Part shown: one piece after another, positions 1-64,000 of the stretch
Layout: each line of letters begins with the position of its first letter
How positions within the stretch are numbered: the first letter of the stretch is position 1
Assembly: GCF_019633745.1 (NCBI RefSeq)
Contig: NZ_CP037968.1
Coordinates: 2,672,789-2,736,788 of the forward strand
Length of the DNA stretch: 64,000 nt
Direction of reading: 5' to 3'
Source: Methanofollis formosanus
GTDB taxonomy: Archaea; Halobacteriota; Methanomicrobia; Methanomicrobiales; Methanofollaceae
Translations under genes and position numbers: made by a program
The notes under the pieces: model-generated
What the model was told of the DNA's origin: nothing
Database searches by the model: none
What the model saw: only the letters and a program-made list of their open reading frames with translations

Positions 1-1554
1 ACGTTTCTCACCAAACCGCTCCTGATGGAGCGGGGCAAGGTGATCACCTGGAACCGTTCGGCCCTGCTGGCGGCGGCGGGCACGGTCTTTGCGGTGATCG
101 TCACGCTCTTCTCGGTGATCCTGGGACAGAGCGCCCTGTTGCCGCTGACGTTCGCCATCGCGATGGGCCTGGTCTTCGGGCTGCGTCTGCTGGTCATCGC
201 GGCCATCGCCGACTACCGTCTCTCCCATGTGGTGATGCCGGCCCTGCCGCAGAGCGCCTTCGGCGTGGTCTTTGCCACGCTCTCGTTCGGGCAGGAGTAC
301 CTGCTCCTGGGCGTGGTCCTTCACCTGGTCTTCGGGTTCGGGTGCGTGCTCTTCGTCTGGTTTGTGGAGCGGCCGCTGAACAAGGGCTTCCATATCAGCG
401 CCTTCAACTTCATCAACACCTTCATCGAGCATATGACCGACGGCTCGAAGAGCATGGAGGACTTCTTCCGGGATATCGGGGAGGAGGTCTCGGTCCCGCA
501 GGTGAGTCTTGCCTTCCGGCGGGACGGAACGCGTGACATCCTCTTCACGGTCCCGAACGTCCATCCCGGCCCGATGGGGGAGATCGGCGGCGGCAACCTG
601 ACGCGGGCGGTCTACGAGGCCTTCCCTGAGGAGGTGCTCACCGCCCACGGGTGTTCGACGCACGATTTCAACCTGGTCTCGGCGTCGGAGAGCGAGAAGG
701 TCGTCGCGGCGGTGCAGGACTCGCTCGAAGGGCTTGCCTACTCCCCGCTCGCGGGGCCGTCCCGCCGCACCCGCGTGGGGTCGGTGGAGGTGCTCGCGCA
801 GCCGATGGGCGACGCCCTCCTGATGGTCTCGACGCGCTGGCCGCAGAAGACCGAGGACGTCGACTTCGCGATCGGGATGGCGGTGATGGCCGAGGCGCAC
901 CGGTGCTTTGCGCACTGCGCCTTCGTCGACGCCCACAACTGCATGGCCGACGTCGCTTCGCCGGTGCACATCGCCTCGAAGGAAGGCAACGAGTATCTCG
1001 CCGTGGCCGAGCGCTGCATCTCCGACTCGGCCGGCGGGGCGGTGCACGCCTTCCGCGCCGGGGCGGCCCGCGTGCCCCTCCCGTTCAGCCGCGAGGAGGG
1101 GATCGGCGACCTCGGGGTGCAGGCGCTGGTCGTCGAGACCGCGGGGCAGCGGACGGCCTATGTCCTCTTCGACGGCAACAACATGGTCACCGACCTCCGG
1201 CCTGAGGTGCTCAAGGCGGTCCGCGGTCTCGTCGACGAGTGCGAGGTGATGACCTCGGACTCGCACGTCGTCAACACCGTCACCGGCAAGAACCCGGTCG
1301 GCCTCCACGTGAGCCCCGACATCCTGGCGGGTTTCGCGAAGCAGGCGGTGGAGGAGGCGCTCGCCGACCTCGGCGATGCGGAGGTGGCCTCGGCCTCGGC
1401 CGCCTGCGAGGATGTCCTGGTCTTTGGCTCCAACCGGATCTCGGAACTCGCGAGCACGGTGAACGCGATGCTCGTCTTCATCCCGCCGCTCTCCCTGGCG
1501 GTGCTGCTGGTGGCGTTTTTGCTGTCGGTGCTCGCGTATGTGGTGATTGTTTAG
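1..1554 (+). CDS. DUF2070 family membrane protein, 5' end outside window
   Basis: The reading frame is open from the first base, so the true start lies upstream; the visible part is about 517 residues. The N-terminal part has several hydrophobic segments (roughly residues 15-110 from the first internal Met). A soluble region follows with the signature VPNVHPGPMGEIGG and later HNCMADVASPVH, which I recognise from the archaeal DUF2070 family of predicted membrane proteins. Two closing hydrophobic stretches (IPPLSLAVLLVAF) end the protein. His and Asp residues in HPGP and DAHN could bind a metal, but the family has no proven function. A strong hairpin terminator overlaps the stop codon, so this is the last gene of its transcript. 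Confidence 0.85.
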   Translation, partial: TFLTKPLLMERGKVITWNRSALLAAAGTVFAVIVTLFSVILGQSALLPLTFAIAMGLVFGLRLLVIAAIADYRLSHVVMPALPQSAFGVVFATLSFGQEYLLLGVVLHLVFGFGCVLFVWFVERPLNKGFHISAFNFINTFIEHMTDGSKSMEDFFRDIGEEVSVPQVSLAFRRDGTRDILFTVPNVHPGPMGEIGGGNLTRAVYEAFPEEVLTAHGCSTHDFNLVSASESEKVVAAVQDSLEGLAYSPLAGPSRRTRVGSVEVLAQPMGDALLMVSTRWPQKTEDVDFAIGMAVMAEAHRCFAHCAFVDAHNCMADVASPVHIASKEGNEYLAVAERCISDSAGGAVHAFRAGAARVPLPFSREEGIGDLGVQALVVETAGQRTAYVLFDGNNMVTDLRPEVLKAVRGLVDECEVMTSDSHVVNTVTGKNPVGLHVSPDILAGFAKQAVEEALADLGDAEVASASAACEDVLVFGSNRISELASTVNAMLVFIPPLSLAVLLVAFLLSVLAYVVIV

Positions 1555-1583
1555 AGGTGCCTTGGGGCACCTCTGGTTTTTTT
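1553..1583 (+). terminator. Hairpin terminator after the DUF2070 gene
   Basis: A perfect 9-bp stem (AGAGGTGCC paired with GGCACCTCT) with a TTGG loop is followed two bases later by seven T residues. It begins inside the stop codon of the preceding gene. Confidence 0.8.
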
Positions 1584-1894
1584 GGGGGGGTGGACGCCCC
1601 TGTGTCTTTCACCGTATTCGCCCCGGAGTCCTCTCGAAGATGGCCTGTTCAGCATCCTTTGTCAGGTTAGGAAATGAGGAGGAGAATTAGGGCGTGTGTC
1701 TATCCCTCTACCTGTGGTGTCAGGTAGCGGCGGGGTATATGGGGCTGATTGATGCTGATGAGCAGAGATTCTTGAGCATAGCAGACAAAACAGAGCACAG
1801 ACGTTATCAAGACTGAAAAACGATTGGAAGTGATCGATTAGAATGAAAAAATATATTTTCTTGATTAATTTAGAATATAGATGAGAGAGCATTA
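1584..1894 (+). promoter_or_regulatory. Intergenic region with TATA-like promoter for the next gene
   Basis: This stretch holds no convincing gene. Base composition shifts from GC-rich to AT-rich across it. An AAAATATATTTT-type TATA element sits at about 1847-1857, some 40 bp before the ATG of the following membrane protein. A GAGAG stretch just before the ATG may serve as a weak ribosome-binding site. Confidence 0.4.
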
Positions 1895-3094
1895 ATGGTT
1901 TCATATGAGGATGTTTTGAAAAAAAGTGACCTTACTGATTTCAGAATTAGTTCATTTTTAAAAAACAGAACGATATCAAATATAATAAAATCTATTCCAT
2001 TTATTTCCCTTTTTCTTGCAAATTTGGGCATATTGTTGACTTTTGAGTGTTTCTTGCCCCTATTTACGAATTTGTATTCGAGGATCGTTGTATATCTAAT
2101 CGGCATTTTTTTGTCTTATGTTATAATTAAGCCATACCTAGTTCTAAATGGGATACAATATGTGAAAAATTATTCTTGGAGGGTAGAAGATGGAGATAGC
2201 CATGAAAAGCGCAACTATTTCCCAAAAATTGGAATTCTTACTTTCATTGTAGTAATTATACGGAATTTTTTCTTCAATATTTTGAACGATGTTTTTATTG
2301 TGGTCATTTTCTGGAATACGTACCTCTTTGTGGCATATACTTTTGTGAAGTACATTCATTTTCCATTTAATTCGTGGATACAACTTTCAAATAATTTTGA
2401 TTTGGGCCAGTTCATTTCTGTAATGACATTAATTGGAATAATCTCCGGGTTATTTCAACTCTATATCCTCTACTATCAGGATAATGTATCAAAGAAGATT
2501 GGGAATTCGATCAATAGATTCCTTAGCCAATGTCTTCAAAATATTAGACCACTTGATTTCGTGGACTTCTTGGAAGAGAATAAAAATTCAAATTCTACTG
2601 CTAAAAAAATACAGAACTTTCTCCGTAATGATGAAGATGTCCTTGCTGAATATCTAAAACAGAGTAGGCGTATAAACGAAAGCAATGGGCGAAGAGATCG
2701 CCTTAATTTGAATTTATTTTCCTTGTCTTCACCTCTCTCAATGAATTCCATAACGACTTTTGGCTATTTAGACGATTATGCCCATCTTAAATTAAATGAA
2801 AAGGAGAAATCTGATTTAAAGAAGTTTTATGAAGATTATATGGATCAAAAGCATAAGGAATTCATCGAAGAGGTTAAGAATTTAGATCTGGATGAAATTC
2901 GAATATTCGCACTTTCAAATGTCACTTTTTTTGATGAATCTGTGGCCAGTTATTCGAACCTGAATTTTGAGACATCATATAGAAGGAATCACAAGGAAGG
3001 ATTTGGGGATTATCTTACAAATTACGCAATTGATTGTATCTTCTCATTTTTTGATATTTTATTGAATATCGATATTGATCCCTCTGAAAAATAA
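1895..3094 (+). CDS. AT-rich hypothetical membrane protein (399 aa)
   Basis: No family is recognised. Hydrophobic segments lie at about residues 30-50, 55-80, 110-130, 135-155 and 170-190. The C-terminal half is hydrophilic and charged, with stretches such as EKEKSDLKKFYEDYMDQKH that may form coiled coil, so the protein is probably a membrane anchor with a large cytoplasmic tail. Codon use is strongly AT-biased (ATA, TTA, AAA), in sharp contrast to the GC-rich genes on both sides, which suggests recent transfer. It stands alone between the terminator of the DUF2070 gene and a dispersed hairpin repeat. A membrane effector of a defence or conflict system is possible but only a guess from composition and architecture. 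Confidence 0.75.
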   Translation: MVSYEDVLKKSDLTDFRISSFLKNRTISNIIKSIPFISLFLANLGILLTFECFLPLFTNLYSRIVVYLIGIFLSYVIIKPYLVLNGIQYVKNYSWRVEDGDSHEKRNYFPKIGILTFIVVIIRNFFFNILNDVFIVVIFWNTYLFVAYTFVKYIHFPFNSWIQLSNNFDLGQFISVMTLIGIISGLFQLYILYYQDNVSKKIGNSINRFLSQCLQNIRPLDFVDFLEENKNSNSTAKKIQNFLRNDEDVLAEYLKQSRRINESNGRRDRLNLNLFSLSSPLSMNSITTFGYLDDYAHLKLNEKEKSDLKKFYEDYMDQKHKEFIEEVKNLDLDEIRIFALSNVTFFDESVASYSNLNFETSYRRNHKEGFGDYLTNYAIDCIFSFFDILLNIDIDPSEK

Positions 3095-3164
3095 CTCATT
3101 TGGCTTTGTAAAAACCTCACCATTTCTTGTTTCAAGTATGATTCAGCCACTGTCCTCCAGGTTC

Positions 3165-3219
3165 GCGCCGGGGGCGCTGCCCCCGGACCCCCGGGATGGC
3201 GATAGGGGTGGGGAGGCTG
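3165..3219 (+). repeat. Dispersed GC-rich hairpin repeat, copy 1
   Basis: The core GCCGGGGGCGCTGCCCCCGG folds into a strong hairpin and is followed by ACCCCCGGGATGGCGAT and AGGGGTGGGGAGGC. A closely similar sequence occurs on the minus strand at 61857-61909, with shared order and spacing of these blocks. It looks like a REP-type dispersed element. It lies between the AT-rich membrane gene and the toxin-antitoxin pair; apart from it, the stretch 3095-3456 holds nothing I can support as a gene. Confidence 0.65.
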
Positions 3220-3456
3220 AAAAAAAGATCCTGAAAGACGTGCCACCTCATCGCCCATCTTTGTGCGGAAGAACCTCGGGGCACCCAGCGTACTTGATGG
3301 GCATCTCTTCAGAGCGCCTGCACGGCGGATCGATCCCGGCACCGATGGGAGATCTCGAGATGTCGCCGGCATTCTCCTCTCGATTTCGTACGTGATGGGT
3401 ACTTGATCGGAAGGACTCCCCGGTCACCCGGAGATCATGAAAGGACCATCACCTTC

Positions 3457-3729
3457 ATGTCGTATACCGACATATACCCTGGTATGTCTGGGGCTACTGT
3501 CACCACCACCATCAAGATCAGGGTCCCCCTGAAGGAGCGGCTCGACAAACTGAAGATCCACCCGCGGGAATCCTACACTGACGTGATCGGGCGACTCGTG
3601 GATATGGCCGTCGACGACGAACCGCTCAGTGACGAGACCATCAAGGCCATGGAAGCATCCCTTGAGGATCTCAAGATGGGCCGGGTCTATACCCTGGAGC
3701 AGGTGATGTCGGAGCTGAAAGAAGAATGA
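3457..3729 (+). CDS. RelB-like antitoxin of a type II toxin-antitoxin pair
   Basis: A short protein (90 residues from this start) directly before a RelE/ParE-type toxin gene. The N-terminal part, TTTIKIRVPLKERLDKLKIH, has the alternating beta-strand and helix pattern of archaeal ribbon-helix-helix antitoxins. The acidic C-terminal tail (MEASLEDLKMGRVYTLEQVMSELKEE) resembles the toxin-wrapping segment of RelB-like proteins. An internal ATG at 3484 is an alternative start. The gene overlaps the toxin start by 4 bp (ATGA), which implies translational coupling. Antitoxins of this type usually repress their own operon. Confidence 0.75.
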   Translation: MSYTDIYPGMSGATVTTTIKIRVPLKERLDKLKIHPRESYTDVIGRLVDMAVDDEPLSDETIKAMEASLEDLKMGRVYTLEQVMSELKEE

Positions 3730-3998
3730 GGTATCGCGTCCTCTTCTCAGCGACGGCCCGACGGAGTATCAAGCACATCCCGAAAGCATATGCCCTCAAG
3801 ATCGGTGAAGAACTGGCCTCGCTCGCCGGGGAAACAGACCCCGGGAGGCATGTGAAGAAGTTACAGGGGGGACAGAACCCACCGTTTTATTCGTTGCGTG
3901 TCGGTGACTATCGGGTCATTCTCACCATCGTGGATGAGGTGATGGTCATCCATGTTATCGAGGTGGGGCACCGGAGTAAGGTGTATCGGAACTATTGA
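3726..3998 (+). CDS. RelE/ParE superfamily toxin
   Basis: A 90-residue protein with the compact RelE fold pattern: FSATARRSIKHIPK at the N-terminus, then VKKLQGGQNPPFYSLRVGDYRVILTI, where the RVGDYR segment is the family hallmark, and a final VIHVIEVGHRSKVYRNY. RelE toxins cleave mRNA on the ribosome and are held inactive by the neighbouring antitoxin. The gene starts within the stop codon of the antitoxin gene. Length and motif order are normal for the family, so it appears intact. Confidence 0.87.
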   Translation: MRYRVLFSATARRSIKHIPKAYALKIGEELASLAGETDPGRHVKKLQGGQNPPFYSLRVGDYRVILTIVDEVMVIHVIEVGHRSKVYRNY

Positions 3999-4109
3999 CC
4001 CTTACAATTCAGAATCAAAATCACAGGGTTACTATGAGATATATCTCCCACCATCACAGGCAGTTCTAAAACCCCGGCCGGCATTATCGGACCATTGCCC
4101 CATTTCTTT

Positions 4110-4205
4110 TTAGGCGCCATTGAACTCGCCGTCGATTCCCTGGTCGAGAAGGGATACTGCAGGAGAAGCAGAGATTCCATCATGCTCCTCGAACCCTACC
4201 GGTAG
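4110..4205 (+). pseudogene. Possible ribbon-helix-helix gene remnant
   Basis: The frame reads IELAVDSLVEKGYCRRSRDSIM and then LLEPYR before a stop. This resembles the helical part of a ribbon-helix-helix regulator (pattern LVEKGY..SRSDAI), but I see no credible start or N-terminal strand. It lies between the toxin gene and the copper ATPase promoter. Support is weak. Confidence 0.25.
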
Positions 4206-4272
4206 GCAGGGCGGGCGAGAGCGGCACTGCCGCGTGAGCAGCCCTCTCCTTCCACCTTCTCTCATCCCGATC

Positions 4273-4282
4273 CCCTTTTATA
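4273..4282 (+). promoter_or_regulatory. TATA box of the copper ATPase gene
   Basis: CCTTTTATAC lies about 32 bp before the ATG, at the spacing expected for an archaeal TATA box with a very short leader. No clear Shine-Dalgarno sequence precedes the ATG, in agreement with a nearly leaderless transcript. Confidence 0.55.
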
Positions 4283-4312
4283 CCCCCACCACCCTTCCCG
4301 CCCTGAAGAGCG

Positions 4313-6256
4313 ATGGACCACGACCACCACCACCACCACGATCACCACGCAGCCCTCGCCGACTTCAAGCGCCGATTCATCGTCTCGACCATCCTCACCG
4401 TCCCCATCCTCCTCCTCTCCCCGACCGTCCAGACGCTCTTCGGCTTCACCCTCGAGGTGCCGGGCGCTGCCTACATCGTCCTCGTCCTCGCCACCGTCGT
4501 CTACCTCTACGGCGGCTACCCCTTCCTCACCGGGATCGTCGACGAACTCAAGGCCCGGATGCCCGGCATGATGACGCTCATCGCCGTCGCGATCACCGTC
4601 GCCTATTTCTACAGCGCCGCGGTGGTCTTCGGCGTTCCGGGCGAGGGCTTCTTCTGGGAACTCGCCACCCTGATCGACATCATGCTCCTCGGCCACTGGA
4701 TCGAGATGCGCTCGGTGCTCGGGGCGTCGCGGGCCCTCGAAGAACTCGTGCGGATCATGCCGCAGGAGGCGCACCGCCTCGGGGACGGCGGCGTCGAGGA
4801 GGTGACGGTCGAGGCGCTCGGCGTCGGCGACCGGGTGCTCGTCAAACCCGGCGAGAAGATCCCCATCGACGGCGTGGTCGTCGACGGGGAGAGCAGCGTC
4901 GACGAGGCGATGCTCACCGGCGAGTCGCAGCCGGTGACCCGGCGGCCCGGCGACGCCGTCATCGGCGGTGCGATCAACGGCGAAGGCTCGCTCGTCGTCG
5001 AGGTGGAGAAGGTGGGCGCCGACACCTACCTCAGCCAGGTGGTCGACCTGGTCCGCCGGGCCCAGGAGAGCAGGTCGCGCACCCAGGACCTCGCGAACCG
5101 CGCCGCCTTCTACCTCGTCGTCATCGCCCTCTCGGTCGGGGCGCTGACCTTCCTCGGGTGGGTGTACCTCGTCGGCGACGCCGGGTTTGCGATCGAACGG
5201 GCGGCGACCGTGATGGTGATCACCTGCCCCCACGCCCTCGGCCTCGCCGTCCCGCTGGTCATCGCCGTCTCGACCGCCCTGGCCGCCCAGTCCGGGTTTT
5301 TGATCCGCGAGCGCCAGGCCTTCGAGCGGGCGAAAGATATCGGGGCCGTGGTCTTCGACAAGACCGGGACCCTGACCGAAGGGCGGTTCGGCGTGACCGA
5401 TCTCCTCGCCTTCGGTGGCACGGAGGAGGAGGAGGTGCTACGCCTCGCGGCCTCCCTCGAGGCCCGCTCGGAACACCCGATCGCAAAAGGCATCCTGCGT
5501 GAGGCCGGGGACCGTGGCCTGCCCCTCGAAACTCCCGAAGCGTTCAGGGCGGTCCCTGGCAGAGGGGTGGAGGCGGTCGTCGCCGGGCGGCGGCTGCAGG
5601 TGGCAAGCCCGGACAACGCGGAGCCCGACCCGCGGGTGGAGGCGCTGCAACGGCAGGGGAAGACCGTCGTCTACCTCCTCGAGGACGGAACCCCGATCGG
5701 CGCCCTCGCCCTCGCCGACATTGTGCGCCCGGAGTCCCGCGAGGCGGTCGCCCGCCTCAAGGCGATGGGGATCCACTGCATGATGCTCACCGGCGACAAC
5801 CGGTTCGTCGCCGCCTGGGTGGCAAAAGACCTGGGGCTGGACCAGTTCTTCGCCGGCGTCCTCCCCCACGAGAAGGCCGACCGGATCGCGGAGGTCAAAA
5901 AGCAGTACGTCGTCGCCATGGTCGGCGACGGGATCAACGACGCCCCGGCCCTCGTCTCCGCCGACGTCGGGATCGCGATCGGGGCCGGCACCGACGTCGC
6001 CGTCGAGAGTGCCGATATCGTGCTGGTCAGAAACGACCCCCGCGACGCCGCGGCGGTCGTCGAACTCTCGAAGAAGACCTACGCCAAGATGGTGCAGAAC
6101 CTCTTCTGGGCCACCGGCTACAACGCCGTTGCCATCCCGCTCGCCGCCGGCGTGGCAAGCGGCTCCGGGCTCCTCCTCACCCCGGCGGCCGGAGCGGTGC
6201 TGATGAGCGCGAGCACCGTCATCGTGGCGGTCAACGCCCGGCTCCTCCGCGGGTAG
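4313..6256 (+). CDS. copB: CopB-type heavy-metal P-type ATPase
   Basis: This 647-residue protein is a P1B-type transporter that uses ATP to move copper across the membrane, probably as an exporter. The N-terminus is His-rich ([11 protein letters not shown]) in place of a CxxC metal-binding domain. It carries the actuator motif TGES (202-205), the membrane metal site CPH (305-307), the phosphorylation site DKTGT (D349) and the hinge GDGIND (538-543). CPH rather than CPC places it in the P1B-3 (CopB) group, for which Cu(II) or Ag(I) has been described. All key residues are present. A TATA box lies just upstream, and no copper chaperone or regulator gene is adjacent. Confidence 0.92.
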
Positions 6257-6275
6257 GGGGGCGGCCCGCCGCCGG

Positions 6276-7361
6276 TCACCCCTCCTCCACCCCGAAATGC
6301 TCGACGAGCCTCTCGAGGGTGAACGTGTTTCTCAGTTTGAAGGCGCTGTTCTGGTTCGCTCTCAGCCCCTTCGTCCAGAACGCCTCGTCCTCCGGAACCG
6401 TCTTCGACCATTCCACCCGGACGAAATATTCGCACCGCTCCGGGTCGTCGGGGTCGTGCTTGACCCCTTCGCAGACGAGGGGCAGATCGAGGATCGCCGT
6501 CTCTTTCCCTTCGTGCACGACGCGGAACTCCCTGATCGGCACGCTCTCGGCACGGACCGTCCCCACCCCCACGTATCCTTTGCCCGGCACCATGGCAAAG
6601 ACGCGGGCGCCGGGAAAGAGGTTCCTGAGCGTCTTGCTGTACCAGGTGCCGCCTCCCGCGGAGACGAACCCGTAGTTCCGGGCGTCCTCCCACGTCGACA
6701 CGCCGTCGCAGGAGTCGAGGTTGACGACGAAGTCCCGGCCGTTCCAGGGCTCGGCTTTCGCGGGCGTCCGGGCTTGACCCGACCGTTCCTCCGCCTCACG
6801 CGGGTCGATGAGCCAGCTGCGGGAGAGGTACTCCGCCTCGGCGTCGGCGAAGAACCTGAAGAAGACCGCATTTATCGGGACATGGTAGTTCTCCGAGAGA
6901 TAGGTGAGGATGCGTTCGGTCTCGTTGTCGAGTTCGGAACAGACGATCATCATGTCGTGCTCCTGGTTGACCGTTTCGGGAGGGGCGATCCCGAACGTCT
7001 CCTCGAAGAGCGATTCGAAGTCCTTCTGATGGAACTGGTCGCAGATCGCTTTCACGTCGGTGTACGAGAGGTCGGCGACCCAGGAGGCATAGTCCAGGAC
7101 CTGCGCCACGACGTCCCTGGGCGTCCTGCTCTTTTTCAGTTCGATGATCGTCAGTTTCCCGGTCGGGTCCATGGCCAGCATGTCGATATATTTCCCTGAA
7201 CCCGTCGGGACCTGCCTCCCGATCAGCAGCAGGCCGTCGTCGAGGACGGAGAGGTCGCTGCAGAGGATATCTTCAAGCCTTTTTTCGGATTCGATCGAGG
7301 AATATTCAATTTTTTGAACGTGATCAGAGGAAATATTCCACAGGCACACTTCAATCGGCAT
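6276..7361 (-). CDS. DUF91/NucS-like PD-(D/E)XK nuclease with extra C-terminal domain
   Basis: The N-terminal half matches the DUF91 (endonuclease NucS-like) nuclease family. The PD-(D/E)XK core is visible as E30, D60 in GKYIDML, and E74-L-K76 in IIELKK, followed by VVAQVLDYA (Q87). NucS-like enzymes cut branched or mismatched DNA. The protein (361 aa) continues after about residue 210 with YGFVSAGGGTWYSKTL, FAMVPGKGYVGVGTV and a basic or aromatic tail, which resembles an EVE/PUA-like modified-base reader; that assignment is my inference. It is a single gene, convergent with the copper ATPase and codirectional with the channel gene behind it. A role in DNA repair or in modification-dependent restriction would fit. 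Confidence 0.72.
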   Translation of the reverse strand: MPIEVCLWNISSDHVQKIEYSSIESEKRLEDILCSDLSVLDDGLLLIGRQVPTGSGKYIDMLAMDPTGKLTIIELKKSRTPRDVVAQVLDYASWVADLSYTDVKAICDQFHQKDFESLFEETFGIAPPETVNQEHDMMIVCSELDNETERILTYLSENYHVPINAVFFRFFADAEAEYLSRSWLIDPREAEERSGQARTPAKAEPWNGRDFVVNLDSCDGVSTWEDARNYGFVSAGGGTWYSKTLRNLFPGARVFAMVPGKGYVGVGTVRAESVPIREFRVVHEGKETAILDLPLVCEGVKHDPDDPERCEYFVRVEWSKTVPEDEAFWTKGLRANQNSAFKLRNTFTLERLVEHFGVEEG

Positions 7362-7457
7362 ATGAATACTCTCACGTCGGTGCCGTCCTCATATAGGGCT
7401 TCTGATCTTCGTATGGCATGCCGGGGGAACGGAGATTTTTTTCGTCTCCGGCCCCGC

Positions 7458-8174
7458 CTATTCCCCATCCCGCCCTCCATGGTTCGAGGCGAGCGCCCCG
7501 ATGAGACGGGCGATGAAGACCGCCATGAAGAGCGAGCCCGCCACCGCCTCCAGGTAGGCGAGGGAGCGGACCGGTGCGAGGAGCGGGGTGATGTCGCCGT
7601 AGCCGACGGTGGCGAGGGTGATGAAACTGAAGTACAGGAAGTCGGAGAAGACCGTGGCCCCGCCCGCCCCGCCGCCGTGCCCGACGAGAAAGGCGTCAGG
7701 GCTGACCGTCGCCGCCACCGCGTAGGCGTTCGCCCAGGTGATCCCCATCAGCAGGTAGATGGCCACGGCCCCGAAGATCATGTCGTCGGTCAGTCTGCCC
7801 CGCAGGATCGATCCAAAGATCGCGAGGGTGGTGAAACTGTACAGCAAAATCGACGAAAGCCCCTCGGCCAGCGCGAGGGCCGGGGCCTGGATGAAGTAGT
7901 CGGACCACCCGATCCCGATCGCGGGCACCGCGAGGAAAATGGCGAAATACAACGGGCCGCGTCGTTCGCTCACCGCATAGACCGCCGTGACCAGCGTGGC
8001 GGATGAGATGATCTTCAGGGCGAGCATCCCGCCGCCGGTCTCCTCGAGGTAGGGGTACAGCACGAGGAGGAGGACGAGGGGCAGGGTGAGCAGGAGATAT
8101 TTGTGCCCCACCAGGCGCCGGTGCAGCCGGATCCCGTACGCCAGGGCCCGGTCTCTCTCTTCGATCTTCGGCAT
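7458..8174 (-). CDS. Ion channel family protein (potassium-type pore)
   Basis: A 238-residue membrane protein with about six hydrophobic segments. The selectivity filter TVGYGD (residues 189-194) is preceded by the pore helix FSDFLYFSFITLA and followed by a last transmembrane helix. This is the classical K+ channel filter. No RCK/TrkA regulatory domain follows, so the protein ends shortly after the pore. The chosen ATG (MPKIEERD) has a good GGAGGAG ribosome-binding site; a longer frame upstream is out of character and rejected. Such small channels probably set membrane potential, but direct function cannot be read from sequence. Confidence 0.85.
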   Translation of the reverse strand: MPKIEERDRALAYGIRLHRRLVGHKYLLLTLPLVLLLVLYPYLEETGGGMLALKIISSATLVTAVYAVSERRGPLYFAIFLAVPAIGIGWSDYFIQAPALALAEGLSSILLYSFTTLAIFGSILRGRLTDDMIFGAVAIYLLMGITWANAYAVAATVSPDAFLVGHGGGAGGATVFSDFLYFSFITLATVGYGDITPLLAPVRSLAYLEAVAGSLFMAVFIARLIGALASNHGGRDGE

Positions 8175-8440
8175 CGGCTCCTCTCCTCCGGGGGTATCCC
8201 ATATTTTTCTGGTCTCTTGTGTTATGTGGTCTTTTCGTCTTGAAAGACCGCCCCGGCGCATGTCCCGGCCGACAGAGCGGGGGCGTCCCCGCGCTCCCGC
8301 GCTCCCCCCGGCTCTCCGATCCGGTATGCCGTTTTCCGACTCGTTTCTCGGAGTGCATCGGCGTTCCGGGGCCAAAGAATTCGATCGCAGAGATTATGGT
8401 AGTATCTGTCGGTTTTACCTCTCAAAAATCCCTTAAAAAC

Positions 8441-8458
8441 CATTCACGATCATGAATG
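8441..8458. promoter_or_regulatory. Inverted repeat in the divergent intergenic region
   Basis: CATTCA and TGAATG form a 6-bp inverted repeat with a 6-bp spacer, in the roughly 360-bp region between the divergent channel gene and the four-helix membrane protein gene. It could be an operator, but the arm is short. The rest of 8175-8536 shows no gene I can support. Confidence 0.3.
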
Positions 8459-8536
8459 ACGAGATCTGTTCGCGTGGGTTTATCAAGAAATAGCCCGGAT
8501 GTTTACACGTATCATAAATCCAGGGGGTTATCAGAG

Positions 8537-9115
8537 ATGGATTTTTCAGAGATTGACAGAAAATACCCGTGGGGCAAGCCTGTCATCGTAGCGGCGCTGA
8601 TCGCCCTGTCGGTTGCCCTTGAAGTGGTGGTCCACATCCACTTCAACACCGCGGTGGCGTACACCCACATCTTCTACCTTGTGATCGCCCTCACCGGCAT
8701 CTGGTATTATCGGAAGGCGGCGGTCATCGCCCTGGTCTTCGGCCTGATCCATATCGGCGTGGACTACTGGATGACCGGCGTCCTGGACCCGGCGGCCGTC
8801 GTGCGGGCGGCGATGTTCGTCATCGTCGCGTACGTGATTGGGGCGCTCTCCGAGTCGAGCGACCGGTATTACCAGGAACGCGAAGAGAAACACCGGGCCC
8901 TGGTCGGGTTTGTCGAGGAGGTGCGCCTCAGGATCAAGGGCCCGATCCGCACCATGCAGGAGGACCTCGCCGGCATCTGCCGCCGCGTCGAGCGCGGCGA
9001 GATGGAAAACGATGCGGTCGCGGCGGCTCTCGAGGAACAGATCGCCCATGCCGAGAAGGTCGTCGCAAGTCTTCGCGAACTGCAGCAGGGCGTCATCGAG
9101 GAGCACCGGTCCTGA
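8537..9115 (+). CDS. Four-helix membrane protein with coiled-coil tail (sensor-like)
   Basis: From the MDFSEIDRKYPWGK start the protein has 192 residues. Four hydrophobic segments occupy residues 13-110, with the motif THIFYLVIALTGIWY, which I know as an N-terminal membrane module in methanogen PAS/histidine kinases. Instead of a kinase the protein ends in a charged coiled coil (about residues 115-190). It may be a stand-alone sensor or partner of a kinase encoded elsewhere, or a kinase that lost its catalytic part. The longer frame from 8456 has no ribosome-binding support. Confidence 0.65.
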   Translation: MDFSEIDRKYPWGKPVIVAALIALSVALEVVVHIHFNTAVAYTHIFYLVIALTGIWYYRKAAVIALVFGLIHIGVDYWMTGVLDPAAVVRAAMFVIVAYVIGALSESSDRYYQEREEKHRALVGFVEEVRLRIKGPIRTMQEDLAGICRRVERGEMENDAVAAALEEQIAHAEKVVASLRELQQGVIEEHRS

Positions 9116-9298
9116 ACCTCCCGGCGGCGGGGGGCCGCCCCTCCCCGCTTCCTGCGGTAAAAGAAGTATATTTATAGTACGATTTTTCACATTCGGCACG
9201 CGTTGTTCAATATTATCTCGTTTCGAGTCTATTTTCTCTTCGGTGCTGGGTCGCCGACCTCACCGGAGACGGCGGGCCGCACAGGAGGAACAGAAACC

Positions 9299-9559
9299 AT
9301 GACAAAACGATCTCAGAAGAGACGAGACGGCAGCCCCCAGACTGAAGACTGCTCCAACACAGGTTCACGGAGGTCTGCCATCTCTCAGTCGTCGCGGGAA
9401 GATGTAAAATCTGTCGGTCCGGTGCCGCTCTACCTGGTGCCGCCGGTGGTGACGGCAGCGGTGAACCGTGTCGGCGGGGCGCTCTCCGAACTCTGCGTGC
9501 GCCGGAGCGGGATGCATCTCTATACGGTGAGGATGACGGTGCTGGAGGAGGAGGCATGA
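9299..9559 (+). CDS. Small protein, first gene of the PrimPol operon
   Basis: An 86-residue protein with a basic, Ser-rich N-terminus (MTKRSQKRRDGS) and a more ordered second half (PLYLVPPVVTAAVNRVGGAL). I recognise no family. The start is well supported by AGGAGG a few bases upstream. The stop overlaps the start of the next gene by 4 bp (ATGA), so it is translationally coupled to it and through it to the primase gene. In plasmids and integrated elements, small basic proteins at this place are often copy-control or DNA-binding proteins; that is inference only. Confidence 0.6.
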   Translation: MTKRSQKRRDGSPQTEDCSNTGSRRSAISQSSREDVKSVGPVPLYLVPPVVTAAVNRVGGALSELCVRRSGMHLYTVRMTVLEEEA

Positions 9560-9891
9560 ACGGCACGCTCTGTCCCGGCCCGGACGGGACGCTCCACCTC
9601 TTCGTGGGCCGCGGGCATTTCCGGATCGCCGCCGACGACACCAGAGCGCTGCTTGCCGGGGGGACGGTGGTGCCGGTGACGATGGATGAGACCGGGACGG
9701 CCGAGGACGGGACGGTGGGTGGCCAGACGCTGATCGTGGGCCATGCGGCGATGAACCACTTCGAACGGTCGGTGAAGATCTTCACGGTCGCCGGGCACTT
9801 CATCGTGCCGCTGGTGAGCGTGCAGCGGGTGGTGCGGGGCGAAGCGGCCTCGGCGCCGCTCTTCCCCCTGGTCCCGGAGGGGTGCCCGTGA
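9556..9891 (+). CDS. Hypothetical protein, second gene of the PrimPol operon
   Basis: A 111-residue protein without recognised domain. It is predicted to be soluble and rich in beta strands (DGTLHLFVGRGHFRIAADD, SVKIFTVAGHFIVPLVSVQR). It is sandwiched by 4-bp overlaps on both sides: ATGA with the small upstream gene and GTGA with the primase-helicase gene. Such tight packing suggests that the three proteins are made together and that this one assists replication of the element. Confidence 0.6.
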   Translation: MNGTLCPGPDGTLHLFVGRGHFRIAADDTRALLAGGTVVPVTMDETGTAEDGTVGGQTLIVGHAAMNHFERSVKIFTVAGHFIVPLVSVQRVVRGEAASAPLFPLVPEGCP

Positions 9892-12629
9892 TCAAAGCGG
9901 CCCTTGCCGCCCTCTTCCCGGCGGGCGGCGTCGTGGAGGTGCGGGCGCTCGCCGACCGCTTCACCCACTCCGGCTACTTCGACGACTTTGCGAAGTTGGC
10001 GAGCGCCGCCGAGGCGCTCGACGCCGACCCCGAGGTGAAGGGGACGTACGTCACGCTCAACGTCGTCGACCCGGCGCTCCTCGCGAGGCGGGCAAACCGC
10101 GTGAAGATGCGGCTCACGCGAAGCGATCCCACCACCGCCGACGCCGACATCCTCAGGCGCCGGTGGTTGCCCATCGACCTCGACCCGGTGCGGCCGAGCG
10201 GGGTGTCGGCGACGGACGCGGAACACGAGGCAGCGATCGAGCGGGCCGAGACGATCGCCCGCTGGCTCGCGGAGCAGGGCTTTCCCGATCCGATCAAAGC
10301 CGACTCAGGCAACGGCGCCCATCTGCTCTATGCGATCGATCTCGCGAACGACGAGGCGGCCGCCGCCCTGGTGAAGGGCGTGCTCGCCACCCTGGACGCG
10401 TTGTTTTCGGACGAGGTGGTGACCGTCGACACCGCGAACTTCAACGCCGCCCGCATCTGGAAACTCTACGGGACGACCTCGCGCAAAGGCGACCACACCG
10501 TCGAACGACCGCACCGTCGTGCGAAGATCCTCGCGGTGCCGGAGCACCCGGAGGTCGTCGACGCCGACCTCCTCGAAACGATCGCCGGCCGCCTCCCGCG
10601 GGAGGCCCCGGCACAACCGAAAGGGAAGAGCGGCATCGACCTCGGCGCATGGCTCCGCGAGCACGGCCTTGGCGTGCGGAACACCCGGCCCTGGCAGGGC
10701 GGAACGCTCTACGCCCTCGAGGACTGCCCGTTCAGCGGGGCGCACCGTGACGGCGCCTTCGCCGTGCAGTTCCCCTCGGGTGCGATCTATGCCGGGTGCC
10801 ACCACGCCTCCTGCGGCGGCGGGACGCAGCGGTGGCCCGAGCTGCGGAGGATGTACGAGAAGCGGCGGAAGGCGTCGGCGCCTCCGCCCATCCCGCCGCC
10901 GCCCGACGAGGCCGACCGCGAGCAGGCGATGGAGATCCTCACCCGCGGCGACCCGCTCGCCTTCATGCTCGACACCTTCTCCCGCGAGCACGTCGGCGAC
11001 CGCATCGTCGCCGAGTGCCTGGTGATGTCCCTCGCCTCGCAGTCGGTGGAGAACACGAACGGGCTGCACGTCTCCGTGTCGGGCAACTCCGGGAAGGGGA
11101 AGAGCCACGCCTGCACCACGATGCTCAAGCAGGTGCCGGCCGCCTACCGCCTCGCCGGGACGGTGAGCAACAAGGCGCTCTACTACCACGACGACCTCCA
11201 CCCGGGCACGGTCTTCCTCTTCGACGACGTCTCCCTCTCCGACGATCTCCAGGAGGTGCTCAAGGCGGCGACGGCAAACTTCAGGGACCACATCGAGCAC
11301 CACACCGTCTCGCCGGACCGCAAACTCCAGATCTGCCGCCTTCCCGAACGCTGCGTCTGGTGGCTTGCCCGCGTCGAAGATCCCGGCGACGACCAGGTGC
11401 TCAACCGGATGCTCACTGTCTGGATCGACGACACCCTCGAACAGGACGAACGGGTGCTCAAATACCGGAAGCGTGCGGAGACGCGGGAGAAGAAGGTCGC
11501 CGCCGAAGACCCGGCCCTCCCGGTCTGCCGGGTGATCTGGGAGGTGCTCAAGGAAGAGCGCGTCCACGTCTCCATCCCGTACGCCGAGCGGGTGCAGTTC
11601 TCGGTGACGGCCAACCGCCGGAACCCCGGCATGCTCTTCGACCTCATCAAGGCCTCCGCGCTCCTCCGCCGGTTCAGGCGCGAGCACTTCGACGGCGGCA
11701 TCCGGGCAAACCGGGAGGACTTCGAGACGGCGGCGCGGATCTACGCGGCGATCAACGGGGAGGCCGGCGGGCAGGAGACGAAGGTGACGAAGAACGAGGC
11801 CGCCGCCCTGGAGACGGTGGCGGCGATGGGGTGGGACGTCTTCACCGTTCGCATGCTCCAGGATGCCCTGGGACTCTCGTACCACCAGACCCGCCGGATA
11901 CTCCAGGGGTATAACAACGGCGGCTCTTCCTACTCGGGGCTGCTGGAGAAGTGCCCGGCGGTCGGGTTCGTGGACACCACCATCTCCGAGGAAATCGACG
12001 GCTCCATGGTCCGCCGGCGGGAGCACCATTATTCCTTCGACCTGGCGGCATATCGCCGGTGGAGCGGAGGTGCGCATGTCTGGCTCGACCGCGACCCCGA
12101 CCCCCCCGACGATAGCACGTTTGCACCTGGTTTGCACCGAAGTTGCACTGAGAACGTGCAAAGCAGGGGGACGGAGGAACGGCCCCGGAGTACTTATTCT
12201 AAAGAGAGAAGAGAGATCTCTCTCTCCTCTAGTACTAGATTGCACCAAAACGAGGACGCACCCACCACCCCTGATCGGTCGGGGTCTCCGGGTGAGGGTG
12301 GGTGCGATCGGCGTTCTGGTGCACATGAGGACAATGATCCCGACAAAACCGTCCCGATCGAGAAACCGGGCCACAAAATCCTCCCGTTCGGTAGCACTTT
12401 CAGAGTGCAACCCGGTGCAATCCAGTGCACACGTGCAAACAAGGTCCTGCCGCTCCCTGGTGTCCTGGACCGCCGGGAGTTCACGCGGGTGAAAACCGAT
12501 CTCGGCCGCTGCGATGTGTGTGGCGAGGGGAAGGCGGTGCACCGCTCGGCCGACAGGCAGGTGGTGCTCTGCGAGGGGTGTTATGCGAGGGTGGTGCAGG
12601 CGTGGAACGCAGGGATGGGGGTGGGATGA
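9888..12629 (+). CDS. Primase-polymerase/helicase replication protein of a mobile element
   Basis: The 913-residue protein appears to be a fused initiator. The N-terminal part has archaeo-eukaryotic primase motifs: LPIDLDP (D97, D99), SGNGAH (H145) and VDTANFN (D181), followed by RIWKLYGT. A central ATPase has Walker A GNSGKGKS (399-406) and Walker B VFLFDD (D446, D447). A helical winged region follows near 660-690. Residues about 740-865 are low complexity and coincide with the iteron-like DNA repeats. The C-terminus has a four-Cys zinc ribbon (C875, C878, C895, C898). The GTG start forms a GTGA overlap with the previous gene and has GGAGG at good spacing. No integrase or att site is recognised nearby, so the element may be a remnant or integrate by other means. 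Confidence 0.8.
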   Translation: MIKAALAALFPAGGVVEVRALADRFTHSGYFDDFAKLASAAEALDADPEVKGTYVTLNVVDPALLARRANRVKMRLTRSDPTTADADILRRRWLPIDLDPVRPSGVSATDAEHEAAIERAETIARWLAEQGFPDPIKADSGNGAHLLYAIDLANDEAAAALVKGVLATLDALFSDEVVTVDTANFNAARIWKLYGTTSRKGDHTVERPHRRAKILAVPEHPEVVDADLLETIAGRLPREAPAQPKGKSGIDLGAWLREHGLGVRNTRPWQGGTLYALEDCPFSGAHRDGAFAVQFPSGAIYAGCHHASCGGGTQRWPELRRMYEKRRKASAPPPIPPPPDEADREQAMEILTRGDPLAFMLDTFSREHVGDRIVAECLVMSLASQSVENTNGLHVSVSGNSGKGKSHACTTMLKQVPAAYRLAGTVSNKALYYHDDLHPGTVFLFDDVSLSDDLQEVLKAATANFRDHIEHHTVSPDRKLQICRLPERCVWWLARVEDPGDDQVLNRMLTVWIDDTLEQDERVLKYRKRAETREKKVAAEDPALPVCRVIWEVLKEERVHVSIPYAERVQFSVTANRRNPGMLFDLIKASALLRRFRREHFDGGIRANREDFETAARIYAAINGEAGGQETKVTKNEAAALETVAAMGWDVFTVRMLQDALGLSYHQTRRILQGYNNGGSSYSGLLEKCPAVGFVDTTISEEIDGSMVRRREHHYSFDLAAYRRWSGGAHVWLDRDPDPPDDSTFAPGLHRSCTENVQSRGTEERPRSTYSKERREISLSSSTRLHQNEDAPTTPDRSGSPGEGGCDRRSGAHEDNDPDKTVPIEKPGHKILPFGSTFRVQPGAIQCTRANKVLPLPGVLDRREFTRVKTDLGRCDVCGEGKAVHRSADRQVVLCEGCYARVVQAWNAGMGVG
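12121..12438 (+). repeat. Iteron-like repeat clusters around a palindrome (candidate replication origin)
   Basis: Inside the 3' part of the PrimPol gene, TTGCAC occurs at 12121, 12132 and 12143, exactly 11 bp apart, with an inverted GTGCAA at 12156 and a further TTGCACC at 12240. The opposite orientation is clustered at 12405, 12415, 12425 (GTGCAC) and 12433. Between the clusters lies a hairpin-forming AGAGAGAAGAGAGA/TCTCTCTCTCCTCT tract flanked by two AGTACT sites (12190-12235). Helically phased repeats in or beside a replication gene are typical of iteron origins. Confidence 0.6.
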
Positions 12630-12645
12630 ATCCGCACGCACCGTT

Positions 12646-14178
12646 CTACCCGGCCGTGAAACCCTGCACATAAAAGATGCCGCCGTCGTGCAGGGCCGCG
12701 TAGTCCTCCCATCCGTCCCGTCCGTCCGCCGGATCGGACCGCGACCTGAAGGTCCGATTGGCCGGCGGCGTGTCGGCTGAAGAGACATAGACGAGCGGCT
12801 CCGTGATCTCGGCTGCGTCGTCCCGTGCCGCAAACCCGAGCGCGATGACGAACTCGTCGCCTTTCTTCAGGGGGACCTGCCGGTCCAGGTCGACGAGATG
12901 GTATCCCTGCTCGGGCACCGAGAGATCTTTGGAGAGAACAAGCCTGTTCGGGTCGGGCCGGTTCCCGGCCTCGTCCCACCCGTCGTAGACGGTGACCGTG
13001 AGGTGTTCGTTCCGGTTCAGGGTCATGAACCCGACCGCCCGCAGAGCCGCGTCCTCCTCCGCGGTGAAACGGGCGCACGCCCACGACTCCCCGCCGTCGG
13101 CCGCGAACCCGTCGGAGAGATAGTCCCAGGCGATCTCGGAGGGTTCGGTCGAGACGTTGGAGAGCGCTCCGGCGTGTGTCTCGTAACGGTTACCGGTGTC
13201 GTACCCCTCGCCGCTCCCGGCGACGAGCGCCACGGCGAAGTCGTTGCCCTTCAGGAAGAGTGCGTCGGCGTAGGATATCCAGAAGTAGCCTTCGTCGCCG
13301 AACGCGGTGCCGTGACTGTTCTTGATCAGCCAGGCTCCGGGCTCGGGCGCTCCCTGAGTCTGTCTCGTGTCGTCCCACCCCGCGATCGTGACGGCGTGGT
13401 TGAGGGACGGCGGCAGGGGGCCGTCGCCGGTTCCGTCGAAGTAGTAGTCGTTCGACGTGCGGTTGAAGATGGACGACTCGTTCTGGCCCGGATAGATCGA
13501 CGGGTCGGCAAAGTGGTAGGAGAGCAGTGCGCCGTGCTGCAGGAGGGCACGTTTGACGGCGGTGCGGTACTCCTCGTCCGCGGCATAGTCGGGGCGGGAG
13601 AAGACGAGCGCCTCGCGGAGCATGTACGAGACCGGGAGGCGCTCGGGCGGCGGTGTCAGGACCTGCCTCTCCTGGATCTCGTCGAGCGGGAACGGGGCGG
13701 AGCGTTCGAGGACCGGGCCCCTGCCGCTGCTGAAGTAGTCGATCGCGTAGCGATGGTCGCCTCCCCAGCCGCGTATTACGGGTTCGCTTTCCGTATAGCC
13801 AAAAGAGAAGGTGCCGTTCGGGGTGAGGTCCGGGTTGAAGGTGTAGACCGGATGGTTGTACCCGTTCCAGTTCGCCATATGCCAGGCCGAGAGGTGCGCG
13901 GCGGGCGATGCCGGATCGGATACGATCTCCTGGTGAAGAAGGCTGCTCTCGAACGCCGCACAGGCGGCGAACGCCCAGCAGGCGCCGACGGTGTTCCCGA
14001 TGTCAGGCCGGCCGTCCGGGAGCGTGCCGCCCTGCGTTTTGACCGGCGTTACGAGACATTTCCCGTCCACGTCGCGCAGGTCGTAGGCCGAAGGCAGCGA
14101 GGCCGGTGCCTGCACGACGGCGACGCCGACAAAGAGAACGGCTCCGACGAGGACGGCGGCGAGGATCCGAATGTCCAT
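12646..14178 (-). CDS. Secreted papain-family (C1) cysteine protease with lectin-like C-terminal domain
   Basis: The first 24 residues form a signal peptide (hydrophobic VLVGAVLFVGVAVV). The C1A peptidase core shows Q49, the catalytic C67 in GACWAFA, H261 in LNHAVTIAGWDD and N287 in IKNSHG, so the triad is complete. The region from about residue 350 to the end is a beta-rich domain, as in methanogen surface proteases with a lectin-like domain. No propeptide of normal size separates signal and core. The enzyme probably cleaves proteins at the cell surface. It is downstream of, and codirectional with, the ATP-grasp gene, at 41 bp distance, and its end faces the end of the PrimPol gene. Confidence 0.88.
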   Translation of the reverse strand: MDIRILAAVLVGAVLFVGVAVVQAPASLPSAYDLRDVDGKCLVTPVKTQGGTLPDGRPDIGNTVGACWAFAACAAFESSLLHQEIVSDPASPAAHLSAWHMANWNGYNHPVYTFNPDLTPNGTFSFGYTESEPVIRGWGGDHRYAIDYFSSGRGPVLERSAPFPLDEIQERQVLTPPPERLPVSYMLREALVFSRPDYAADEEYRTAVKRALLQHGALLSYHFADPSIYPGQNESSIFNRTSNDYYFDGTGDGPLPPSLNHAVTIAGWDDTRQTQGAPEPGAWLIKNSHGTAFGDEGYFWISYADALFLKGNDFAVALVAGSGEGYDTGNRYETHAGALSNVSTEPSEIAWDYLSDGFAADGGESWACARFTAEEDAALRAVGFMTLNRNEHLTVTVYDGWDEAGNRPDPNRLVLSKDLSVPEQGYHLVDLDRQVPLKKGDEFVIALGFAARDDAAEITEPLVYVSSADTPPANRTFRSRSDPADGRDGWEDYAALHDGGIFYVQGFTAG

Positions 14179-14219
14179 GGAGGCGAGGAACGTTTCGGGG
14201 GGTTAATAGTTTCCGCGGC

Positions 14220-15407
14220 TCACCGGTCCGCCCGGAGCATGACGAATTCCGTCTGGTCGGACCGGAGGAACCTGTCGATCTCGTCGCGGGTGTGCTCGTC
14301 GGTCTCGGTGAAGAGGAAGCCGAAGACCGGATACCTGCGGAAGTCGATAGGGCGCCACTCGAGGGGGCGGGTAAAGGTCGCGAGGAACCGGTCGGCATCG
14401 AACCCCTCGATCTCGTCCGGGTCGATCCCGTCGGGGCGTTTCACGACCAGCAGGGAGTAGTTCCCGCCCGCGTCTTCGCGGAGGATAGTGTCCCAGTCGG
14501 GGACACGCTCTTCGAAGAAGCAGCGGTAGACGTTGATCCCGTAGGCGTGCAGCGCGATGTCGGTCGTGCACCACCCGGCGAACCTGAGCGGGTTGAGTTC
14601 GATCGGGACCATGACGCCGTCGTCGCCGACCCTGAGTTCGATATGGAACGGGAAGGTGGTGAGGTCGGCGAGGGTGTTGATCTCTTTGAGCAGTCTGAGG
14701 ACGGGTCCGAGGTATTCCCTGACGACCGCCGCCGAGGTGACGTAAACTTTGTCGTCCACGTCGTCGGCCGCGGAGAAGTCGTGCCTGAGGATGTCCAGGA
14801 CCACCGGCGTACCGTCTGAGGTATAGTAGGCGTCCACGGCGAGTTCGGTGCCGTCGATCTGCTCCTCGATGATGAACCGCCCCGAATCGCAGACTTCCGG
14901 CGGATAGTGCGCCCTGATCTCGTCGATCTCGTGCGTGAGCGAGGCGAGCACCGAAGCCCAGTCGGCGTCGGTCGCGACGGTGTAGACGCCGGCGCTGAAG
15001 AACCCGACCGCGGGTTTGATGACGAAGGGTTTCGGGAGTGCGGAAACGTCCAGGTCGTCCAGTCGGTCGGCCGGTACTTCGCGGTAGAAAAAATCCGGGT
15101 AGAGGGGGCGGAGCATCTCTCTGAACTTCACCTTGTCTTTGCAGCGGTCGATCCGGGCCGGGAGGCCGGTGAATCCAAGATGCTCTGCGATCCAGGCGAT
15201 GGACTGTTCCGAGTTGGTGTAGAGCCGGTACCCGCCCGTCTTCGTCTCCTCCCGCACCCTGGCGACGAAGGCGTCGTCTGAGAGGAGGACGGTTCCGTCG
15301 GGAAGGTCCAGATTTTTTGAGGTCGGGTTCTCGAGGACGGGCAGGTGCATCGCGGCGACGGTCTCGATGAGGAGGCGGGAGACATAGGGTTCTTCAAGGA
15401 TGATCAT
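14220..15407 (-). CDS. ATP-grasp domain protein
   Basis: From MIILEEPYVSR the protein has 395 residues. It has the ATP-grasp layout: a small N-terminal domain, CKDKVKFRE, the nucleotide-binding strand PFVIKPAVGFFSAGVY, then RFIIEEQIDGTELAVDAYY and the metal-binding strand MVPIELNPLRFAG with Glu and Asn. Such enzymes join a carboxylate to an amine or thiol with ATP; the substrate is not evident. A longer frame upstream lacks support because it runs into the probable promoter region. The neighbouring protease gene may be cotranscribed. A role in peptide or amino-acid ligation is possible. Confidence 0.82.
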   Translation of the reverse strand: MIILEEPYVSRLLIETVAAMHLPVLENPTSKNLDLPDGTVLLSDDAFVARVREETKTGGYRLYTNSEQSIAWIAEHLGFTGLPARIDRCKDKVKFREMLRPLYPDFFYREVPADRLDDLDVSALPKPFVIKPAVGFFSAGVYTVATDADWASVLASLTHEIDEIRAHYPPEVCDSGRFIIEEQIDGTELAVDAYYTSDGTPVVLDILRHDFSAADDVDDKVYVTSAAVVREYLGPVLRLLKEINTLADLTTFPFHIELRVGDDGVMVPIELNPLRFAGWCTTDIALHAYGINVYRCFFEERVPDWDTILREDAGGNYSLLVVKRPDGIDPDEIEGFDADRFLATFTRPLEWRPIDFRRYPVFGFLFTETDEHTRDEIDRFLRSDQTEFVMLRADR

Positions 15408-15668
15408 GGTCTGTCGGGCTCCGGGGGTTTTGATCAGGTATGAGGGGGGAGAGGGGATGAAGGTGCGGGGGGAGGGGGCGACGGTGCCGGCAGATACTAT
15501 CGGCACATTTATCGGAAGCGCCGCATGATAGCATTTCAGACACCGGAGGACAGACCCCCCCTTTCGAAACCGTCAAGGATTCAATCTTTTGAAAAAAAAC
15601 CCACAGATCTTTTCTGTGACGATTCAGTCCCTCCAGAACGTGTCCAGAACCACCATGAGGACTGAACC

Positions 15669-18600
15669 ATGGCATTCGAGCGAACGGCATATTTGATGCT
15701 CTTCATCCTCGGCCTCTGTCTGCTGGCAGGGCCGGGCACGGCCCGCGAGATCGCGGCCGGCGACAGCGTCTTTGCATATGAAGACTCACGCACCCTCGAC
15801 TTCTCCGCCCTCAACCAGACGGTGTTCGAGGCGACCGGGGAAGAACTCACGCGTCTGACCAGGTACGTCGACGACGACCCCGAGAAAGGCGAGATGAACG
15901 TTTTTGAACTGGTCAAGCAGGACGGCGTGCTCACGACCAGAGTGGACCTGGCGTCGTATCCCTACGATGCCGACGATTTCGGCACCTATTTCGCCGAGAC
16001 CCCGACGTACACCACAGAGTGCAAGGTCTACCTCCGCGAACCCCGGCTCACGCTCGACATCGTCCTTGCCGATTACCACGCCGCCTCGGTCGTCGGCAAG
16101 ACCGTGACCCCGAGCACCAGGATCGCCTTCAAGATCCTATCGGGCAAGGTCGGGTCGAGTTACCGGGACGGCGACCGATGCGCCCAGGCCAGGATCGAAC
16201 TGCGGACCCCGAGCGGCGCCCTCGTCCACCGGATCGGCGACGTGAACCTCGCCGGCCAGGACCTCACCGCCACGACGGTCTTTGTCGGGCAGGACGTCGA
16301 CCTCAGGGACCTCGAACCCGGCACCTACACCGTCCGGGCCGTCTGGGACAGCCCGGAGAGCTTTGACGACTATGCCCGGGGTTCCGACGAAGTCCAGTTC
16401 GCTATCTCCGACACCTATCTCTCCATCGAGACCAACATGGACTCTCTTGTCAGACGCCACGTCTTTACCGCGACGATCTACGGCGACGCCAAGAAGACCT
16501 ACTATCTGTACATCAAAGACGCCGGCATCCCCGCCGAGCGGTACCCGACCCTCAAGCCCGGCCAGACGGGCGTGACCCCCCTGGACGGGACGCCCTTTGC
16601 CGGCGGCGCCGATGCCGGTGCCGACGCCCTTGCCAACGACGAACGTGCACAGGACCCCGACGGCGCCACCGTCAACGGCACGGCGGCCCTGGTCGCCACC
16701 TCCACCTCCTGCTCCCGGTCCTTCGAGATCGCGACCTCCTGGTTCACCGAGGCGCGGGCCTACACCATCAAGGTCGTCGACCCGGCCGACGCCACCCTCG
16801 TCGACGAGGTGACGGTGCGGGTCGACGAGGGCGAGGTCACCGTCGTCGCCGGGGGCACGGGCACCTTCGCCTTCGGCGAGATCGTCTGGCTCTCCGGCAC
16901 CAACACCGACAGCGACGAGGTCTCCCTCTTCATGACCGGCCCGGGCCTCCACCCCGACGGCGTCCTGCTCACCGACCCGACGAGGCCGGTATCGGCAGGC
17001 CTCTTTTCCCGGTGCTCCGTCGGCGTCGACGGCACCTGGAAGCACCTCTGGGACACCTCGGCCCTCGCCGGCACCTGCGACCCCGGCACCTACACGGTCT
17101 ACGCCGTCGGTGTCGCTGCGAACGAGCACGGGTGTGTGAATGCGACGAACCTGGAGGGCGTCACGTACGGGACCACGAGCCTTGCGTTCTCTCCCCCCTC
17201 GGTCTCGGCCTCGGTCAGCCGGACCGTCATTCGACAGGGCGACGCTCTCTCCATCGACGCGAGGACGACCGGGAACCCGCCCGGGGTGCAGGTCTGGATC
17301 TTCGGCGAGCACTGTCTGGTCATGGAGACCGTCAGAGAGCAGAGTTACGCCGGGTGGCGGTACACCCTGAGTCCGGAGGAGACCGTCAACCTTTCAGGGG
17401 ACCACTATGTCATCGTCCAGCACCCGATGGAAGACGGGGTGTTTGACGTGCGGCCCCTCCACCCGGAGAACGCCTTCGACACGCGGTTCGTCGACGCCAG
17501 CGGCACGGTCACCGACCTCGGCGCCCTCTCGCCCGGGGACGCGGCCCGGGCGGTCGCCGACGCCATCGCCTCCTGCGACGACGCCGCGGCCAGGCTCTCC
17601 TTCGAGGTGGAGGCGTTCAGGGACCTCGCCTTCGACCGGCCCTCCACGCGGGACCGGATCGTCGACGGCACGCTCCGGCTCGGCGGGCACTCCACGCTCC
17701 CCACCGGGACGCTGCTCACCTGGACGGTGACGCCGTACAACACGACGACGGTTCTTGCCTCGGGGACGGCTGCGGTCAGGGCTGTCCCGCCGGACGGCTT
17801 TGTGTGGGACTTCGAGGTGGACCTCTCGGCCCTCGAAGAAGGAAACTACACGACCACGGTCTACGCCCCGGACCGGACGCTGCATGACACGCTGACCTTC
17901 ACCCTCTATGGCGGCCCGGCGAGGGTGTACCCGGCGGCCGGGCATTATGGTGTCGGGTATGCCTTCGTGCACCCCGCTCTTGCCGAACCGCCTGGTTCCC
18001 GGGAGTTCGTCACCCTCATGACGCTCGTCCCGAAAGACCGGGACGGCTCGGCGTTCCCGGCCGAGCACGACCTGCAGATCGAATCGTCGGGAGGGGGATG
18101 GCCGACGGTGAGGTACAGCATTCTGGTGGACGGCCATGCGGCGACCGCTCGAGACGGCGGCCGGACCGTGACGATCAACGGGTGGGACCTGGCCTATCCC
18201 GCCCAGAAGGATGTGCAGGTGGACCTCGGGGCCAGGTGTTATCTCCAGGACCCGTCACCGTCCCTCCCCGCGGGCGGGGTGGCGACCTTCCTGACGATCG
18301 TCGAGCTGGACCAGGACGGCACCCCGGTGCCGGGCAGTGCGTTCATGCTCAACCGGACGCTCGGGCCCGCAGGCGTGCCGCCGGGATCCCTGGACGTGAT
18401 CGCCCTCGCCCCCGGCTGGAACTTCGTCTCGGTCCCGACGGCCCTTGCCGCCGGGAACGACACGGCGGCGGTCTTCGCGGCGGTGGACACCGCGAGCCAC
18501 TCGGTCTTCCGGTACGACACGGCGAACGGCGCGTGGGTGGCCCTGAAGGCGGCCGACCGGATCGCCCCGCTGGAAGGGTTCTGGATCTTTGCGAACCGGT

Positions 18601-18968
18601 CGACGACGGTCCCGCTCACCTTCTCGACCGCCCTCCCGGTCCAACCGGCCGCGCGCGATCTCTCCCCGGGATGGAACGCCGTCGGGGTCGCCGCGGCGCC
18701 GCCCGAGCGGGCGGTCGCGGCCGCCGGGGGCGGTGGCGGTGGCGGCGGGTCGTACGTCGTCGGCCCGGCGTCGGCGCGGGACGCCCTCCTCTCGGTGAAC
18801 GGGAAGTGGACGACTCTCATCGGGTTCGATGCCGGGCGGCAGACCTTTGAGACGGCGATCGTCAGCGGCGGGAGCGGGGCGTATGCCGACAGCAGGCTGG
18901 TGTACCCGCAGCAGGGCTACTGGCTGTATATGACCGAACCCGGCACGCTCTGCGGCCTGGCGGTGTGA
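15669..18968 (+). CDS. DUF3821 S-layer-type surface protein (1099 aa)
   Basis: After a signal peptide (MLFILGLCLLAGPGTAREI) the mature protein begins with IAAGDSVFAYEDSRTLDFS, the start of the DUF3821 domain known from Methanomicrobiales surface proteins. Several beta-sandwich repeats follow, with recurring LEPGTYTVRAVW-type strands. Near the C-terminus two repeats with LAPGWNFVSVP and LSPGWNAVGVA occur, separated by a run of eight Gly. I see no C-terminal transmembrane anchor, so the protein may attach through partners. Its stop overlaps the start of the next surface gene by 4 bp (GTGA), which points to a two-gene operon coding a surface complex. Confidence 0.8.
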   Translation: MAFERTAYLMLFILGLCLLAGPGTAREIAAGDSVFAYEDSRTLDFSALNQTVFEATGEELTRLTRYVDDDPEKGEMNVFELVKQDGVLTTRVDLASYPYDADDFGTYFAETPTYTTECKVYLREPRLTLDIVLADYHAASVVGKTVTPSTRIAFKILSGKVGSSYRDGDRCAQARIELRTPSGALVHRIGDVNLAGQDLTATTVFVGQDVDLRDLEPGTYTVRAVWDSPESFDDYARGSDEVQFAISDTYLSIETNMDSLVRRHVFTATIYGDAKKTYYLYIKDAGIPAERYPTLKPGQTGVTPLDGTPFAGGADAGADALANDERAQDPDGATVNGTAALVATSTSCSRSFEIATSWFTEARAYTIKVVDPADATLVDEVTVRVDEGEVTVVAGGTGTFAFGEIVWLSGTNTDSDEVSLFMTGPGLHPDGVLLTDPTRPVSAGLFSRCSVGVDGTWKHLWDTSALAGTCDPGTYTVYAVGVAANEHGCVNATNLEGVTYGTTSLAFSPPSVSASVSRTVIRQGDALSIDARTTGNPPGVQVWIFGEHCLVMETVREQSYAGWRYTLSPEETVNLSGDHYVIVQHPMEDGVFDVRPLHPENAFDTRFVDASGTVTDLGALSPGDAARAVADAIASCDDAAARLSFEVEAFRDLAFDRPSTRDRIVDGTLRLGGHSTLPTGTLLTWTVTPYNTTTVLASGTAAVRAVPPDGFVWDFEVDLSALEEGNYTTTVYAPDRTLHDTLTFTLYGGPARVYPAAGHYGVGYAFVHPALAEPPGSREFVTLMTLVPKDRDGSAFPAEHDLQIESSGGGWPTVRYSILVDGHAATARDGGRTVTINGWDLAYPAQKDVQVDLGARCYLQDPSPSLPAGGVATFLTIVELDQDGTPVPGSAFMLNRTLGPAGVPPGSLDVIALAPGWNFVSVPTALAAGNDTAAVFAAVDTASHSVFRYDTANGAWVALKAADRIAPLEGFWIFANRSTTVPLTFSTALPVQPAARDLSPGWNAVGVAAAPPERAVAAAGGGGGGGGSYVVGPASARDALLSVNGKWTTLIGFDAGRQTFETAIVSGGSGAYADSRLVYPQQGYWLYMTEPGTLCGLAV

Positions 18969-20056
18969 TCGCGATGGGACGGACTTTCCGGGGCCTTGCC
19001 CCGCTCCTGCTCCTCGCCCTGGTCGGCGCTGTGCTGGCCGTGCCCCTCCTCCCGATGGAGGTCTCGGGCACGGTCACGCTCGACGGCAAACCGGCGCCCG
19101 CTGGGACGGTCATCGCCGCCGCGATCGGCGAGCGTACCTGCGGGTCGTTCACCCTGGCCGAGGCCGGAACCTTTGGCGGGGCCGGCCTCTTCGACACCCG
19201 GCTGGTCGTCGCCGGCGAGGAGGGGGATGCCGATAAAACAATCGTCTTCTCTGTCGACGGCAAGAAGGCGGAGGAGACGGCGGTCTATACGCCGGGCGCC
19301 GCCCTCGCCCTGGACCTGACGGTGAAGAGCGGCAGTTCCTCGCGGCCGTCCGGCGGCGGTGGCGGCGGCCATACGCCCGCACCTCCGGTCCAGCCGTCCG
19401 CCCCGGTGATGGAGTACACCGGGCACGCCTTCCTCGACCTCGAGACCGACGGGGCGGCGAGGTTCAGGACCGTGGTCTCGACCGCGGAGAAGAACGCCAG
19501 CCTCGTCGTCGACGAGGGGGTCAGGGCGCTGGACCGTTTCGGCCGGCCCCTCGAGAGGGTGACGGTGCGGGGCGTCGCGCCCGACGACCTCCCGGCCGCC
19601 GCCGACGGGGCCGCCCTCTTCGGCCGTGGCCTGCGGTGCGAACCGGCGGGGGCGACCTTCGACCCGGCGGTCGAGGTGAGGATCACGCTCACCCCGGCGG
19701 AGTGGGAGCGTCTTGCTGCAGGCGAGGCGTTTGTGGTCAGGTGGTACGACGGGCAGGCCGGCGGGTGGGTGGCGCTCGAGACGACGGTCCACGCCTCGAC
19801 CCGCACGCTCACGGCGAAGGTCTCACATTTCACCCTCTTCGCGGTCTTTGCGGAGGCGGCGCCGACGCCGACCGTGACCGCGGCGGCCCTGGACGCGGCC
19901 GTCACCGGGGCCGAGACCCTGCCGCCGGCGCCGGGCGCTGCGGTGCCGGCCCCTGAGAAGGAGGAGCCGCCGGGGTGGCTGCCTGGCGCCGACGCCTTCG
20001 CGCTCGTGACGGCGGTGTGTATCATCTTCGTCGCTCTGAGAAGGCTCCTAAAATAA
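18965..20056 (+). CDS. Membrane-anchored surface protein, operon partner of the DUF3821 protein
   Basis: A 363-residue protein with an N-terminal signal (LAPLLLLALVGAVLAVPLL) and a C-terminal membrane helix (ADAFALVTAVCIIFVALRRLLK), so it is anchored at the cell surface. The first part is a small beta domain (VSGTVTLDGKPAPAGTVI), then a Gly/Pro linker, then a domain with VEVRITLTPAEWERL and LTAKVSHFTLFAVFA, which resembles the ZU5-like/PGF-type modules of archaeal surface proteins. The GTG start in the GTGA overlap is preferred; the ATG at 18974 is an alternative. It could anchor the DUF3821 protein, which lacks its own C-terminal helix. Confidence 0.75.
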   Translation: MIAMGRTFRGLAPLLLLALVGAVLAVPLLPMEVSGTVTLDGKPAPAGTVIAAAIGERTCGSFTLAEAGTFGGAGLFDTRLVVAGEEGDADKTIVFSVDGKKAEETAVYTPGAALALDLTVKSGSSSRPSGGGGGGHTPAPPVQPSAPVMEYTGHAFLDLETDGAARFRTVVSTAEKNASLVVDEGVRALDRFGRPLERVTVRGVAPDDLPAAADGAALFGRGLRCEPAGATFDPAVEVRITLTPAEWERLAAGEAFVVRWYDGQAGGWVALETTVHASTRTLTAKVSHFTLFAVFAEAAPTPTVTAAALDAAVTGAETLPPAPGAAVPAPEKEEPPGWLPGADAFALVTAVCIIFVALRRLLK

Positions 20057-20059
20057 TTC

Positions 20060-20077
20060 TTTTTTTTTTTTTTTTTT
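20060..20077 (+). terminator. Poly-T terminator after the surface-protein operon
   Basis: A run of 18 T residues starts four bases after the stop codon. Archaeal RNA polymerase ends transcription at such U tracts even without a hairpin. Confidence 0.75.
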
Positions 20078-20205
20078 GCGACGGGGATGGGCGGGGCCCT
20101 GACGGTTCTTCACCGACGCTTTGCGCTCGCTCTCCCTGATCGCGCCCCTCCGACTTGCGCAATGATGGAGATCCTTATCGTCGCAGGGGTCGATGATGGA
20201 TCGTT

Positions 20206-20451
20206 ATGACAGTGTTTTCGGTTTCGATGGACGACAGTCTGGTGGCGAGGGTCGACGACGCGGTGGCGCGGGAGGGCGCTGCCTCCCGCTCGGCGTGGCT
20301 GGAGATGGTCGCGGCAGAGCGGTTGGCCGACGAGCGGGCGCAGGCGGAGGAGTGGACGATCAGGTGCCGGGAACTCGAGCGGGAGGTTTCGCGGCTTGCG
20401 GCGGAGCAGGGGAAGTTGGTGGAGGAGGTTGGGCGCCTCAGGGGTGCGTGA
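20206..20451 (+). CDS. Ribbon-helix-helix protein with coiled-coil tail, copy 1
   Basis: An 81-residue protein. MTVFSVSMDDSLVARVDDAV is the strand and first helix of an Arc/CopG-type DNA-binding domain, SRSAWLEMV the second helix, and the rest (ERLADERAQAEEWTIRCREL and onward) a heptad-rich coiled coil. It is probably a dimeric repressor, possibly an antitoxin. Two other copies lie at 21762 (damaged) and 24302. About 50 bp before the ATG is nearly identical in all three and contains TTATCGTCGCAGGGGTCGAT, a candidate operator. The truncated DUF1016 nuclease gene follows about 200 bp downstream. Confidence 0.75.
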   Translation: MTVFSVSMDDSLVARVDDAVAREGAASRSAWLEMVAAERLADERAQAEEWTIRCRELEREVSRLAAEQGKLVEEVGRLRGA

Positions 20452-20655
20452 TCTCATTTTCTCTTTTTTCTGGAGAGGGGGTCTCGTGATCCCGCCCGGC
20501 CTGCCTCCCGATGTGTCCCGACCCATGTCTGGAAAAACGTATCAGGCCACCCTCACAAAAGAACGAAATGAGTCGGTCTTCCTACGGATCTTCGTTGAAG
20601 GGTGCGATGTCTGCCGGGTCGGAGGGCTGGAGAAATGTGTGGTGGACCAGGTATG

Positions 20656-21342
20656 AGTCAGAATGAGGTACTCCCTGAAGATTACCCTGTGTTTCTCGCA
20701 GGTCTGAAGGTGCGGATCCGTGAAGCTCAGACCCGTGCGGTTCTGTCGGCGAACCGGGAACTGATCCTGCTCTACTGGCAGATCGGGAAAGAGATCGTGC
20801 AGAGGCAGGAGCGGGAGGGCTGGGGGGCGAAGGTGATCGACCGGCTCTCTGCCGATCTCAAGAGAGAGTTTCCCGATATGAAAGGATTTTCTCCCCGGAA
20901 CCTGAAATATATGCGTTCTTTTGCACGAGCGTATCCGGACGAGGTATTTGTGCAGGAGGTGCTTGCACACATTACGTGGTATCATACGGTCACGCTGCTC
21001 GACAAGGTGAAGGATCCGGTACAGCGTGAATGGTATATCAGGAGGACGATTGCGAACGGGTGGTCGCGGAACGTGCTCGTCCACCAGATCGAGCGCGGGC
21101 TTATTGAACGGGAAGGAAGGGCGGTGACGAATTTTTCGGAGACTCTCCCGGCGGAGCAGTCCGACCTCGCCCTCCAGACCATGAAAGATCCCTATATTTT
21201 TGATTTCCGATGTGTTGAACGAGGAGCAAAAGCGCCAGTTCATCAAGTCTCTCCTGAAGGAGATGCGCAAGGAGGGAACGATCATGACTGTCGGGAAGAC
21301 AAAGGCTGCAAAGTGGGTGCTCACCTCCACCTCTCAAGATGA
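20656..21342 (+). pseudogene. DUF1016 (YhcG) nuclease, truncated and fused to an unrelated tail
   Basis: The N-terminal domain of the DUF1016/YhcG family is complete: LILLYWQIGKEIVQRQ, LSADLKREFPDMKGFSPRNL, ITWYHTVTLLDKV and WSRNVLVHQIE. At DPYIFDF, where the PD-(D/E)XK nuclease domain should begin, the frame turns into an unrelated basic and Cys-containing tail and stops. In another frame, downstream DNA encodes the end of a different protein. So the nuclease domain has been removed by a deletion. The protein, if made, could not cut DNA. Full-length family members are about 340-380 residues; this one has 228. Confidence 0.75.
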
Positions 21343-21349
21343 GGTATGA
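21203..21349 (+). pseudogene. C-terminal fragment of a RecG-like/AlbA_2-type protein
   Basis: Read in the frame that ends at 21349, the DNA after the DUF1016 break point encodes LNEEQKRQFIKSLLKEMRKE followed by a GTI..VGKTKAAKWVL pattern and a stop. This is the typical C-terminus of AlbA_2/RecG-like ATP-binding proteins. No start or N-terminal part is present, so this is a gene relic joined to the DUF1016 gene by a deletion. Confidence 0.55.
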
Positions 21350-21360
21350 TTGGGGATCGG

Positions 21361-21560
21361 ATTGGGGAAGATTGGGGGAATGATATCAAATATTTTGCCT
21401 TGAATTGCATAAAAAACGGTTTTGAATTGATATCTTATATTGAGAATTGGGGGGGATTGGGGAAGACTCGGGAAATGGTCTCAAATGTTTTGTCTTGAAT
21501 TGCACAAAAAACGATTATGAATTGATTTTATTATTGGGATTGGGGAATACTTGGAGATCC
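21361..21560 (+). repeat. Tandem repeat of about 95 bp
   Basis: Two imperfect units start with ATTGGGGAAGA at 21361 and 21456 and share TATTTTGCCTTGAATTGCA-like and AAAAAACG blocks. A third, short start (ATTGGGGAATAC) is at 21539. The region is noncoding and AT-rich. It lies just behind the chimeric gene remnant. Confidence 0.65.
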
Positions 21561-21761
21561 GGATCCCATGACGCAGGAGGATGCGGTTCCTCACGAGGAC
21601 GACTGAAATCGTTCTCCCTGACGGTGGTGCCGTCCTCGTCCCGGCACCCCGGGGCGTGCCGTCTCCTTCGTCCTTAGGGGCGCCGCAATCGCGACGCAGG
21701 GGCTCCCGGTTCCCCGAATGATGGAGACCGTTATCGTCGCAGGGGTCGATGATGGATCGTT

Positions 21762-21925
21762 ATGACAGCGTTTCAGTCTCGATGGACGACAATCTGGTGG
21801 CGAGGGTCGACGACGCGGTGGCGCGGGAGGGCGCTGCCTCCCGCTCGGCGTGGCTGGGGAGGGTCGCGGCGGAGCAGGGGAAGTTGGTGGAGGAGGTGGC
21901 TCACCTCAGGGATGCGGCGATCTGA
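21762..21925 (+). pseudogene. Ribbon-helix-helix gene, copy 2, damaged
   Basis: The DNA matches copy 1 from about 45 bp before the start through the gene. One T is missing near the ATG, which throws the first codons out of frame. An internal deletion removes most of the coiled coil, so SRSAWLGRVAAEQGKLVEEV joins directly. A 47-residue frame from the internal ATG at 21782 remains open but lacks the first beta strand, so DNA binding is unlikely. Confidence 0.7.
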
Positions 21926-22149
21926 TTCTCTCTTTTTTCCGGAGATGTGTCGGGCGGAGTGGTGCGGGCGTGGAATATGGGAAAGGGGTCTCGTGATCGC
22001 GCCCGGCCCGTGCCCCGGGCCCCTGGAAAAACATATCTGGTCCCTTACAAAAGAAAGACATGAACCGGTCTCCCTGCGATCCTTCGCCGAAAGATGAAAC
22101 GTCTGACAGATCGGAGGGCCGGCGGGGCAAACGCTCTGCCATTTCATGC

Positions 22150-22215
22150 GTGGGTGTGCACGTGGTATCGCCGGCAGGTCGAGAATCGTGCTCGTCCACC
22201 GGATTGAAAGCAGAT
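22150..22215 (+). pseudogene. Short relic of a DUF1016 gene
   Basis: The DNA contains ACGTGGTATCG and CGTGCTCGTCCACCGGATTG, matching ACGTGGTATCATAC and CGTGCTCGTCCACCAGATCG in the DUF1016 gene at 20970-21095, but out of frame and with most of the gene missing. Sequence at 21945-22130 also matches the spacer at 20465-20625 between copy 1 and its nuclease. The unit ribbon-helix-helix gene, spacer and DUF1016 was therefore duplicated and then decayed. Confidence 0.5.
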
Positions 22216-22312
22216 ACTCCTGTTCGGACGGTAAAAAACACTCCATCTTCAGTCTTCTCCTGACAGGGCGGTGCGGCGTGGAGTCTGATCATTCTTTGAG
22301 GGCTGGCACATC

Positions 22313-23773
22313 ATGAAAGATAAAGGAAAATTATGCGATCTGATCGACGAATTCTGTCAGTACCCCCGGGAAAGAGAATGGTTTGAGTTCAAACTGAACA
22401 ACCACGAACCCCACCTCATTGGAGAATATATCTCCGCGTTGAGCAATGCGGCCCTTCTGCATCAGGTCGACTATGGATATCTGATTTTTGGAATCGATGA
22501 CGACACTCACGAGGTTCTCGGCACGACATATTCTCCTCATACAGAGAAAGGGCGGGGGAATGAAGATCTTGAGCCGTGGTTGAAACGTTTACTTGATCCT
22601 CATGTCGATTTTTCGTTTTATGAGATATCATGCAGAGGAAAACCTGTTGTCGTCCTTCGGATCGATGCCGCATACGAACGTCCGGTCAGATTCGATGGGG
22701 TCGAGTATATCCGGGTGGGGTCATATAAAAAGAAACTCTCCGACCACCCGGAGGTGGAACGCAAATTATGGGCTCAAACGCATCCGATCAAATTTGAAGA
22801 AGGGTATGCCTCTTCGGGATTGATCGGCGATCACGTGCTTGACCGTCTTGATTACCCATCGTTTTTCCATCTTCTCGAAATGCCGCTGCCTGAAAACAAG
22901 TCGGGGATTCTGGAACGGTTTGAGGACGAGGGAATGATCCGGAAGGACGGGCCCGCCTTCAGGATCACGAACCTCGGTGCACTTCTTTTTGCGCGTGACC
23001 TCAACGATTTTCCGTCCCTTCGCAAAAAATCGCTGCGAATTATCATTTATGATGGGAAAGGTCGGGTACACGCGAAAAAAGAGCACACCCCGCGAGAAGG
23101 ATACGCTGTCTCCTTTGAATCCGTGATCGACTGGATCTGCGATCAGTTACCTTCGAATGAAATTATTGAAGGTGCGTTGAGGGTCGAGGAGAAGATGTAT
23201 CCGAAGGTCGCAATCCGCGAGTTCATCGCAAATGCCCTCATACACCAGGATTTTTCGATCTCAGGGGCGGGCCCGATGGTTGAGATCTTCGAGGACAGGA
23301 TGGAGATCTCAAACCCGGGAAAACCTCTGATCGATCCGAAGCGGTTCATCGATCATCCTCCCCGCTCACGCAACGAAGTCCTTGCGTCCGTGATGCGCAG
23401 GATGAACATCTGCGAGGAGCGGGGAAGCGGGATTGACCGCGCCATCGGGTGCATTGAAGCGTATCAGTTGCCTGCACCGGATTTTCAGGAAGATGAAGAT
23501 TTTATGAGGGTCACGTTCTTTGCGCATCAGAGTTACAGCGAGATGGGACGGGAGGACAGGGTGAGAGCGTGCTATCAGCATGCCTGTCTCCGGTATGTCT
23601 GCAGGGATTTCATGACGAATGCAACGCTGAGAAAGCGACTGGGTATCGATGATCAGAACTACCCGATGGCTTCGCGTATTATCAGCGATACGATTGAGGC
23701 GGGTCTCGTGCGGTTGCATGACCCTGAGACACGGTCCAACAGGAACAGAAAATATGTTCCGTACTGGGCATGA
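22313..23773 (+). CDS. AlbA_2/RecG-like ATP-binding protein (Schlafen-type domain)
   Basis: A 486-residue protein. The N-terminal part (EREWFEFKLNN, ALSNAALL, YLIFGIDDDTHEVLGT, VVVLRIDAAYERPVRF) matches the AlbA_2 domain related to Schlafen. The second half has a GHKL-type ATP-binding region with AIREFIANALIHQDF (Asn and His-x-Asp) and ICEERGSGIDRAI (glycine loop). The C-terminus is a winged helix-like region. Such COG2865 proteins are called transcriptional regulators or RecG-like, and are frequent in defence islands. Frame and length are normal, so the gene seems intact, in contrast to its rearranged upstream neighbours. Confidence 0.8.
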   Translation: MKDKGKLCDLIDEFCQYPREREWFEFKLNNHEPHLIGEYISALSNAALLHQVDYGYLIFGIDDDTHEVLGTTYSPHTEKGRGNEDLEPWLKRLLDPHVDFSFYEISCRGKPVVVLRIDAAYERPVRFDGVEYIRVGSYKKKLSDHPEVERKLWAQTHPIKFEEGYASSGLIGDHVLDRLDYPSFFHLLEMPLPENKSGILERFEDEGMIRKDGPAFRITNLGALLFARDLNDFPSLRKKSLRIIIYDGKGRVHAKKEHTPREGYAVSFESVIDWICDQLPSNEIIEGALRVEEKMYPKVAIREFIANALIHQDFSISGAGPMVEIFEDRMEISNPGKPLIDPKRFIDHPPRSRNEVLASVMRRMNICEERGSGIDRAIGCIEAYQLPAPDFQEDEDFMRVTFFAHQSYSEMGREDRVRACYQHACLRYVCRDFMTNATLRKRLGIDDQNYPMASRIISDTIEAGLVRLHDPETRSNRNRKYVPYWA

Positions 23774-24298
23774 GGGGTGAAGCGTCCCTGGTACGCGGGT
23801 CGTCTGGTGCTGGCCTGAGAATATCAACCTTTGCCGTTATTTACAGGGCATAACCACGTGCACTCTTTTCTAAGATTTCCCCGGCATGGGGCCGGTGAAA
23901 CCCCGGAAGATATGTACACCATCGTAAACAGAGGCGAAAACCCTGCACCTGAAAAACTCGTAATTGAACCGGGTCCGGGATTATCAGGGTAGATTTCAGT
24001 TGAATCGGCATGTAACCGGCATGTAACTGGCCGTGAATGCCTGGAGATATGCCGGGTGAATCTCATTTGAATCATCATGGTAAACGGATCTGTTCAACGA
24101 GCATGTACCTGCTTACAGAATCCTCATGTCCCATCAAAAATGGCTCCCGGGATTATGTGACCGCCGGGTGCGCCTGCAACTCCTTGATGGGGCCTTATGG
24201 TTCTTCACCGACGGTTCACGCTCGCTCTCCTCGATCGCGCCTCTTCAACATGCCCGAATGACGGAGATTCTTATCGTCGCAGGGGTCGATGACGGATC
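23774..24298. other. Noncoding region before RHH copy 3
   Basis: I find no supported gene in these 525 bp. The first half contains an 11-bp perfect tandem repeat CGGCATGTAAC (24006-24027). The last 100 bp, from GGTTCTTCACCGAC at about 24199, is similar to 20103-20205 upstream of RHH copy 1, so the duplicated unit begins well before the gene. Confidence 0.5.
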
Positions 24299-24301
24299 GT
24301 G

Positions 24302-24550
24302 ATGACAGTGTTTTCGGTTTCGATGGACGACAGTCTGGTGGCGAAGGTCGACGAAGCGGTGGCGCGGGATGGCGTCGCGTCTCGCTCGGCGTGGCTGGAG
24401 ATGGTCGCGGAGGAGCGGTTGGCCGGCGAGCGGGTGCAGGCGGAGGAGTGGAAGATCCGGTGTGGGGAACTCGAGCGGGAGGTTTCGAGGATGGCGGCGG
24501 AGCAGGGGAAGCTGGTGGAGGAGGTTGGGCGGTTGAAGAGGGGGGTGTGA
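24302..24550 (+). CDS. Ribbon-helix-helix protein with coiled-coil tail, copy 3
   Basis: An intact paralogue of the 81-residue copy at 20206: same VSMDDSLVAKVDEAVARDG strand and helix, SRSAWLEMV helix and heptad coiled coil ending in EEVGRLKRG. Coding differences are mostly conservative (E for D, K for R), which points to purifying selection. The ATG corresponds to that of copy 1; a GTG one codon earlier is possible. The conserved upstream block is present. No DUF1016 gene follows; instead the cas3 gene begins after a T-rich stretch, so this copy may act alone. Confidence 0.75.
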   Translation: MTVFSVSMDDSLVAKVDEAVARDGVASRSAWLEMVAEERLAGERVQAEEWKIRCGELEREVSRMAAEQGKLVEEVGRLKRGV

Positions 24551-24837
24551 AGGGATCGATTTTTTTTAAATGTCAGATTCGTTTTTCATCAACTTTTTTT
24601 AGTATCTCTATCCGGCGATCGTGTCCTGACTGCAAGATGCAGTGCTCGAAGAGGATGAACGCTCTCATACATCTTTGAAGGGAGCGATAATTGCTCTTAA
24701 GCCATTACTTTCGCCCTGCACCCTAAACATTTATTTCATAAAACGCAGACGAATAATTCGGGCGCCATCACGGCACAAAAATAAATTGTTCTGTATCCCG
24801 TCTGATGCCTGCCCTCTTCCCCACGAGATGATACCCA

Positions 24838-27507
24838 ATGGATTCCTCCTTCCCCCTGTATTTCCGATACTGGGGCAAGAGTCGGACGGAAAACGATCCG
24901 GACGCCGTCCATCTCCTGCCCTATCATGCCCTCGACGTGGCCGCGGTCGGTTCAGTACTTCTCAACGCCGACACCCTTCTTCGTGAGCGCATGGCCCGCC
25001 TTCTCCAGATCCCCGAACACCAGATTACTCCGCTCGTCTGTTTTCTGCTCGCCACCCACGACATCGGGAAATTTTCAACGCCTGCGTTTCAGTTGTCAGA
25101 CTCTACCGCAACATGGCGCCTCCAGGGTGTCCAGGGGGAGTGCATCAACGGCTACCATAGCGACGTGGGGTTCGCCCTCTGGAAAGCCCGCCTCTGGGAC
25201 GACGCAGTTCAGCACGATCTGATCCCATTGGACGGGGAGTTCGACAGCGACGACTGGCAGGATCTCCTCTTCCCGCTTATCAAGGCCGTCTGCGGCCACC
25301 ACGGCACCCCGCCGGAGGACGTCGGCCCGATCAGGCGCCTGTTCCTGCCGGCAGATATCGAGGCGGCAGAAGAGTTTGTTCAGGATGCCGCCGCCCTCTT
25401 CTTCAGCGGGGGTGCCGTGCCCTTTCAACCCGAAGAGGAACTGTTCCAGCGGGTGAAACCGTTTTCGTACCTTTTTGCCGGGTTCTGTGTTCTCTGCGAC
25501 TGGATCGGATCCGACCGGGAGTACTTCCGGTTCTGTCAGGAACCGATGCCTCTCCCCAAGTACTGGGAGACGGCACTGAGAACAGCAGGCCGAGCAGTGC
25601 GGGAAAAGGGTGTCATGCCGGCCAGACCGTCCGGGGACCAGGGGCTTGAAAGACTCTTTCCCGGCATCTTTCCAGAATCTGCCCCCACCGATCTCCAGCG
25701 CTACTGTGCCGCCTGTCCTCTCGATGCCGGCCCCCACCTCTTTTTCATCGAGGACATCACCGGCAGCGGGAAGACCGAGGCCGCCGTCACCCTTGCCCAT
25801 CGCCTGATGGCCAGGGGTGATGGAGAAGGAATGTATTTCGCCCTCCCGACGATGGCGACCGCAAACGCGATGTACGCCAGGATCCAAAAAACTTCCGACA
25901 TTCTCTTCGAGGACAAGAACTATTCCTGTATCCTGGCCCATTCCGCCAGCCACCTCTATGGGGTCATGCAGACATTCCTCAACGACGGGACCGGATCTGA
26001 ACAACCCGGGAAAACGTGGCTCTCCGACAATAGAAAAAAGGCCCTGCTCGCCCAGGTCGGCGTCGGGACCATCGATCAGGCCCTCCTCTCCATCCTCCCG
26101 GTGCGGCACCAGTCGCTCAGGTTGTTCGGCCTGGCCAGGAACATCCTGGTCGTGGACGAGGTGCATGCCTGTGACTCTTATATGCATAAACTGTTGCAGA
26201 GGCTTCTTGAGTTCCATGCCGCCTCCGGTGGGAGTGCAATCCTGCTCTCGGCCACGATGACCCGGCAGCAGCGGGAGGACCTGGCCCGGAGTTTCGCACG
26301 CGGGGCCGGGTGGCAGGCGCCTGCCCTCACTTCGAGCGCCTACCCGCTGCTCACTCACCTCTCCTCGGCCAGACCCCCGCATGAACAGTCTTTCACCGAC
26401 GCGAAGGAGAAACGTGTTGCAGTCAGCCTCATCTCGTCCGAGACCGAGGCGGAAGCGGCACTGATCGAAACCGCCCGGTCAGGCGGGTGTGCATGCTGGG
26501 TCAGGAATACGGTCGACGACGCGGTGGAAACTTATCTGCGGTTGAAAGACGCGCTGCCGGCGGGCACGGTTCGTCTGTTCCATGCCAGGTTCGCCCTTGT
26601 CGATCGTCTTATGATCGAGAAGACGGTGACCGAGATCTTCGGGAAGGACAGCACCCCTGCGATCCGGGCCGGGCAGATCCTCGTTGCGACGCAGGTGGTT
26701 GAGCAGTCTCTGGACCTTGACTTCGACCTGATGGTGAGTGACCTCGCCCCGGTGGACCGCCTGGTGCAGCGGGCCGGCCGGGTTCACCGTCACGCTCGCG
26801 GCCCTCGCGGGGAGGCTCGTCTCATCGTTCTCTCTCCGGTAGTCATTGACGATCCGGGGGAGGGATGGTACTCCGCTCTCTTCCCGCGGGGTGCATGGGT
26901 GTATCCGGATCATGCCCGCCTCTGGTTGACCGCCCGGATACTTGTGGAGACGGGTGAGATCGTCGTCCCCCGTGATGCCAGGGCCCTTGTGGAAGAGGTG
27001 TTCGGGCCGAAGAGCGAGGATGCAATCCCCGAAGGGTTCAGGATGGCGGCCGCACAGGTGCGGGGCGAGGAGCGTGCCGATGCCTCGTTCGCGGCAGAGA
27101 ATGCTCTGCGGTTGAAGAAAGGATATACGGTGACCGAAGGGCTGTGGGAGAGCGATGCCCGGACGCCGACTCGCCTCGGCGAACCGACGGTCACCCTGCG
27201 GCTTGCCCGGTGGGACGGCGAGCAGGTTCTGCCCTGGGCAGAGGTTTCCGACCGCAGGGCCGCCTGGGACCTCAGCCAGGTGAGCGTGAGGGAGAAGTAT
27301 GCTGCGAAGAAAGCGGAGTTTGCCTCCCCGTTGGCTGAGGCGGTGGAGAGAGCCCGCGCCCGGATGGTCGATGCGGGGAGGTATGTCGTGATCGTCCCGC
27401 TCCGCCCCGTCGGCGAGGTGTGGGAGGGATCTGCACGAGATTGTTCGGAGAAAGAAATCTTATTGAGGTACAGTCCGACGATCGGACTGATGAGAGATCT
27501 TCAATGA
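24838..27507 (+). CDS. cas3: CRISPR-associated helicase-nuclease Cas3 (type I-E)
   Basis: An 889-residue protein, normal for I-E Cas3. The N-terminal HD nuclease has H30 and H74-D75 (LATHDIGKFS). The SF2 helicase follows: Walker A GSGKT (309-313), DEVH box (440-443), SATMT, then VEQSLDLDFD and the arginine-finger motif VQRAGRVHRH. Cas3 is recruited by Cascade to the displaced DNA strand, nicks it and degrades it with ATP. It is the first gene of the cas cluster; the 290 bp upstream (24551-24837) is T-rich and without a gene, and holds the likely promoter. All catalytic residues I can check are present. Confidence 0.95.
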   Translation: MDSSFPLYFRYWGKSRTENDPDAVHLLPYHALDVAAVGSVLLNADTLLRERMARLLQIPEHQITPLVCFLLATHDIGKFSTPAFQLSDSTATWRLQGVQGECINGYHSDVGFALWKARLWDDAVQHDLIPLDGEFDSDDWQDLLFPLIKAVCGHHGTPPEDVGPIRRLFLPADIEAAEEFVQDAAALFFSGGAVPFQPEEELFQRVKPFSYLFAGFCVLCDWIGSDREYFRFCQEPMPLPKYWETALRTAGRAVREKGVMPARPSGDQGLERLFPGIFPESAPTDLQRYCAACPLDAGPHLFFIEDITGSGKTEAAVTLAHRLMARGDGEGMYFALPTMATANAMYARIQKTSDILFEDKNYSCILAHSASHLYGVMQTFLNDGTGSEQPGKTWLSDNRKKALLAQVGVGTIDQALLSILPVRHQSLRLFGLARNILVVDEVHACDSYMHKLLQRLLEFHAASGGSAILLSATMTRQQREDLARSFARGAGWQAPALTSSAYPLLTHLSSARPPHEQSFTDAKEKRVAVSLISSETEAEAALIETARSGGCACWVRNTVDDAVETYLRLKDALPAGTVRLFHARFALVDRLMIEKTVTEIFGKDSTPAIRAGQILVATQVVEQSLDLDFDLMVSDLAPVDRLVQRAGRVHRHARGPRGEARLIVLSPVVIDDPGEGWYSALFPRGAWVYPDHARLWLTARILVETGEIVVPRDARALVEEVFGPKSEDAIPEGFRMAAAQVRGEERADASFAAENALRLKKGYTVTEGLWESDARTPTRLGEPTVTLRLARWDGEQVLPWAEVSDRRAAWDLSQVSVREKYAAKKAEFASPLAEAVERARARMVDAGRYVVIVPLRPVGEVWEGSARDCSEKEILLRYSPTIGLMRDLQ

Positions 27508-27513
27508 TCGGCA

Positions 27514-27601
27514 AATATATATGGGGCGTGTTCTCATAGGTGAACCAATGGAAAAAAATTGTAGTGAAATTATAGAGAGGTGTCTCTCATACCCTCCCTG
27601 A
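27514..27601 (+). promoter_or_regulatory. Internal promoter and mini-ORF before cas8e
   Basis: AAATATATAT at 27513-27522 is a good TATA box in the 72-bp gap between cas3 and cas8e, so Cascade may be expressed apart from Cas3. A 17-codon frame (MEKNCSEIIERCLSYPP) starts at 27548 with GGTGA at the right distance and ends at 27601, overlapping the GTG start of cas8e in a different frame. Confidence 0.45.
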
Positions 27602-29199
27602 ACTTGATCGAGGATCCATGGATCCCGGTCATCCGTCAGGACGGGAGTCAGGACATGATCACACCCTGGCAGATCACCTCCCAGCATGGGACAAACCCCA
27701 TTCGATCGGTGGCGTCCCCGCGCCCTGACTTCAATGGGGCGCTGGTCCAGTTCTTGATCGGTCTCTGCCAGACCGCACTCCCGCCGGAAAATCAGCGCGA
27801 CTGGAGAAAATGTCTGACCGTTCCACCCTCTCCCGACGAACTCAAGGTAGCATTCTCCCCTCTTGCCGGAGCCTTTGTCATCGGAGGGGACGGTCCGCAG
27901 TTCATGCAGGAGAGGGGGATCGAGGATAAGAAGATCTGGCAGATCGACAGCCTTCTCATCGGGATGCCGGAGAAGGAGAAGATCAAAGATAATACCGACT
28001 GGTTCCAAAAACGCGGAACTGTTGACGGACTCTGTCCTCGTTGTGCCGCCCTCGCCCTCTTCACCCTCCAGACCAATGCGCCGGGTGGGGGCCGCGGCCA
28101 CATGACCTCGGTCCGTGGCGGTGGTCCGATGACCACGCTGGTTCTCGGGGAAACACTCTGGCAGACGGTCTGGGCGAATGTCGTCGACATGGAGAATTAC
28201 TCTCACCCGGTGGACGACCCCCCGGCTGCAGACGACGCACGCCTCTTCCCCTGGATGGGGGAGGTGCGGACAAGCGCCGGCGGGGAGATGACAACGCCGG
28301 AGGATGTACACCCTTGCCAGGTCTTCTGGGGACTGCCGCGCAGGATCTTGCTTGACCTGGAGGGTGCATCATCTGGAACCTGCGATCTCTGCGGCGCCGA
28401 GACCGACCGTTGCATCACAACCTTCTGGACAAAACCCTATGGGGTGAAGTACGCCGGGTGGGTCCATCCACTCAGTCCATACTACCGGAACGGCAAAAAC
28501 AGCACCGAACTCCTGCCCGTCCACCCTCAGCCCGGCGGGATTACCTATCAGAGCTGGCTCGGTGTGGTCATCGACGACCGGGACGAGGGGAAACACATCT
28601 CAAAGGTGACCACGCTCATCAAAGAAAGGGCTGAAAAGTCAAGTGTTCAGGAATTGATTGGGCGAAAACCATCCATATGGGCCTATGGCTACGATATGGA
28701 TAACAAAAAGCCCAGGTGCTGGTATGAAGGCACCCTGCCGTTGCTCACGATCGATGACGCCTGGAAAGAGGAGTTTGAGGAAACGGCGTCCGGGATGATC
28801 AGGGCCGCTTCGGAGATGGCGAAGAATGTCCAGTGGTGCGTGAAGGTTGCCCTCTATGACAATCCTGCCGATGTAAAGGGCGACCTCTCGGTCATCAACG
28901 CCCGGTTTCTCCAGGCGACTGAGGGGAGGTTCTATGACGGCCTCGACACGGTAGCCCGTGCTCTCGCCGCGGGCGAGGATACTCTCGGGGTCCGGTGGGA
29001 GTGGCTTAAAGATCTTCAGACCGAGGCGAAGACCCTCTTTGGGGAGTATTCCCAGATCGATTCCATCGACGAGATCAATGCCCAGAGAGCGGTGAAGGCG
29101 TGGGGACTGCTGAACAGTCCTGCCTCGAAGTCGAATAAAAAGGTCTGGAAGGCGCTCAGTCTCCCTGATCAGAAAAAATCCGGAAAAGGTGAGAGATGA
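27580..29199 (+). CDS. casA: Cascade large subunit Cas8e (Cse1/CasA)
   Basis: The 539-residue protein begins with SLNLIEDPWIPVIRQDG, the signature N-terminus of Cse1. Two Cys pairs (CPRC, CDLC) probably hold zinc, as in other family members. Cas8e recognises the PAM in target DNA and recruits Cas3. The GTG start is taken because Cse1 proteins start shortly before NLIEDPW; no strong ribosome-binding site precedes it and a short overlapping frame might couple its translation. The stop overlaps the cse2 start by 4 bp (ATGA). Confidence 0.92.
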   Translation: MSLIPSLNLIEDPWIPVIRQDGSQDMITPWQITSQHGTNPIRSVASPRPDFNGALVQFLIGLCQTALPPENQRDWRKCLTVPPSPDELKVAFSPLAGAFVIGGDGPQFMQERGIEDKKIWQIDSLLIGMPEKEKIKDNTDWFQKRGTVDGLCPRCAALALFTLQTNAPGGGRGHMTSVRGGGPMTTLVLGETLWQTVWANVVDMENYSHPVDDPPAADDARLFPWMGEVRTSAGGEMTTPEDVHPCQVFWGLPRRILLDLEGASSGTCDLCGAETDRCITTFWTKPYGVKYAGWVHPLSPYYRNGKNSTELLPVHPQPGGITYQSWLGVVIDDRDEGKHISKVTTLIKERAEKSSVQELIGRKPSIWAYGYDMDNKKPRCWYEGTLPLLTIDDAWKEEFEETASGMIRAASEMAKNVQWCVKVALYDNPADVKGDLSVINARFLQATEGRFYDGLDTVARALAAGEDTLGVRWEWLKDLQTEAKTLFGEYSQIDSIDEINAQRAVKAWGLLNSPASKSNKKVWKALSLPDQKKSGKGER

Positions 29200-29708
29200 C
29201 GATGACCAAAAACGTAGTGCATGAAATGAACCAGAAGGATGACCCGATGGATGCGATCTTCGGGTGGTGGGAGGAGATCAAAGTCCACCGCGGGGACCGG
29301 GCTGAACTGCGGCGCTGCCGGACCCCGGCAGAGGTGGCTTTTGTCCCGGCCTATTACCGACTGAAGGCGGCACTGCCGACCTGGGACCGGGAGAAACTCG
29401 CCGTGATTGCGGGAACCCTTGCACATGTCGAGACCAACGCCGAGAACATCAAAATTGCCGAGCAGTTCGCCCGCCCCAGGGACGGCGGGACGACGGCCCG
29501 CGTCAGTGAGGCCAGGTTCCGCCGTCTCCTCCGTGTGGAAGACGACGACTATGCCGAACTCTTCTCGATGATGAAGCGGCTGATCCTGATGGTCGACCGC
29601 AAGGCGAACATCCCGAGCCTCGTGTGGGGGCTGTACCGCTGGAACCCCCGGACAAAACGGGCGTGGGCAGAGGCGTATTACACGAACATCCAGACGAACA
29701 AAGAATGA
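29196..29708 (+). CDS. casB: Cascade small subunit Cse2 (CasB/Cas11)
   Basis: A 170-residue helical protein with the Cse2 pattern: WWEEIKVHRGDRAELRRCRT near the N-terminus, then VAFVPAYYRL, and the basic C-terminal half with ARFRRLLR. Cse2 forms the belly dimer of Cascade and stabilises the displaced strand. The start overlaps the stop of cas8e and the next gene follows after 9 bp, so all are cotranscribed. Length is typical for the family. Confidence 0.9.
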   Translation: MTMTKNVVHEMNQKDDPMDAIFGWWEEIKVHRGDRAELRRCRTPAEVAFVPAYYRLKAALPTWDREKLAVIAGTLAHVETNAENIKIAEQFARPRDGGTTARVSEARFRRLLRVEDDDYAELFSMMKRLILMVDRKANIPSLVWGLYRWNPRTKRAWAEAYYTNIQTNKE

Positions 29709-29717
29709 GGTGAAAAA

Positions 29718-30845
29718 ATGGCTGAATTTATCCAACTGCATATGCTTGTATCGTACCCGCCGTCGAACCTGAACCGTGACGACCTGGGCAGGCCGAAGAC
29801 CGCAATGATGGGCGGGGCCTGCCGGCTGCGGGTATCGTCGCAGAGCCTGAAGCGGGCGTGGCGCACGTCGGAGACTTTTAAGGAGGCGCTCGGCGGTCAC
29901 CTCGGTGTCCGCACCAAGGAGATGGGCTGGAACGTCTACCTTGCCCTGAAGAGTGGAAAGGCACTGGCCGACGTCGTGGAAGGAACAGACACAGAAGCGG
30001 TGCGGTCTCCGGTGGACGAGAAGAAGGCGGTTGCATGGGGCCAGGCGATCGCTGGGGTCTTTGGCAAGTTGAAGACGGTCAAATCCGTCAAGGACGAGAA
30101 GGATAAGAAAGAGTCGCTCTGTGTCGAACAGATGGTTCATTTCAGCCCGGACGAGATCGCCGCCATCGACAGTCTGCTCGCACGCTGTGCCGAGAGCGGA
30201 GACGACCCGGCCGGGGATGATCTTGAACTTCTCCGGGCGGAGAACTCTGCGGCGGACATCGCTATGTTCGGTAGGATGCTGGCCTCGTCGCCGTCGTTCA
30301 ACTGCGAGGCGGCGGTCCAGGTGGCCCATGCGATCACGGTCCACAGGGTGGCGGTCGAGGACGATTATTTCACCGCCGTCGACGACCTCAACCGCGGCGT
30401 CGAGGATGTCGGGGCCGGGCATGTAGGTCAGGCCGAGTTCGCGGCCGGGCTCTATTATGCCTATCTCTGCATCAACCGCGACCTTCTGGTGGAGAACCTG
30501 GACGGCGACGAGGCGCTGGCTGACCGGGCCATCTGTTCTCTCATCGAGTCGGCGGCGAAGGTCGGACCGAAGGGGAAGCAGAACAGTTTTGCCTCACGGG
30601 CCTATGCATCCTACATCCTTGCCGAGCGAGGGAGTCAGCAGCCCAGGTCGCTCTCGGTGGCCTTCCTCAAGCCTGTCGGCGGCGAGGACTACATGACCGC
30701 GGCGGTGGCCGCCCTCGACAAGACGCGGGAGAATATGGAGAAGGTCTATGGGGAGTGCGCAAGGGAGTGCATGATGATGAACGCCGCCACCGGCACCGGG
30801 TCGCTCGACGAGATCCTCACCTTTGTGTCGGGTGACCATGCCTGA
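29718..30845 (+). CDS. casC: Cascade backbone protein Cas7e (Cse4/CasC)
   Basis: The 375-residue protein begins FIQLHMLVSYPPSNLNRDDLGRPKT and contains RVSSQSLKRAWRTS, hallmarks of Cas7e. Six copies of this subunit form the crRNA-binding backbone of Cascade in the E. coli system. GAGGTG precedes the ATG at good spacing. The 3' end overlaps the cas5e start by 8 bp. The inserted region around residues 90-180, rich in Lys and Asp, probably corresponds to the thumb and helical domain. Confidence 0.94.
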   Translation: MAEFIQLHMLVSYPPSNLNRDDLGRPKTAMMGGACRLRVSSQSLKRAWRTSETFKEALGGHLGVRTKEMGWNVYLALKSGKALADVVEGTDTEAVRSPVDEKKAVAWGQAIAGVFGKLKTVKSVKDEKDKKESLCVEQMVHFSPDEIAAIDSLLARCAESGDDPAGDDLELLRAENSAADIAMFGRMLASSPSFNCEAAVQVAHAITVHRVAVEDDYFTAVDDLNRGVEDVGAGHVGQAEFAAGLYYAYLCINRDLLVENLDGDEALADRAICSLIESAAKVGPKGKQNSFASRAYASYILAERGSQQPRSLSVAFLKPVGGEDYMTAAVAALDKTRENMEKVYGECARECMMMNAATGTGSLDEILTFVSGDHA

Positions 30846-31590
30846 GTATCTCCTGTTCCGGCTCTTCGGCCCGATGGCGGCCTGGGGCGGGATGGCGGTC
30901 GGGGAGTACCGGCCTGCCGAGAGTCATCCGTCGAGGTCGGCGGTCTTCGGGCTGGTGGCGGCAGCCCTGGGTATCCGCCGTGAGGAGGCGGCGCTCCTGC
31001 GGCGGTTGCAGGAGGGGTACCGGATGGCCGTCCTGGTCAATGCGTCCGGAAACCTGATCCGGGACTACCACACCACCCAGGTGCCATCCGAGACGACAAA
31101 GAAGCGGGCCTGGCCGTTTGCGACCCGCCGTGAGGAGGTGAGTGTTCCCCGCGAGTCCTTGAACACCATCCTTTCGACGCGGGAGTATTTCTGCGACGCT
31201 CTGTACACGGTCTGCCTGTGGCCGGCGGATGATGCTCCGCCCTACCCCCTCTCCGCCCTTGCGGAGGCGCTCAGGAGTCCGGCATTTGTGCCGTATCTGG
31301 GGCGAAAGTCATGTCCGGTGACGATCCCGTTGCAGCCACAGGTGATCGGTGGAGATAATCTGCGTGCGGCGATGGACGCGGCGGCTTTTCAGGACCAGAA
31401 CCTTTTGAGATCTATTTCTCGAAAAGGGAAAGGGATGCTCTTCTGGGAAGGAGAGGACGATATGGGCTTTGAGATCGAGAGCAGGCAGACCGTCCCGAGA
31501 CGTGATGTGTCGCTGGACCGGCGGCAATGGCAGTTTACCGAACGAAAGGAGCATGGGGCGCTGGTGCAGGTGCCGGAGGGCGTGCGATGA
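30838..31590 (+). CDS. casD: Cascade subunit Cas5e (CasD)
   Basis: A 250-residue RAMP protein with the N-terminal MPEYLLFRLFGPMAAWG, followed by RPAESHPSRSAVFGLVAAAL, which is typical of Cas5e. It caps the 5' handle of the crRNA in Cascade. The ATG lies within the last codons of cas7e; a GTG five codons upstream is in frame but less likely. Its stop codon overlaps the cas6e start (ATGA). Confidence 0.93.
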   Translation: MPEYLLFRLFGPMAAWGGMAVGEYRPAESHPSRSAVFGLVAAALGIRREEAALLRRLQEGYRMAVLVNASGNLIRDYHTTQVPSETTKKRAWPFATRREEVSVPRESLNTILSTREYFCDALYTVCLWPADDAPPYPLSALAEALRSPAFVPYLGRKSCPVTIPLQPQVIGGDNLRAAMDAAAFQDQNLLRSISRKGKGMLFWEGEDDMGFEIESRQTVPRRDVSLDRRQWQFTERKEHGALVQVPEGVR

Positions 31591-32273
31591 CGCGCTCGAT
31601 CTATCGCATCCGTTTGAGGGATGATGTCCAGAGGACGCCGGCCTTCTGGCGGAGTGTGCGAAATCCGTATGATGTCCACGGGATGGTCTGGAGGATTTTC
31701 TCGGACGGGGCGCGGAAAGATCGCGACTTTATCTACCGGCTTGAGATGCAGGAGTCGTCGCCGGTGATCTATGCGGTTTCCACGGCAGACCCGGTGGACC
31801 TCGACGGGATCTGGGCGATCGAGCAGAAGGAGTACAGCCCGGTGCTCAGGACGGGGCAGCGTCTGGGGTTCAGCCTGCGGGCCAATCCGATCCGGGCGAA
31901 GCGGAATGAGGAGGGGAAACAGAAGCGCTGCGATGTGGTGATGGACGCAAAGACGGTGCTGAAAGAGTCGGGGTGTTCGCCCGACGCCATGCCTTCCCAA
32001 CCGGTGCTTGTCCAGAAGGAAGGTTTTTCCTGGCTTGCTTCCAGGGGGGAGGCGGCGGGGTTTGCGGTGGATGAAGGGATGGTCCGGGCCGAGGGCTACC
32101 GGCAGCACCGGTTTAAGAAACCGAGGGGTAAAAACTGGATATCGATCAGTACCATCGACTTCACCGGGGTGCTGACGGTGACCGATCCCGACCGGTTTGA
32201 AGAGGCCCTGTATGGGGGGATCGGGCCGGCGAAGAGTTTTGGGTGCGGGCTGGTGCTTATCAGGCCGGTGTGA
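31587..32273 (+). CDS. casE: CRISPR RNA endonuclease Cas6e (CasE)
   Basis: A 228-residue protein that cuts the repeat hairpin of pre-crRNA and stays bound to the 3' handle. The HGMVWRIF segment carries the probable catalytic His (H31), like the active-site His of E. coli Cas6e. The glycine-rich C-terminal strand KSFGCGLVLIRPV is the RAMP signature. The repeat of the adjoining array forms the CCCC/GGGG stem expected for its substrate. Translation is coupled to cas5e by the ATGA overlap. Confidence 0.93.
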   Translation: MTRSIYRIRLRDDVQRTPAFWRSVRNPYDVHGMVWRIFSDGARKDRDFIYRLEMQESSPVIYAVSTADPVDLDGIWAIEQKEYSPVLRTGQRLGFSLRANPIRAKRNEEGKQKRCDVVMDAKTVLKESGCSPDAMPSQPVLVQKEGFSWLASRGEAAGFAVDEGMVRAEGYRQHRFKKPRGKNWISISTIDFTGVLTVTDPDRFEEALYGGIGPAKSFGCGLVLIRPV

Positions 32274-32285
32274 GGGGGAACCGCG

Positions 32286-33463
<1,178 letters not shown>

Positions 33464-33593
33464 TGATGGGTACCGGTCTCTTTTCCACCCTCACTCGCGC
33501 CAATTGGTTGGGAGTGCTCGCATCACGAGGGTGCGGGGCAACTCCCCGTGAAACATAGAAAGAAGTTTCTTTCTGAGGGAGATAAGTTAGAGA
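33464..33593 (+). promoter_or_regulatory. CRISPR leader
   Basis: The 130 bp between cas2 and the first repeat. Because the degenerate repeat lies at the far end, this side is the leader and the place of new insertions. It contains a perfect inverted repeat AGAAAGAA-GT-TTCTTTCT (33557-33574) twenty bases before the first repeat, and GGGGCAACTCCCC, a further small hairpin resembling part of the CRISPR repeat. The pre-crRNA promoter should be here. Confidence 0.7.
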
Positions 33594-36500
33594 GAGTTCC
33601 CCACACGCGTGGGGATGAACCGATCGTGGTGCCCCACTGGTGCAATGACTTTGAGAGTTCCCCACACGCGTGGGGATGAACCGATCTCGAGCGGGCATCT
33701 ATGTGACTGAGGGATGAGTTCCCCACACGCGTGGGGATGAACCGGCGCCGCCCAGAGATACCCCGAACTGCACGATGAGTTCCCCACACGCGTGGGGATG
33801 AACCGCTCGTCGGCGAGGCTGCGGACGAGATCGAGCCGAGTTCCCCACACGCGTGGGGATGAACCGACATTGAGGATGGCGTTCATGATCGTCGCTACGA
33901 GTTCCCCACACGCGTGGGGATGAACCGGTCAATAGCGATCACGTAGGGCTGTTCGGGGAGAGTTCCCCACACGCGTGGGGATGAACCGCCTAACACCATC
34001 ACCGTATCATCTGAGAAGGTGAGTTCCCCACACGCGTGGGGATGAACCGTAAAACCTGTTCCACCACCAGATTTATGAACAGAGTTCCCCACACGCGTGG
34101 GGATGAACCGAAATGGTGTCAAAAACAATCAACCGCATCATAGAGTTCCCCACACGCGTGGGGATGAACCGAAACAGAAATTATGGAGGAGAAAAAGGAA
34201 TCGGAGTTCCCCACACGCGTGGGGATGAACCGTTTAAATAATGCTTCTTCAAATAACGGATGTAGAGTTCCCCACACGCGTGGGGATGAACCGGCGTTGA
34301 TCACCTCTCGGAGTAGTTGTTCATTGAGTTCCCCACACGCGTGGGGATGAACCGCAACTCATCATACTGGTCAGGACGGCGATTGAGAGTTCCCCACACG
34401 CGTGGGGATGAACCGCCAGCACCGCATCCGCGAGGTCCCGGTCCTCGGAGTTCCCCACACGCGTGGGGATGAACCGAAAAAACCATGTTAGGACAAAACG
34501 ACGAACCTGAGTTCCCCACACGCGTGGGGATGAACCGGCAAACAAGTTTGTTCAATTAATAAAGATAGTGAGTTCCCCACACGCGTGGGGATGAACCGCC
34601 TTCTTCCCAAATATTCTATTTTCGATGAAAGAGTTCCCCACACGCGTGGGGATGAACCGGCCATGGGCGCGCTCTCGGTGAAGGCGGCGGGGAGTTCCCC
34701 ACACGCGTGGGGATGAACCGCCGTATCGGATACATGACCCCAGCACCTACGGGAGTTCCCCACACGCGTGGGGATGAACCGATGATCGGGGCCTGCCTGA
34801 ATTCGCGTGATCGGAGTTCCCCACACGCGTGGGGATGAACCGAGGCGTGCATATGTGCAACCTCTTGCGCGGCAGAGTTCCCCACACGCGTGGGGATGAA
34901 CCGGATACGGACGAGCGGGGGATTATGCGAGGAAAGAGTTCCCCACACGCGTGGGGATGAACCGTATTCGGGGATGGAATTGTGCTGTTAGTGTTAGAGT
35001 TCCCCACACGCGTGGGGATGAACCGAGTGGTAGGCCATAATCGTGCAGTCCTATGCAGAGTTCCCCACACGCGTGGGGATGAACCGGTATACCGTCTCCT
35101 TCTGTTCCTCTCCCTCTAGAGTTCCCCACACGCGTGGGGATGAACCGTCGACGGCACGAACATCCGAGTCTCGTACAGCGAGTTCCCCACACGCGTGGGG
35201 ATGAACCGAAAAATTGTATCGATGCGATGATTGTAACGACGAGTTCCCCACACGCGTGGGGATGAACCGTATGTAGATAATATTAGAAGAAAACTGTAAT
35301 TGAGTTCCCCACACGCGTGGGGATGAACCGAATTGGTCCAAAGCAACTCCACTTGTTCTTTGGAGTTCCCCACACGCGTGGGGATGAACCTATTGAGGTC
35401 AGACCAAAATGAATCTCCACGACGAGTTCCCCACACGCGTGGGGATGAACCGTCTCTATTTGGTATCCTTTTCTTCGAGAAAAGGAGTTCCCCACACGCG
35501 TGGGGATGAACCGATCGTGGAGGGCGGCGACTGCGTCCCCTGCATGAGTTCCCCACACGCGTGGGGATGAACCGCCTGCAAGAGAGACCAGGGAGAGAGA
35601 TCTGAGGAGTTCCCCACACGCGTGGGGATGAACCGGCGAGCATCGAGAAGTTGAGATAGATCTCGCCGAGTTCCCCACACGCGTGGGGATGAACCGATAC
35701 CCGTCATGCTCGTAGTGCCAGTCCACATGAGTTCCCCACACGCGTGGGGATGAACCGACCCCCCGCGCCACGCCCCCTCGGCCGAGGTCGAGTTCCCCAC
35801 ACGCGTGGGGATGAACCTGATACGAGGTCCTCCCCCCACCGCATCGCCATGAGTTCCCCACACGCGTGGGGATGAACCGCCGTCCTTTTCGAGTTGGGTG
35901 ATTTGCCGGATGAGTTCCCCACACGCGTGGGGATGAACCGGCGCCATCCAGGCGCTCTATGCCCCGGCCCCTGAGTTCCCCACACGCGTGGGGATGAACC
36001 GATCTGCCTTGCATCCCGCGTAGATCTCGGAAAGAGTTCCCCACACGCGTGGGGATGAACCGAACTGCTCATCCGCCGCCCGTGCGAAACAGAAGAGTTC
36101 CCCACACGCGTGGGGATGAACCGCGAAACGCCACACCATCGGACTCTGGTATCAGGAGTTCCCCACACGCGTGGGGATGAACCGGCAACGGCCTGTTCGG
36201 TGCCGATAGGGGTGGGGAGTTCCCCACACGCGTGGGGATGAACCGATGTTCGACCGCCCTCAGGAGGTCACCCACGAGAGTTCCCCACACGCGTGGGGAT
36301 GAACCGCGGGCGTCTCATGTCCCCCTGGAAGAAGAACAGAGTTCCCCACACGCGTGGGGATGAACCGCCGGCAGCATCGCGGGTTCGGCCCTATGGGAGG
36401 AGTTCCCCACACGCGTGGGGATGAACCGACGTGGGGATAAAACCGGGTGCGGTCCGGAAGGAGTTCCCCACACGCGTGGGGATGAACCGAGTTTCGCGTC

Positions 36501-39500
36501 GATCTCGACCCATGCTGCACTGAGTTCCCCACACGCGTGGGGATGAACCGATCGCCGAGTTTCAGGAGAGTGCCGGGACTGGGAGTTCCCCACACGCGTG
36601 GGGATGAACCGGCCCGTCTGGCCGGGCAAAACTCGACGCACCTGAGTTCCCCACACGCGTGGGGATGAACCGAGCCGGGCCGCCAGGGTTGGATCGTCTG
36701 GTGCGAGTTCCCCACACGCGTGGGGATGAACCGCACAGGGGGGACTGAGGCGTGGGATACGGTGAGAGTTCCCCACACGCGTGGGGATGAACCGAAAGGG
36801 GGGCTTGTCGTGGCTCTGCTACCTGTGAGTTCCCCACACGCGTGGGGATGAACCGAGGAATGAGGTTATTTGGGAGGGGCAACCCAAGAGTTCCCCACAC
36901 GCGTGGGGATGAACCGGATAGCAACAACCTGTCTGAGAACCAGTTTCTGAGTTCCCCACACGCGTGGGGATGAACCGTGATCGGATGAACAACCAGGAAA
37001 AACACACGCGAGTTCCCCACACGCGTGGGGATGAACCGAGGTTGCGGGGCATCGCTCACCTCAGGCCGAAGAGTTCCCCACACGCGTGGGGATGAACCGA
37101 GGGCGAGATAACCTGGGAAGTCGAGGAGAAGGAGTTCCCCACACGCGTGGGGATGAACCGGTCCCGTTCGTCGATTCCGGAGGAGAGACACCGAGTTCCC
37201 CACACGCGTGGGGATGAACCGACGCACTCGGACTCACCGCCGACGAGGTCGCCGAGTTCCCCACACGCGTGGGGATGAACCGACTCTCCCGAGAGCCTGT
37301 AGAGCCTGCACATAGAGTTCCCCACACGCGTGGGGATGAACCGGCACTGGGAGGCCCCGTTCGACCGCGGCCGCGGAGTTCCCCACACGCGTGGGGATGA
37401 ACCGCGCCACGAGGCCCAGAACGCCGGAAGCATCGAGAGTTCCCCACACGCGTGGGGATGAACCGCGCGGACGGTCCAGAAGAGTTCAGCGAACCCAGAG
37501 TTCCCCACACGCGTGGGGATGAACCGCGCGGACGGTCCAGAAGAGTTCAGCGAACCCAGAGTTCCCCACACGCGTGGGGATGAACCGGCGGCGGTGCAAA
37601 ACCTCGACGAGTGGCGCACGAGTTCCCCACACGCGTGGGGATGAACCGGCACGCGACCGGGAGATCAGGGCGGCGGAGCAGAGTTCCCCACACGCGTGGG
37701 GATGAACCGTCATGGGGAGATTTTAGCGGGGGCGGTGGAAAGAGTTCCCCACACGCGTGGGGATGAACCGGTTCAATAAAAAAAGGCATGTGAGGTCACC
37801 CCGAGTTCCCCACACGCGTGGGGATGAACCGAGCGCCCCCGAGGGCGCCACGTTCTGAGCTTCGAGTTCCCCACACGCGTGGGGATGAACCGAGGCGCTG
37901 CCACAGTGTCGGCGCCGCGTCGGGGAGTTCCCCACACGCGTGGGGATGAACCGATCCCCCTCGATGATCTCATAGTAGGTGCTCAGAGTTCCCCACACGC
38001 GTGGGGATGAACCGGCGACGACCCTCGACGGCAAGCCCGACGCGGCGAGTTCCCCACACGCGTGGGGATGAACCGGCGACTGCTGCTTGCTCTTCAGGCG
38101 TCGGATGGAGTTCCCCACACGCGTGGGGATGAACCGAGGATGACGGTGACCGGACCAAAGTAGTGGACGAGTTCCCCACACGCGTGGGGATGAACCTACG
38201 CCTCGAACTCGACGATGCTGAAGAACTGCGAGTTCCCCACACGCGTGGGGATGAACCGTGTTCCATACCATAGCGCACCACCCTATTTCGGAGTTCCCCA
38301 CACGCGTGGGGATGAACCGGCGCTTCTGAAGGTCTTCGTTTCCCATAGCAGGAGTTCCCCACACGCGTGGGGATGAACCGAGATGGCAGAGTCTCTCGGC
38401 TCGAAACTCCTCGAGTTCCCCACACGCGTGGGGATGAACCGTCCTGTTTGCCGACGGGCGGCGGGTCGAGGGTGAGTTCCCCACACGCGTGGGGATGAAC
38501 CGGGGAAGCACAGATTGTCGAAAAGAAATGATTTGAGTTCCCCACACGCGTGGGGATGAACCGTCCACCGTGGCCTGGCCGTCTGCCTGGCGGTCGAGTT
38601 CCCCACACGCGTGGGGATGAACCGGCGAGGGCGATCTCCTCTGCCTCCTCAGGGGAGAGTTCCCCACACGCGTGGGGATGAACCGCGGCTCGATCTCGTA
38701 CGTGGCAGATCCCTACTGAGTTCCCCACACGCGTGGGGATGAACCGGTAGTCCTCCGTCGTCGCGCTGCACCGGGCCGGAGTTCCCCACACGCGTGGGGA
38801 TGAACCGAACTGGCTCGCGATCATCTCCCCGAACCCCTCGAGTTCCCCACACGCGTGGGGATGAACCGATCCGGGGCGCGGCCGGCACCTATTTCCGGCG
38901 GAGTTCCCCACACGCGTGGGGATGAACCGTACGCCTGCGTCTGCCATCTCAGATCACCCCCGAGTTCCCCACACGCGTGGGGATGAACCGTGGCCGGGCC
39001 GCTCGCACGACCGGATCTCCAGGAGTTCCCCACACGCGTGGGGATGAACCGTCTGCGGAGGGATGGGGGGTTGGCGGGAGGGGGAGTTCCCCACACGCGT
39101 GGGGATGAACCGCCCTCCGAGCGTGATATACTCTTTATTTTTAGGAGTTCCCCACACGCGTGGGGATGAACCGACGCAGCCGCCGCAATCCAGGTGCTCG
39201 ACGCGGAGTTCCCCACACGCGTGGGGATGAACCGAACAGAGAAGGTGAAGAAACGTGACAGAAACAGAGTTCCCCACACGCGTGGGGATGAACCGCGGTC
39301 GAAGCGGCGGATCGTCTCCCTCGACGCGAGTTCCCCACACGCGTGGGGATGAACCGCTCCTGGAGGAACGCCGGACCCCACTCGGCCCGAGTTCCCCACA
39401 CGCGTGGGGATGAACCGTATTCGGCCTCTGAGAGGCAGTATCCCACATTGAGTTCCCCACACGCGTGGGGATGAACCGGCCTGCCTCAGTGAGGACGCCG

Positions 39501-42041
39501 GCGAGGTCGCGAGTTCCCCACACGCGTGGGGATGAACCGAGAGATCGGTATTTCTGGGGCGAGACGACGATGAGTTCCCCACACGCGTGGGGATGAACCG
39601 GCGCTGAGCGGCAGTCTGACTCTCCCGGATCTGAGTTCCCCACACGCGTGGGGATGAACCGACTGCTCACTTCACGCTCTTTTTCCAGACCTAGAGTTCC
39701 CCACACGCGTGGGGATGAACCGAGGCATAAAATGTCAGAAACAGGTTTGAACGGGAGTTCCCCACACGCGTGGGGATGAACCGATGTTCGTTCCCGGCAC
39801 CGGAATCCCGACCGTGAGTTCCCCACACGCGTGGGGATGAACCGCCTCGGGCGGGCTCAGTCGTCGGAGGAGGGCTGAGTTCCCCACACGCGTGGGGATG
39901 AACCGGTGCTCTGTCTGGATTGTTTCCGCGAGTGGTGGAGTTCCCCACACGCGTGGGGATGAACCGACGTGAGCGGGGCCGGATACACTGGCAAAAAAGA
40001 GTTCCCCACACGCGTGGGGATGAACCGCGGTGCTCTGGGCGAAGGGATACCGGCAGTGGGAGTTCCCCACACGCGTGGGGATGAACCGAGAGACGCGGTA
40101 CTCGACTTCATGGCCGGCGCGAGTTCCCCACACGCGTGGGGATGAACCGATACGGCTGTATCTTATCCTTCGTGTCAACGGGAGTTCCCCACACGCGTGG
40201 GGATGAACCGATGATGCACCCGGGCGACACCTCGCTCGGGGCGAGTTCCCCACACGCGTGGGGATGAACCGATCCTCGCCTTTTTCTATTGCACCGGCGA
40301 CAGGAGTTCCCCACACGCGTGGGGATGAACCGGGTCCTCATCGAAGGCGAGATCGTTCCCGACCTGAGTTCCCCACACGCGTGGGGATGAACCGGCGTCG
40401 CACCTCCTGAGGATCTCAAGGTCCCCGAGTTCCCCACACGCGTGGGGATGAACCGCACGCCGCCCTGATGCAGGACCACCCGACGCTGAGTTCCCCACAC
40501 GCGTGGGGATGAACCGACCATCGTCACCCTCCAGGACGGCGTCAGAAAGAGTTCCCCACACGCGTGGGGATGAACCGACGGGGGCCGGGCCCTATACCCT
40601 CGAGTCCGAGAGTTCCCCACACGCGTGGGGATGAACCGGAAACGTCGTACACGGGTTGCGACCCCATAGGGAGTTCCCCACACGCGTGGGGATGAACCGA
40701 TAGTGGTCTATCGCATTCTCTGGAATCGAATGAGTTCCCCACACGCGTGGGGATGAACCGGAATAAGTTCGACACCAGCACCAAACACAGCAGAGTTCCC
40801 CACACGCGTGGGGATGAACCGAGGACCGCACCACCACAAAAAAACCTCGATGTGAGTTCCCCACACGCGTGGGGATGAACCGTAGTATAGGAGGTAGCGA
40901 ATGAGCCACATAACGAGTTCCCCACACGCGTGGGGATGAACCGATCCTGGATTTGCACTGTCTCCAGCGAATCGCGAGTTCCCCACACGCGTGGGGATGA
41001 ACCGATCCTCTACCACGAGGTTCGGGAACGGTTCGGGAGTTCCCCACACGCGTGGGGATGAACCGCGGTGCCGGTGCTGTGATGGAGAACGATGTCCGAG
41101 TTCCCCACACGCGTGGGGATGAACCGGCGGCCACTGCACACTGCCGTTCTGCCCGCAAGAGTTCCCCACACGCGTGGGGATGAACCGAACGCGTCGAACT
41201 GGTTTGGCAGGATGACGACGAGTTCCCCACACGCGTGGGGATGAACCTGAGGAGCGCAACCTGCGCCTCTGAAGGATACAGAGTTCCCCACACGCGTGGG
41301 GATGAACCGATAGCGACTGAGAAATCAGACCTCAGCCACCGGAGTTCCCCACACGCGTGGGGATGAACCGTATAGAATAATATATGGAACATATAGTGAG
41401 TGGAGTTCCCCACACGCGTGGGGATGAACCGATCCTTTCTTATCGTGGTCCGGTCGCCCTGGTGAGTTCCCCACACGCGTGGGGATGAACCATTGTGACT
41501 GGCAGACGATGTAAGCCATCGTCCGAGTTCCCCACACGCGTGGGGATGAACCATTGTGACTGGCAGACGATGTAAGCCATCGTCCGAGTTCCCCACACGC
41601 GTGGGGATGAACCGCCTTCGACGGATATCAGATTGCCCCGGTATCTGAGTTCCCCACACGCGTGGGGATGAACCGACAGTTGGGACACTGCCGCGCCTCG
41701 ACCCTGGGAGTTCCCCACACGCGTGGGGATGAACCTTGAGGATCGGGTTGCCGTCCGCGTCGGTCATCGAGTTCCCCACACGCGTGGGGATGAACCGGTC
41801 TGCGGATCTGCAACGAGGAGCAGATGGCAGAGTTCCCCACACGCGTGGGGATGAACCGCTGGCAGAGTGTGCAGACGGGGGAGTAGACCAGAGTTCCCCA
41901 CACGCGTGGGGATGAACCGGTCGCATGGGCTGCCGACAAGCATGGAGCCGAGAGTTCCCCACACGCGTGGGGATGAACCGGCCCTGCGGGATCACGACGT
42001 CGCCATAACTCTGAGTTCCCCACACGCGTGGGAACGAATCG
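33594..42041 (+). CRISPR. Type I-E CRISPR array, 139 repeats and 138 spacers
   Basis: The 29-bp repeat has the core TTCCCCACACGCGTGGGGA, with GAG before it and TGAACC plus a variable last base after it. The period is 61 bp throughout (32-nt spacers) except one 33-nt spacer at 40333-40365. Repeats are otherwise nearly invariant. The last base is G in most repeats, T at 35391, 35818, 38197, 41248 and 41736, and A at 41492 and 41553. The final repeat (42013-42041) is mutated in its 3' third. Spacers 37466/37527 and 41492/41553 regions are adjacent duplicates. Orientation follows the E. coli I-E repeat, with transcription from the cas2 side. Confidence 0.98.
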
Positions 42042-42136
42042 GATGATGCTGACTCCCCCACACACCGTTCTCCAATCAGAACTATCATAAAATACCATAA
42101 ACAATATGATATTGTCTGTTCTTTGGTAGGCCGATG

Positions 42137-42165
42137 ATGTTCCCCGATCTTTCGGGGTTGAACCA
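42137..42165 (+). repeat. Decayed CRISPR repeat beyond the array end
   Basis: GTTCCCC, eight bases, GGGG and TTGAACCA reproduce the repeat layout with the same stem length but a changed loop. Its distance from the last counted repeat is 124 bp, twice 62, so one repeat between them has been lost to mutation. Confidence 0.6.
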
Positions 42166-42199
42166 TAGTGAAATTACAGATCCGGCCGCGTGACAGTAT

Positions 42200-42227
42200 T
42201 TTTTCCCCACCATGTGGGGATCACACT
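42200..42227 (+). repeat. Second decayed CRISPR repeat
   Basis: TTTTCCCCACCATGTGGGGA at 63 bp from the previous relic keeps the CCCC/GGGG stem but has one base less in the loop and a changed 3' end. It overlaps the stop codon of the exonuclease gene that runs toward it. Confidence 0.5.
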
Positions 42228-42802
42228 CCCTTTTTCCATTCCCCCGCGTCCACCAGTGCAAAAAAACATCGGGAACACGCCCGTGCATCCTCCAGCGCCC
42301 GGTGCGCCCCTTCATAGGGAGAGCCGAAGAGGGCCAGATGGAGTTCTGAAAGCGTCGGCCATTTATACCCGCCCTGCCGCCTGATGCCGCAGTACCTCGC
42401 CGAACCCCTCATCGTACACCAGCCGCGGAGCGGTTCCAACGGGTCGGCACGCCCGGTCCGTTCGCATTCTCCGGCGATGACTCGCCGGTCATAGGCAAGG
42501 TTGTGGGCGACGACCCAATCGGCCGATTCCGCTGCATCTGAAAGATCTCTCAGTGCATGCCGGAGGGGGATGCCGTCCCGCCGTGCATCGGCGGTCGTGA
42601 TGCCGTGAATCTCGGCCGCCGCCCGCGGGATCGAGAAGCCTTCGGGAAAAATGGTCGTCGTATATTCGGCCTGTGGGGTGCCGCGGCCGTCGCAGAGCAC
42701 CCATGCCAGTTCAACGAGACGGGGAGGTGCTCTCCCGTTCAAAATCCGGCCGGTCGTCTCGGTGTCGATGACGAGGACCGTGCCGGGAGATGAGTCGGGC
42801 AT
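42221..42802 (-). CDS. DEDDh 3'-5' exonuclease (DnaQ-like)
   Basis: A 193-residue stand-alone exonuclease domain. Exo I is VLVIDTETTG (Asp and Glu), Exo II is DWVVAHNLAYDRRV (Asp), and Exo III is HRALEDA (His and Asp), so it belongs to the DEDDh group. Such enzymes degrade single strands or trim 3' ends. Its end meets the distal end of the CRISPR array. DnaQ-like nucleases trim prespacers for Cas1-Cas2 in some I-E systems and can be fused to Cas2, so a role in adaptation is possible, but the gene is not in the cas operon. The start at MPDSSPG is chosen because codons upstream lack domain similarity. Confidence 0.85.
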   Translation of the reverse strand: MPDSSPGTVLVIDTETTGRILNGRAPPRLVELAWVLCDGRGTPQAEYTTTIFPEGFSIPRAAAEIHGITTADARRDGIPLRHALRDLSDAAESADWVVAHNLAYDRRVIAGECERTGRADPLEPLRGWCTMRGSARYCGIRRQGGYKWPTLSELHLALFGSPYEGAHRALEDARACSRCFFALVDAGEWKKGV

Positions 42803-42900
42803 CTTGGATGGATATGCGGGGTGGAGCGTGATATATCGATCGGCGGCGGGGTGGTCGCGACGAGAACCGTGATGAACGGCCGGGTCCAGGTTGCGTCTCT

Positions 42901-44058
42901 TCACTTTTGATCTTCGGCGACTCCGGCATGCCGGCCTGTCGTCCTGCAGAGCACCTCCTCCACCCCCTCCCTCACCCCGATCTCCCTCCTCCTCCCCCGG
43001 CCCCGGCGCACCATCTGCACATCCACCAGCCGCAGCCGCTCCAGCTTCTTCAGCCGCTCGTGAAACACCGTGTAGCTCATCTCCGCCCCCTCGCACACCC
43101 GGCCGTACACCTGCCCGGCGCCGGCCGCCCCGTCCTCCGCCCGGCCCTCGTCGAGGGCCGCCGCGAGCACCGCCCGCTCCGATGCCGACAGCCCTTCGAT
43201 CGTCACGGCGAGGTGGCGGTTCTTCGAGACCACAAAGGCGGCGAGAACGTCGCCGGCGGTCACCGTGCGCCGCCCGGCCTCCTCGGCCGCCCTCGCCGCC
43301 CGCCCGATGAGGTCCAGGCCGACGCGGAGATCGGCGGTGGCGACCGCCCGCTCGACGACGAGGTCGAGGACCGCGGGCGGCATCACCCCCGGATACAGCC
43401 CGGCCCGCACCCGGTCGCCGAGGATCGCCCGCACCTCCCCGGCGGAGTACGGCGGGAAGAAGACCTCCGCCGCCTGGAAGACCGACCGCGTGCCCGGGTC
43501 GAGGGCACGGGCGAGGTCGGCCTCGGGCGCAGAGAGGGTGAGCACCACCCCGACCCGGACCGCCGGCCAGACCTCGTGCATCCTGAGCAGCGGGGCGAGG
43601 ACGGCGTCGAGCCCGCCGTCGGCAAGGAGCCAGTGGGCGTCGTCCAGGCAGACGACGACCGCCGCCTCCCGCGCCATGAGGACATGGGCGACCTCGGACA
43701 TCAAGCGCTTGATCGAGACCCCGGAGGTCGGCGGGGCATGGCCGACGAGCACCCGGAAGATCTCGGCGACGACCGCAAACAGACTCTTCTCGACCTGGCA
43801 GGAGACGAGCACCGGCACCACCTGCGTCGTCGTCTCCTCCACCTCGGCGAAGAGCAGCCTGATCGCCGTCGTCTTGCCGGTGCCAGGCACCCCGCGGAGC
43901 ACGGCGTGCTGCGGGCGGTAGCCCGCGAAGGCCGGGCGGAGGGCGAAGGCGAGGGCCTCGAGCTGCGTGTCGCGGTGGTTGAAGACCTCAGGGAGATGAG
44001 CGGACTCAAAAACCGCAGGGTCGCGGAAGAGCGTCTGGTCGGCGGTGAGGGGTTTCAT
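42901..44058 (-). CDS. cdc6: Orc1/Cdc6-type replication initiator
   Basis: A 385-residue AAA+ ATPase. FNHRDTQLEALAFAL is the family N-terminal motif, Walker A is GVPGTGKT (56-63), Walker B is VVVCLDDAH (D139, D140). The C-terminal third is a winged-helix domain (SASERAVLAAALDEG, SYTVFHERLKKLERLRLVD). Archaeal Orc1/Cdc6 proteins bind origin boxes and load the MCM helicase. Genomes of this group have several copies and their origins often lie beside the gene; I could not identify origin boxes with confidence. The start MKPLTADQTLF fits known proteins better than the longer frame. Confidence 0.88.
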   Translation of the reverse strand: MKPLTADQTLFRDPAVFESAHLPEVFNHRDTQLEALAFALRPAFAGYRPQHAVLRGVPGTGKTTAIRLLFAEVEETTTQVVPVLVSCQVEKSLFAVVAEIFRVLVGHAPPTSGVSIKRLMSEVAHVLMAREAAVVVCLDDAHWLLADGGLDAVLAPLLRMHEVWPAVRVGVVLTLSAPEADLARALDPGTRSVFQAAEVFFPPYSAGEVRAILGDRVRAGLYPGVMPPAVLDLVVERAVATADLRVGLDLIGRAARAAEEAGRRTVTAGDVLAAFVVSKNRHLAVTIEGLSASERAVLAAALDEGRAEDGAAGAGQVYGRVCEGAEMSYTVFHERLKKLERLRLVDVQMVRRGRGRRREIGVREGVEEVLCRTTGRHAGVAEDQK

Positions 44059-44187
44059 GCGGAGGGGTGGCCGCCAGAGGATATAGAGGTGGGCCGTGCG
44101 TGCGGGGTGAAAGTGAAGGGCCGGGGGACCGCGGCAGAAAATCACCCGGGAAAATATCCCGGATCAAAATAAAAAGGCATTATATTG

Positions 44188-44601
44188 ATGAAACGAATGA
44201 AAGCACATATGAAATCCGATCCATACCCCATGCCCGGAGAGTTCGGGAGAACGTCCACGGCCCAGGCCCCGGACGAGTCCCTCGCCGAATGGGCCGAACG
44301 AGGCGGCCCCCACCTCCGGAAGATCCTGGAAGGGGCTCTCTGTTCCTCGTCCGTGCCGAAAACTCCCGCCCCCACTCCGGCGGACGATAAGACCATACCG
44401 AAATATCCGAAACGAACAGGCGGGCCGCCGTCGCGGAGAAGCCTGCTGGCAAGGCTGAGGGACTACGACGAGTGGCCGGAAGACGAAGGATACGATGACG
44501 ACGACGGTGAAGGGTACGACGAGACGGTCGGGTCGATGGGGTACGGCAGTTTCTGGTACGAGAACTACGACGAGATCTATGACTCCATGGCCAGCAGGTA
44601 A
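44188..44601 (+). CDS. Hypothetical acidic small protein
   Basis: A 137-residue protein without recognised domain. The N-terminal two thirds are polar with Pro/Thr-rich linker (KTPAPTPADDKTIPKYP); the C-terminus is very acidic and aromatic (DEWPEDEGYDDDDGEGYDE, then FWYENYDEIYD). It is divergent from cdc6 and could interact with basic proteins or nucleic-acid enzymes as a DNA mimic. There is no clear ribosome-binding site, but AAAATAAAAAGG lies 15-20 bp upstream. Codon usage is normal for the genome, and I am moderately sure it is a gene. Confidence 0.5.
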   Translation: MKRMKAHMKSDPYPMPGEFGRTSTAQAPDESLAEWAERGGPHLRKILEGALCSSSVPKTPAPTPADDKTIPKYPKRTGGPPSRRSLLARLRDYDEWPEDEGYDDDDGEGYDETVGSMGYGSFWYENYDEIYDSMASR

Positions 44602-44607
44602 CCCCGT

Positions 44608-44751
44608 TTACACCCGTTCCTGCTGATACGAGATCGCCCTCTCCTCCGCCCCGGTCCAGGTCGGCGTCATCCCGACCGCGAGCCGATTGCGCGGGTTGAC
44701 GTTCTCGTCGTTTCTCGCCACATCGTCGAGGCTGACGCAGTAGACGCGGTC
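44608..44751 (-). pseudogene. Possible C-terminal gene relic
   Basis: In one minus-strand frame the DNA reads [20 protein letters not shown], then [20 protein letters not shown] and a short tail before a stop. The composition looks like real protein, yet no start lies upstream and the frame then runs antisense to the UspA gene. I do not recognise the family. Confidence 0.25.
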
Positions 44752-44801
44752 GGGCTCTCTCTCTCGTGCCCGGCAAAGGTGTTGATCGCCCCTGCCGCCC
44801 C

Positions 44802-45224
44802 TCACTTCACGATCATCACCGGACACGCCGCGAGCTGCGCCGTCTTCTGGCTGACGCTCCCCATGACGACGCCCTGGAGGGCGCCGAGCCCCCGGCTCCC
44901 GATGACGATCAGGTCGGCCCCGACCTTCCCGGCGGCCGCGAGGATCTCGCTCGTCGGGTCGCCCATCCCGACCTCCAGGGTGTACGGGACGCCCGCCCCC
45001 TCGATGAGGGAGAGGACCGGGCCCGCGACCGTCCGGGCGTCCTCCTCCAGGAGGGCGTGGACGTCGAAGTTCGCCTTCACGACCCTGGACTGTGCGGGCG
45101 GGGCGGCGACGTACACGACCGCGAGCGACGCCTCCGGCAGGGCCGCCACCAGACCAACGGCACTCTCGGCCGCCCGTATGGCATTCTCCGAGCCGTCCAC
45201 TGCAAGAAGAACCGAATGAAACAT
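44802..45224 (-). CDS. Universal stress protein, UspA family
   Basis: A 140-residue single-domain Usp: [20 protein letters not shown] at the N-terminus and [20 protein letters not shown] as the ATP-binding G-x2-G-x9-G(S/T) loop at the C-terminus, which puts it in the ATP-binding group. Usp proteins help cells survive stress and often accompany transporters. Here the gene is divergent from a SulP transporter, with about 150 bp between the starts; a shared regulatory region is possible. Confidence 0.92.
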
Positions 45225-45373
45225 GACAACCTCGTGTGGCATAAAGAGCAACGCCCGGGCTTAAAACCGTGCCGACCCGGAAACCTTGAAGTCTGCCGGC
45301 GCCCTTATATATTGCCACCTGCGGCCCGGCCGCCCTGCACCCGGACCGCCACCCGAAACCCCGAGGACTGACC

Positions 45374-46828
45374 GTGAATCTACCCATCACCCCGAATCTG
45401 CCCGCGCTCAAGCAGGCCTGGCTCTCCAACATCCGCGGCGACACCCTGGCCGGGATGACCGTCGCCCTGGCCCTCATCCCTGAGGCGATCGCCTTCTCGA
45501 TCATCGCCGGCGTCGACCCGATGGTCGGGCTGTACGCCTCCTTCTGCATCGCCGTGGTCATCGCCTTCGCCGGCGGGCGGCCGGGCATGATCTCCGCGGC
45601 CACCGGGTCGATGGCCCTGGTGATGGTCATCCTGGTCCGCGACTACGGGCTCGAGTATCTCCTCGCGGCGACCGTCCTCACCGGCGCGATCCAGGTCGCC
45701 CTCGGCCGCCTCAAGGTCGGGCGGTTCATCAGGTTCATCCCGTACTCGGTGGTGCTCGGGTTCGTCAACTCCCTTGCGATCCTCATCTTCCTGGCCCAGG
45801 TGCCCTTCCTCATCGGCGCCCCTCCGGCGGTCTACGTCATCGCGGCGGCGACCGTCGCCACCATCGTCCTCCTCCCCCGCCTCACCACGGCCGTCCCGCC
45901 GGCGCTCGTCGCCATCGTCGCGGCGACGGCCGCGGCCATCGCTCTGGACCTCGACGTCCTCACCGTCGGCGGGATGGGTGCGATCACGCAGACCCTCCCG
46001 GCCTTCCACCTGCCGGCCGTCCCGCTCACCCTCGAGACGCTCCTCATCATCCTGCCGTACTCGGTGACGCTCGTCATCGTCGGGATCATCGAGTCCCTCC
46101 TCACCGCCTCGATCCTCGACGAGATGACCGACACCGGGAGCGACAAGGACCGGGAGGTGCAGGGGCAGGGGCTTGCCAACTGTGTCGCCGGGTTCTTCGG
46201 CGGGATGGCCGGGTGCGCCATGATCGGGCAGTCGGTGATCAACGTCAAGTCAGGCGGGTCGGGCCGGCTCTCGACGCTGGTCGCCGGGCTCTTCCTGATG
46301 GTGCTCATCATCGTCTTCGGCGACATCGTCGCCCGGATCCCGATGGCCGCCCTGGTCGGGGTGATGGTCATGGTCGCGGTCGGCACCTTCGAGTGGCAGT
46401 CTCTTCGAGATCTCCCCAGGATCCCGCGGGGCGACGCGGCGGTGATGCTCCTCACCATCGCCATCGTCGTCACCACCCACGACCTCGCGAAGGGCGTCAT
46501 CGCCGGCGTCGTCCTCGCCGCCCTGATCTTCGGGTGGAAGATCTCGGTCATCTCCGCGACCGCCGCCACGCGGGAGGACGGGGTGAAGGTCTATACCGTG
46601 AAGGGCCAGCTCTTCTTCGGGACGATGGCGGGCTTCCTGGACCTCTTCGACTATGCCGGCGACCCGCCGGAGGTGCGGATCGACTTCTCGCACTCGCATA
46701 TCTGGGACCAGTCCGGGGTCGAGGCGATCACCCGCGTCGTCCACCGCTACCAGCAGCAGGGCAAATCGGTGTACGTCATCGGGCTCAACCCGGAGAGCCA
46801 GGAGACGCTGGATAGGGGCTTTTCCTGA
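45374..46828 (+). CDS. SulP family anion transporter with STAS domain
   Basis: The 484-residue protein has ten to twelve hydrophobic segments in residues 20-390, beginning with the SulP signature [21 protein letters not shown]-terminal STAS domain (about 395-484) has [19 protein letters not shown]. SulP members carry sulfate or bicarbonate; sequence alone does not decide, though short prokaryotic forms like this are often bicarbonate transporters. The start is a GTG (V-N-L-P-I) twelve bases behind a GAGGAC box. Length is slightly short, the STAS domain being compact. Confidence 0.9.
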
Positions 46829-46847
46829 ACCGATTGAAAAAAAGAGA

Positions 46848-47231
46848 TCAGGACGGGGCCATCTGGTGCAGCCCGAGGATGTTCCCCTCGGTGTCCCTGA
46901 ACCAGGCGGTCCTCGCGTCGCCGGGTTTCCCGGCGATCCCGTTCACGGTCTTCAGGTCGGGCAGGTCGTACTCCACGAAGACGACCCCCTTGTTCCTGAG
47001 GGCCTCCACTTCGGCCTCGATGTCGGCGACCATGAACGCCGCGACGGTGTGGTCGGCCTTCGTCGGGCCGCGCCGGTAGATGTACAGCACGGTCCCTTCC
47101 CCGCAATCGAAGAAGACCCCATCTTCATCGGTATCGACGACCTCCAGTCCGAGCGTCTTTTCGTAGAACGCGCGTGCACGGCCGAGATCCACGACCGGTA
47201 GCGTCGGTGCGACTCCCATCTTCGACAACAT
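46848..47231 (-). CDS. VOC family (glyoxalase/bleomycin-resistance fold) protein
   Basis: A 127-residue protein with two beta-alpha-beta-beta-beta modules: APTLPVVDLGRARAFYEKTL and DHTVAAFMVADIEAEVEALR, ending in WFRDTEGNILGLHQM, where the Glu-G-N end is typical. VOC proteins bind a metal for isomerase, dioxygenase or drug-binding functions; I cannot tell which. It is convergent with the SulP gene, 19 bp apart. Start at MLSKMG is preceded by a purine-rich stretch. Confidence 0.87.
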   Translation of the reverse strand: MLSKMGVAPTLPVVDLGRARAFYEKTLGLEVVDTDEDGVFFDCGEGTVLYIYRRGPTKADHTVAAFMVADIEAEVEALRNKGVVFVEYDLPDLKTVNGIAGKPGDARTAWFRDTEGNILGLHQMAPS

Positions 47232-47284
47232 CACGCTCACCTCGACGTCGGGAGAGGGTGTTCCTCTGCTTAAAGGTATGGGCC

Positions 47285-47530
47285 TCACCCCCGTCCCATC
47301 ACCCGCACCACCACCGCCACGATCCCGCCGACCACCCCGCCGGCCCAGGCGGCGGCCCGCCGCTCCCGCCTCTCCTCGCCGATCTTTTCGCTCTGCCAGG
47401 TCTCGACGGCCCGCAGCCGCGTCTCCATCTCGGCGTCCCGCGCCTCCATCCGCTCCAGCGTCCGGCAGATCCATTTCACGTCCCTATTCGTCTCGACGAT
47501 CATCTCGTGCAGGTCACGCTCGGCGGCCAT
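47285..47530 (-). CDS. Small coiled-coil protein with C-terminal membrane helix
   Basis: An 81-residue protein. Residues 1-55 are charged with heptads (LERMEARDAEMETRLRAVE), and a glycine-rich helix AAAWAGGVVGGIVAVVVRV closes it. The layout resembles XhlA-like phage haemolysin-associated proteins and other small tail-anchored proteins, but no family is assured. GAGGAGATCAG lies upstream of the ATG. It is codirectional with the VOC gene. Confidence 0.6.
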   Translation of the reverse strand: MAAERDLHEMIVETNRDVKWICRTLERMEARDAEMETRLRAVETWQSEKIGEERRERRAAAWAGGVVGGIVAVVVRVMGRG

Positions 47531-47571
47531 TCTGATCTCCTCGATCCGAGAATGGCGGTTAAGACAGATTA

Positions 47572-47590
47572 ATATTACTTATGGTAATAT
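47572..47590. promoter_or_regulatory. ATATTAC/GTAATAT inverted repeat (operator candidate)
   Basis: A perfect 7-bp inverted repeat with a 5-bp spacer lies in the divergent region between the small coiled-coil gene and the following gene, about 50 bp before the latter's ATG. It overlaps the AT-rich part that should contain the TATA element. Confidence 0.45.
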
Positions 47591-47640
47591 GAAGGTGTGC
47601 CGGTGACATCCCGGGAGTCCTGGCAGGAGTGAAAAGAGCA

Positions 47641-48144
47641 ATGGCAGACTTTGTCCTGTCCACCACGAACAAGACGTCGGTGCGGAAACTCACCGCACCG
47701 ATCGCCGATGCTGCCGCGTTCAACGGCATCATCGAGGACATCCTGACGAACAACCCCTGGGGATGCACCCCCTGGGAGGGCGCCGGCGTCTCCCACGACG
47801 GCGTCGAGAAGGCCGCGGAGAACTACACGGCCCGCATCGTCTACGAGGACGAGTTCGGCGACGTCCTGGGCACCGCCTCCGCCCGTGCGCCGGACCTTGC
47901 CGGGTTCAACGCCGCGAAGACCGAACTCCTCGGCAACGAAGCGCTCGAGACCGCGGTCGGCGGGACGGCCGTCGCCGACTCGGGCCGCGAGACCTACGCG
48001 TGCCGCCTGCGGTGCCACGACGCCGGCGGCGAGGTTTACTTCGTCGCCTTCACCCGCACCTCGGTGCGGATCTCGTCCTACGAGAACGACGCGATCAGCG
48101 ACGCGATCGAGACCTGGGCCGACGGGGTTGCGGCCCTCGCGTGA
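47641..48144 (+). CDS. Hypothetical soluble protein
   Basis: A 167-residue protein from MADFVLSTTNK. It is hydrophilic, without signal or membrane segments, and appears alpha/beta (TARIVYEDEFGDVLGTASAR, EVYFVAFTRTSVRISSYEN). I recognise no family; similar proteins may exist in related methanogens. A GTG four codons upstream is an alternative start, in which case CCGGGAG could be the ribosome-binding site. The codon pattern is the usual GC-rich one, so I think the gene is real. It may be regulated through the palindrome before it. Confidence 0.6.
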   Translation: MADFVLSTTNKTSVRKLTAPIADAAAFNGIIEDILTNNPWGCTPWEGAGVSHDGVEKAAENYTARIVYEDEFGDVLGTASARAPDLAGFNAAKTELLGNEALETAVGGTAVADSGRETYACRLRCHDAGGEVYFVAFTRTSVRISSYENDAISDAIETWADGVAALA

Positions 48145-48344
48145 GTGTGAACACGGGAGGGATCACCCCCTCCTGATATTCGGTTTTTCGGCTTTGTAGA
48201 AATGCTCTGGATAGGTATCTCTGCGGGGGGCTGGCATGGGGGAAGGCGGTCGATACATGCTCGCACCTGAAGGAGGGAGAGCATCCAATCGGGTTCGATG
48301 GGCTCTCTGAAAATCAATGCCTATCCGGAGTGCGGAAGAAATCA

Positions 48345-49262
48345 ATGGCTTTATTAATGCCCCGGAATGAATATCCGGTAATACAAAAGATACGTATTGG
48401 CATGACACTGGCTTTCCTGCTTGCGGTGCTGATTGCCGTCGCAGGATGTACTTCTGCGGACTCTTCGGCCACTGGTACGGCCGGAAATTCCGAAGGTTTG
48501 CTCAATGCCACCGCGAGCGATGCGGTGGTCTTCGGCCAGATGCATGTGAAGATGCTCGAAGGAACAAACGAGGTGTTCGAGTATATTTTATCGGGAGAAT
48601 CTGACGATAAGACGGAGTTCCTCTTCTCTATGGTCGAGGCAGGCGTTCTGAACGATGAGATCCGGGCAGTATCTGATCACCATCTCCTGAAGGAAGAGTA
48701 TGATGCGGTGGACAGTTCGCGTACAGCGCTGATCGTTTCTGCTCTTGCGGTCATTGAGGAGTATGAGACGAACGGAAATGTCTCGGCTTCCGGTCTTCAG
48801 GCGTTTGAGGATGACGTCGATCTGATGAAGTCGGCCTTTGATGAGTATGCGGATGCGTCCTATGCGACGCTGCCCGGGGGAGGGAACGATCCGGCCGTCA
48901 GCCTCCTGAAGATGCAGGAAGAACTGCTCGAAACGGTCGGGGAGTCGCTTGAGTATGTCACCCTCGGCAACGTCGAGGAGAAAGAGGAGTTCTATGCAGG
49001 AATGGACCGGTTCATGGCAGAAGCGGAGGCGTTCAACGATACGGCCTATCTTCGCGCCGGTGAGAACGTTGCCGTCGCGAACCGGTATCAGGCAATGATG
49101 GACGCCGTCACAGAATGCCGGTCGGCGGCCGATATTCTTTTCTCCGCGTATGAGGCAGACAAAATGCTCTCCGGGGAAGATTTTGATGCGTATGAGGTTT
49201 CCGTCGACACGATGAAGGCGGCATACGATACGCTCATGGCGTCGGTGCTGGCGACGGTATGA
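48345..49262 (+). CDS. Predicted lipoprotein, helical
   Basis: A 305-residue protein with an N-terminal hydrophobic segment GMTLAFLLAVLIAVAGC, ending in a lipobox whose Cys (C35 from this start) could carry a lipid anchor. The rest is rich in Ala, Glu and Asp and almost wholly helical, with a repeated pattern in which Glu/Asp-rich helices alternate, similar to four-helix sensor or ligand-binding modules. The start is uncertain: ATG at 48399 just before the hydrophobic segment would give a more usual signal peptide. Function unknown; no enzyme motif seen. Confidence 0.7.
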   Translation: MALLMPRNEYPVIQKIRIGMTLAFLLAVLIAVAGCTSADSSATGTAGNSEGLLNATASDAVVFGQMHVKMLEGTNEVFEYILSGESDDKTEFLFSMVEAGVLNDEIRAVSDHHLLKEEYDAVDSSRTALIVSALAVIEEYETNGNVSASGLQAFEDDVDLMKSAFDEYADASYATLPGGGNDPAVSLLKMQEELLETVGESLEYVTLGNVEEKEEFYAGMDRFMAEAEAFNDTAYLRAGENVAVANRYQAMMDAVTECRSAADILFSAYEADKMLSGEDFDAYEVSVDTMKAAYDTLMASVLATV

Positions 49263-49559
49263 TCTCTGTCCCCTTTTTTTCGTGAGTCTGTTCGAGGGCA
49301 TGAACGTGCGGGAGCCGCGACGCCGTCGCGATCCGCCGCCCTCGCGTGATCGGGAGAGAGGGGATCTCCCCTCCCTCTTCTCAGTCAGGGGATCCTGACA
49401 TACCGTGATTGCGCCGGGCACTGCCGCCAGGTCCGGACCAGGTGACGAGCGGTTCCCGCTCCCCCCGGGAAGGCGCGGGCCATTGCGCGGTGGACCCGAC
49501 CCCGGAGACGGCGGAACGATTATCTCCCCTCTCTTGTATCTGCACGGGGGGCGACGGGG

Positions 49560-50969
49560 ATGGGACTGCGGCGGGCGCTGACAGAGTTCGACCTGACCAA
49601 CATCATCGTCGGGTCGATCGTGGGTGCCGATATCTACATTGCGTCGGCGCTCACCGCAGGGCTTGTCGGGCCGTTCGCGATCGTGGTGTGGGTCGTGGCG
49701 GGGATCTGTGCCGCGACGATCGCAGTCGTGTTTGCGTACTGCAGTTATTATGTCCCGCGGGCAGGCGGGCCGTTCGCCTATGTCTCGGCGGCGTTCGACG
49801 ATTTTTACGGGTTTCTCACCGGGTGGAGTCTGTGGATCGCAGAGCTGCTCGCCCTCCCCGTCTTCGCCATCGCCTTCGCCCTCTATCTGGGATCGGTCGT
49901 CCCGCTCGGTCCGGCGGCGGAGGTGGCGGTGCGGGGCCTCTTCATCGGGGCGCTCACCGTCGCCAATATCCTCGGAGTCAGGGCGGCAGGCAGGCTCAAC
50001 GACCTGCTCACGATCATCAAACTTCTTCCCCTCGTCGTCTTCGTCGTTGCGGGACTCGTCTTTGCGGTCGTGCACCCGGCCCATTTTCTCGGCAACTACC
50101 GGCCGTTCATGCCCTTCGGCCTGGAACACGCGGCATATGCGGTGGTCCTGGTCTTCTGGGCCTATGTGGGTTTCGAGATGGGGACGTTCCCGGCTGACGA
50201 GGTGAAGGATCCTGCCCGGAGCATTCCGCGGGCGATCGTGCGCGGGATGGCGATCGTCGGGATCTTCTATGTCATGACGAACTTCGTGCTGTACGGTCTC
50301 GTCCCGGGGGGTGAGCTGGCGGCGAGCACGACGCCGCTCGTCCTTGCCGGGACGGTGCTCTTCGGTTCTCTTGGGGCGGTGCTCATGACGGTCGGGGCGC
50401 TGTTCTCGGTCTCGGGGTCGGACGAGTCCGGGATGCTCGGGAGTTCGCGGCTTGCCTATGCGATGGCTATCGACGGGCTCTTCCCGTCGATTTTTGCACG
50501 GCTCCACCCGCGCTATGGGACGCCGTATGTCATCCTCATCGTTGAAGGGGTCGTGGCGTTCGTGCTCTCCGGTTATGCGGATCTCCCGGGGTTGATCTCG
50601 TTCTCAGTCTTCAATCTCGCGTTTTCGTTTCTCCTCACGTCTTTTGCGCTTATCGTGCTGAAGGACGAGACGAGTCCGCTCCTCGGGCAGACGGTCCTGC
50701 CCCTCGCGGGGATCGGGATCTGTCTTTTTCTTCTTGTCTCGACGCTCCCGGCCGATCTGATCGTCGGGGCCGTCGTTCTCGCGGCAGGAGTCCCGGTCTA
50801 TCTTTATTTTTCTCCGAAGACCGACATTCATCATCTCAAAGAGGAATTTTTATCGGAAGAGGCGCTGTTTCTCCGCAGGGTCGCCGCAAAAGAGCGCTAT
50901 CTCGCAAATTTTATCAGGCTGGTGCGGGAGGCGTGGGAGGTGGGACGGCGGGTGGTGCACCGGCTGTAG
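49560..50969 (+). CDS. APC family amino acid permease
   Basis: A 469-residue protein with about twelve transmembrane segments. The N-terminal motif LTNIIVGSIVGADIYIASAL is the unwound TM1 binding region of APC transporters, followed by YYVPRAGGPFAYVSAAF (TM3 motif). The tail from about residue 420 is charged and cytoplasmic. It should import an amino acid or amine with H+ or Na+. It is a single gene; 49263-49559 upstream shows no other gene, and GGGGGCGACGGGG before the ATG may act as ribosome-binding site. Confidence 0.9.
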   Translation: MGLRRALTEFDLTNIIVGSIVGADIYIASALTAGLVGPFAIVVWVVAGICAATIAVVFAYCSYYVPRAGGPFAYVSAAFDDFYGFLTGWSLWIAELLALPVFAIAFALYLGSVVPLGPAAEVAVRGLFIGALTVANILGVRAAGRLNDLLTIIKLLPLVVFVVAGLVFAVVHPAHFLGNYRPFMPFGLEHAAYAVVLVFWAYVGFEMGTFPADEVKDPARSIPRAIVRGMAIVGIFYVMTNFVLYGLVPGGELAASTTPLVLAGTVLFGSLGAVLMTVGALFSVSGSDESGMLGSSRLAYAMAIDGLFPSIFARLHPRYGTPYVILIVEGVVAFVLSGYADLPGLISFSVFNLAFSFLLTSFALIVLKDETSPLLGQTVLPLAGIGICLFLLVSTLPADLIVGAVVLAAGVPVYLYFSPKTDIHHLKEEFLSEEALFLRRVAAKERYLANFIRLVREAWEVGRRVVHRL

Positions 50970-51287
50970 GGGGTCACGCCCTGATCTGCCCGTTCAGGCC
51001 CGGATTTCCGGTTTTCGGTCCGCGGATCCTGGCAGAATGGGCCGCGTTTTCAAAGGTGCTGTTTTGCGGGTATTTTTCAGGTGTGCCGATGGAAACCGCC
51101 CCTGTATCCGGCCCAGGATGGGGTGTGCGGGGAGGGGAGAGGTTGCAAGAAGGGGTGGCGCCGGTGCGGGGACGAGAGGGGGTGGAAAGAACGGCGGAAA
51201 TCGGCGCGAATTGATGAGGGGAGACGGAAGGAATGGGGTGCATAAGGACACCCGCTCTACGTAGGCAGGCTGAGCACGACAGTTTCA
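50970..51287. other. Region without recognisable gene
   Basis: About 320 bp between the permease gene and the following minus-strand gene. Frames are open on both strands only because the DNA is GC-rich; none has a domain or good ribosome-binding site. No repeat or hairpin stands out. Confidence 0.4.
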
Positions 51288-51698
51288 CTACGATATGTGT
51301 GTGGCTTTATGAGTTCTGTGATTGAAAAGATCCGATAGAGGTAGTGAGAATGGTGGTTTTTTGGACCTATCTTTGATCAGATAGAGAATGAACGCCGCTA
51401 AGATCAAACTGTGTATCGATAATACCTGCTGTTCGAGGAGATACGCTGTTATGATAACGAAAATAAAGAAGATATAATCTAGGAAATCTCGATGCATGAA
51501 TTTTTTAGGGCACTCCGTTTCGATGTCCTCATCGATGCGGAAACTCCAACACTTTTTGGGGGTGAATTCTCCCGGTGCTTTCGGTACAGTCACCCCCTCG
51601 CAGGTAATTTCGCCGAGATAACCCTTGGATGACAATAAGGACAAGATTTCGTCCTTTGAAATCTCTTCGAGCCACAAAACGTTGGGCATTTCGGTCAT
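51288..51698 (-). CDS. AT-rich hypothetical membrane protein
   Basis: From MTEMPNVLWLEEI the protein has 136 residues. Residues 1-70 form a soluble region (EISKDEILSLLSSKGYLGEI), followed by two hydrophobic helices (YIFFIFVIITAYLLEQQVL, IHSLILAAFILYLI) and a basic end. No family is recognised. The gene is AT-richer than its neighbours and may have been acquired. The upstream stretch to 51764 is open in the same frame but contains no better start. Confidence 0.6.
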   Translation of the reverse strand: MTEMPNVLWLEEISKDEILSLLSSKGYLGEITCEGVTVPKAPGEFTPKKCWSFRIDEDIETECPKKFMHRDFLDYIFFIFVIITAYLLEQQVLSIHSLILAAFILYLIKDRSKKPPFSLPLSDLFNHRTHKATHIS

Positions 51699-52170
51699 TC
51701 TCGCACCACCCATATGGTAGGCGTAACGAATATTATAGATTCTCCCTGTACGGCTCTGCACCATTTTGGGATGGATGAATATGGGTATAAGAAAAACACG
51801 AATGTCTTTAGGAGAATTATAAATTCAGATTTAGGAGTTTATACTTGTAATTCAAAGTCCTTGTCAACGATCCGCTGACTGATGAAGAAGGCATCATAGA
51901 AACATGCCATTCGAATCAGGGATGATATTCAAGTCATGGACAAGGTGACCGAGGCCTGAAAGAAACTGATGTTCATAAGCAGGGTAGGGAGTGTTGCAAC
52001 GGTGAACCTCCGGAAGAGGGGCGGCGTCGGCGGGCACCTCGTCGGACCCGTACACGGCAAGGGGCTCTGCCGACAACCGGAACACCGCGGCAAACCGCCC
52101 GCCCACCCCGGCGACGGGAGGGTTATCGTTCGTCTCGATCATCCCCCTCAGAGAGGGGAGGTGGCCCCCC
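51699..52170. other. Region without recognisable gene
   Basis: About 470 bp. The first half is AT-rich and contains the probable promoter of the minus-strand membrane protein (TTATAATTCTCC region on the minus strand at about 51815-51830). The second half is GC-rich. A possible 82-codon minus-strand frame has no domain or ribosome-binding site and is not accepted. Confidence 0.35.
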
Positions 52171-52740
52171 TCAGCTCACCGGGGCGAGCGTAAAGAAGGC
52201 GATGACCGCCGCCAGGAGGATGAATCCCAGGACGAAGAGGACGACCAACGGCAGGAGGACGGCGGCCGCGGCCCGCCCGGTCGTGGTCTCGTGGAGTTCC
52301 CGGATCCCGAGGACATAGAGGACCAGGGACCAGATCCCTGCAAGGAACCCGATGAACGGGATCCAGCCGAGGAGCATGGCGGGAGTGGCGCCGTACGCCA
52401 CGGCCTTGATGGTCTGCTCGAGTCCGTTCCCCCCGACGAGGATGACGACGAAGAGGTGGATGATCAGGCCGATGACGAAGAGGCCGATGAGCCCGGCGAC
52501 GATCCCCCAGATGATCATGCTGATCCCGGCGACGACGCCGGTCCCGATCCCCATGCCGGAGAGATCGCCGTAGAGATTGAACCCGGCCATCACCAGCAGT
52601 CCGCTCAGGACGGCGTTGATGGCGAGGATGACGACGAAGTACTTGAGCACCTCGCCGAGGTCGTCACCTTTTGCGTCTTTGAAAGACTCTACCGGATCCG
52701 TAAGGAACCCTTTCATACGCTCGACAAGATCTGCAGGCAT
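52171..52740 (-). CDS. YIP1 family membrane protein
   Basis: A 189-residue protein beginning MPADLVERMKGFLTDPVESF, where the 'xPxxxF' pattern is typical for YIP1 proteins. Five hydrophobic segments follow from residue 32 to the end (YFVVILAINAVLSGLLVMAG, AGLIGLFVIGLIIHLFVVIL, others), with AYGATPAMLLGWIPFIGFLA as the most conserved family segment. YIP1-like proteins in archaea are of unknown function; in eukaryotes they organise membranes. It is a monocistronic gene with a TATAT sequence about 25 bp upstream. Confidence 0.88.
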   Translation of the reverse strand: MPADLVERMKGFLTDPVESFKDAKGDDLGEVLKYFVVILAINAVLSGLLVMAGFNLYGDLSGMGIGTGVVAGISMIIWGIVAGLIGLFVIGLIIHLFVVILVGGNGLEQTIKAVAYGATPAMLLGWIPFIGFLAGIWSLVLYVLGIRELHETTTGRAAAAVLLPLVVLFVLGFILLAAVIAFFTLAPVS

Positions 52741-52945
52741 GATAGGAATATCGTAAGGGGAAATATATCCTTTTCTCTATGCTCCTCCGGTACGGGGGAA
52801 CCCTTCCCGAGATCGTCACATCCCCGCGCCGGATGCCGGGCTCGAGAGGGTGAGTGCGATCGCTCGACCGCTCGCCGGCGAGAACTCGGCCCCTGGGAGA
52901 AAGGGGTGTGCGGGTCCGGAGGCGTGGACGAAAAATGGTGCTGTG

Positions 52946-53110
52946 TTAATCCCTGGTCTCGTCCCCGTTGGATTCCTGGTCTGCAGGGTGATCGTCGTTC
53001 GGTTCTTCTTTCCGGTTCTCTTTTTTCTTGAGGGCCTGAAGGACGAACTCGCTCATACGGGGATTCTGTTCGGAGGGGGCGTCGGGGCGCGCTGATTGAT
53101 CTTCTGGCAT
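52946..53110 (-). CDS. Small hydrophilic protein, 54 residues
   Basis: The reading frame MPEDQSARPDAPSEQNPRMS, then EFVLQALKKKENRKEEPND and a DE-rich tail, is preceded by GGTGAG five bases before the ATG, a strong methanogen ribosome-binding site. The protein has an acidic disordered character with one short basic helix. No family recognised. It is between the YIP1 and methyltransferase genes, all on the minus strand. Confidence 0.55.
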   Translation of the reverse strand: MPEDQSARPDAPSEQNPRMSEFVLQALKKKENRKEEPNDDHPADQESNGDETRD

Positions 53111-53254
53111 GTCTCACCGTATATTTCAGGGATTGTATGTTTTTAGGGTATATCTTGACTGTGGTTCACCATTCTTTGAATGATCATATCGGGTGCCTCG
53201 CGTTCAGATCTGTGCATCGGCGGGACGCGATTGCGATCCGCCCCGCCGCCTTCA

Positions 53255-53998
53255 TCACCGGTGCGCCGGTTTTCTCGCGGAGAACTCGAAGACGCAGAAG
53301 TCGGGCGCCGCACCCGGCATGCCGGTGCGGTCCCCCTCACGCACCGTGACCTCGCGAAAACCCGCCGCCGCCATGTGCCCGGCCATCTCGTCTCGCGTCA
53401 TCAGCCGTGGCGGTCCGGCACGGCTGCGGGCGCCGACTCCGTCTCTGAGCCCCAGCGTCGACCCGAAGAAGATCCCGCCGGGCTTCAGGGCGTCGTGGGC
53501 ACACATAAGGTACTCTCTGAACTCGTCCTCGTCCTCGATCACGTGGAAGACGCTTCCCGAATAGACGGTCTCGAACCTCTCCGACCGGAACGGGAACCGA
53601 TCGTCTACCAGAAAGAGGTCCCGGACCTCCTCCCGGTCGGCGTAGAGGTCCATGCCGAGGTCGATGCTCTGCCAGGTGAGGTCGAACCCCCGTACCATCT
53701 CCCGCGGGTAGCCGTCGCGGAGCAGGTGCCGCACGGCATCCCCGGTGCCGCACCCGTAATCGAGGAACTCTCCCCGGTGCTTCACCGCCTCTGAATAGAA
53801 AAAGTGCCGCGTGATCCGCGGCTCCCCGACGCGGAGGACGATATAGGGGTACGGGACATTTTTGAGCGTGTACTGCTCGAGCACCCGCTCGCGGTGCCCC
53901 GCGGGGTAGACGAGGCCCGCCTCCTCCAGGCGGTCCATGGCCTGGACGAGCGCCTCTTTCAGCCCGGTTCCGTCCCTGAATCGCTGTATTTGTGTCAT
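53255..53998 (-). CDS. Class I SAM-dependent methyltransferase
   Basis: A 247-residue protein. Motif I is FLDYGCGTGDAVRHLL (D80-G86), followed by RGFDLTWQSIDLGMDLYAD with an acidic ribose-binding residue, the VYSGSVFHVIEDEDEFREYL strand and helix, and the post-III DALKPGGIFFGSTL. This is the Methyltransf_11/25 type; the substrate is unknown. An N-terminal 75-residue part with LVYPAGHRERVLEQYTLK precedes the fold. The gene lies 30 bp downstream of the ABC ATPase gene in the same direction and so may be the last gene of the importer operon. Confidence 0.87.
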   Translation of the reverse strand: MTQIQRFRDGTGLKEALVQAMDRLEEAGLVYPAGHRERVLEQYTLKNVPYPYIVLRVGEPRITRHFFYSEAVKHRGEFLDYGCGTGDAVRHLLRDGYPREMVRGFDLTWQSIDLGMDLYADREEVRDLFLVDDRFPFRSERFETVYSGSVFHVIEDEDEFREYLMCAHDALKPGGIFFGSTLGLRDGVGARSRAGPPRLMTRDEMAGHMAAAGFREVTVREGDRTGMPGAAPDFCVFEFSARKPAHR

Positions 53999-54028
53999 AC
54001 GATCTCGTCTCCAAAAAATGTGGGCGTC

Positions 54029-54814
54029 TCACGACCTCCCGGCGTCCGCCGCCCTGAGCGGGACGACGACCGGGGCGCCCCCGTCGTTGTCGAGGAGGCG
54101 GGCCTCCACCCCGTAGACCTCCCTGATGTTCTCCGCCGTGATCAACCGTGCCGGCGGGCCTGCCGCAGCGATGACGCCCTCTTTCATCATCGCCATGGTA
54201 TCGCAGTACCGGGCCGCGAGGTTGAGGTCGTGGATCGAGATCACGACCGTGATCCCGGTCGTGTCCACGAGCGACCTGACGTACTCCATCGCCTCGAGCT
54301 GGTGCCTGAGGTCCAGGCTGCTCGTCGGTTCGTCGAGGAGGAGTACCGCCGGGTCCTGGGCGAGGGCGCGGGCGATGAGGATCTTCTGCTTCTGCCCGCC
54401 TGAGAGCTCGTTGAAGTTCTTCATCGCAAGCCCGTCGATGTTCAACCGTTTCATCACCCTGGCCACCGCGGCGATGTCCTCCTCGCCCACGCACCAGCCC
54501 ATGTGCGAGCGGCGGCCCATCAGGACCATATCGAAGACGGTGAAGGAGGCCATCGGGGGGGAACTCTGCGGGACATACCCGATGGCCCGTGCGATCTCCT
54601 CGATCTCCATACGGGCGATCTCGCGGTCATCGATGAGGATGCTCCCTTTCGGTCTGAGGATGTGGTCGATGCACTTGATCAGGGTGGTCTTTCCCGAGCC
54701 GTTGGGGCCGACGAGCCCGAGGACCGAGCCTTCCCCCACCTCCAGGGAGAGCCCCTGCAGGACCGGGGCGCTCCGGTAGGAGAAGGTGAGGTCGCGGATC
54801 GTGAGCGTTACCAA
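54029..54814 (-). CDS. ABC importer ATP-binding protein (iron chelate/cobalamin type)
   Basis: A 261-residue ATPase of the FecE/BtuD family. Walker A GPNGSGKT (36-43), Q-loop VPQSS, signature LSGGQ (137-141), Walker B LLLDEP (158-163) and switch His in SIHDLN are all present. The only plausible start is a TTG overlapping the permease stop, with GGGGGAG at good spacing; the longer frame upstream is antisense-like and rejected. It powers the permease encoded before it. The C-terminal extension of about 20 residues is normal. Confidence 0.92.
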   Translation of the reverse strand: MVTLTIRDLTFSYRSAPVLQGLSLEVGEGSVLGLVGPNGSGKTTLIKCIDHILRPKGSILIDDREIARMEIEEIARAIGYVPQSSPPMASFTVFDMVLMGRRSHMGWCVGEEDIAAVARVMKRLNIDGLAMKNFNELSGGQKQKILIARALAQDPAVLLLDEPTSSLDLRHQLEAMEYVRSLVDTTGITVVISIHDLNLAARYCDTMAMMKEGVIAAAGPPARLITAENIREVYGVEARLLDNDGGAPVVVPLRAADAGRS

Positions 54815-55863
54815 TCGCCACTCCCCCTGCGGATGAAGAGGTAGAGGAAGAACGGGACGCCGAAGAAGGCGGTCATCACGCCCACCGGCATCACCTGGCC
54901 CGGGATGACGGTCCTCGCCGCTGTGTCGGCCGCAAGGAGCAGCACGGCCCCGAGCAGGCCCGACGCCGGCAGGAGAAAGCGGTGGTCCCCGCCGACCATC
55001 ATCCTGGTGATATGGGGTGCGACGAGCCCGATGAACCCGATCGTCCCGGTGAAACAGATGATCCCCGCGGTGATCAGGGAGGTCAGGCTGAGGCAGGCGA
55101 TCCTGACCCGTTTCACGTTCACGCCCATGCTCCTGGCGCTCTCGTCCCCGGCGCCCATCACGTTCAGGTCGATCGCCTTCCAGAAGAGGTAGGGGAGACT
55201 GACGAGCAGGATGACGCCTGTTGCGGTGATGATGTCCCAGTTCGCCTTGTCCAGACTCCCGAGCATCCAGAAAACCACCTGCTGGAGGTTGTCGGCGTCG
55301 CTGAAGTACTGGACGAAGGATGTCATCGCCGAGAAGAGGTACATGATCGCGATTCCCGCCATGATCATCGAACCCGGCGTCAACCCCCGGATCGAGGCGA
55401 GTCCGAAGACGGCGGCCGAGGCGATGAGGGTGAAGACGAAGGCGTTGCCGATGACGAGGTACATCCCGCTCCCGATCCCGGCGCCGAGGATGAAGGCGAT
55501 GGAGGCCCCGAGGCCCGCGGCCGAGGCGATCCCGAGGGTGAACGGGCTTGCAAGGGGGTTCTTCAGGATCGCCTGCATGACGGTCCCGGCAACGGCGAGC
55601 CCGAACCCCGCGATCATCGCGAAGACGATCCGCGGGAGGCGGTTGACCAGGATCGCACACTCTTCGGCGGTCGTGGGTTCGGAAAAGAGGCCGGATGCGA
55701 TGATCGAGTAGACCTCCATGAGGGAGAGGTCGTAGCTGCCGAGGTTTGCCGCAAAGCCGGCAAGGGTGATGAGGATGAAGAGAGAAACGGCTACAAGGAG
55801 CCATTTTCTCTTGATGTACCCGGTGTAGTCTGCCCGCACCTGCGCGAGGTCGGTCTCGTTCAT
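54808..55863 (-). CDS. ABC importer permease, FecCD/BtuC family
   Basis: A 351-residue membrane protein with about ten helices. The family signatures NRLPRIVFAMIAGFGLAVAG and MQAILKNPLASPFTLGIASA near residues 75-115 and GTIGFIGLVAPHITRMMVGG near 260 are clear. These importers take up ferric chelates, haem or corrinoids. It is preceded by the binding-protein gene (7 bp gap) and overlaps the ATPase gene, a standard importer operon. Confidence 0.93.
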   Translation of the reverse strand: MNETDLAQVRADYTGYIKRKWLLVAVSLFILITLAGFAANLGSYDLSLMEVYSIIASGLFSEPTTAEECAILVNRLPRIVFAMIAGFGLAVAGTVMQAILKNPLASPFTLGIASAAGLGASIAFILGAGIGSGMYLVIGNAFVFTLIASAAVFGLASIRGLTPGSMIMAGIAIMYLFSAMTSFVQYFSDADNLQQVVFWMLGSLDKANWDIITATGVILLVSLPYLFWKAIDLNVMGAGDESARSMGVNVKRVRIACLSLTSLITAGIICFTGTIGFIGLVAPHITRMMVGGDHRFLLPASGLLGAVLLLAADTAARTVIPGQVMPVGVMTAFFGVPFFLYLFIRRGSGDW

Positions 55864-55870
55864 CTCCTCT

Positions 55871-57064
55871 TCACCCCGCGTCGGGATAGGCGAAGGCCCC
55901 GTGTTCGGTGACGTCGTAGTCGACGCCGTGGAAGCGGTCGATGTACTCCTGGTTGATCGCCGCCGGGTCGAGGTCGGCGAAGCGGTCGGGGTAGAACCAT
56001 TTCGCGATCGTGGCGAGTGCCGCCGGGTACTGGAGGCCGTAGGCGTAGCGGTACGAGATGATGTACGTCCGGCCGTCCTTCACCGCCGGGGTGAAGGTCA
56101 GGATCTTCTGGCCGGTGATGTCGCGGTAGTGGTCGGCGAGCGCCGTCGGGTCGTCGGTCTCGTAGCCCCCGGCGTAGCAGAGGCCGAGGATCGCGTCCGG
56201 GTCCTGCTGTGCGACCCACTCGGTGTTGACGATGCCGGTCGAGGCGTCGACGGTCGCGGCGGCGACGTTGATCCCGCCCGCGTCGGTGCAGTGGGTGTGC
56301 ATGTACGTCCCGGCCGAGGCGGTCCGCCGGTCCGCACCGCCCGAACTGCCGACGTCGATGAAGACGTTGATCCGTTCGTCCTCAGGGATCGCCGCGGCCC
56401 TCTCCTTGATCTCGTCGACGTAGCGGTCGTGCCACGCGACGTACGCGGCGGCCTCCTCCTGGCAGTCGAGGAGGTAGCCGATCTTCTCGATCTCGTCCCT
56501 GAGATAGGAGGGTTCGAGGAAGTCCATCCTGACGACCGTGACCGAGGGGGGCATCTTGTCGACGAAGAAGTCGTCGCCCGGGCCGAGGGTGACGTAGGTG
56601 AAGATCGCGTCCGGGTTGCAGGCGTAGATCTTCTCGATGTCGGGCGGGGTGGGGCCGCCGCCGCCGATGTCGATCTTCTCCCTGACGTAGGGGTTGATCA
56701 CCGCCATCCTGACGGCCGAGTTGGCGACGCCGATCACCTTCTCCTCCTGGCGGAGCGGGGTGACCCAGTGGCCGTTGTAGGCGACGATCCGCGTCAGGGG
56801 CCGGACGATGGTGATCGTCTTCCCGGTCGAGTCCTCGATCCGGCGGGGGTATCGGGGATAGTTCAGGGCGGCGTCCCTGAGGTCGGCGCGGCTGAGGTGG
56901 TCGACGGTCCCGCCGCAGTGTTCGGCCTCCATGCAGGCGATGATCTCGTCGGCAAGGACGTCTTCGGCGACCGCCCTGATCTCCTCGGGCGTCGTGGGGA
57001 CCGCCGCGGCGGCGGCCGGGGCGATGAGGAGGGCCAGGAGGACGACGAGCGAGGCGGCCTTCAT
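55871..57064 (-). CDS. ABC importer substrate-binding protein (periplasmic-binding-like)
   Basis: A 397-residue protein with a signal sequence MKAASLVVLLALLIAPAAAA. Then a helical extension of about 60 residues and a Fe/B12-type (BtuF/FhuD) binding fold: PLTRIVAYNGHWVTPLRQEE, EKIYACNPDAIFTYV, VDASTGIVNTEWVAQQDPDA. The helical segment with CMEAEHCGG after the signal is unusual. The ligand could be a ferric chelate or a corrinoid; the presence of cobN in the window makes corrinoid conceivable but not shown. Its start overlaps the PGF-CTERM gene (ATGA). Confidence 0.88.
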   Translation of the reverse strand: MKAASLVVLLALLIAPAAAAAVPTTPEEIRAVAEDVLADEIIACMEAEHCGGTVDHLSRADLRDAALNYPRYPRRIEDSTGKTITIVRPLTRIVAYNGHWVTPLRQEEKVIGVANSAVRMAVINPYVREKIDIGGGGPTPPDIEKIYACNPDAIFTYVTLGPGDDFFVDKMPPSVTVVRMDFLEPSYLRDEIEKIGYLLDCQEEAAAYVAWHDRYVDEIKERAAAIPEDERINVFIDVGSSGGADRRTASAGTYMHTHCTDAGGINVAAATVDASTGIVNTEWVAQQDPDAILGLCYAGGYETDDPTALADHYRDITGQKILTFTPAVKDGRTYIISYRYAYGLQYPAALATIAKWFYPDRFADLDPAAINQEYIDRFHGVDYDVTEHGAFAYPDAG

Positions 57065-57558
57065 CGGAGACACCTCCGGCCGGCGACGAGCGCCGCACCT
57101 GCGGCGGCGATGAGGCCGAATCCCGGCGATTTGTGTGGGTCCGGGGTGGCGGCACCTGCGGCGGCCGCTGCGGCGATGATCCGGGTGGCCGGGGTCTCGC
57201 CCGACGTCCCGGTGCGGACGTCCTCCCACAGCCCGGTGATCGTCCCGCTCCCGCCGGCGTCGGCGCGGAGGGTGTAGGCGATCGCCGTCTCGTTGACGGC
57301 CGAGAAGATGATCTGCCGGCCCGTGACTTTGTACCGGCCTTCGGGCTGGGTCGTCCCCGCGAAGGCGAAGCCGTCCGGGACCGTCTCGACGATCCCCATC
57401 ATCGATCCCTGGGGGAGGGCGAGGGTCACCTCGACGGTCCCGCCGGCCGCGAGCGTGTCGGTCGAGACACTCCGAACCACGCCCCCGTCCGCCCCGAGTG
57501 CGGGGGCGGCAAGCATGCAGAGGATGATCAGGGTGGTTGCGGCGGTTGGTAAATTCAT
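57061..57558 (-). CDS. Surface protein with PGF-CTERM-type anchor, first gene of the importer operon
   Basis: A 165-residue protein with signal MNLPTAATTLIILCMLAAPA, a cohesin-like beta domain (STDTLAAGGTVEVTLALPQG, YKVTGRQIIFSAVNETAIAY), an Ala-rich linker and a C-terminal SPGFGLIAAAGAALVAGRR, that is, PGF, a hydrophobic helix and basic end, the PGF-CTERM signal recognised by archaeosortase A. It should be processed and lipid-attached at the surface. It begins the operon with the binding protein, permease and ATPase, so it may help to present ligand or hold the importer partners. Confidence 0.8.
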   Translation of the reverse strand: MNLPTAATTLIILCMLAAPALGADGGVVRSVSTDTLAAGGTVEVTLALPQGSMMGIVETVPDGFAFAGTTQPEGRYKVTGRQIIFSAVNETAIAYTLRADAGGSGTITGLWEDVRTGTSGETPATRIIAAAAAAGAATPDPHKSPGFGLIAAAGAALVAGRRCLR

Positions 57559-57580
57559 TGTATGGATCTGTAAGATTTGG

Positions 57581-57590
57581 TGATATATAT
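57581..57590 (-). promoter_or_regulatory. TATA box of the importer operon
   Basis: GATATATATC, a palindromic TATA element, lies 23-32 bp upstream of the first ATG of the minus-strand operon. This spacing implies a leaderless or nearly leaderless mRNA. Confidence 0.6.
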
Positions 57591-57701
57591 CTTCCTTTTT
57601 GTGATATGATGGCGCGAAAAAATGAATCGATTTTTTTACGGGGGCGCAGGCCCTGCGGCACGGTGCGCCGGGTGCTGCGTGAAAATCGCGGATCGATAGA
57701 C

Positions 57702-57758
57702 TTATACTTTTCTTTGGTGAGATCTAATGTTACTAATATGTAAAAACGTAACAATTAG
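57702..57758 (+). promoter_or_regulatory. TATA box and inverted-repeat operator of the P-loop gene
   Basis: TTATACTTT at 57702-57710 is a TATA candidate. About 20 bp downstream CTAATGTTAC (57724-57733) and GTAACAATTAG (57748-57758) form an imperfect inverted repeat with 14 bp between, overlapping the expected start of transcription. Placement suggests a repressor site, perhaps metal- or corrinoid-dependent, that could also act on the divergent importer operon. Confidence 0.5.
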
Positions 57759-57767
57759 AGAAGATTC

Positions 57768-58814
57768 ATGAGCAAAATCTATGTACTGGCCTCCATCCCC
57801 GGCGCCGGAAAGACGACCACGGCGCTACTGCTCCATCGCCACTTCCGCGAGCAGGGCCTGCGAGTGGCCTGCCTGCAGCAGAACAAGGGGCAGAGCGACG
57901 TGCACGCCTACCTGTCGGCCGGATGCCGCCACTACACCATACCGCTCGAAGCGGCGAAGGGCCGGGAGGACTTCGAGCAGTGGGTGCCTTCAGGCTACGA
58001 TGTCTACCTTTTCGAGGTCACCTGGCCCTATGCACCGATTGGCGCGGCGTACGTCGACGTCTTCGACCGGATCAACGAGACCGTCCCCTACGAGGCGATG
58101 AACGATTGGAAAGGATATGTTGCCGCCTTCCAGAAAAAAAGGTGGAGCCGCCGACTCCCGGCGCATCATCCCGACCTGATGGAACTCTGGGACATGGTCA
58201 GGGATCGAACCGTGCAGCGGATCGTCACAAAGGTGCCGGAAGAGGTGGAAGGCCCGTTCGTCGATACGTCGCATTTGATCCATCGTCCTGAACTCCTTGT
58301 TGCGGACACGATCGAACCGCAGATGACCCTGCCCCGAAGCGACAGAACCGCCATCGCCGTCGGTGCATTCCCGGCAGAATTCTGGGATCTTTTCCCCCGG
58401 CTCTCCTGGTACGGCTACGACTATGCAGCCTTCATGGAGCGCTATAGGGCGGAGGACTACGACCTCGCTGTCATCGGGATGTGCGGCGGCACCGCGCTGA
58501 AGTTCCGCGACCGTCCGGAAAAATCCGACGTCATCTGTTACAAGCCCTCGGTCTACCTCGACGGTTTACAATCCCCGAAAGAAGTCTTGCAGAACCGCGA
58601 CTCCTTCTCCAGGATCGTCTCGACCATCAAGGAGAAACCCGTCGGCACGCCGCTCGGCGATGAGGGGAGCCCTTACTTCAGGCTGAACAACCGGTTCTGG
58701 ACCTACCGGCCCTATCCTGACAGGGAGATGATCTGGCGGGAAGAGAATATGCTCTTCTGTAATGGCTGGGTGCTTCCGCAGTATCTGATCCGCGAAGGGT
58801 ACCTGGAGGTGTGA
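57768..58814 (+). CDS. P-loop NTPase related to the CobB/BioD amidoligase fold
   Basis: A 348-residue protein. It opens with KIYVLASIPGAGKTTTALLL, a P-loop (GAGKTT), then VACLQQNKGQSDVHAYLSAG and PSGYDVYLFEVTWPYAPIGA, the strand order of CobB/CobQ/dethiobiotin synthetase-like proteins, where the last segment corresponds to the Walker B region. The C-terminal half has CGGTALKFRD and aromatic-rich segments I do not recognise. CobB-like enzymes amidate corrinoids with ATP; the proximity of an iron/corrinoid-type importer and cobN makes a corrinoid link tempting. It is divergent from the importer operon and 3 bp from the next gene. Confidence 0.65.
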   Translation: MSKIYVLASIPGAGKTTTALLLHRHFREQGLRVACLQQNKGQSDVHAYLSAGCRHYTIPLEAAKGREDFEQWVPSGYDVYLFEVTWPYAPIGAAYVDVFDRINETVPYEAMNDWKGYVAAFQKKRWSRRLPAHHPDLMELWDMVRDRTVQRIVTKVPEEVEGPFVDTSHLIHRPELLVADTIEPQMTLPRSDRTAIAVGAFPAEFWDLFPRLSWYGYDYAAFMERYRAEDYDLAVIGMCGGTALKFRDRPEKSDVICYKPSVYLDGLQSPKEVLQNRDSFSRIVSTIKEKPVGTPLGDEGSPYFRLNNRFWTYRPYPDREMIWREENMLFCNGWVLPQYLIREGYLEV

Positions 58815-58817
58815 AGC

Positions 58818-60446
58818 ATGGGAGGGGTTGTAACAGTGCCGATTATATCTTCAATTGAACCTGCAGTCGACTGTATTATTGATACAGTAGAGAGTTTCTT
58901 TGATCGTCTGTTTGAAATAACAATTGATGTGGCATCAACTGTTGATGTTTGGTTAAATGATGTTGTCGCCTTTACAGTCAGCACCTATGAGACCTTTGTA
59001 TCATGGTTCTTCGACCGCGCGACAACAGTCGTTGAAACCGGCGAAAACATCATCAGGATAGTCGTGGCAAACGCGGCGGGATCGACGGAAAGGATCATCC
59101 ATGCTGTAATCACGGAGACTCCCGTTACATCCGCACCCGAGATCACGAGCACGATTCCGCTGGAGCAGAGCATCTCGAACGTCCCCGGAGGATCGAATAC
59201 AAGAACCTTCGGAGCGACCGTCGATCAGTCGACGACGGTAATATTCTCGGTTGAAGGACAGGAAAAACGCAGATTTAATGCCGTGACCAATGCCGCGTGG
59301 GAATGCGATTTCTCCGAATATTCCGCCGGCACCCATAGCGTGGTCGTAACTGCGTCTAACTCAAACGGGAGCGATTCGTTCACGTGGTCATGGGAGATTC
59401 TGGAACAGCCCGTGATAACCTTTGTAACTCCTTCTGCGGATAGCGTGAGCAATTATGATGCCGAAGGCAAGAGGGTCTTCCAGGCAAGCGTCAACATCCC
59501 CTGTTTACTGGAACTTTATCTGAACGACAGATTGTTGGAGAAGTCATCGTCCGAAGATACGGCGATCTCGCATGAATTCGGTACCGTGCCCCTTGGTAGC
59601 CACACCATCAAGGTTGTCGCAAAAAAGGACGGGACCACCGTTGAAGATTTCTGGGACTGGAATGTTACGGAATATCCCCCTCTTGGGACGCAAAAGGTAG
59701 TTCTCTGCAAGACTTTCACGAAGGCAACCTCCCGAACACACACCGATCACTATCTTGTCGTAACACACGCTACTCTGATGACATACCTTAGCGAAGAATT
59801 ACGTTCTGAAAAGTGTCAACTGCCGGACGGTAGCTGGATCTATCTCTTCCATCTTGCAGTTAGAGGATCCATCACGGATGATGAAGGAGGAGAACCGCCG
59901 ATAGTACGCAGCGCGGTTGCTTCTCACTATGATGACAGGATGTATCTAAGCGATTTCGACATAGTTCAAATTGACATTGAGGAGACAGAAAATAAAGACA
60001 AACAGGTATTATTTTCAGCTTTTGATCCTTTATGTTACGGCATCTTCCCATTAAAAGATGGTGAGATACGGAATATTAGTGACAATACGGTTGCCTACGA
60101 TCTCGTGTGTAGCGTCCTTGGAATATTGCCGATCCCCGGCTGTCAGCTGATAAGTGCTGCATTTGTGTTTTCACGGTTATGTGGATTATGTCTTGCGGAT
60201 ACTACGCGGATCGAGCGAATTTATGAAAGTTTTGCCTATGAGGAGCATGAGGACGTTCGGGAGACTTCCGGCGTTATCTTTGGCCCCTGCGATGTAACGA
60301 ACTATATTCGATGGATTGTATGGGTTAATAAGGATCAAACAATTCGCTTTAACCTGAATGTGAAGTTATTTGAGAACGCTGATGATTTCATGGAATTAAA
60401 TGAGGAGATCAGCATCGATTCTTCGCAGGATCCAATTGCACTTTGA
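58818..60446 (+). CDS. Ig-like domain surface protein, intact member of a duplicated pair
   Basis: A 542-residue protein that begins with an amphipathic helical part (residues 1-90: FFDRLFEITIDVASTVDVWL, YETFVSWFFDRATTVVETGE), followed by three beta-sandwich repeats of about 85 residues, with PVITFVTPSADSVSN and GSHTIKVVAKKDGTTVEDFW typical of bacterial Ig-like modules. The rest is beta-rich, with Cys pairs, and ends NYIRWIVWVNKDQTIRFNLN and onward to IAL. I see no clear signal peptide. Base composition is lower in GC than its surroundings. A fragment of a second copy lies at 62003-62183. It might act at the surface or as part of a contractile or conflict system, unknown. Confidence 0.6.
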   Translation: MGGVVTVPIISSIEPAVDCIIDTVESFFDRLFEITIDVASTVDVWLNDVVAFTVSTYETFVSWFFDRATTVVETGENIIRIVVANAAGSTERIIHAVITETPVTSAPEITSTIPLEQSISNVPGGSNTRTFGATVDQSTTVIFSVEGQEKRRFNAVTNAAWECDFSEYSAGTHSVVVTASNSNGSDSFTWSWEILEQPVITFVTPSADSVSNYDAEGKRVFQASVNIPCLLELYLNDRLLEKSSSEDTAISHEFGTVPLGSHTIKVVAKKDGTTVEDFWDWNVTEYPPLGTQKVVLCKTFTKATSRTHTDHYLVVTHATLMTYLSEELRSEKCQLPDGSWIYLFHLAVRGSITDDEGGEPPIVRSAVASHYDDRMYLSDFDIVQIDIEETENKDKQVLFSAFDPLCYGIFPLKDGEIRNISDNTVAYDLVCSVLGILPIPGCQLISAAFVFSRLCGLCLADTTRIERIYESFAYEEHEDVRETSGVIFGPCDVTNYIRWIVWVNKDQTIRFNLNVKLFENADDFMELNEEISIDSSQDPIAL

Positions 60447-60467
60447 CACGATCGGGAGGGGCAGGAT

Positions 60468-61664
60468 ATGATTAAAAAAATACTTTTACTGCTGCTATTA
60501 TTAGCCGTTTGTTTAAGCTTTTTAAACCAGTATGGGTTTACACCTGATTATTCTGCTTGCTCGATGACGAAGGTTTGCGAACAACTCCCGACTTACAATA
60601 TCGGCGATCTCAAGGATACAAAAGTGCTGTACTTGTCCGGCAATTCCCACATCACCGTACTCGATTATTATAGCAACCAGGAAGTATCAATTCATTGTAG
60701 AGGGGTTTTACTTTCATTTCCCGTGATGGATAATACCGGGACGAAGGTTGCGTATAGATCGTACTCCGATCCCAATCTATGGGTTTACAGCACAGAAACC
60801 GGTGGAGCCGTACAGATACCACTTGGTTATACCGGCAGTCGGTGGGAGTGGGATCTTCATAACATTCCACGTTTCAGCCCGGACGGGGAGCAGCTCGCTT
60901 ATCTCCAGAGTAACTCATCTGAGAATTATTCACTCTCCGTTGCAGATGCCGGCGGAAGTTGGAAAAAGGACCTGATGACCGGCATTGCCAATCTCTCGTA
61001 CTACGACTGGAACCCCGACAACAGAAGAATCGCAATACTGGCCAAAGCAGGAGGCAACGAGAGAGCTTCGATCTATATCGTCGATTCTGCAGATTCGGAT
61101 ATCACCAAAATAAAAGAGAATGTTGAAACAAAGCATAGCATCCTGGATGGATTGTGCCAGTGGAGCCCTGCGGGTCTGGATGGATTATGCCAGTGGAACC
61201 CTGCGGGTACGAACATAGCCTATATGTCAGCCGGGAATATCTTCACCATTACTGCCGATGGGAGTCATGAACATCAGCTGACTGATGATGGAAACACATT
61301 TCTCCTCAAATGGAGCCCAACCGGGGATAAAATTGCTTACCTGACCCGTGACGGGCTCGGTCAGGGATATGAAACCGGACAGGTGAAAAAGGGAGAATAC
61401 AGCAGACTGCACCTGATCAACCCTGATGGAACGGGCCACGAGGAGATCTTTGCAGAGTACACCGAAGGTTTTCTCAACGTGCTTCCGTTCACCTGGACTG
61501 AAGATGGGAAAGGGATAGTCCTCTTCAACCATGAAGGTGGGCACCTGATGGACCTGGAAAAAGCGGCAGGCTATGACCCGGCTTTAATTGCACTTTTCGC
61601 CCTCTGTGTCGCAATCGTGATGTGCGCAGTATCGATCGTCCTTGAATACTATTGGAGGGTGTGA
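60468..61664 (+). CDS. Membrane-anchored TolB/WD40-like beta-propeller protein
   Basis: The 398-residue protein starts with a membrane helix (ILLLLLLLAVCLSFL) and ends with another (ALIALFALCVAIVMCAVSIV). Between them are propeller blades: IPRFSPDGEQLAYLQSNSSE, YYDWNPDNRRIAILAKAGGN, LLKWSPTGDKIAYLTRDG, FTWTEDGKGIVLFNHEGG. Such TolB-like propellers bind protein partners. A 33-bp perfect-frame duplication near residue 226 gives LDGLCQWSPAG and LDGLCQWNPAG. GGGAGGGG precedes the ATG. It is 21 bp behind the Ig-like protein gene, and the same pair occurs again, in decay, further downstream. Confidence 0.75.
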   Translation: MIKKILLLLLLLAVCLSFLNQYGFTPDYSACSMTKVCEQLPTYNIGDLKDTKVLYLSGNSHITVLDYYSNQEVSIHCRGVLLSFPVMDNTGTKVAYRSYSDPNLWVYSTETGGAVQIPLGYTGSRWEWDLHNIPRFSPDGEQLAYLQSNSSENYSLSVADAGGSWKKDLMTGIANLSYYDWNPDNRRIAILAKAGGNERASIYIVDSADSDITKIKENVETKHSILDGLCQWSPAGLDGLCQWNPAGTNIAYMSAGNIFTITADGSHEHQLTDDGNTFLLKWSPTGDKIAYLTRDGLGQGYETGQVKKGEYSRLHLINPDGTGHEEIFAEYTEGFLNVLPFTWTEDGKGIVLFNHEGGHLMDLEKAAGYDPALIALFALCVAIVMCAVSIVLEYYWRV

Positions 61665-61797
61665 TGTGGCTGGCGGTCGATCACCTTACGTTGAGCATAT
61701 CCCAAAACTCTCTTGGGCTGTCCATCTCCTCGAACCGAAGCGCTTCCTTCCAGAAATTCTGAACCCTATCCTCCACCGGGGGATTGGCTGCCCCCCG

Positions 61798-61909
61798 GAT
61801 CCCCCGCCGATGAAGATTGGCGGGGGATCGCATCCCGCCTTCACGATCATCGCTTTGCCTTCCCGACCCAATCGCAATCCCGGGGGTCCGGGGGCAGAGC
61901 CCCCGGCGC
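61798..61909 (-). repeat. Hairpin and dispersed repeat, copy 2
   Basis: GATCCCCCGCC (61798-61808) and GGCGGGGGATC (61819-61829) form a perfect 11-bp inverted repeat with a 10-nt loop. Just beside it, minus-strand 61857-61909 matches the element at 3165-3219 (GCGCCGGGGGCTCTGCCCCC, ACCCCCGGGATTGCGATTGGG). The element sits exactly where the second Ig-like gene copy has lost its 5' part. The rest of 61665-62000 is noncoding. Confidence 0.65.
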
Positions 61910-62002
61910 AGTGGGGTGGGAAGGCGTGAATGCATGGATGCGCAACGAAAAGAGGAGGATATTTTCTCCACATCCATCGCTCTCTTCTGAGAGGGGGAGG
62001 AC

Positions 62003-62183
62003 TGAAGAGTTTTGGGATGACCTCGTTGTTAATCAATTCAGGTGGGTGGTGTGGGTACAACCTGAATGTTGTGTGAAATTTAACGTCACGATGAAATTAG
62101 TAGAAACGTACGTTGAGGGGGAGAGTCTTGAAACAAGTAAAGATATCCAGATAACAGCCGGGGAGAATCCTGTTGTACTTTGA
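62003..62183 (+). pseudogene. C-terminal fragment of a second Ig-like protein copy
   Basis: The frame reads FRWVVWVQPECCVKFNVTMK, later SLETSKDIQITAGENPVVL and stop, clearly parallel to the end of the protein at 58818 (IRWIVWVNKDQTIRFNLNVK; EEISIDSSQDPIAL). The remaining 480 residues are missing; upstream is the hairpin repeat. Confidence 0.7.
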
Positions 62184-62200
62184 TAAAATTGTGGGAGGGT

Positions 62201-62454
62201 ATGATTATGAAAGAAGAAACTGATGCTACATCAAAAGGATTCGCCGCACCGGGAAATAGAGGGTCGCCTGATTACCTGCACCTGATCTACCTCTTCTACC
62301 GGCACCCGTCGCAGGCGTTCGAGATTGTAAACAGCGGAAAAAAAGTGCATGGTGTTGTGTTCTTCGCTGTATTTGTCTAGCGGTTGTTGTCCACTATCTT
62401 CTGTTTGAACCCGAGATGCTTTTCATTACGAATGTTTTAAATGGAATTTTTTGA
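62201..62454 (+). pseudogene. Frameshifted small membrane protein gene
   Basis: GGGAGGGT precedes the ATG. The frame reads MKEETDATSKGFAAPGNRGS, DYLHLIYLFYRHPSQAFEIV and KKVHGVVFFAVF, then meets TAG. Losing the frame by one base at about 62374 restores CLAVVVHYLLFEPEMLFITN and VLNGIF before a stop. The continued hydrophobic character in the shifted frame shows this is a one-base deletion. The segment with HPSQAFEIV resembles the YIP1 N-terminus. Confidence 0.55.
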
Positions 62455-62616
62455 TTCGTATGGCCGCCAAGAGCCGTAATCGTTGCAGGTATCCGGAATC
62501 CAGTGCGGAGAACAAAACCCCGATGCCCGGGGATCGACATGCGAATAGACCTCACGGTTCGCCATACGACAGCCGATAATAGGAGAAATCGAAGCTTCAA
62601 ACGACCCGGTAATCCT

Positions 62617-63779
62617 ATGAGAGAAAAAAAGCAATCGCTGCAATAGCCCTGATAGTTCTTGCGTCTGCCCTCGCATATCCCTTTGGTGTGGATGTGATCG
62701 CCGGTGAAAAATTCGCGACCGAACCTATCCAGCCGGTGGAGAACGAACATTGTCGGGTTATTGACCTTTCGGGCGATCGGATGCTCTATCAAACCGGGAA
62801 CAATATCTATCTCTCCGATCTTAGCGGCCTGAATTGTGAGAAAGTCTACTATTCCGTCTCGTTCTATCCTGTATTAAATAATGAAGGGGATAAATTTGCG
62901 GCGTTTGAAAGTGTATCGTCAAAGTTGAGAATCTACGGCATGGCATCGGAGCCCCACAAATACGTCGTCGCGGACGAGATGCTGAACGACTCGAAGATTC
63001 GGTATCTCTCCTGGAGTCCGGACAGCACGCAGCTTGCATTGGTGCTCTCCAACAGGTCGGTGCCGTATGCCCTTTTCATCTATGATCTCGAAACCAGTGA
63101 ATCCATACACATTTTCAATTCGTCTGAAAAGATTTATGAGCCATCATGGGATCCCGATGGGAAATAAATCTCATTTATGGCTCCAGATGGCCGCCAGAGC
63201 CCCACAAACGGCCTTTATATTGCGAACCTGCATGACTCCACCGTATCCATTGCGGTCACTGATGCCGGGGATGCGAGGAGGGATTGGCCCGAACGATCAG
63301 ACTGGAATCCCTCCGGCGACAGGATTGCCTGCTCATCATTCGGGGATATTATCCTCTGCGATCCGGACGGTGGAAACCCATTCAGGATCGCGTGCTGCGA
63401 GAATGGCAGGTGCAGTCATCTTGAATGGAGTCCGGACGGAAGAGACATCCTTTACGATTTCATATCGTCTGAAAGCCCACGATTAGCCCATGTCGGGATA
63501 CTCCATGCGAGTGATGGAGCGCTCGATGAAATTTTTGCTGCCTCCTTCCAGAACAGTTACCTGCTGTCCTGGGCGGGTGAGGGTACCAGGGTCGCATACC
63601 TCATAGAAAATAGAGGCTATGACAATGGATTCGTTGTCGACCTCGAGAGGCCATCGAGAAGCAGGCCTTCGATCATGATCTCGTATATCCTGTTCTTCGT
63701 CCTGCCGGCAGGCTGTATTGCCTGGTGGCATATGAGGTCTGAAAACGATCAGGAGACCGCAAAAGAGGAGGTGAGATGA
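62617..63779 (+). pseudogene. Second TolB-like beta-propeller gene, with frameshift and internal stop
   Basis: This is a paralogue of the propeller protein at 60468. The signal helix (AIAAIALIVLASALAYPFGV) is only readable if the run of seven A residues at 62624-62630 had eight. After that the frame is open to 63167, where TAA replaces the expected Tyr in WDPDGK-stop-ISFMAPDG, and continues in the same frame to 63779, with DWNPSGDRIACSSFGDIILC, LEWSPDGRDILYDFI and a final membrane helix SYILFFVLPAGCIAWW. Two independent lesions mark it as a pseudogene unless both are sequencing errors. Confidence 0.75.
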
Positions 63780-63791
63780 GGGCCCGCGCCC

Positions 63792-64000
63792 TCAGATCCG
63801 CTCTTCGATATCCCCTTCGAGATCCAGGTAGGCGCTCCGCATCTTCGCCATCTCCTCCTCGGTCGCGTCCCAGTAGCCCCGGCTCTCGGCCTCGAAGAGC
63901 CGTTCCATCAGGCCGGCGGTGGCATACCGGTTGTTTTCCTCGAGCCGCTTTCGCATCTCCTCGTCGAAGACGAAACGTTCGGCGATGGAGGACCAGACCC
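63792..64000 (-). CDS. cobN: Cobaltochelatase subunit CobN, C-terminal end only
   Basis: The last 69 codons of a gene that extends beyond the window. The sequence VWSSIAERFVFDEEMRKRLE, RYATAGLMERLFEAESRGYW and MAKMRSAYLDLEGDIEERI matches the closing region of CobN/magnesium chelatase large subunits, which insert cobalt into the corrin ring or magnesium into porphyrin (in methanogens cobalt or nickel chelation). In CobN the residues N-R-Y-A-x-x-G before ERL are conserved. The gene is convergent with the decaying propeller copy. Confidence 0.85.
   Translation of the reverse strand, partial: VWSSIAERFVFDEEMRKRLEENNRYATAGLMERLFEAESRGYWDATEEEMAKMRSAYLDLEGDIEERI

Follow-up and report, generated by a model that had tools for sequence, protein, structure and literature searches.

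The family arCOG07809, exemplified by Mpal_2033, combines a primase, a helicase, an HTH and a Zn finger, and has been described as belonging to putative small integrated elements in methanogens, with integrases in some members (Makarova et al. 2014; PMC4158269). Its helicase was named as superfamily I and related to fusellovirus proteins; the accessible text of that paper names no origin or iterons. Initiators that join a PrimPol, a helicase and a wHTH are common on archaeal plasmids and viruses, and that of plasmid pRN1 is the best studied. pRN1 has a small operon that encodes such an initiator, with the origin beside it; the helicase is of the SF3 type, and a stem-loop of 100 nt follows the gene (PMC4234260). 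The authors of the pRN1 study, in the accessible portion of their report, found no iterons and termed the bound motif not yet identified (PMC4234260).

Here we analyze a module in a 64,000-nucleotide stretch of the Methanofollis formosanus genome (the window, to whose positions coordinates refer unless a genome or locus is named). As far as the published description of Mpal_2033 allows a match, the AEP, helicase/ATPase, HTH and Zn finger follow one another in the same order here, and the helicase part is likewise related to fusellovirus proteins. The module differs from arCOG07809, as described in the accessible text, in that its ATPase folds like an MCM AAA+ domain and an array of iterons lies in the linker. 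It is similar to pRN1 in having a small operon with a PrimPol-helicase-wHTH initiator. The best solved folds for its ATPase are MCM AAA+, although an SF3 relationship like that of pRN1 may still apply, and its iterons are intragenic. We consider it probable, at roughly 0.7 and on computational grounds, that the PrimPol/MCM-like/wHTH protein is an initiator that binds a candidate origin inside its own gene and that it belongs to a family of integrated replicons.

The module has the following genes and leader tract.

9299-9559, + strand: orf1, ATG start, 86 aa, read directly as an open reading frame
9556-9891, + strand: orf2, ATG start, 111 aa, read directly as an open reading frame
9888-12629, + strand: gene of the PrimPol protein, GTG start, 913 aa, read directly as an open reading frame
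9329-9379, + strand: conserved 5' leader in orf1, GGCAGCC..TGCNCCAACAC..CTGCC, encoding GSPxxxxCSNTGSxxSA

Direct reading of the frames agrees with the initial annotation of three overlapping genes that end in a 913-residue PrimPol protein; each overlap is 4 bp (orf1/orf2, ATGA at 9556-9559; orf2/PrimPol, GTGA at 9888-9891). None of the three proteins scores above the cut-off of any Pfam or NCBIfam family, orf1 has no Pfam, PHROG or NCBIfam family, and Rfam gives nothing above threshold in the module. orf2 accompanies each of the genome's three intact PrimPol copies, and the leader tract of orf1 is fused in frame to PrimPol in short-type copies. By Pfam, the seven neighboring proteins are a P-type ATPase, a NucS-like protein, an ion channel, a protein with no family, a C1 peptidase, an ATP-grasp protein and another with no family. 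The statement that no recombinase or capsid gene lies nearby therefore holds for these seven by Pfam; an integrase is also absent among them, and in the accessible text on arCOG07809 only some members have one. Sister genome G005 lacks, at the orthologous place, the C1-peptidase gene (12646-14178) that here separates the module from the ATP-grasp gene.

The module is one copy of a multicopy and already known family of integrated replicons of Methanomicrobiales. A search for it elsewhere recovered nine matches to the PrimPol protein in its own genome, the own copy among them. Of the other eight, two are intact (78% and 76%), five are partial and one, at 70%, contains a stop. Counting this genome, 61 were searched; 37 of them have a match and 24 have none. 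Genome contigs were scanned and yielded 249 loci that encode the protein; the best 80 of these 249, which were kept, come from Methanofollis, Methanoculleus, Methanogenium, Methanolinea, Methanoregula, Methanospirillum, other Methanomicrobiales and some "Euryarchaeota" bins. Viral contigs (51 loci), plasmids (one record) and phages (two records) have relatives of approximately the first 320-410 residues only, and the plasmid and phage collections contain no full-length relative. Homology between copies spans the promoter region to approximately the PrimPol stop codon, an extent that may merely reflect decay of the flanks.

Chromosomal place varies too. The corresponding site in G005, flanked by the same upstream gene and by the ATP-grasp gene, holds a decayed copy, which dates the insertion to before the divergence of the two genomes. 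The upstream gene is matched in nine other genomes of the genus and, in the eight that were inspected there, the element is beside it only in G005. The genus does not conserve the element at this site: instead of the same genes at the same place in all relatives, one of eight inspected genomes has it there, and in decayed form. That the module is a domesticated primase, as the initial annotation had considered, here taken as a host enzyme at a fixed locus, is in keeping with the position of the G005 copy, but that copy is decayed, 24 of 61 genomes lack a match, and copy number and place vary, which makes this origin exceedingly improbable. Its other suggestion, an uncharacterised integrated plasmid class, fares better. 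Varied places, several copies per genome and decayed copies all favor an integrated class; "uncharacterised" is only partly right because the family is in print, as arCOG07809, under "putative small integrated elements" (PMC4158269, accessible text).

The large protein is divided as follows.

9888-10607, + strand: AEP (PrimPol) domain, approximately residues 1-240, with invariant residues; family assignment as in the accessible text of PMC4158269
10905-11777, + strand: AAA+ domain with an MCM-like fold, approximately residues 340-630, from structure comparison
11790-12086, + strand: winged HTH, the proposed iteron reader, residues 635-733, from an AlphaFold2 model and covariation
11916-11918, + strand: codon of residue 677 (Asn), which directly follows the recognition helix, in the wing, in the AlphaFold2 model
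12459-12629, + strand: C-terminal zinc ribbon; copies lose homology at approximately 12620

Residues D97, D99, H145, D181 and R189, which we take to be the AEP motifs, are invariant among 31 aligned proteins, as are the P-loop and Walker B residues G402-K405 and D446/D447; if that labeling of the AEP residues holds, both sets of motifs are intact, as initially reported. The zinc-ribbon cysteines C875, C878, C895 and C898 are invariant among 43 proteins. Pfam found no AEP family in 43 members, and the AEP assignment is based on motifs and on the earlier description of the family; the region is related to AEP-only regions on viral contigs. Compared with solved structures, the ATPase part is best matched by MCM AAA+ folds (VIA Z 20.3-22.0 among 50 rows listed), with MCM filling the PDB rows among the matches listed. 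The protein alignment is strong to approximately residue 735 and weak from there to the zinc ribbon. Residues 737-857, the linker, are disordered in the AlphaFold2 model, and residue 677 sits in the wing hairpin that follows the recognition helix.

The DNA that encodes the disordered linker (12096-12458), between the winged HTH and the zinc ribbon, contains two features.

12115-12446, no strand assigned: candidate intragenic origin-like DNA element, from its iterons and stand-alone copies
12203-12230, no strand assigned: imperfect palindrome AGAGAGAAGAGAGA/TCTCTCTCTCCTCT in the element, from sequence reading and shuffles

TTGCAC occurs four times in the linker (12121, 12132, 12143 and 12240) and GTGCAA four times (12156, 12405, 12415 and 12433), such that the iterons fall on both strands and in all three codon frames. 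The best 8-mer is present in nine copies versus at most seven in 30 shuffles. Related genes have iterons of their own at the same place in the linker, and the best 8-mer exceeds every shuffle in 37 of 44 loci (30 shuffles) and 52 of 71 loci (20 shuffles). From the 80 loci of the second set, five were left out, four with a cut linker (L230, L264, L273 and L276) and one that lacks the HTH (L290), and removal of four duplicates left 115 of 119 linkers. The linker thus holds a cluster of repeated sites, as in iteron-type origins. The palindrome is present in linkers of many Methanofollis copies and beats 10 shuffles in 57 of 119 linkers; that of the own copy is hardly above shuffles (9 vs. 8). The initiators lambda O and phage P4 alpha also bind iterons, and those of lambda lie inside the O gene, a likeness in arrangement between unrelated proteins, as neither is a PrimPol-MCM fusion. 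Searches of the open-licence PMC literature turned up no publication that describes iterons in this gene or an origin within it. The family of the protein is known, as is its "putative" status as a small integrated element (arCOG07809; PMC4158269, accessible text); within the literature searched, the intragenic iteron origin candidate and the residue-base rule described below are new.

Iterons vary between copies and include TTTGCACC, TTTCAGCA or TTGCAGCA, TTTGCAAC, TGACAGCA and others. We defined a linker as readable if it has at least three TTNCAXC sites, where X is the variable base, and twice as many as the next; by this definition 62 of 115 linkers are readable and 53, including those of divergent clades, are not. 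Counted over the 30 first-set loci that are readable, the motif has 183 occurrences in 440-nt linkers versus 26 in gene bodies of approximately 2.2 kb, a comparison in which loci were chosen for having at least three linker sites. Per locus, there are 3-9 motifs in the linker, 0-5 in the gene body and 0-1 in the 900 nt upstream of PrimPol. Iterons could instead be operator or copy-control sites through which the protein regulates its own gene, with the origin elsewhere, and the covariation data below, which show recognition alone and not function, accommodate this. Against it, the sites are at the 3' end of the gene, 2.2 kb from the promoter, and the motif is nearly absent upstream of PrimPol in these 30 loci; we view this role as unlikely. 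Recognition by host initiators as ORB sites was considered and rejected: the genome has five orc1/cdc6-like genes, and TTGCACC is in none of their inspected flanks.

The amino acid at residue 677 correlates with base X. Among readable linkers, Asn is paired with C in 16 of 16, Ser with G in 32 of 32 and Ala with A in 8 of 8; the six others are Arg-C (twice), Thr-G, Thr-T, Cys-G and Gly-A. Residue 677 and the Asn and Ser rules were picked after inspection of the first set, and loci new in the second set follow them (Asn-C, 5 of 5; Ser-G, 16 of 16). Mutual information at residue 677 is 1.350 bits, equal to the label entropy, and ranks first of 735 columns (next, 1.057; median, 0.27). A second trait also covaries, with at least three TGACAGC iterons in exactly six of 115 loci, those with helix tract QKTR. 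Some loci deviate. L114 and L116 have Ser-677 yet significant iterons without G and contradict the rule, and L266 shows the same combination, but with iterons that are not above shuffles. Iterons of the divergent loci L261, L287, L295 and L297 are of another form, L281 (Asn) is mixed with five C-type and five G-type sites, and L258 (Thr) was scored G but has TTTGCAAC as its best 8-mer.

Shared ancestry was considered using 61 related loci, whose effective number is 23.3 at 80% identity. With a tree built from residues 1-640, we count 12 changes of the iteron label and 13 of residue 677; independent Asn/Ser pairs are concordant in 5 of 5 (p 0.06) and, with all rows, in 5.9 of 7 with none opposed (p 0.03). 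On the C-terminal tree these numbers fall to 7 and 8, and concordant pairs number 3 of 3 or 3.9 of 5, neither significant. Weaker pair support on that tree indicates that the HTH travels in part with the linker, as a single cassette. If the adjacent HTH and linker were inherited or exchanged jointly, residue and base could match by hitch-hiking without recognition, and the fewer independent switches on the C-terminal tree are what this would predict. Neighboring HTH and linker-side columns, however, score far below residue 677, and L084 and L085, from one genome, have near-identical helices, different wings and different iterons. We hold hitch-hiking without recognition to be very unlikely.

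We favor the reading in which the large protein is the initiator of an integrated replicon. The winged HTH would bind the 7-8 bp iterons in the linker-coding part of its own gene, the MCM-like AAA+ ring would open the iteron DNA, perhaps with help of the palindrome, and the PrimPol domain would then prime, making one gene initiator and origin together. With a PrimPol, an MCM-like ATPase and an iteron reader in one chain, initiation at the linker would be their simplest use. We infer physical binding and origin activity from computed features, which are the iterons, their place, their spread over all frames, their covariation with residue 677 and the domain make-up. Wing residue 677 is predicted to read a single iteron base (Asn-C, Ser-G and Ala-A) and, because of this, copies with different wings may be able to use separate origins within one cell. 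In six of seven inspected Methanofollis genomes with at least two copies, there is both an Asn and a Ser copy, which would fit separate compatibility groups; the seventh, G006, has three Ser copies. Natural variation over 115 linkers predicts a motif, a binding domain and a single specificity residue, and origin recognition and compatibility are therefore testable by one-residue swaps.

Copies of the linker also occur outside PrimPol genes. A DNA search of 12 genomes of the genus found stand-alone copies of C-type and G-type, approximately 330-355 bp in size, with a sharp left edge near window position 12115, inverted iterons at both ends, and stops when translated. The own genome has one C-type copy (690903-691129) and G-type copies at six places. 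At four places, two of them orthologous, a G-type copy is followed by a C-type copy in a single orientation. In four genomes of a second genus that lack PrimPol, no stand-alone copy extends beyond 45-51 bp, and Rfam has no match in six stand-alone loci. Two copies in the own genome, at different loci, are 92% identical over 503 bp. Another own copy is truncated to the candidate origin and zinc ribbon (1290209), and full PrimPol copies are found 4-6 kb from the same flank in both G003 and G005; decay therefore explains at least this copy.

The linker element could also be a recombination or transposition end, with stand-alone copies as miniature elements mobilized in trans, while full copies would integrate through it. 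The common left edge with inverted terminal iterons and the 92% identical pair speak for this role. On the other hand, no target duplication or clean empty site was found for stand-alone copies (L309 served as the empty-site query), the module is without a recombinase and the truncated copy fits decay, so we hold this role to be unlikely. Under the initiator reading, we tentatively suggest a possible extension: the element would be a single-gene replicon whose initiator gene is the origin DNA, a wing residue-to-base code would keep relatives compatible, and origin-only chromosomal copies would serve either as satellites that are replicated in trans or as decoys titrating related elements on arrival. 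The scattered copies pose the question of whether chromosomes keep element origins as passengers or as protection.

Other observations concern the surroundings of these copies. Orthologous stand-alone copies (L147/L150, L151/L152, L157/L160, L306/L321 and L310/L317) have one flank in common and diverge immediately to the left of the element, a pattern that insertion of other DNA at that point would give. Dispersed intergenic repeats (window 3121-3270 and 61741-61960; L309 516-763; L313 1403-1528), matched dozens of times in each of G003 and G005, are often beside stand-alone copies. Some copies have a second zinc-ribbon tract 1.4-3.9 kb downstream, which is coding in a single real case (L079); we read these tracts as relics and did not retain them as part of the module. 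A stretch of 39-40 bp at window 21960-21998 matches (90%) the 3' terminus of PrimPol copy L010 and is possibly the remnant of another copy. In L095, L097, L085, L092 and L094, an extra small overlapping ORF with a MIPLDPLQTPAVVLGM-like start directly follows the PrimPol stop; it perhaps encodes a membrane protein and is not kept in the own copy. The window also has a CRISPR array (33593-41951; 138 repeats of GAGTTCCCCACACGCGTGGGGATGAACCG) adjoining an orc1/cdc6-like gene (42904-44145). Across nine arrays, none of 461 spacers matched 44 element regions and 80 related loci with at least 80% of the spacer identical. Lastly, a protein of 167-171 aa with no Pfam family is encoded in three near-identical copies located near orc1-like or PrimPol-derived loci (window 47629-48144; L009 3759-4262; L013 11707-12210).

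Follow-up and report, generated by a model that had tools for sequence, protein, structure and literature searches.

The segment at positions 12121-12438 of the window (the whole stretch of DNA analysed, 64 kb out of one 2.97 Mb contig) is, judging from its sequence, probably the replication origin of an integrated plasmid-like or satellite-like element, situated inside the element's own initiator gene. We infer binding, melting, helicase loading and origin activity of this region in the following form. The winged helix of the encoded primase-helicase would bind a short word that recurs roughly every turn of the DNA, in a direct array on the left, a copy in the middle and an inverted array on the right. 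With protein assembled on both arrays, the AT-rich stretch that separates them would open, and there the MCM-like helicase part would load and the primase part would begin synthesis. The protein linker encoded by the same DNA would be an unstructured by-product with the sole duty of keeping the frame open. The features are listed below; the iterons were located from the sequence and the basis for the other assignments is given in brackets.

9300-9559, forward strand: small ORF 1, part of the element and adjacent to the primase gene in 23/23 loci compared (no Pfam match)
9556-9891, forward strand: small ORF 2 of the element, in 23/23 loci compared (no Pfam match)
9882-12629, forward strand: replication protein gene, AEP primase, MCM-like AAA+ helicase, winged helix, linker and Zn ribbon (ORF, AlphaFold2, Foldseek)
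11874-11921, forward strand: codons for the recognition helix and the start of the wing, residues 665-680, predicted iteron reader (AlphaFold2, top covariation window)
12093-12458, forward strand: linker, residues 738-859, carrier of the predicted origin (pLDDT below 50, relaxed codon-position signature)
12121-12126, forward strand: iteron L1, TTGCAC
12132-12137, forward strand: iteron L2, TTGCAC
12143-12148, forward strand: iteron L3, TTGCAC
12156-12161, reverse strand: inverted iteron, GTGCAA
12189-12236, no strand assigned: GA/TC palindrome, AT-rich and with AGTACT at either end; candidate unwinding element (AT profile; conserved in relatives)
12240-12245, forward strand: middle iteron, TTGCAC
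12257-12306, no strand assigned: second stem-loop, CGCACCCACC / GGTGGGTGCG (fold z -2.7)
12319-12324, reverse strand: degenerate iteron, GTGCAC
12405-12410, reverse strand: inverted iteron R1, GTGCAA
12415-12420, reverse strand: inverted iteron R2, GTGCAA
12425-12430, reverse strand: inverted degenerate iteron R3, GTGCAC
12433-12438, reverse strand: inverted iteron R4, GTGCAA

The gene is chromosomal in Methanofollis and encodes a protein of 915 amino acids. Its AEP primase (approximately residues 1-240) was matched by Foldseek to LigD-Pol and CAPP Prim-Pol, and the best structural matches of the MCM-like AAA+ helicase (approximately residues 340-560) were MCM AAA+ helicases. AlphaFold2 placed a winged helix at approximately residues 637-735, with the recognition helix at residues 667-675. 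A CxxC...CxxC Zn ribbon is located at the C-terminus (approximately residues 877-900), and its CxxC pairs are visible in the alignment of the relatives. Searches with the protein gave no match above the cut-off in Pfam, where no O-like match was obtained either, no match above the cut-off in a PDB sequence search and weak matches only in PHROGs. The linker was modelled by AlphaFold2 as disordered, with pLDDT below 50 throughout residues 738-859, which bears out the low complexity ascribed to it beforehand from the sequence; the iterons are placed exactly within this disordered stretch.

An earlier note on this DNA had reported three copies of TTGCAC exactly 11 bp apart, an inverted GTGCAA close by and a second cluster in the opposite orientation. 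All were found: the direct copies at 12121, 12132 and 12143, the inverted copy near this left array at 12156, and the second cluster as GTGCAA at 12405, 12415 and 12433 together with GTGCAC at 12425-12430. Eight of the 23 TTGCAC/GTGCAA copies in the 64 kb window lie within 318 bp. Random placement of 23 sites gave a maximum of five in such a span in 10,000 trials, which rules out chance clustering. TTGCAC/GTGCAA was the most clustered of the 1,051 hexamers that occur comparably often in the window (12-40 hits). The copies at 12121, 12132 and 12143 are in frames 1, 0 and 2, respectively, so that all three frames are used. As 11 bp is not a multiple of three, the reading frame changes from one copy to the next, as does the encoded peptide, and the DNA repeat is thus not a repeated peptide.

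The GA/TC palindrome at 12189-12236 is the most AT-rich part of the linker according to the AT profile and carries AGTACT on both sides (12189-12194 and 12231-12236). These flanks agree with the original description of the tract; an extra-stable hairpin was not supported for the window copy, which folds no better than shuffles (z -0.18). A second stem, absent from that description, was found at 12257-12306, where 12257-12266 pair with 12297-12306 and the fold is better than that of shuffles (z -2.7).

Relatives were collected from the host genome, which contains nine protein matches, and from 60 further genomes of the same order; 37 of these 61 genomes gave matches. One scan of species genomes yielded 249 relatives, of which 80 were kept (Methanomicrobiales where named that far, plus a few labelled Euryarchaeota). 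The homologue comparison suggested by the earlier reading was performed on an alignment of 105 distinct full-length genes across Methanomicrobiales. It showed arrays in most of the genes, within a diverging linker; TTGCAC itself, which had been expected to be conserved, was not, and the word varies from gene to gene. The commonest linker 7-mer exceeded all 100 dinucleotide shuffles in 76 of the 105 genes; the single-word test was unclean in the other 29, in part because their words are degenerate. There were 53 different top 7-mers among the 105 genes, although some are noise or represent a single word in a shifted register. Among the clear cases are TTTGCAC, TTTCAGC, TGGCAGC, TGACAGC, CTTCCAC, CCTTCCA, CTTCCGC, ACTTCAA, CCTGCAA, TTGCCCA and GTTGCAA.

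Within a gene, one word makes up the direct array on the left, the copy in the middle and the inverted array on the right. In this set, the words were forward 273 times and reverse 91 times on the left, and forward 93 times and reverse 158 times on the right. Arrays are present in most of the genes, with copy-to-copy spacing peaking at 11, 8-9 and 19-22 bp. The conserved DNA plan is a direct array, an AT-rich stretch, a middle copy and an inverted array. The maximum AT content over 40 bp of the linker was higher than anything in the gene body in 99 of the 105 genes, and this AT-rich 40 bp occurs roughly 0.31 of the way along the linker, in the interval from the left array to the middle. The GA/TC palindrome is conserved in relatives.

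In 142 related pairs with alignable linkers, amino-acid identity was 57% in the linker versus 83% in the body, and mismatches at codon positions 1, 2 and 3 were distributed 30/32/38% in the linker versus 23/18/59% in the body. The low linker identity, the near-even codon-position mismatches and the persistent layout indicate that the DNA and not the peptide is what is kept, as had been proposed from the window sequence. The linker is low-complexity and disordered, and the repeats could in principle have come from selection on, or slippage in, a disordered peptide. This explanation is almost certainly wrong and is contradicted by the results: the words occupy all three frames, change from gene to gene and recur inverted, they persist in noncoding copies with stop codons, and linker mismatches fall almost evenly across codon positions. 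A protein-level repeat was ruled out on the three-frame words and on their persistence in noncoding copies.

The winged helix was expected beforehand to be the reader of the word, because the recognition helix is followed by GYNNGG in GCAC-type genes and by GYxSRG in CAGCA-type genes. Protein similarity was compared with word similarity in a sliding-window partial correlation corrected for the remainder of the protein. The correlation peaked at residues 665-680, where the partial rho of 0.28 exceeded the window median by about 4 SD. In nine settings (word length by window size) the top window always fell within residues 661-688, the recognition helix or the adjacent wing; at window size 16 it was 665-680 whatever the k, with values that surpassed the median by about 3.2-4.3 SD. 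The top partial rho ranged from 0.16 to 0.35 across settings, which is moderate, and the gene pairs are non-independent, so that the covariation of word and helix is strong but not decisive. Control values from single-copy linker k-mers were lower and mostly peaked at residues 685-712 or in unrelated stretches, and at k = 7 the control also rose at 677-700. The best single covarying residues were N679, G680 and Y677. Pairs of loci with about 90% identity in the body (for example L030 and L063, both in one genome) diverge sharply from residue 677 on, and their words differ too. The winged helix of the encoded protein is the predicted reader of the iteron word.

The same words and the same covariation would fit equally well if the arrays were bound by the protein to regulate its own gene or control copy number (handcuffing, incompatibility), with the true origin elsewhere, and intragenic sites could block transcription. 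We consider this unlikely: the sites are found some 2.2 kb into the gene and not at a promoter, an AT-rich stretch accompanies the left array in 99 of the 105 genes, and no hexamer of similar abundance in the window is equally clustered. An origin in the linker of its own initiator, as proposed in the earlier note, appears to be largely right on the arrays, the AT-rich stretch, the relaxed linker and the covariation of word and helix.

In each of the 23 loci compared, both small ORFs lie ahead of the primase gene. A tyrosine integrase-like gene lies upstream in seven related elements of the set compared, four of which adjoin a tRNA gene; the one integrase gene tested matched PF00589 with E = 4e-27. 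Attachment repeats by the tRNA genes were absent from the flanks examined. The window copy may be stranded; no integrase lies beside it. Searches of plasmids, phages and IMG/VR turned up no free (episomal) form; the only relatives there were of the primase part.

Several further observations concern the elements and their surroundings. Close to its left end the element has a conserved GGCAGCCCCC...GGAGGTCTGCC segment, present at 9331-9381 of the window and in L018, L019, L020 and L021; this segment is retained in degraded copies and is a possible second DNA or RNA signal. By eye, the cargo downstream of the primase gene comprises HsdM-like type I restriction-modification genes in L059, L063, L067 and L068, and the neighbours of other elements include AlbA-type and PIN-like proteins. 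A variant frame of 798-809 amino acids is found in four species (L020, at G000:C1:1563383; G005:C1:1436866; G009:C1:478739; G008:C7:183637) and may be a form that has become fixed or domesticated. The L020 frame ends within the linker; the protein thereby lacks its Zn ribbon, and the iteron region carries on as noncoding DNA. L021 is an internal-deletion derivative that has the start of the element and the predicted origin with the C-terminus, without the primase-helicase body, and by eye L077 resembles it. The window also contains a type I-E CRISPR-Cas locus (Cas3, Cse1, CT1975-like; 24838-33200) and, after it, a CRISPR array (33594-42041) with 139 repeats and 138 spacers. The 138 spacers gave zero matches to the related loci compared here.

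Copies of the putative origin lying outside the gene were searched for with a sequence profile of the GCAC-type core. By our own tally there are 35 strong copies in 12 Methanofollis genomes, six of them inside full-length genes. In eight near-complete Methanofollis genomes we counted about 20 GCAC-type predicted origins without a gene body nearby versus about one body without an origin. Random truncation of relics would be expected to leave the 2.1 kb body more commonly than the 0.33 kb origin, the reverse of this tally. In orthologous noncoding pairs the identity was 0.90 (280/310) in the iterons, 0.92 (215/235) in the hairpin and 0.79 (751/947) in the spacer, with one sequence used in two pairs, one iteron one base off and gaps scored as spacer mismatches; the iterons and the hairpin were each more conserved than the spacer (Fisher p ~5e-6). 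One solo locus is empty in the genome of the window (G000), where the entire intergenic block is missing, so that insertion of the solo copy and deletion are indistinguishable there. In the flanks of L081, other Methanofollis intergenic repeats, which number from dozens to about 100 per genome, adjoin solo copies.

The region is present by itself at many chromosomal loci, much as the end of a mobile element might be, and its overall layout is palindromic; both features would also suit a packaging, recombination or transposition site of the element. Such a role is very unlikely: comparison of a solo copy with the unoccupied locus showed neither a target-site duplication nor clean ends, the integrase is located elsewhere, in several cases beside tRNA genes, and the covarying reader is the primase-helicase and not an integrase. 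If the region is an origin, the solo copies are perhaps kept as natural decoys or incompatibility sites that titrate the initiators of incoming elements with the same word, with diversification of the word as an arms race, an idea that we hold only tentatively. It is modelled on phage lambda, which is arrested by engineered extra copies of ori-lambda at ectopic sites (PMC4488673).

An origin within an initiator gene is not new in principle, since ori-lambda is located inside gene O of the lambdoid phages (PMC6022878, PMC7466680). In both cases the middle portion of the initiator gene contains iterons and, next to them, an AT-rich stretch; here, repeats within the initiator reading frame were found in most of the 105 genes and an AT-rich stretch in 99. 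The primase-helicase, an AEP/MCM-like/winged-helix protein, is not homologous to lambdoid O. Ori-lambda needs both O and P, whereas here one polypeptide comprises primase, MCM-like helicase and winged helix. The present system further differs from ori-lambda in being archaeal, in having short words that flank the AT-rich stretch as direct and inverted arrays, and in its many word variants and solo copies on host chromosomes.

Closer likenesses are found among archaeal elements. The section on arCOG07809 in Makarova et al. (2014; PMC4158269) deals with proposed satellite viruses encoding a primase-helicase-HTH-Zn finger protein. As here, one protein (Mpal_2033) carries primase, helicase, HTH and Zn finger. 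Those elements are small, integrative and equipped with integrases, and integrase-like genes accompany seven of the related elements compared here; that section describes no origin, in-gene repeats or solo copies. Going by the description of Mpal_2033, the primase-helicase is probably an arCOG07809 member. Membership is probable and not proven, because that section assigns the helicase to superfamily I whereas the best structural matches of the present model are MCM helicases. The orf904 protein of pRN1 (PMC4234260) is likewise an archaeal primase-helicase-winged helix protein with a putative origin close to its gene, but that origin is an iteron-free stem-loop downstream of the gene, whereas here the repeats are inside it. 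In geminiviruses (PMC12548392), short iterons differ among relatives and match the cognate Rep, as the words appear to match the winged helix here; those viruses are plant circular ssDNA viruses with an unrelated Rep and iterons upstream of the gene instead of inside it.

If this reading is right, it would provide a predicted origin, an initiator and a reading code for a family of archaeal mobile elements of which one scan of species genomes yielded 249 relatives. The pairing of recognition helices with more than ten clearly distinct words would constitute a data set on site choice by winged-helix initiators. The comparison suggests that the lambda design, an origin in the initiator gene, arose again in an unrelated archaeal primase-helicase, and the solo copies pose the testable question of whether natural origin decoys reside on chromosomes.
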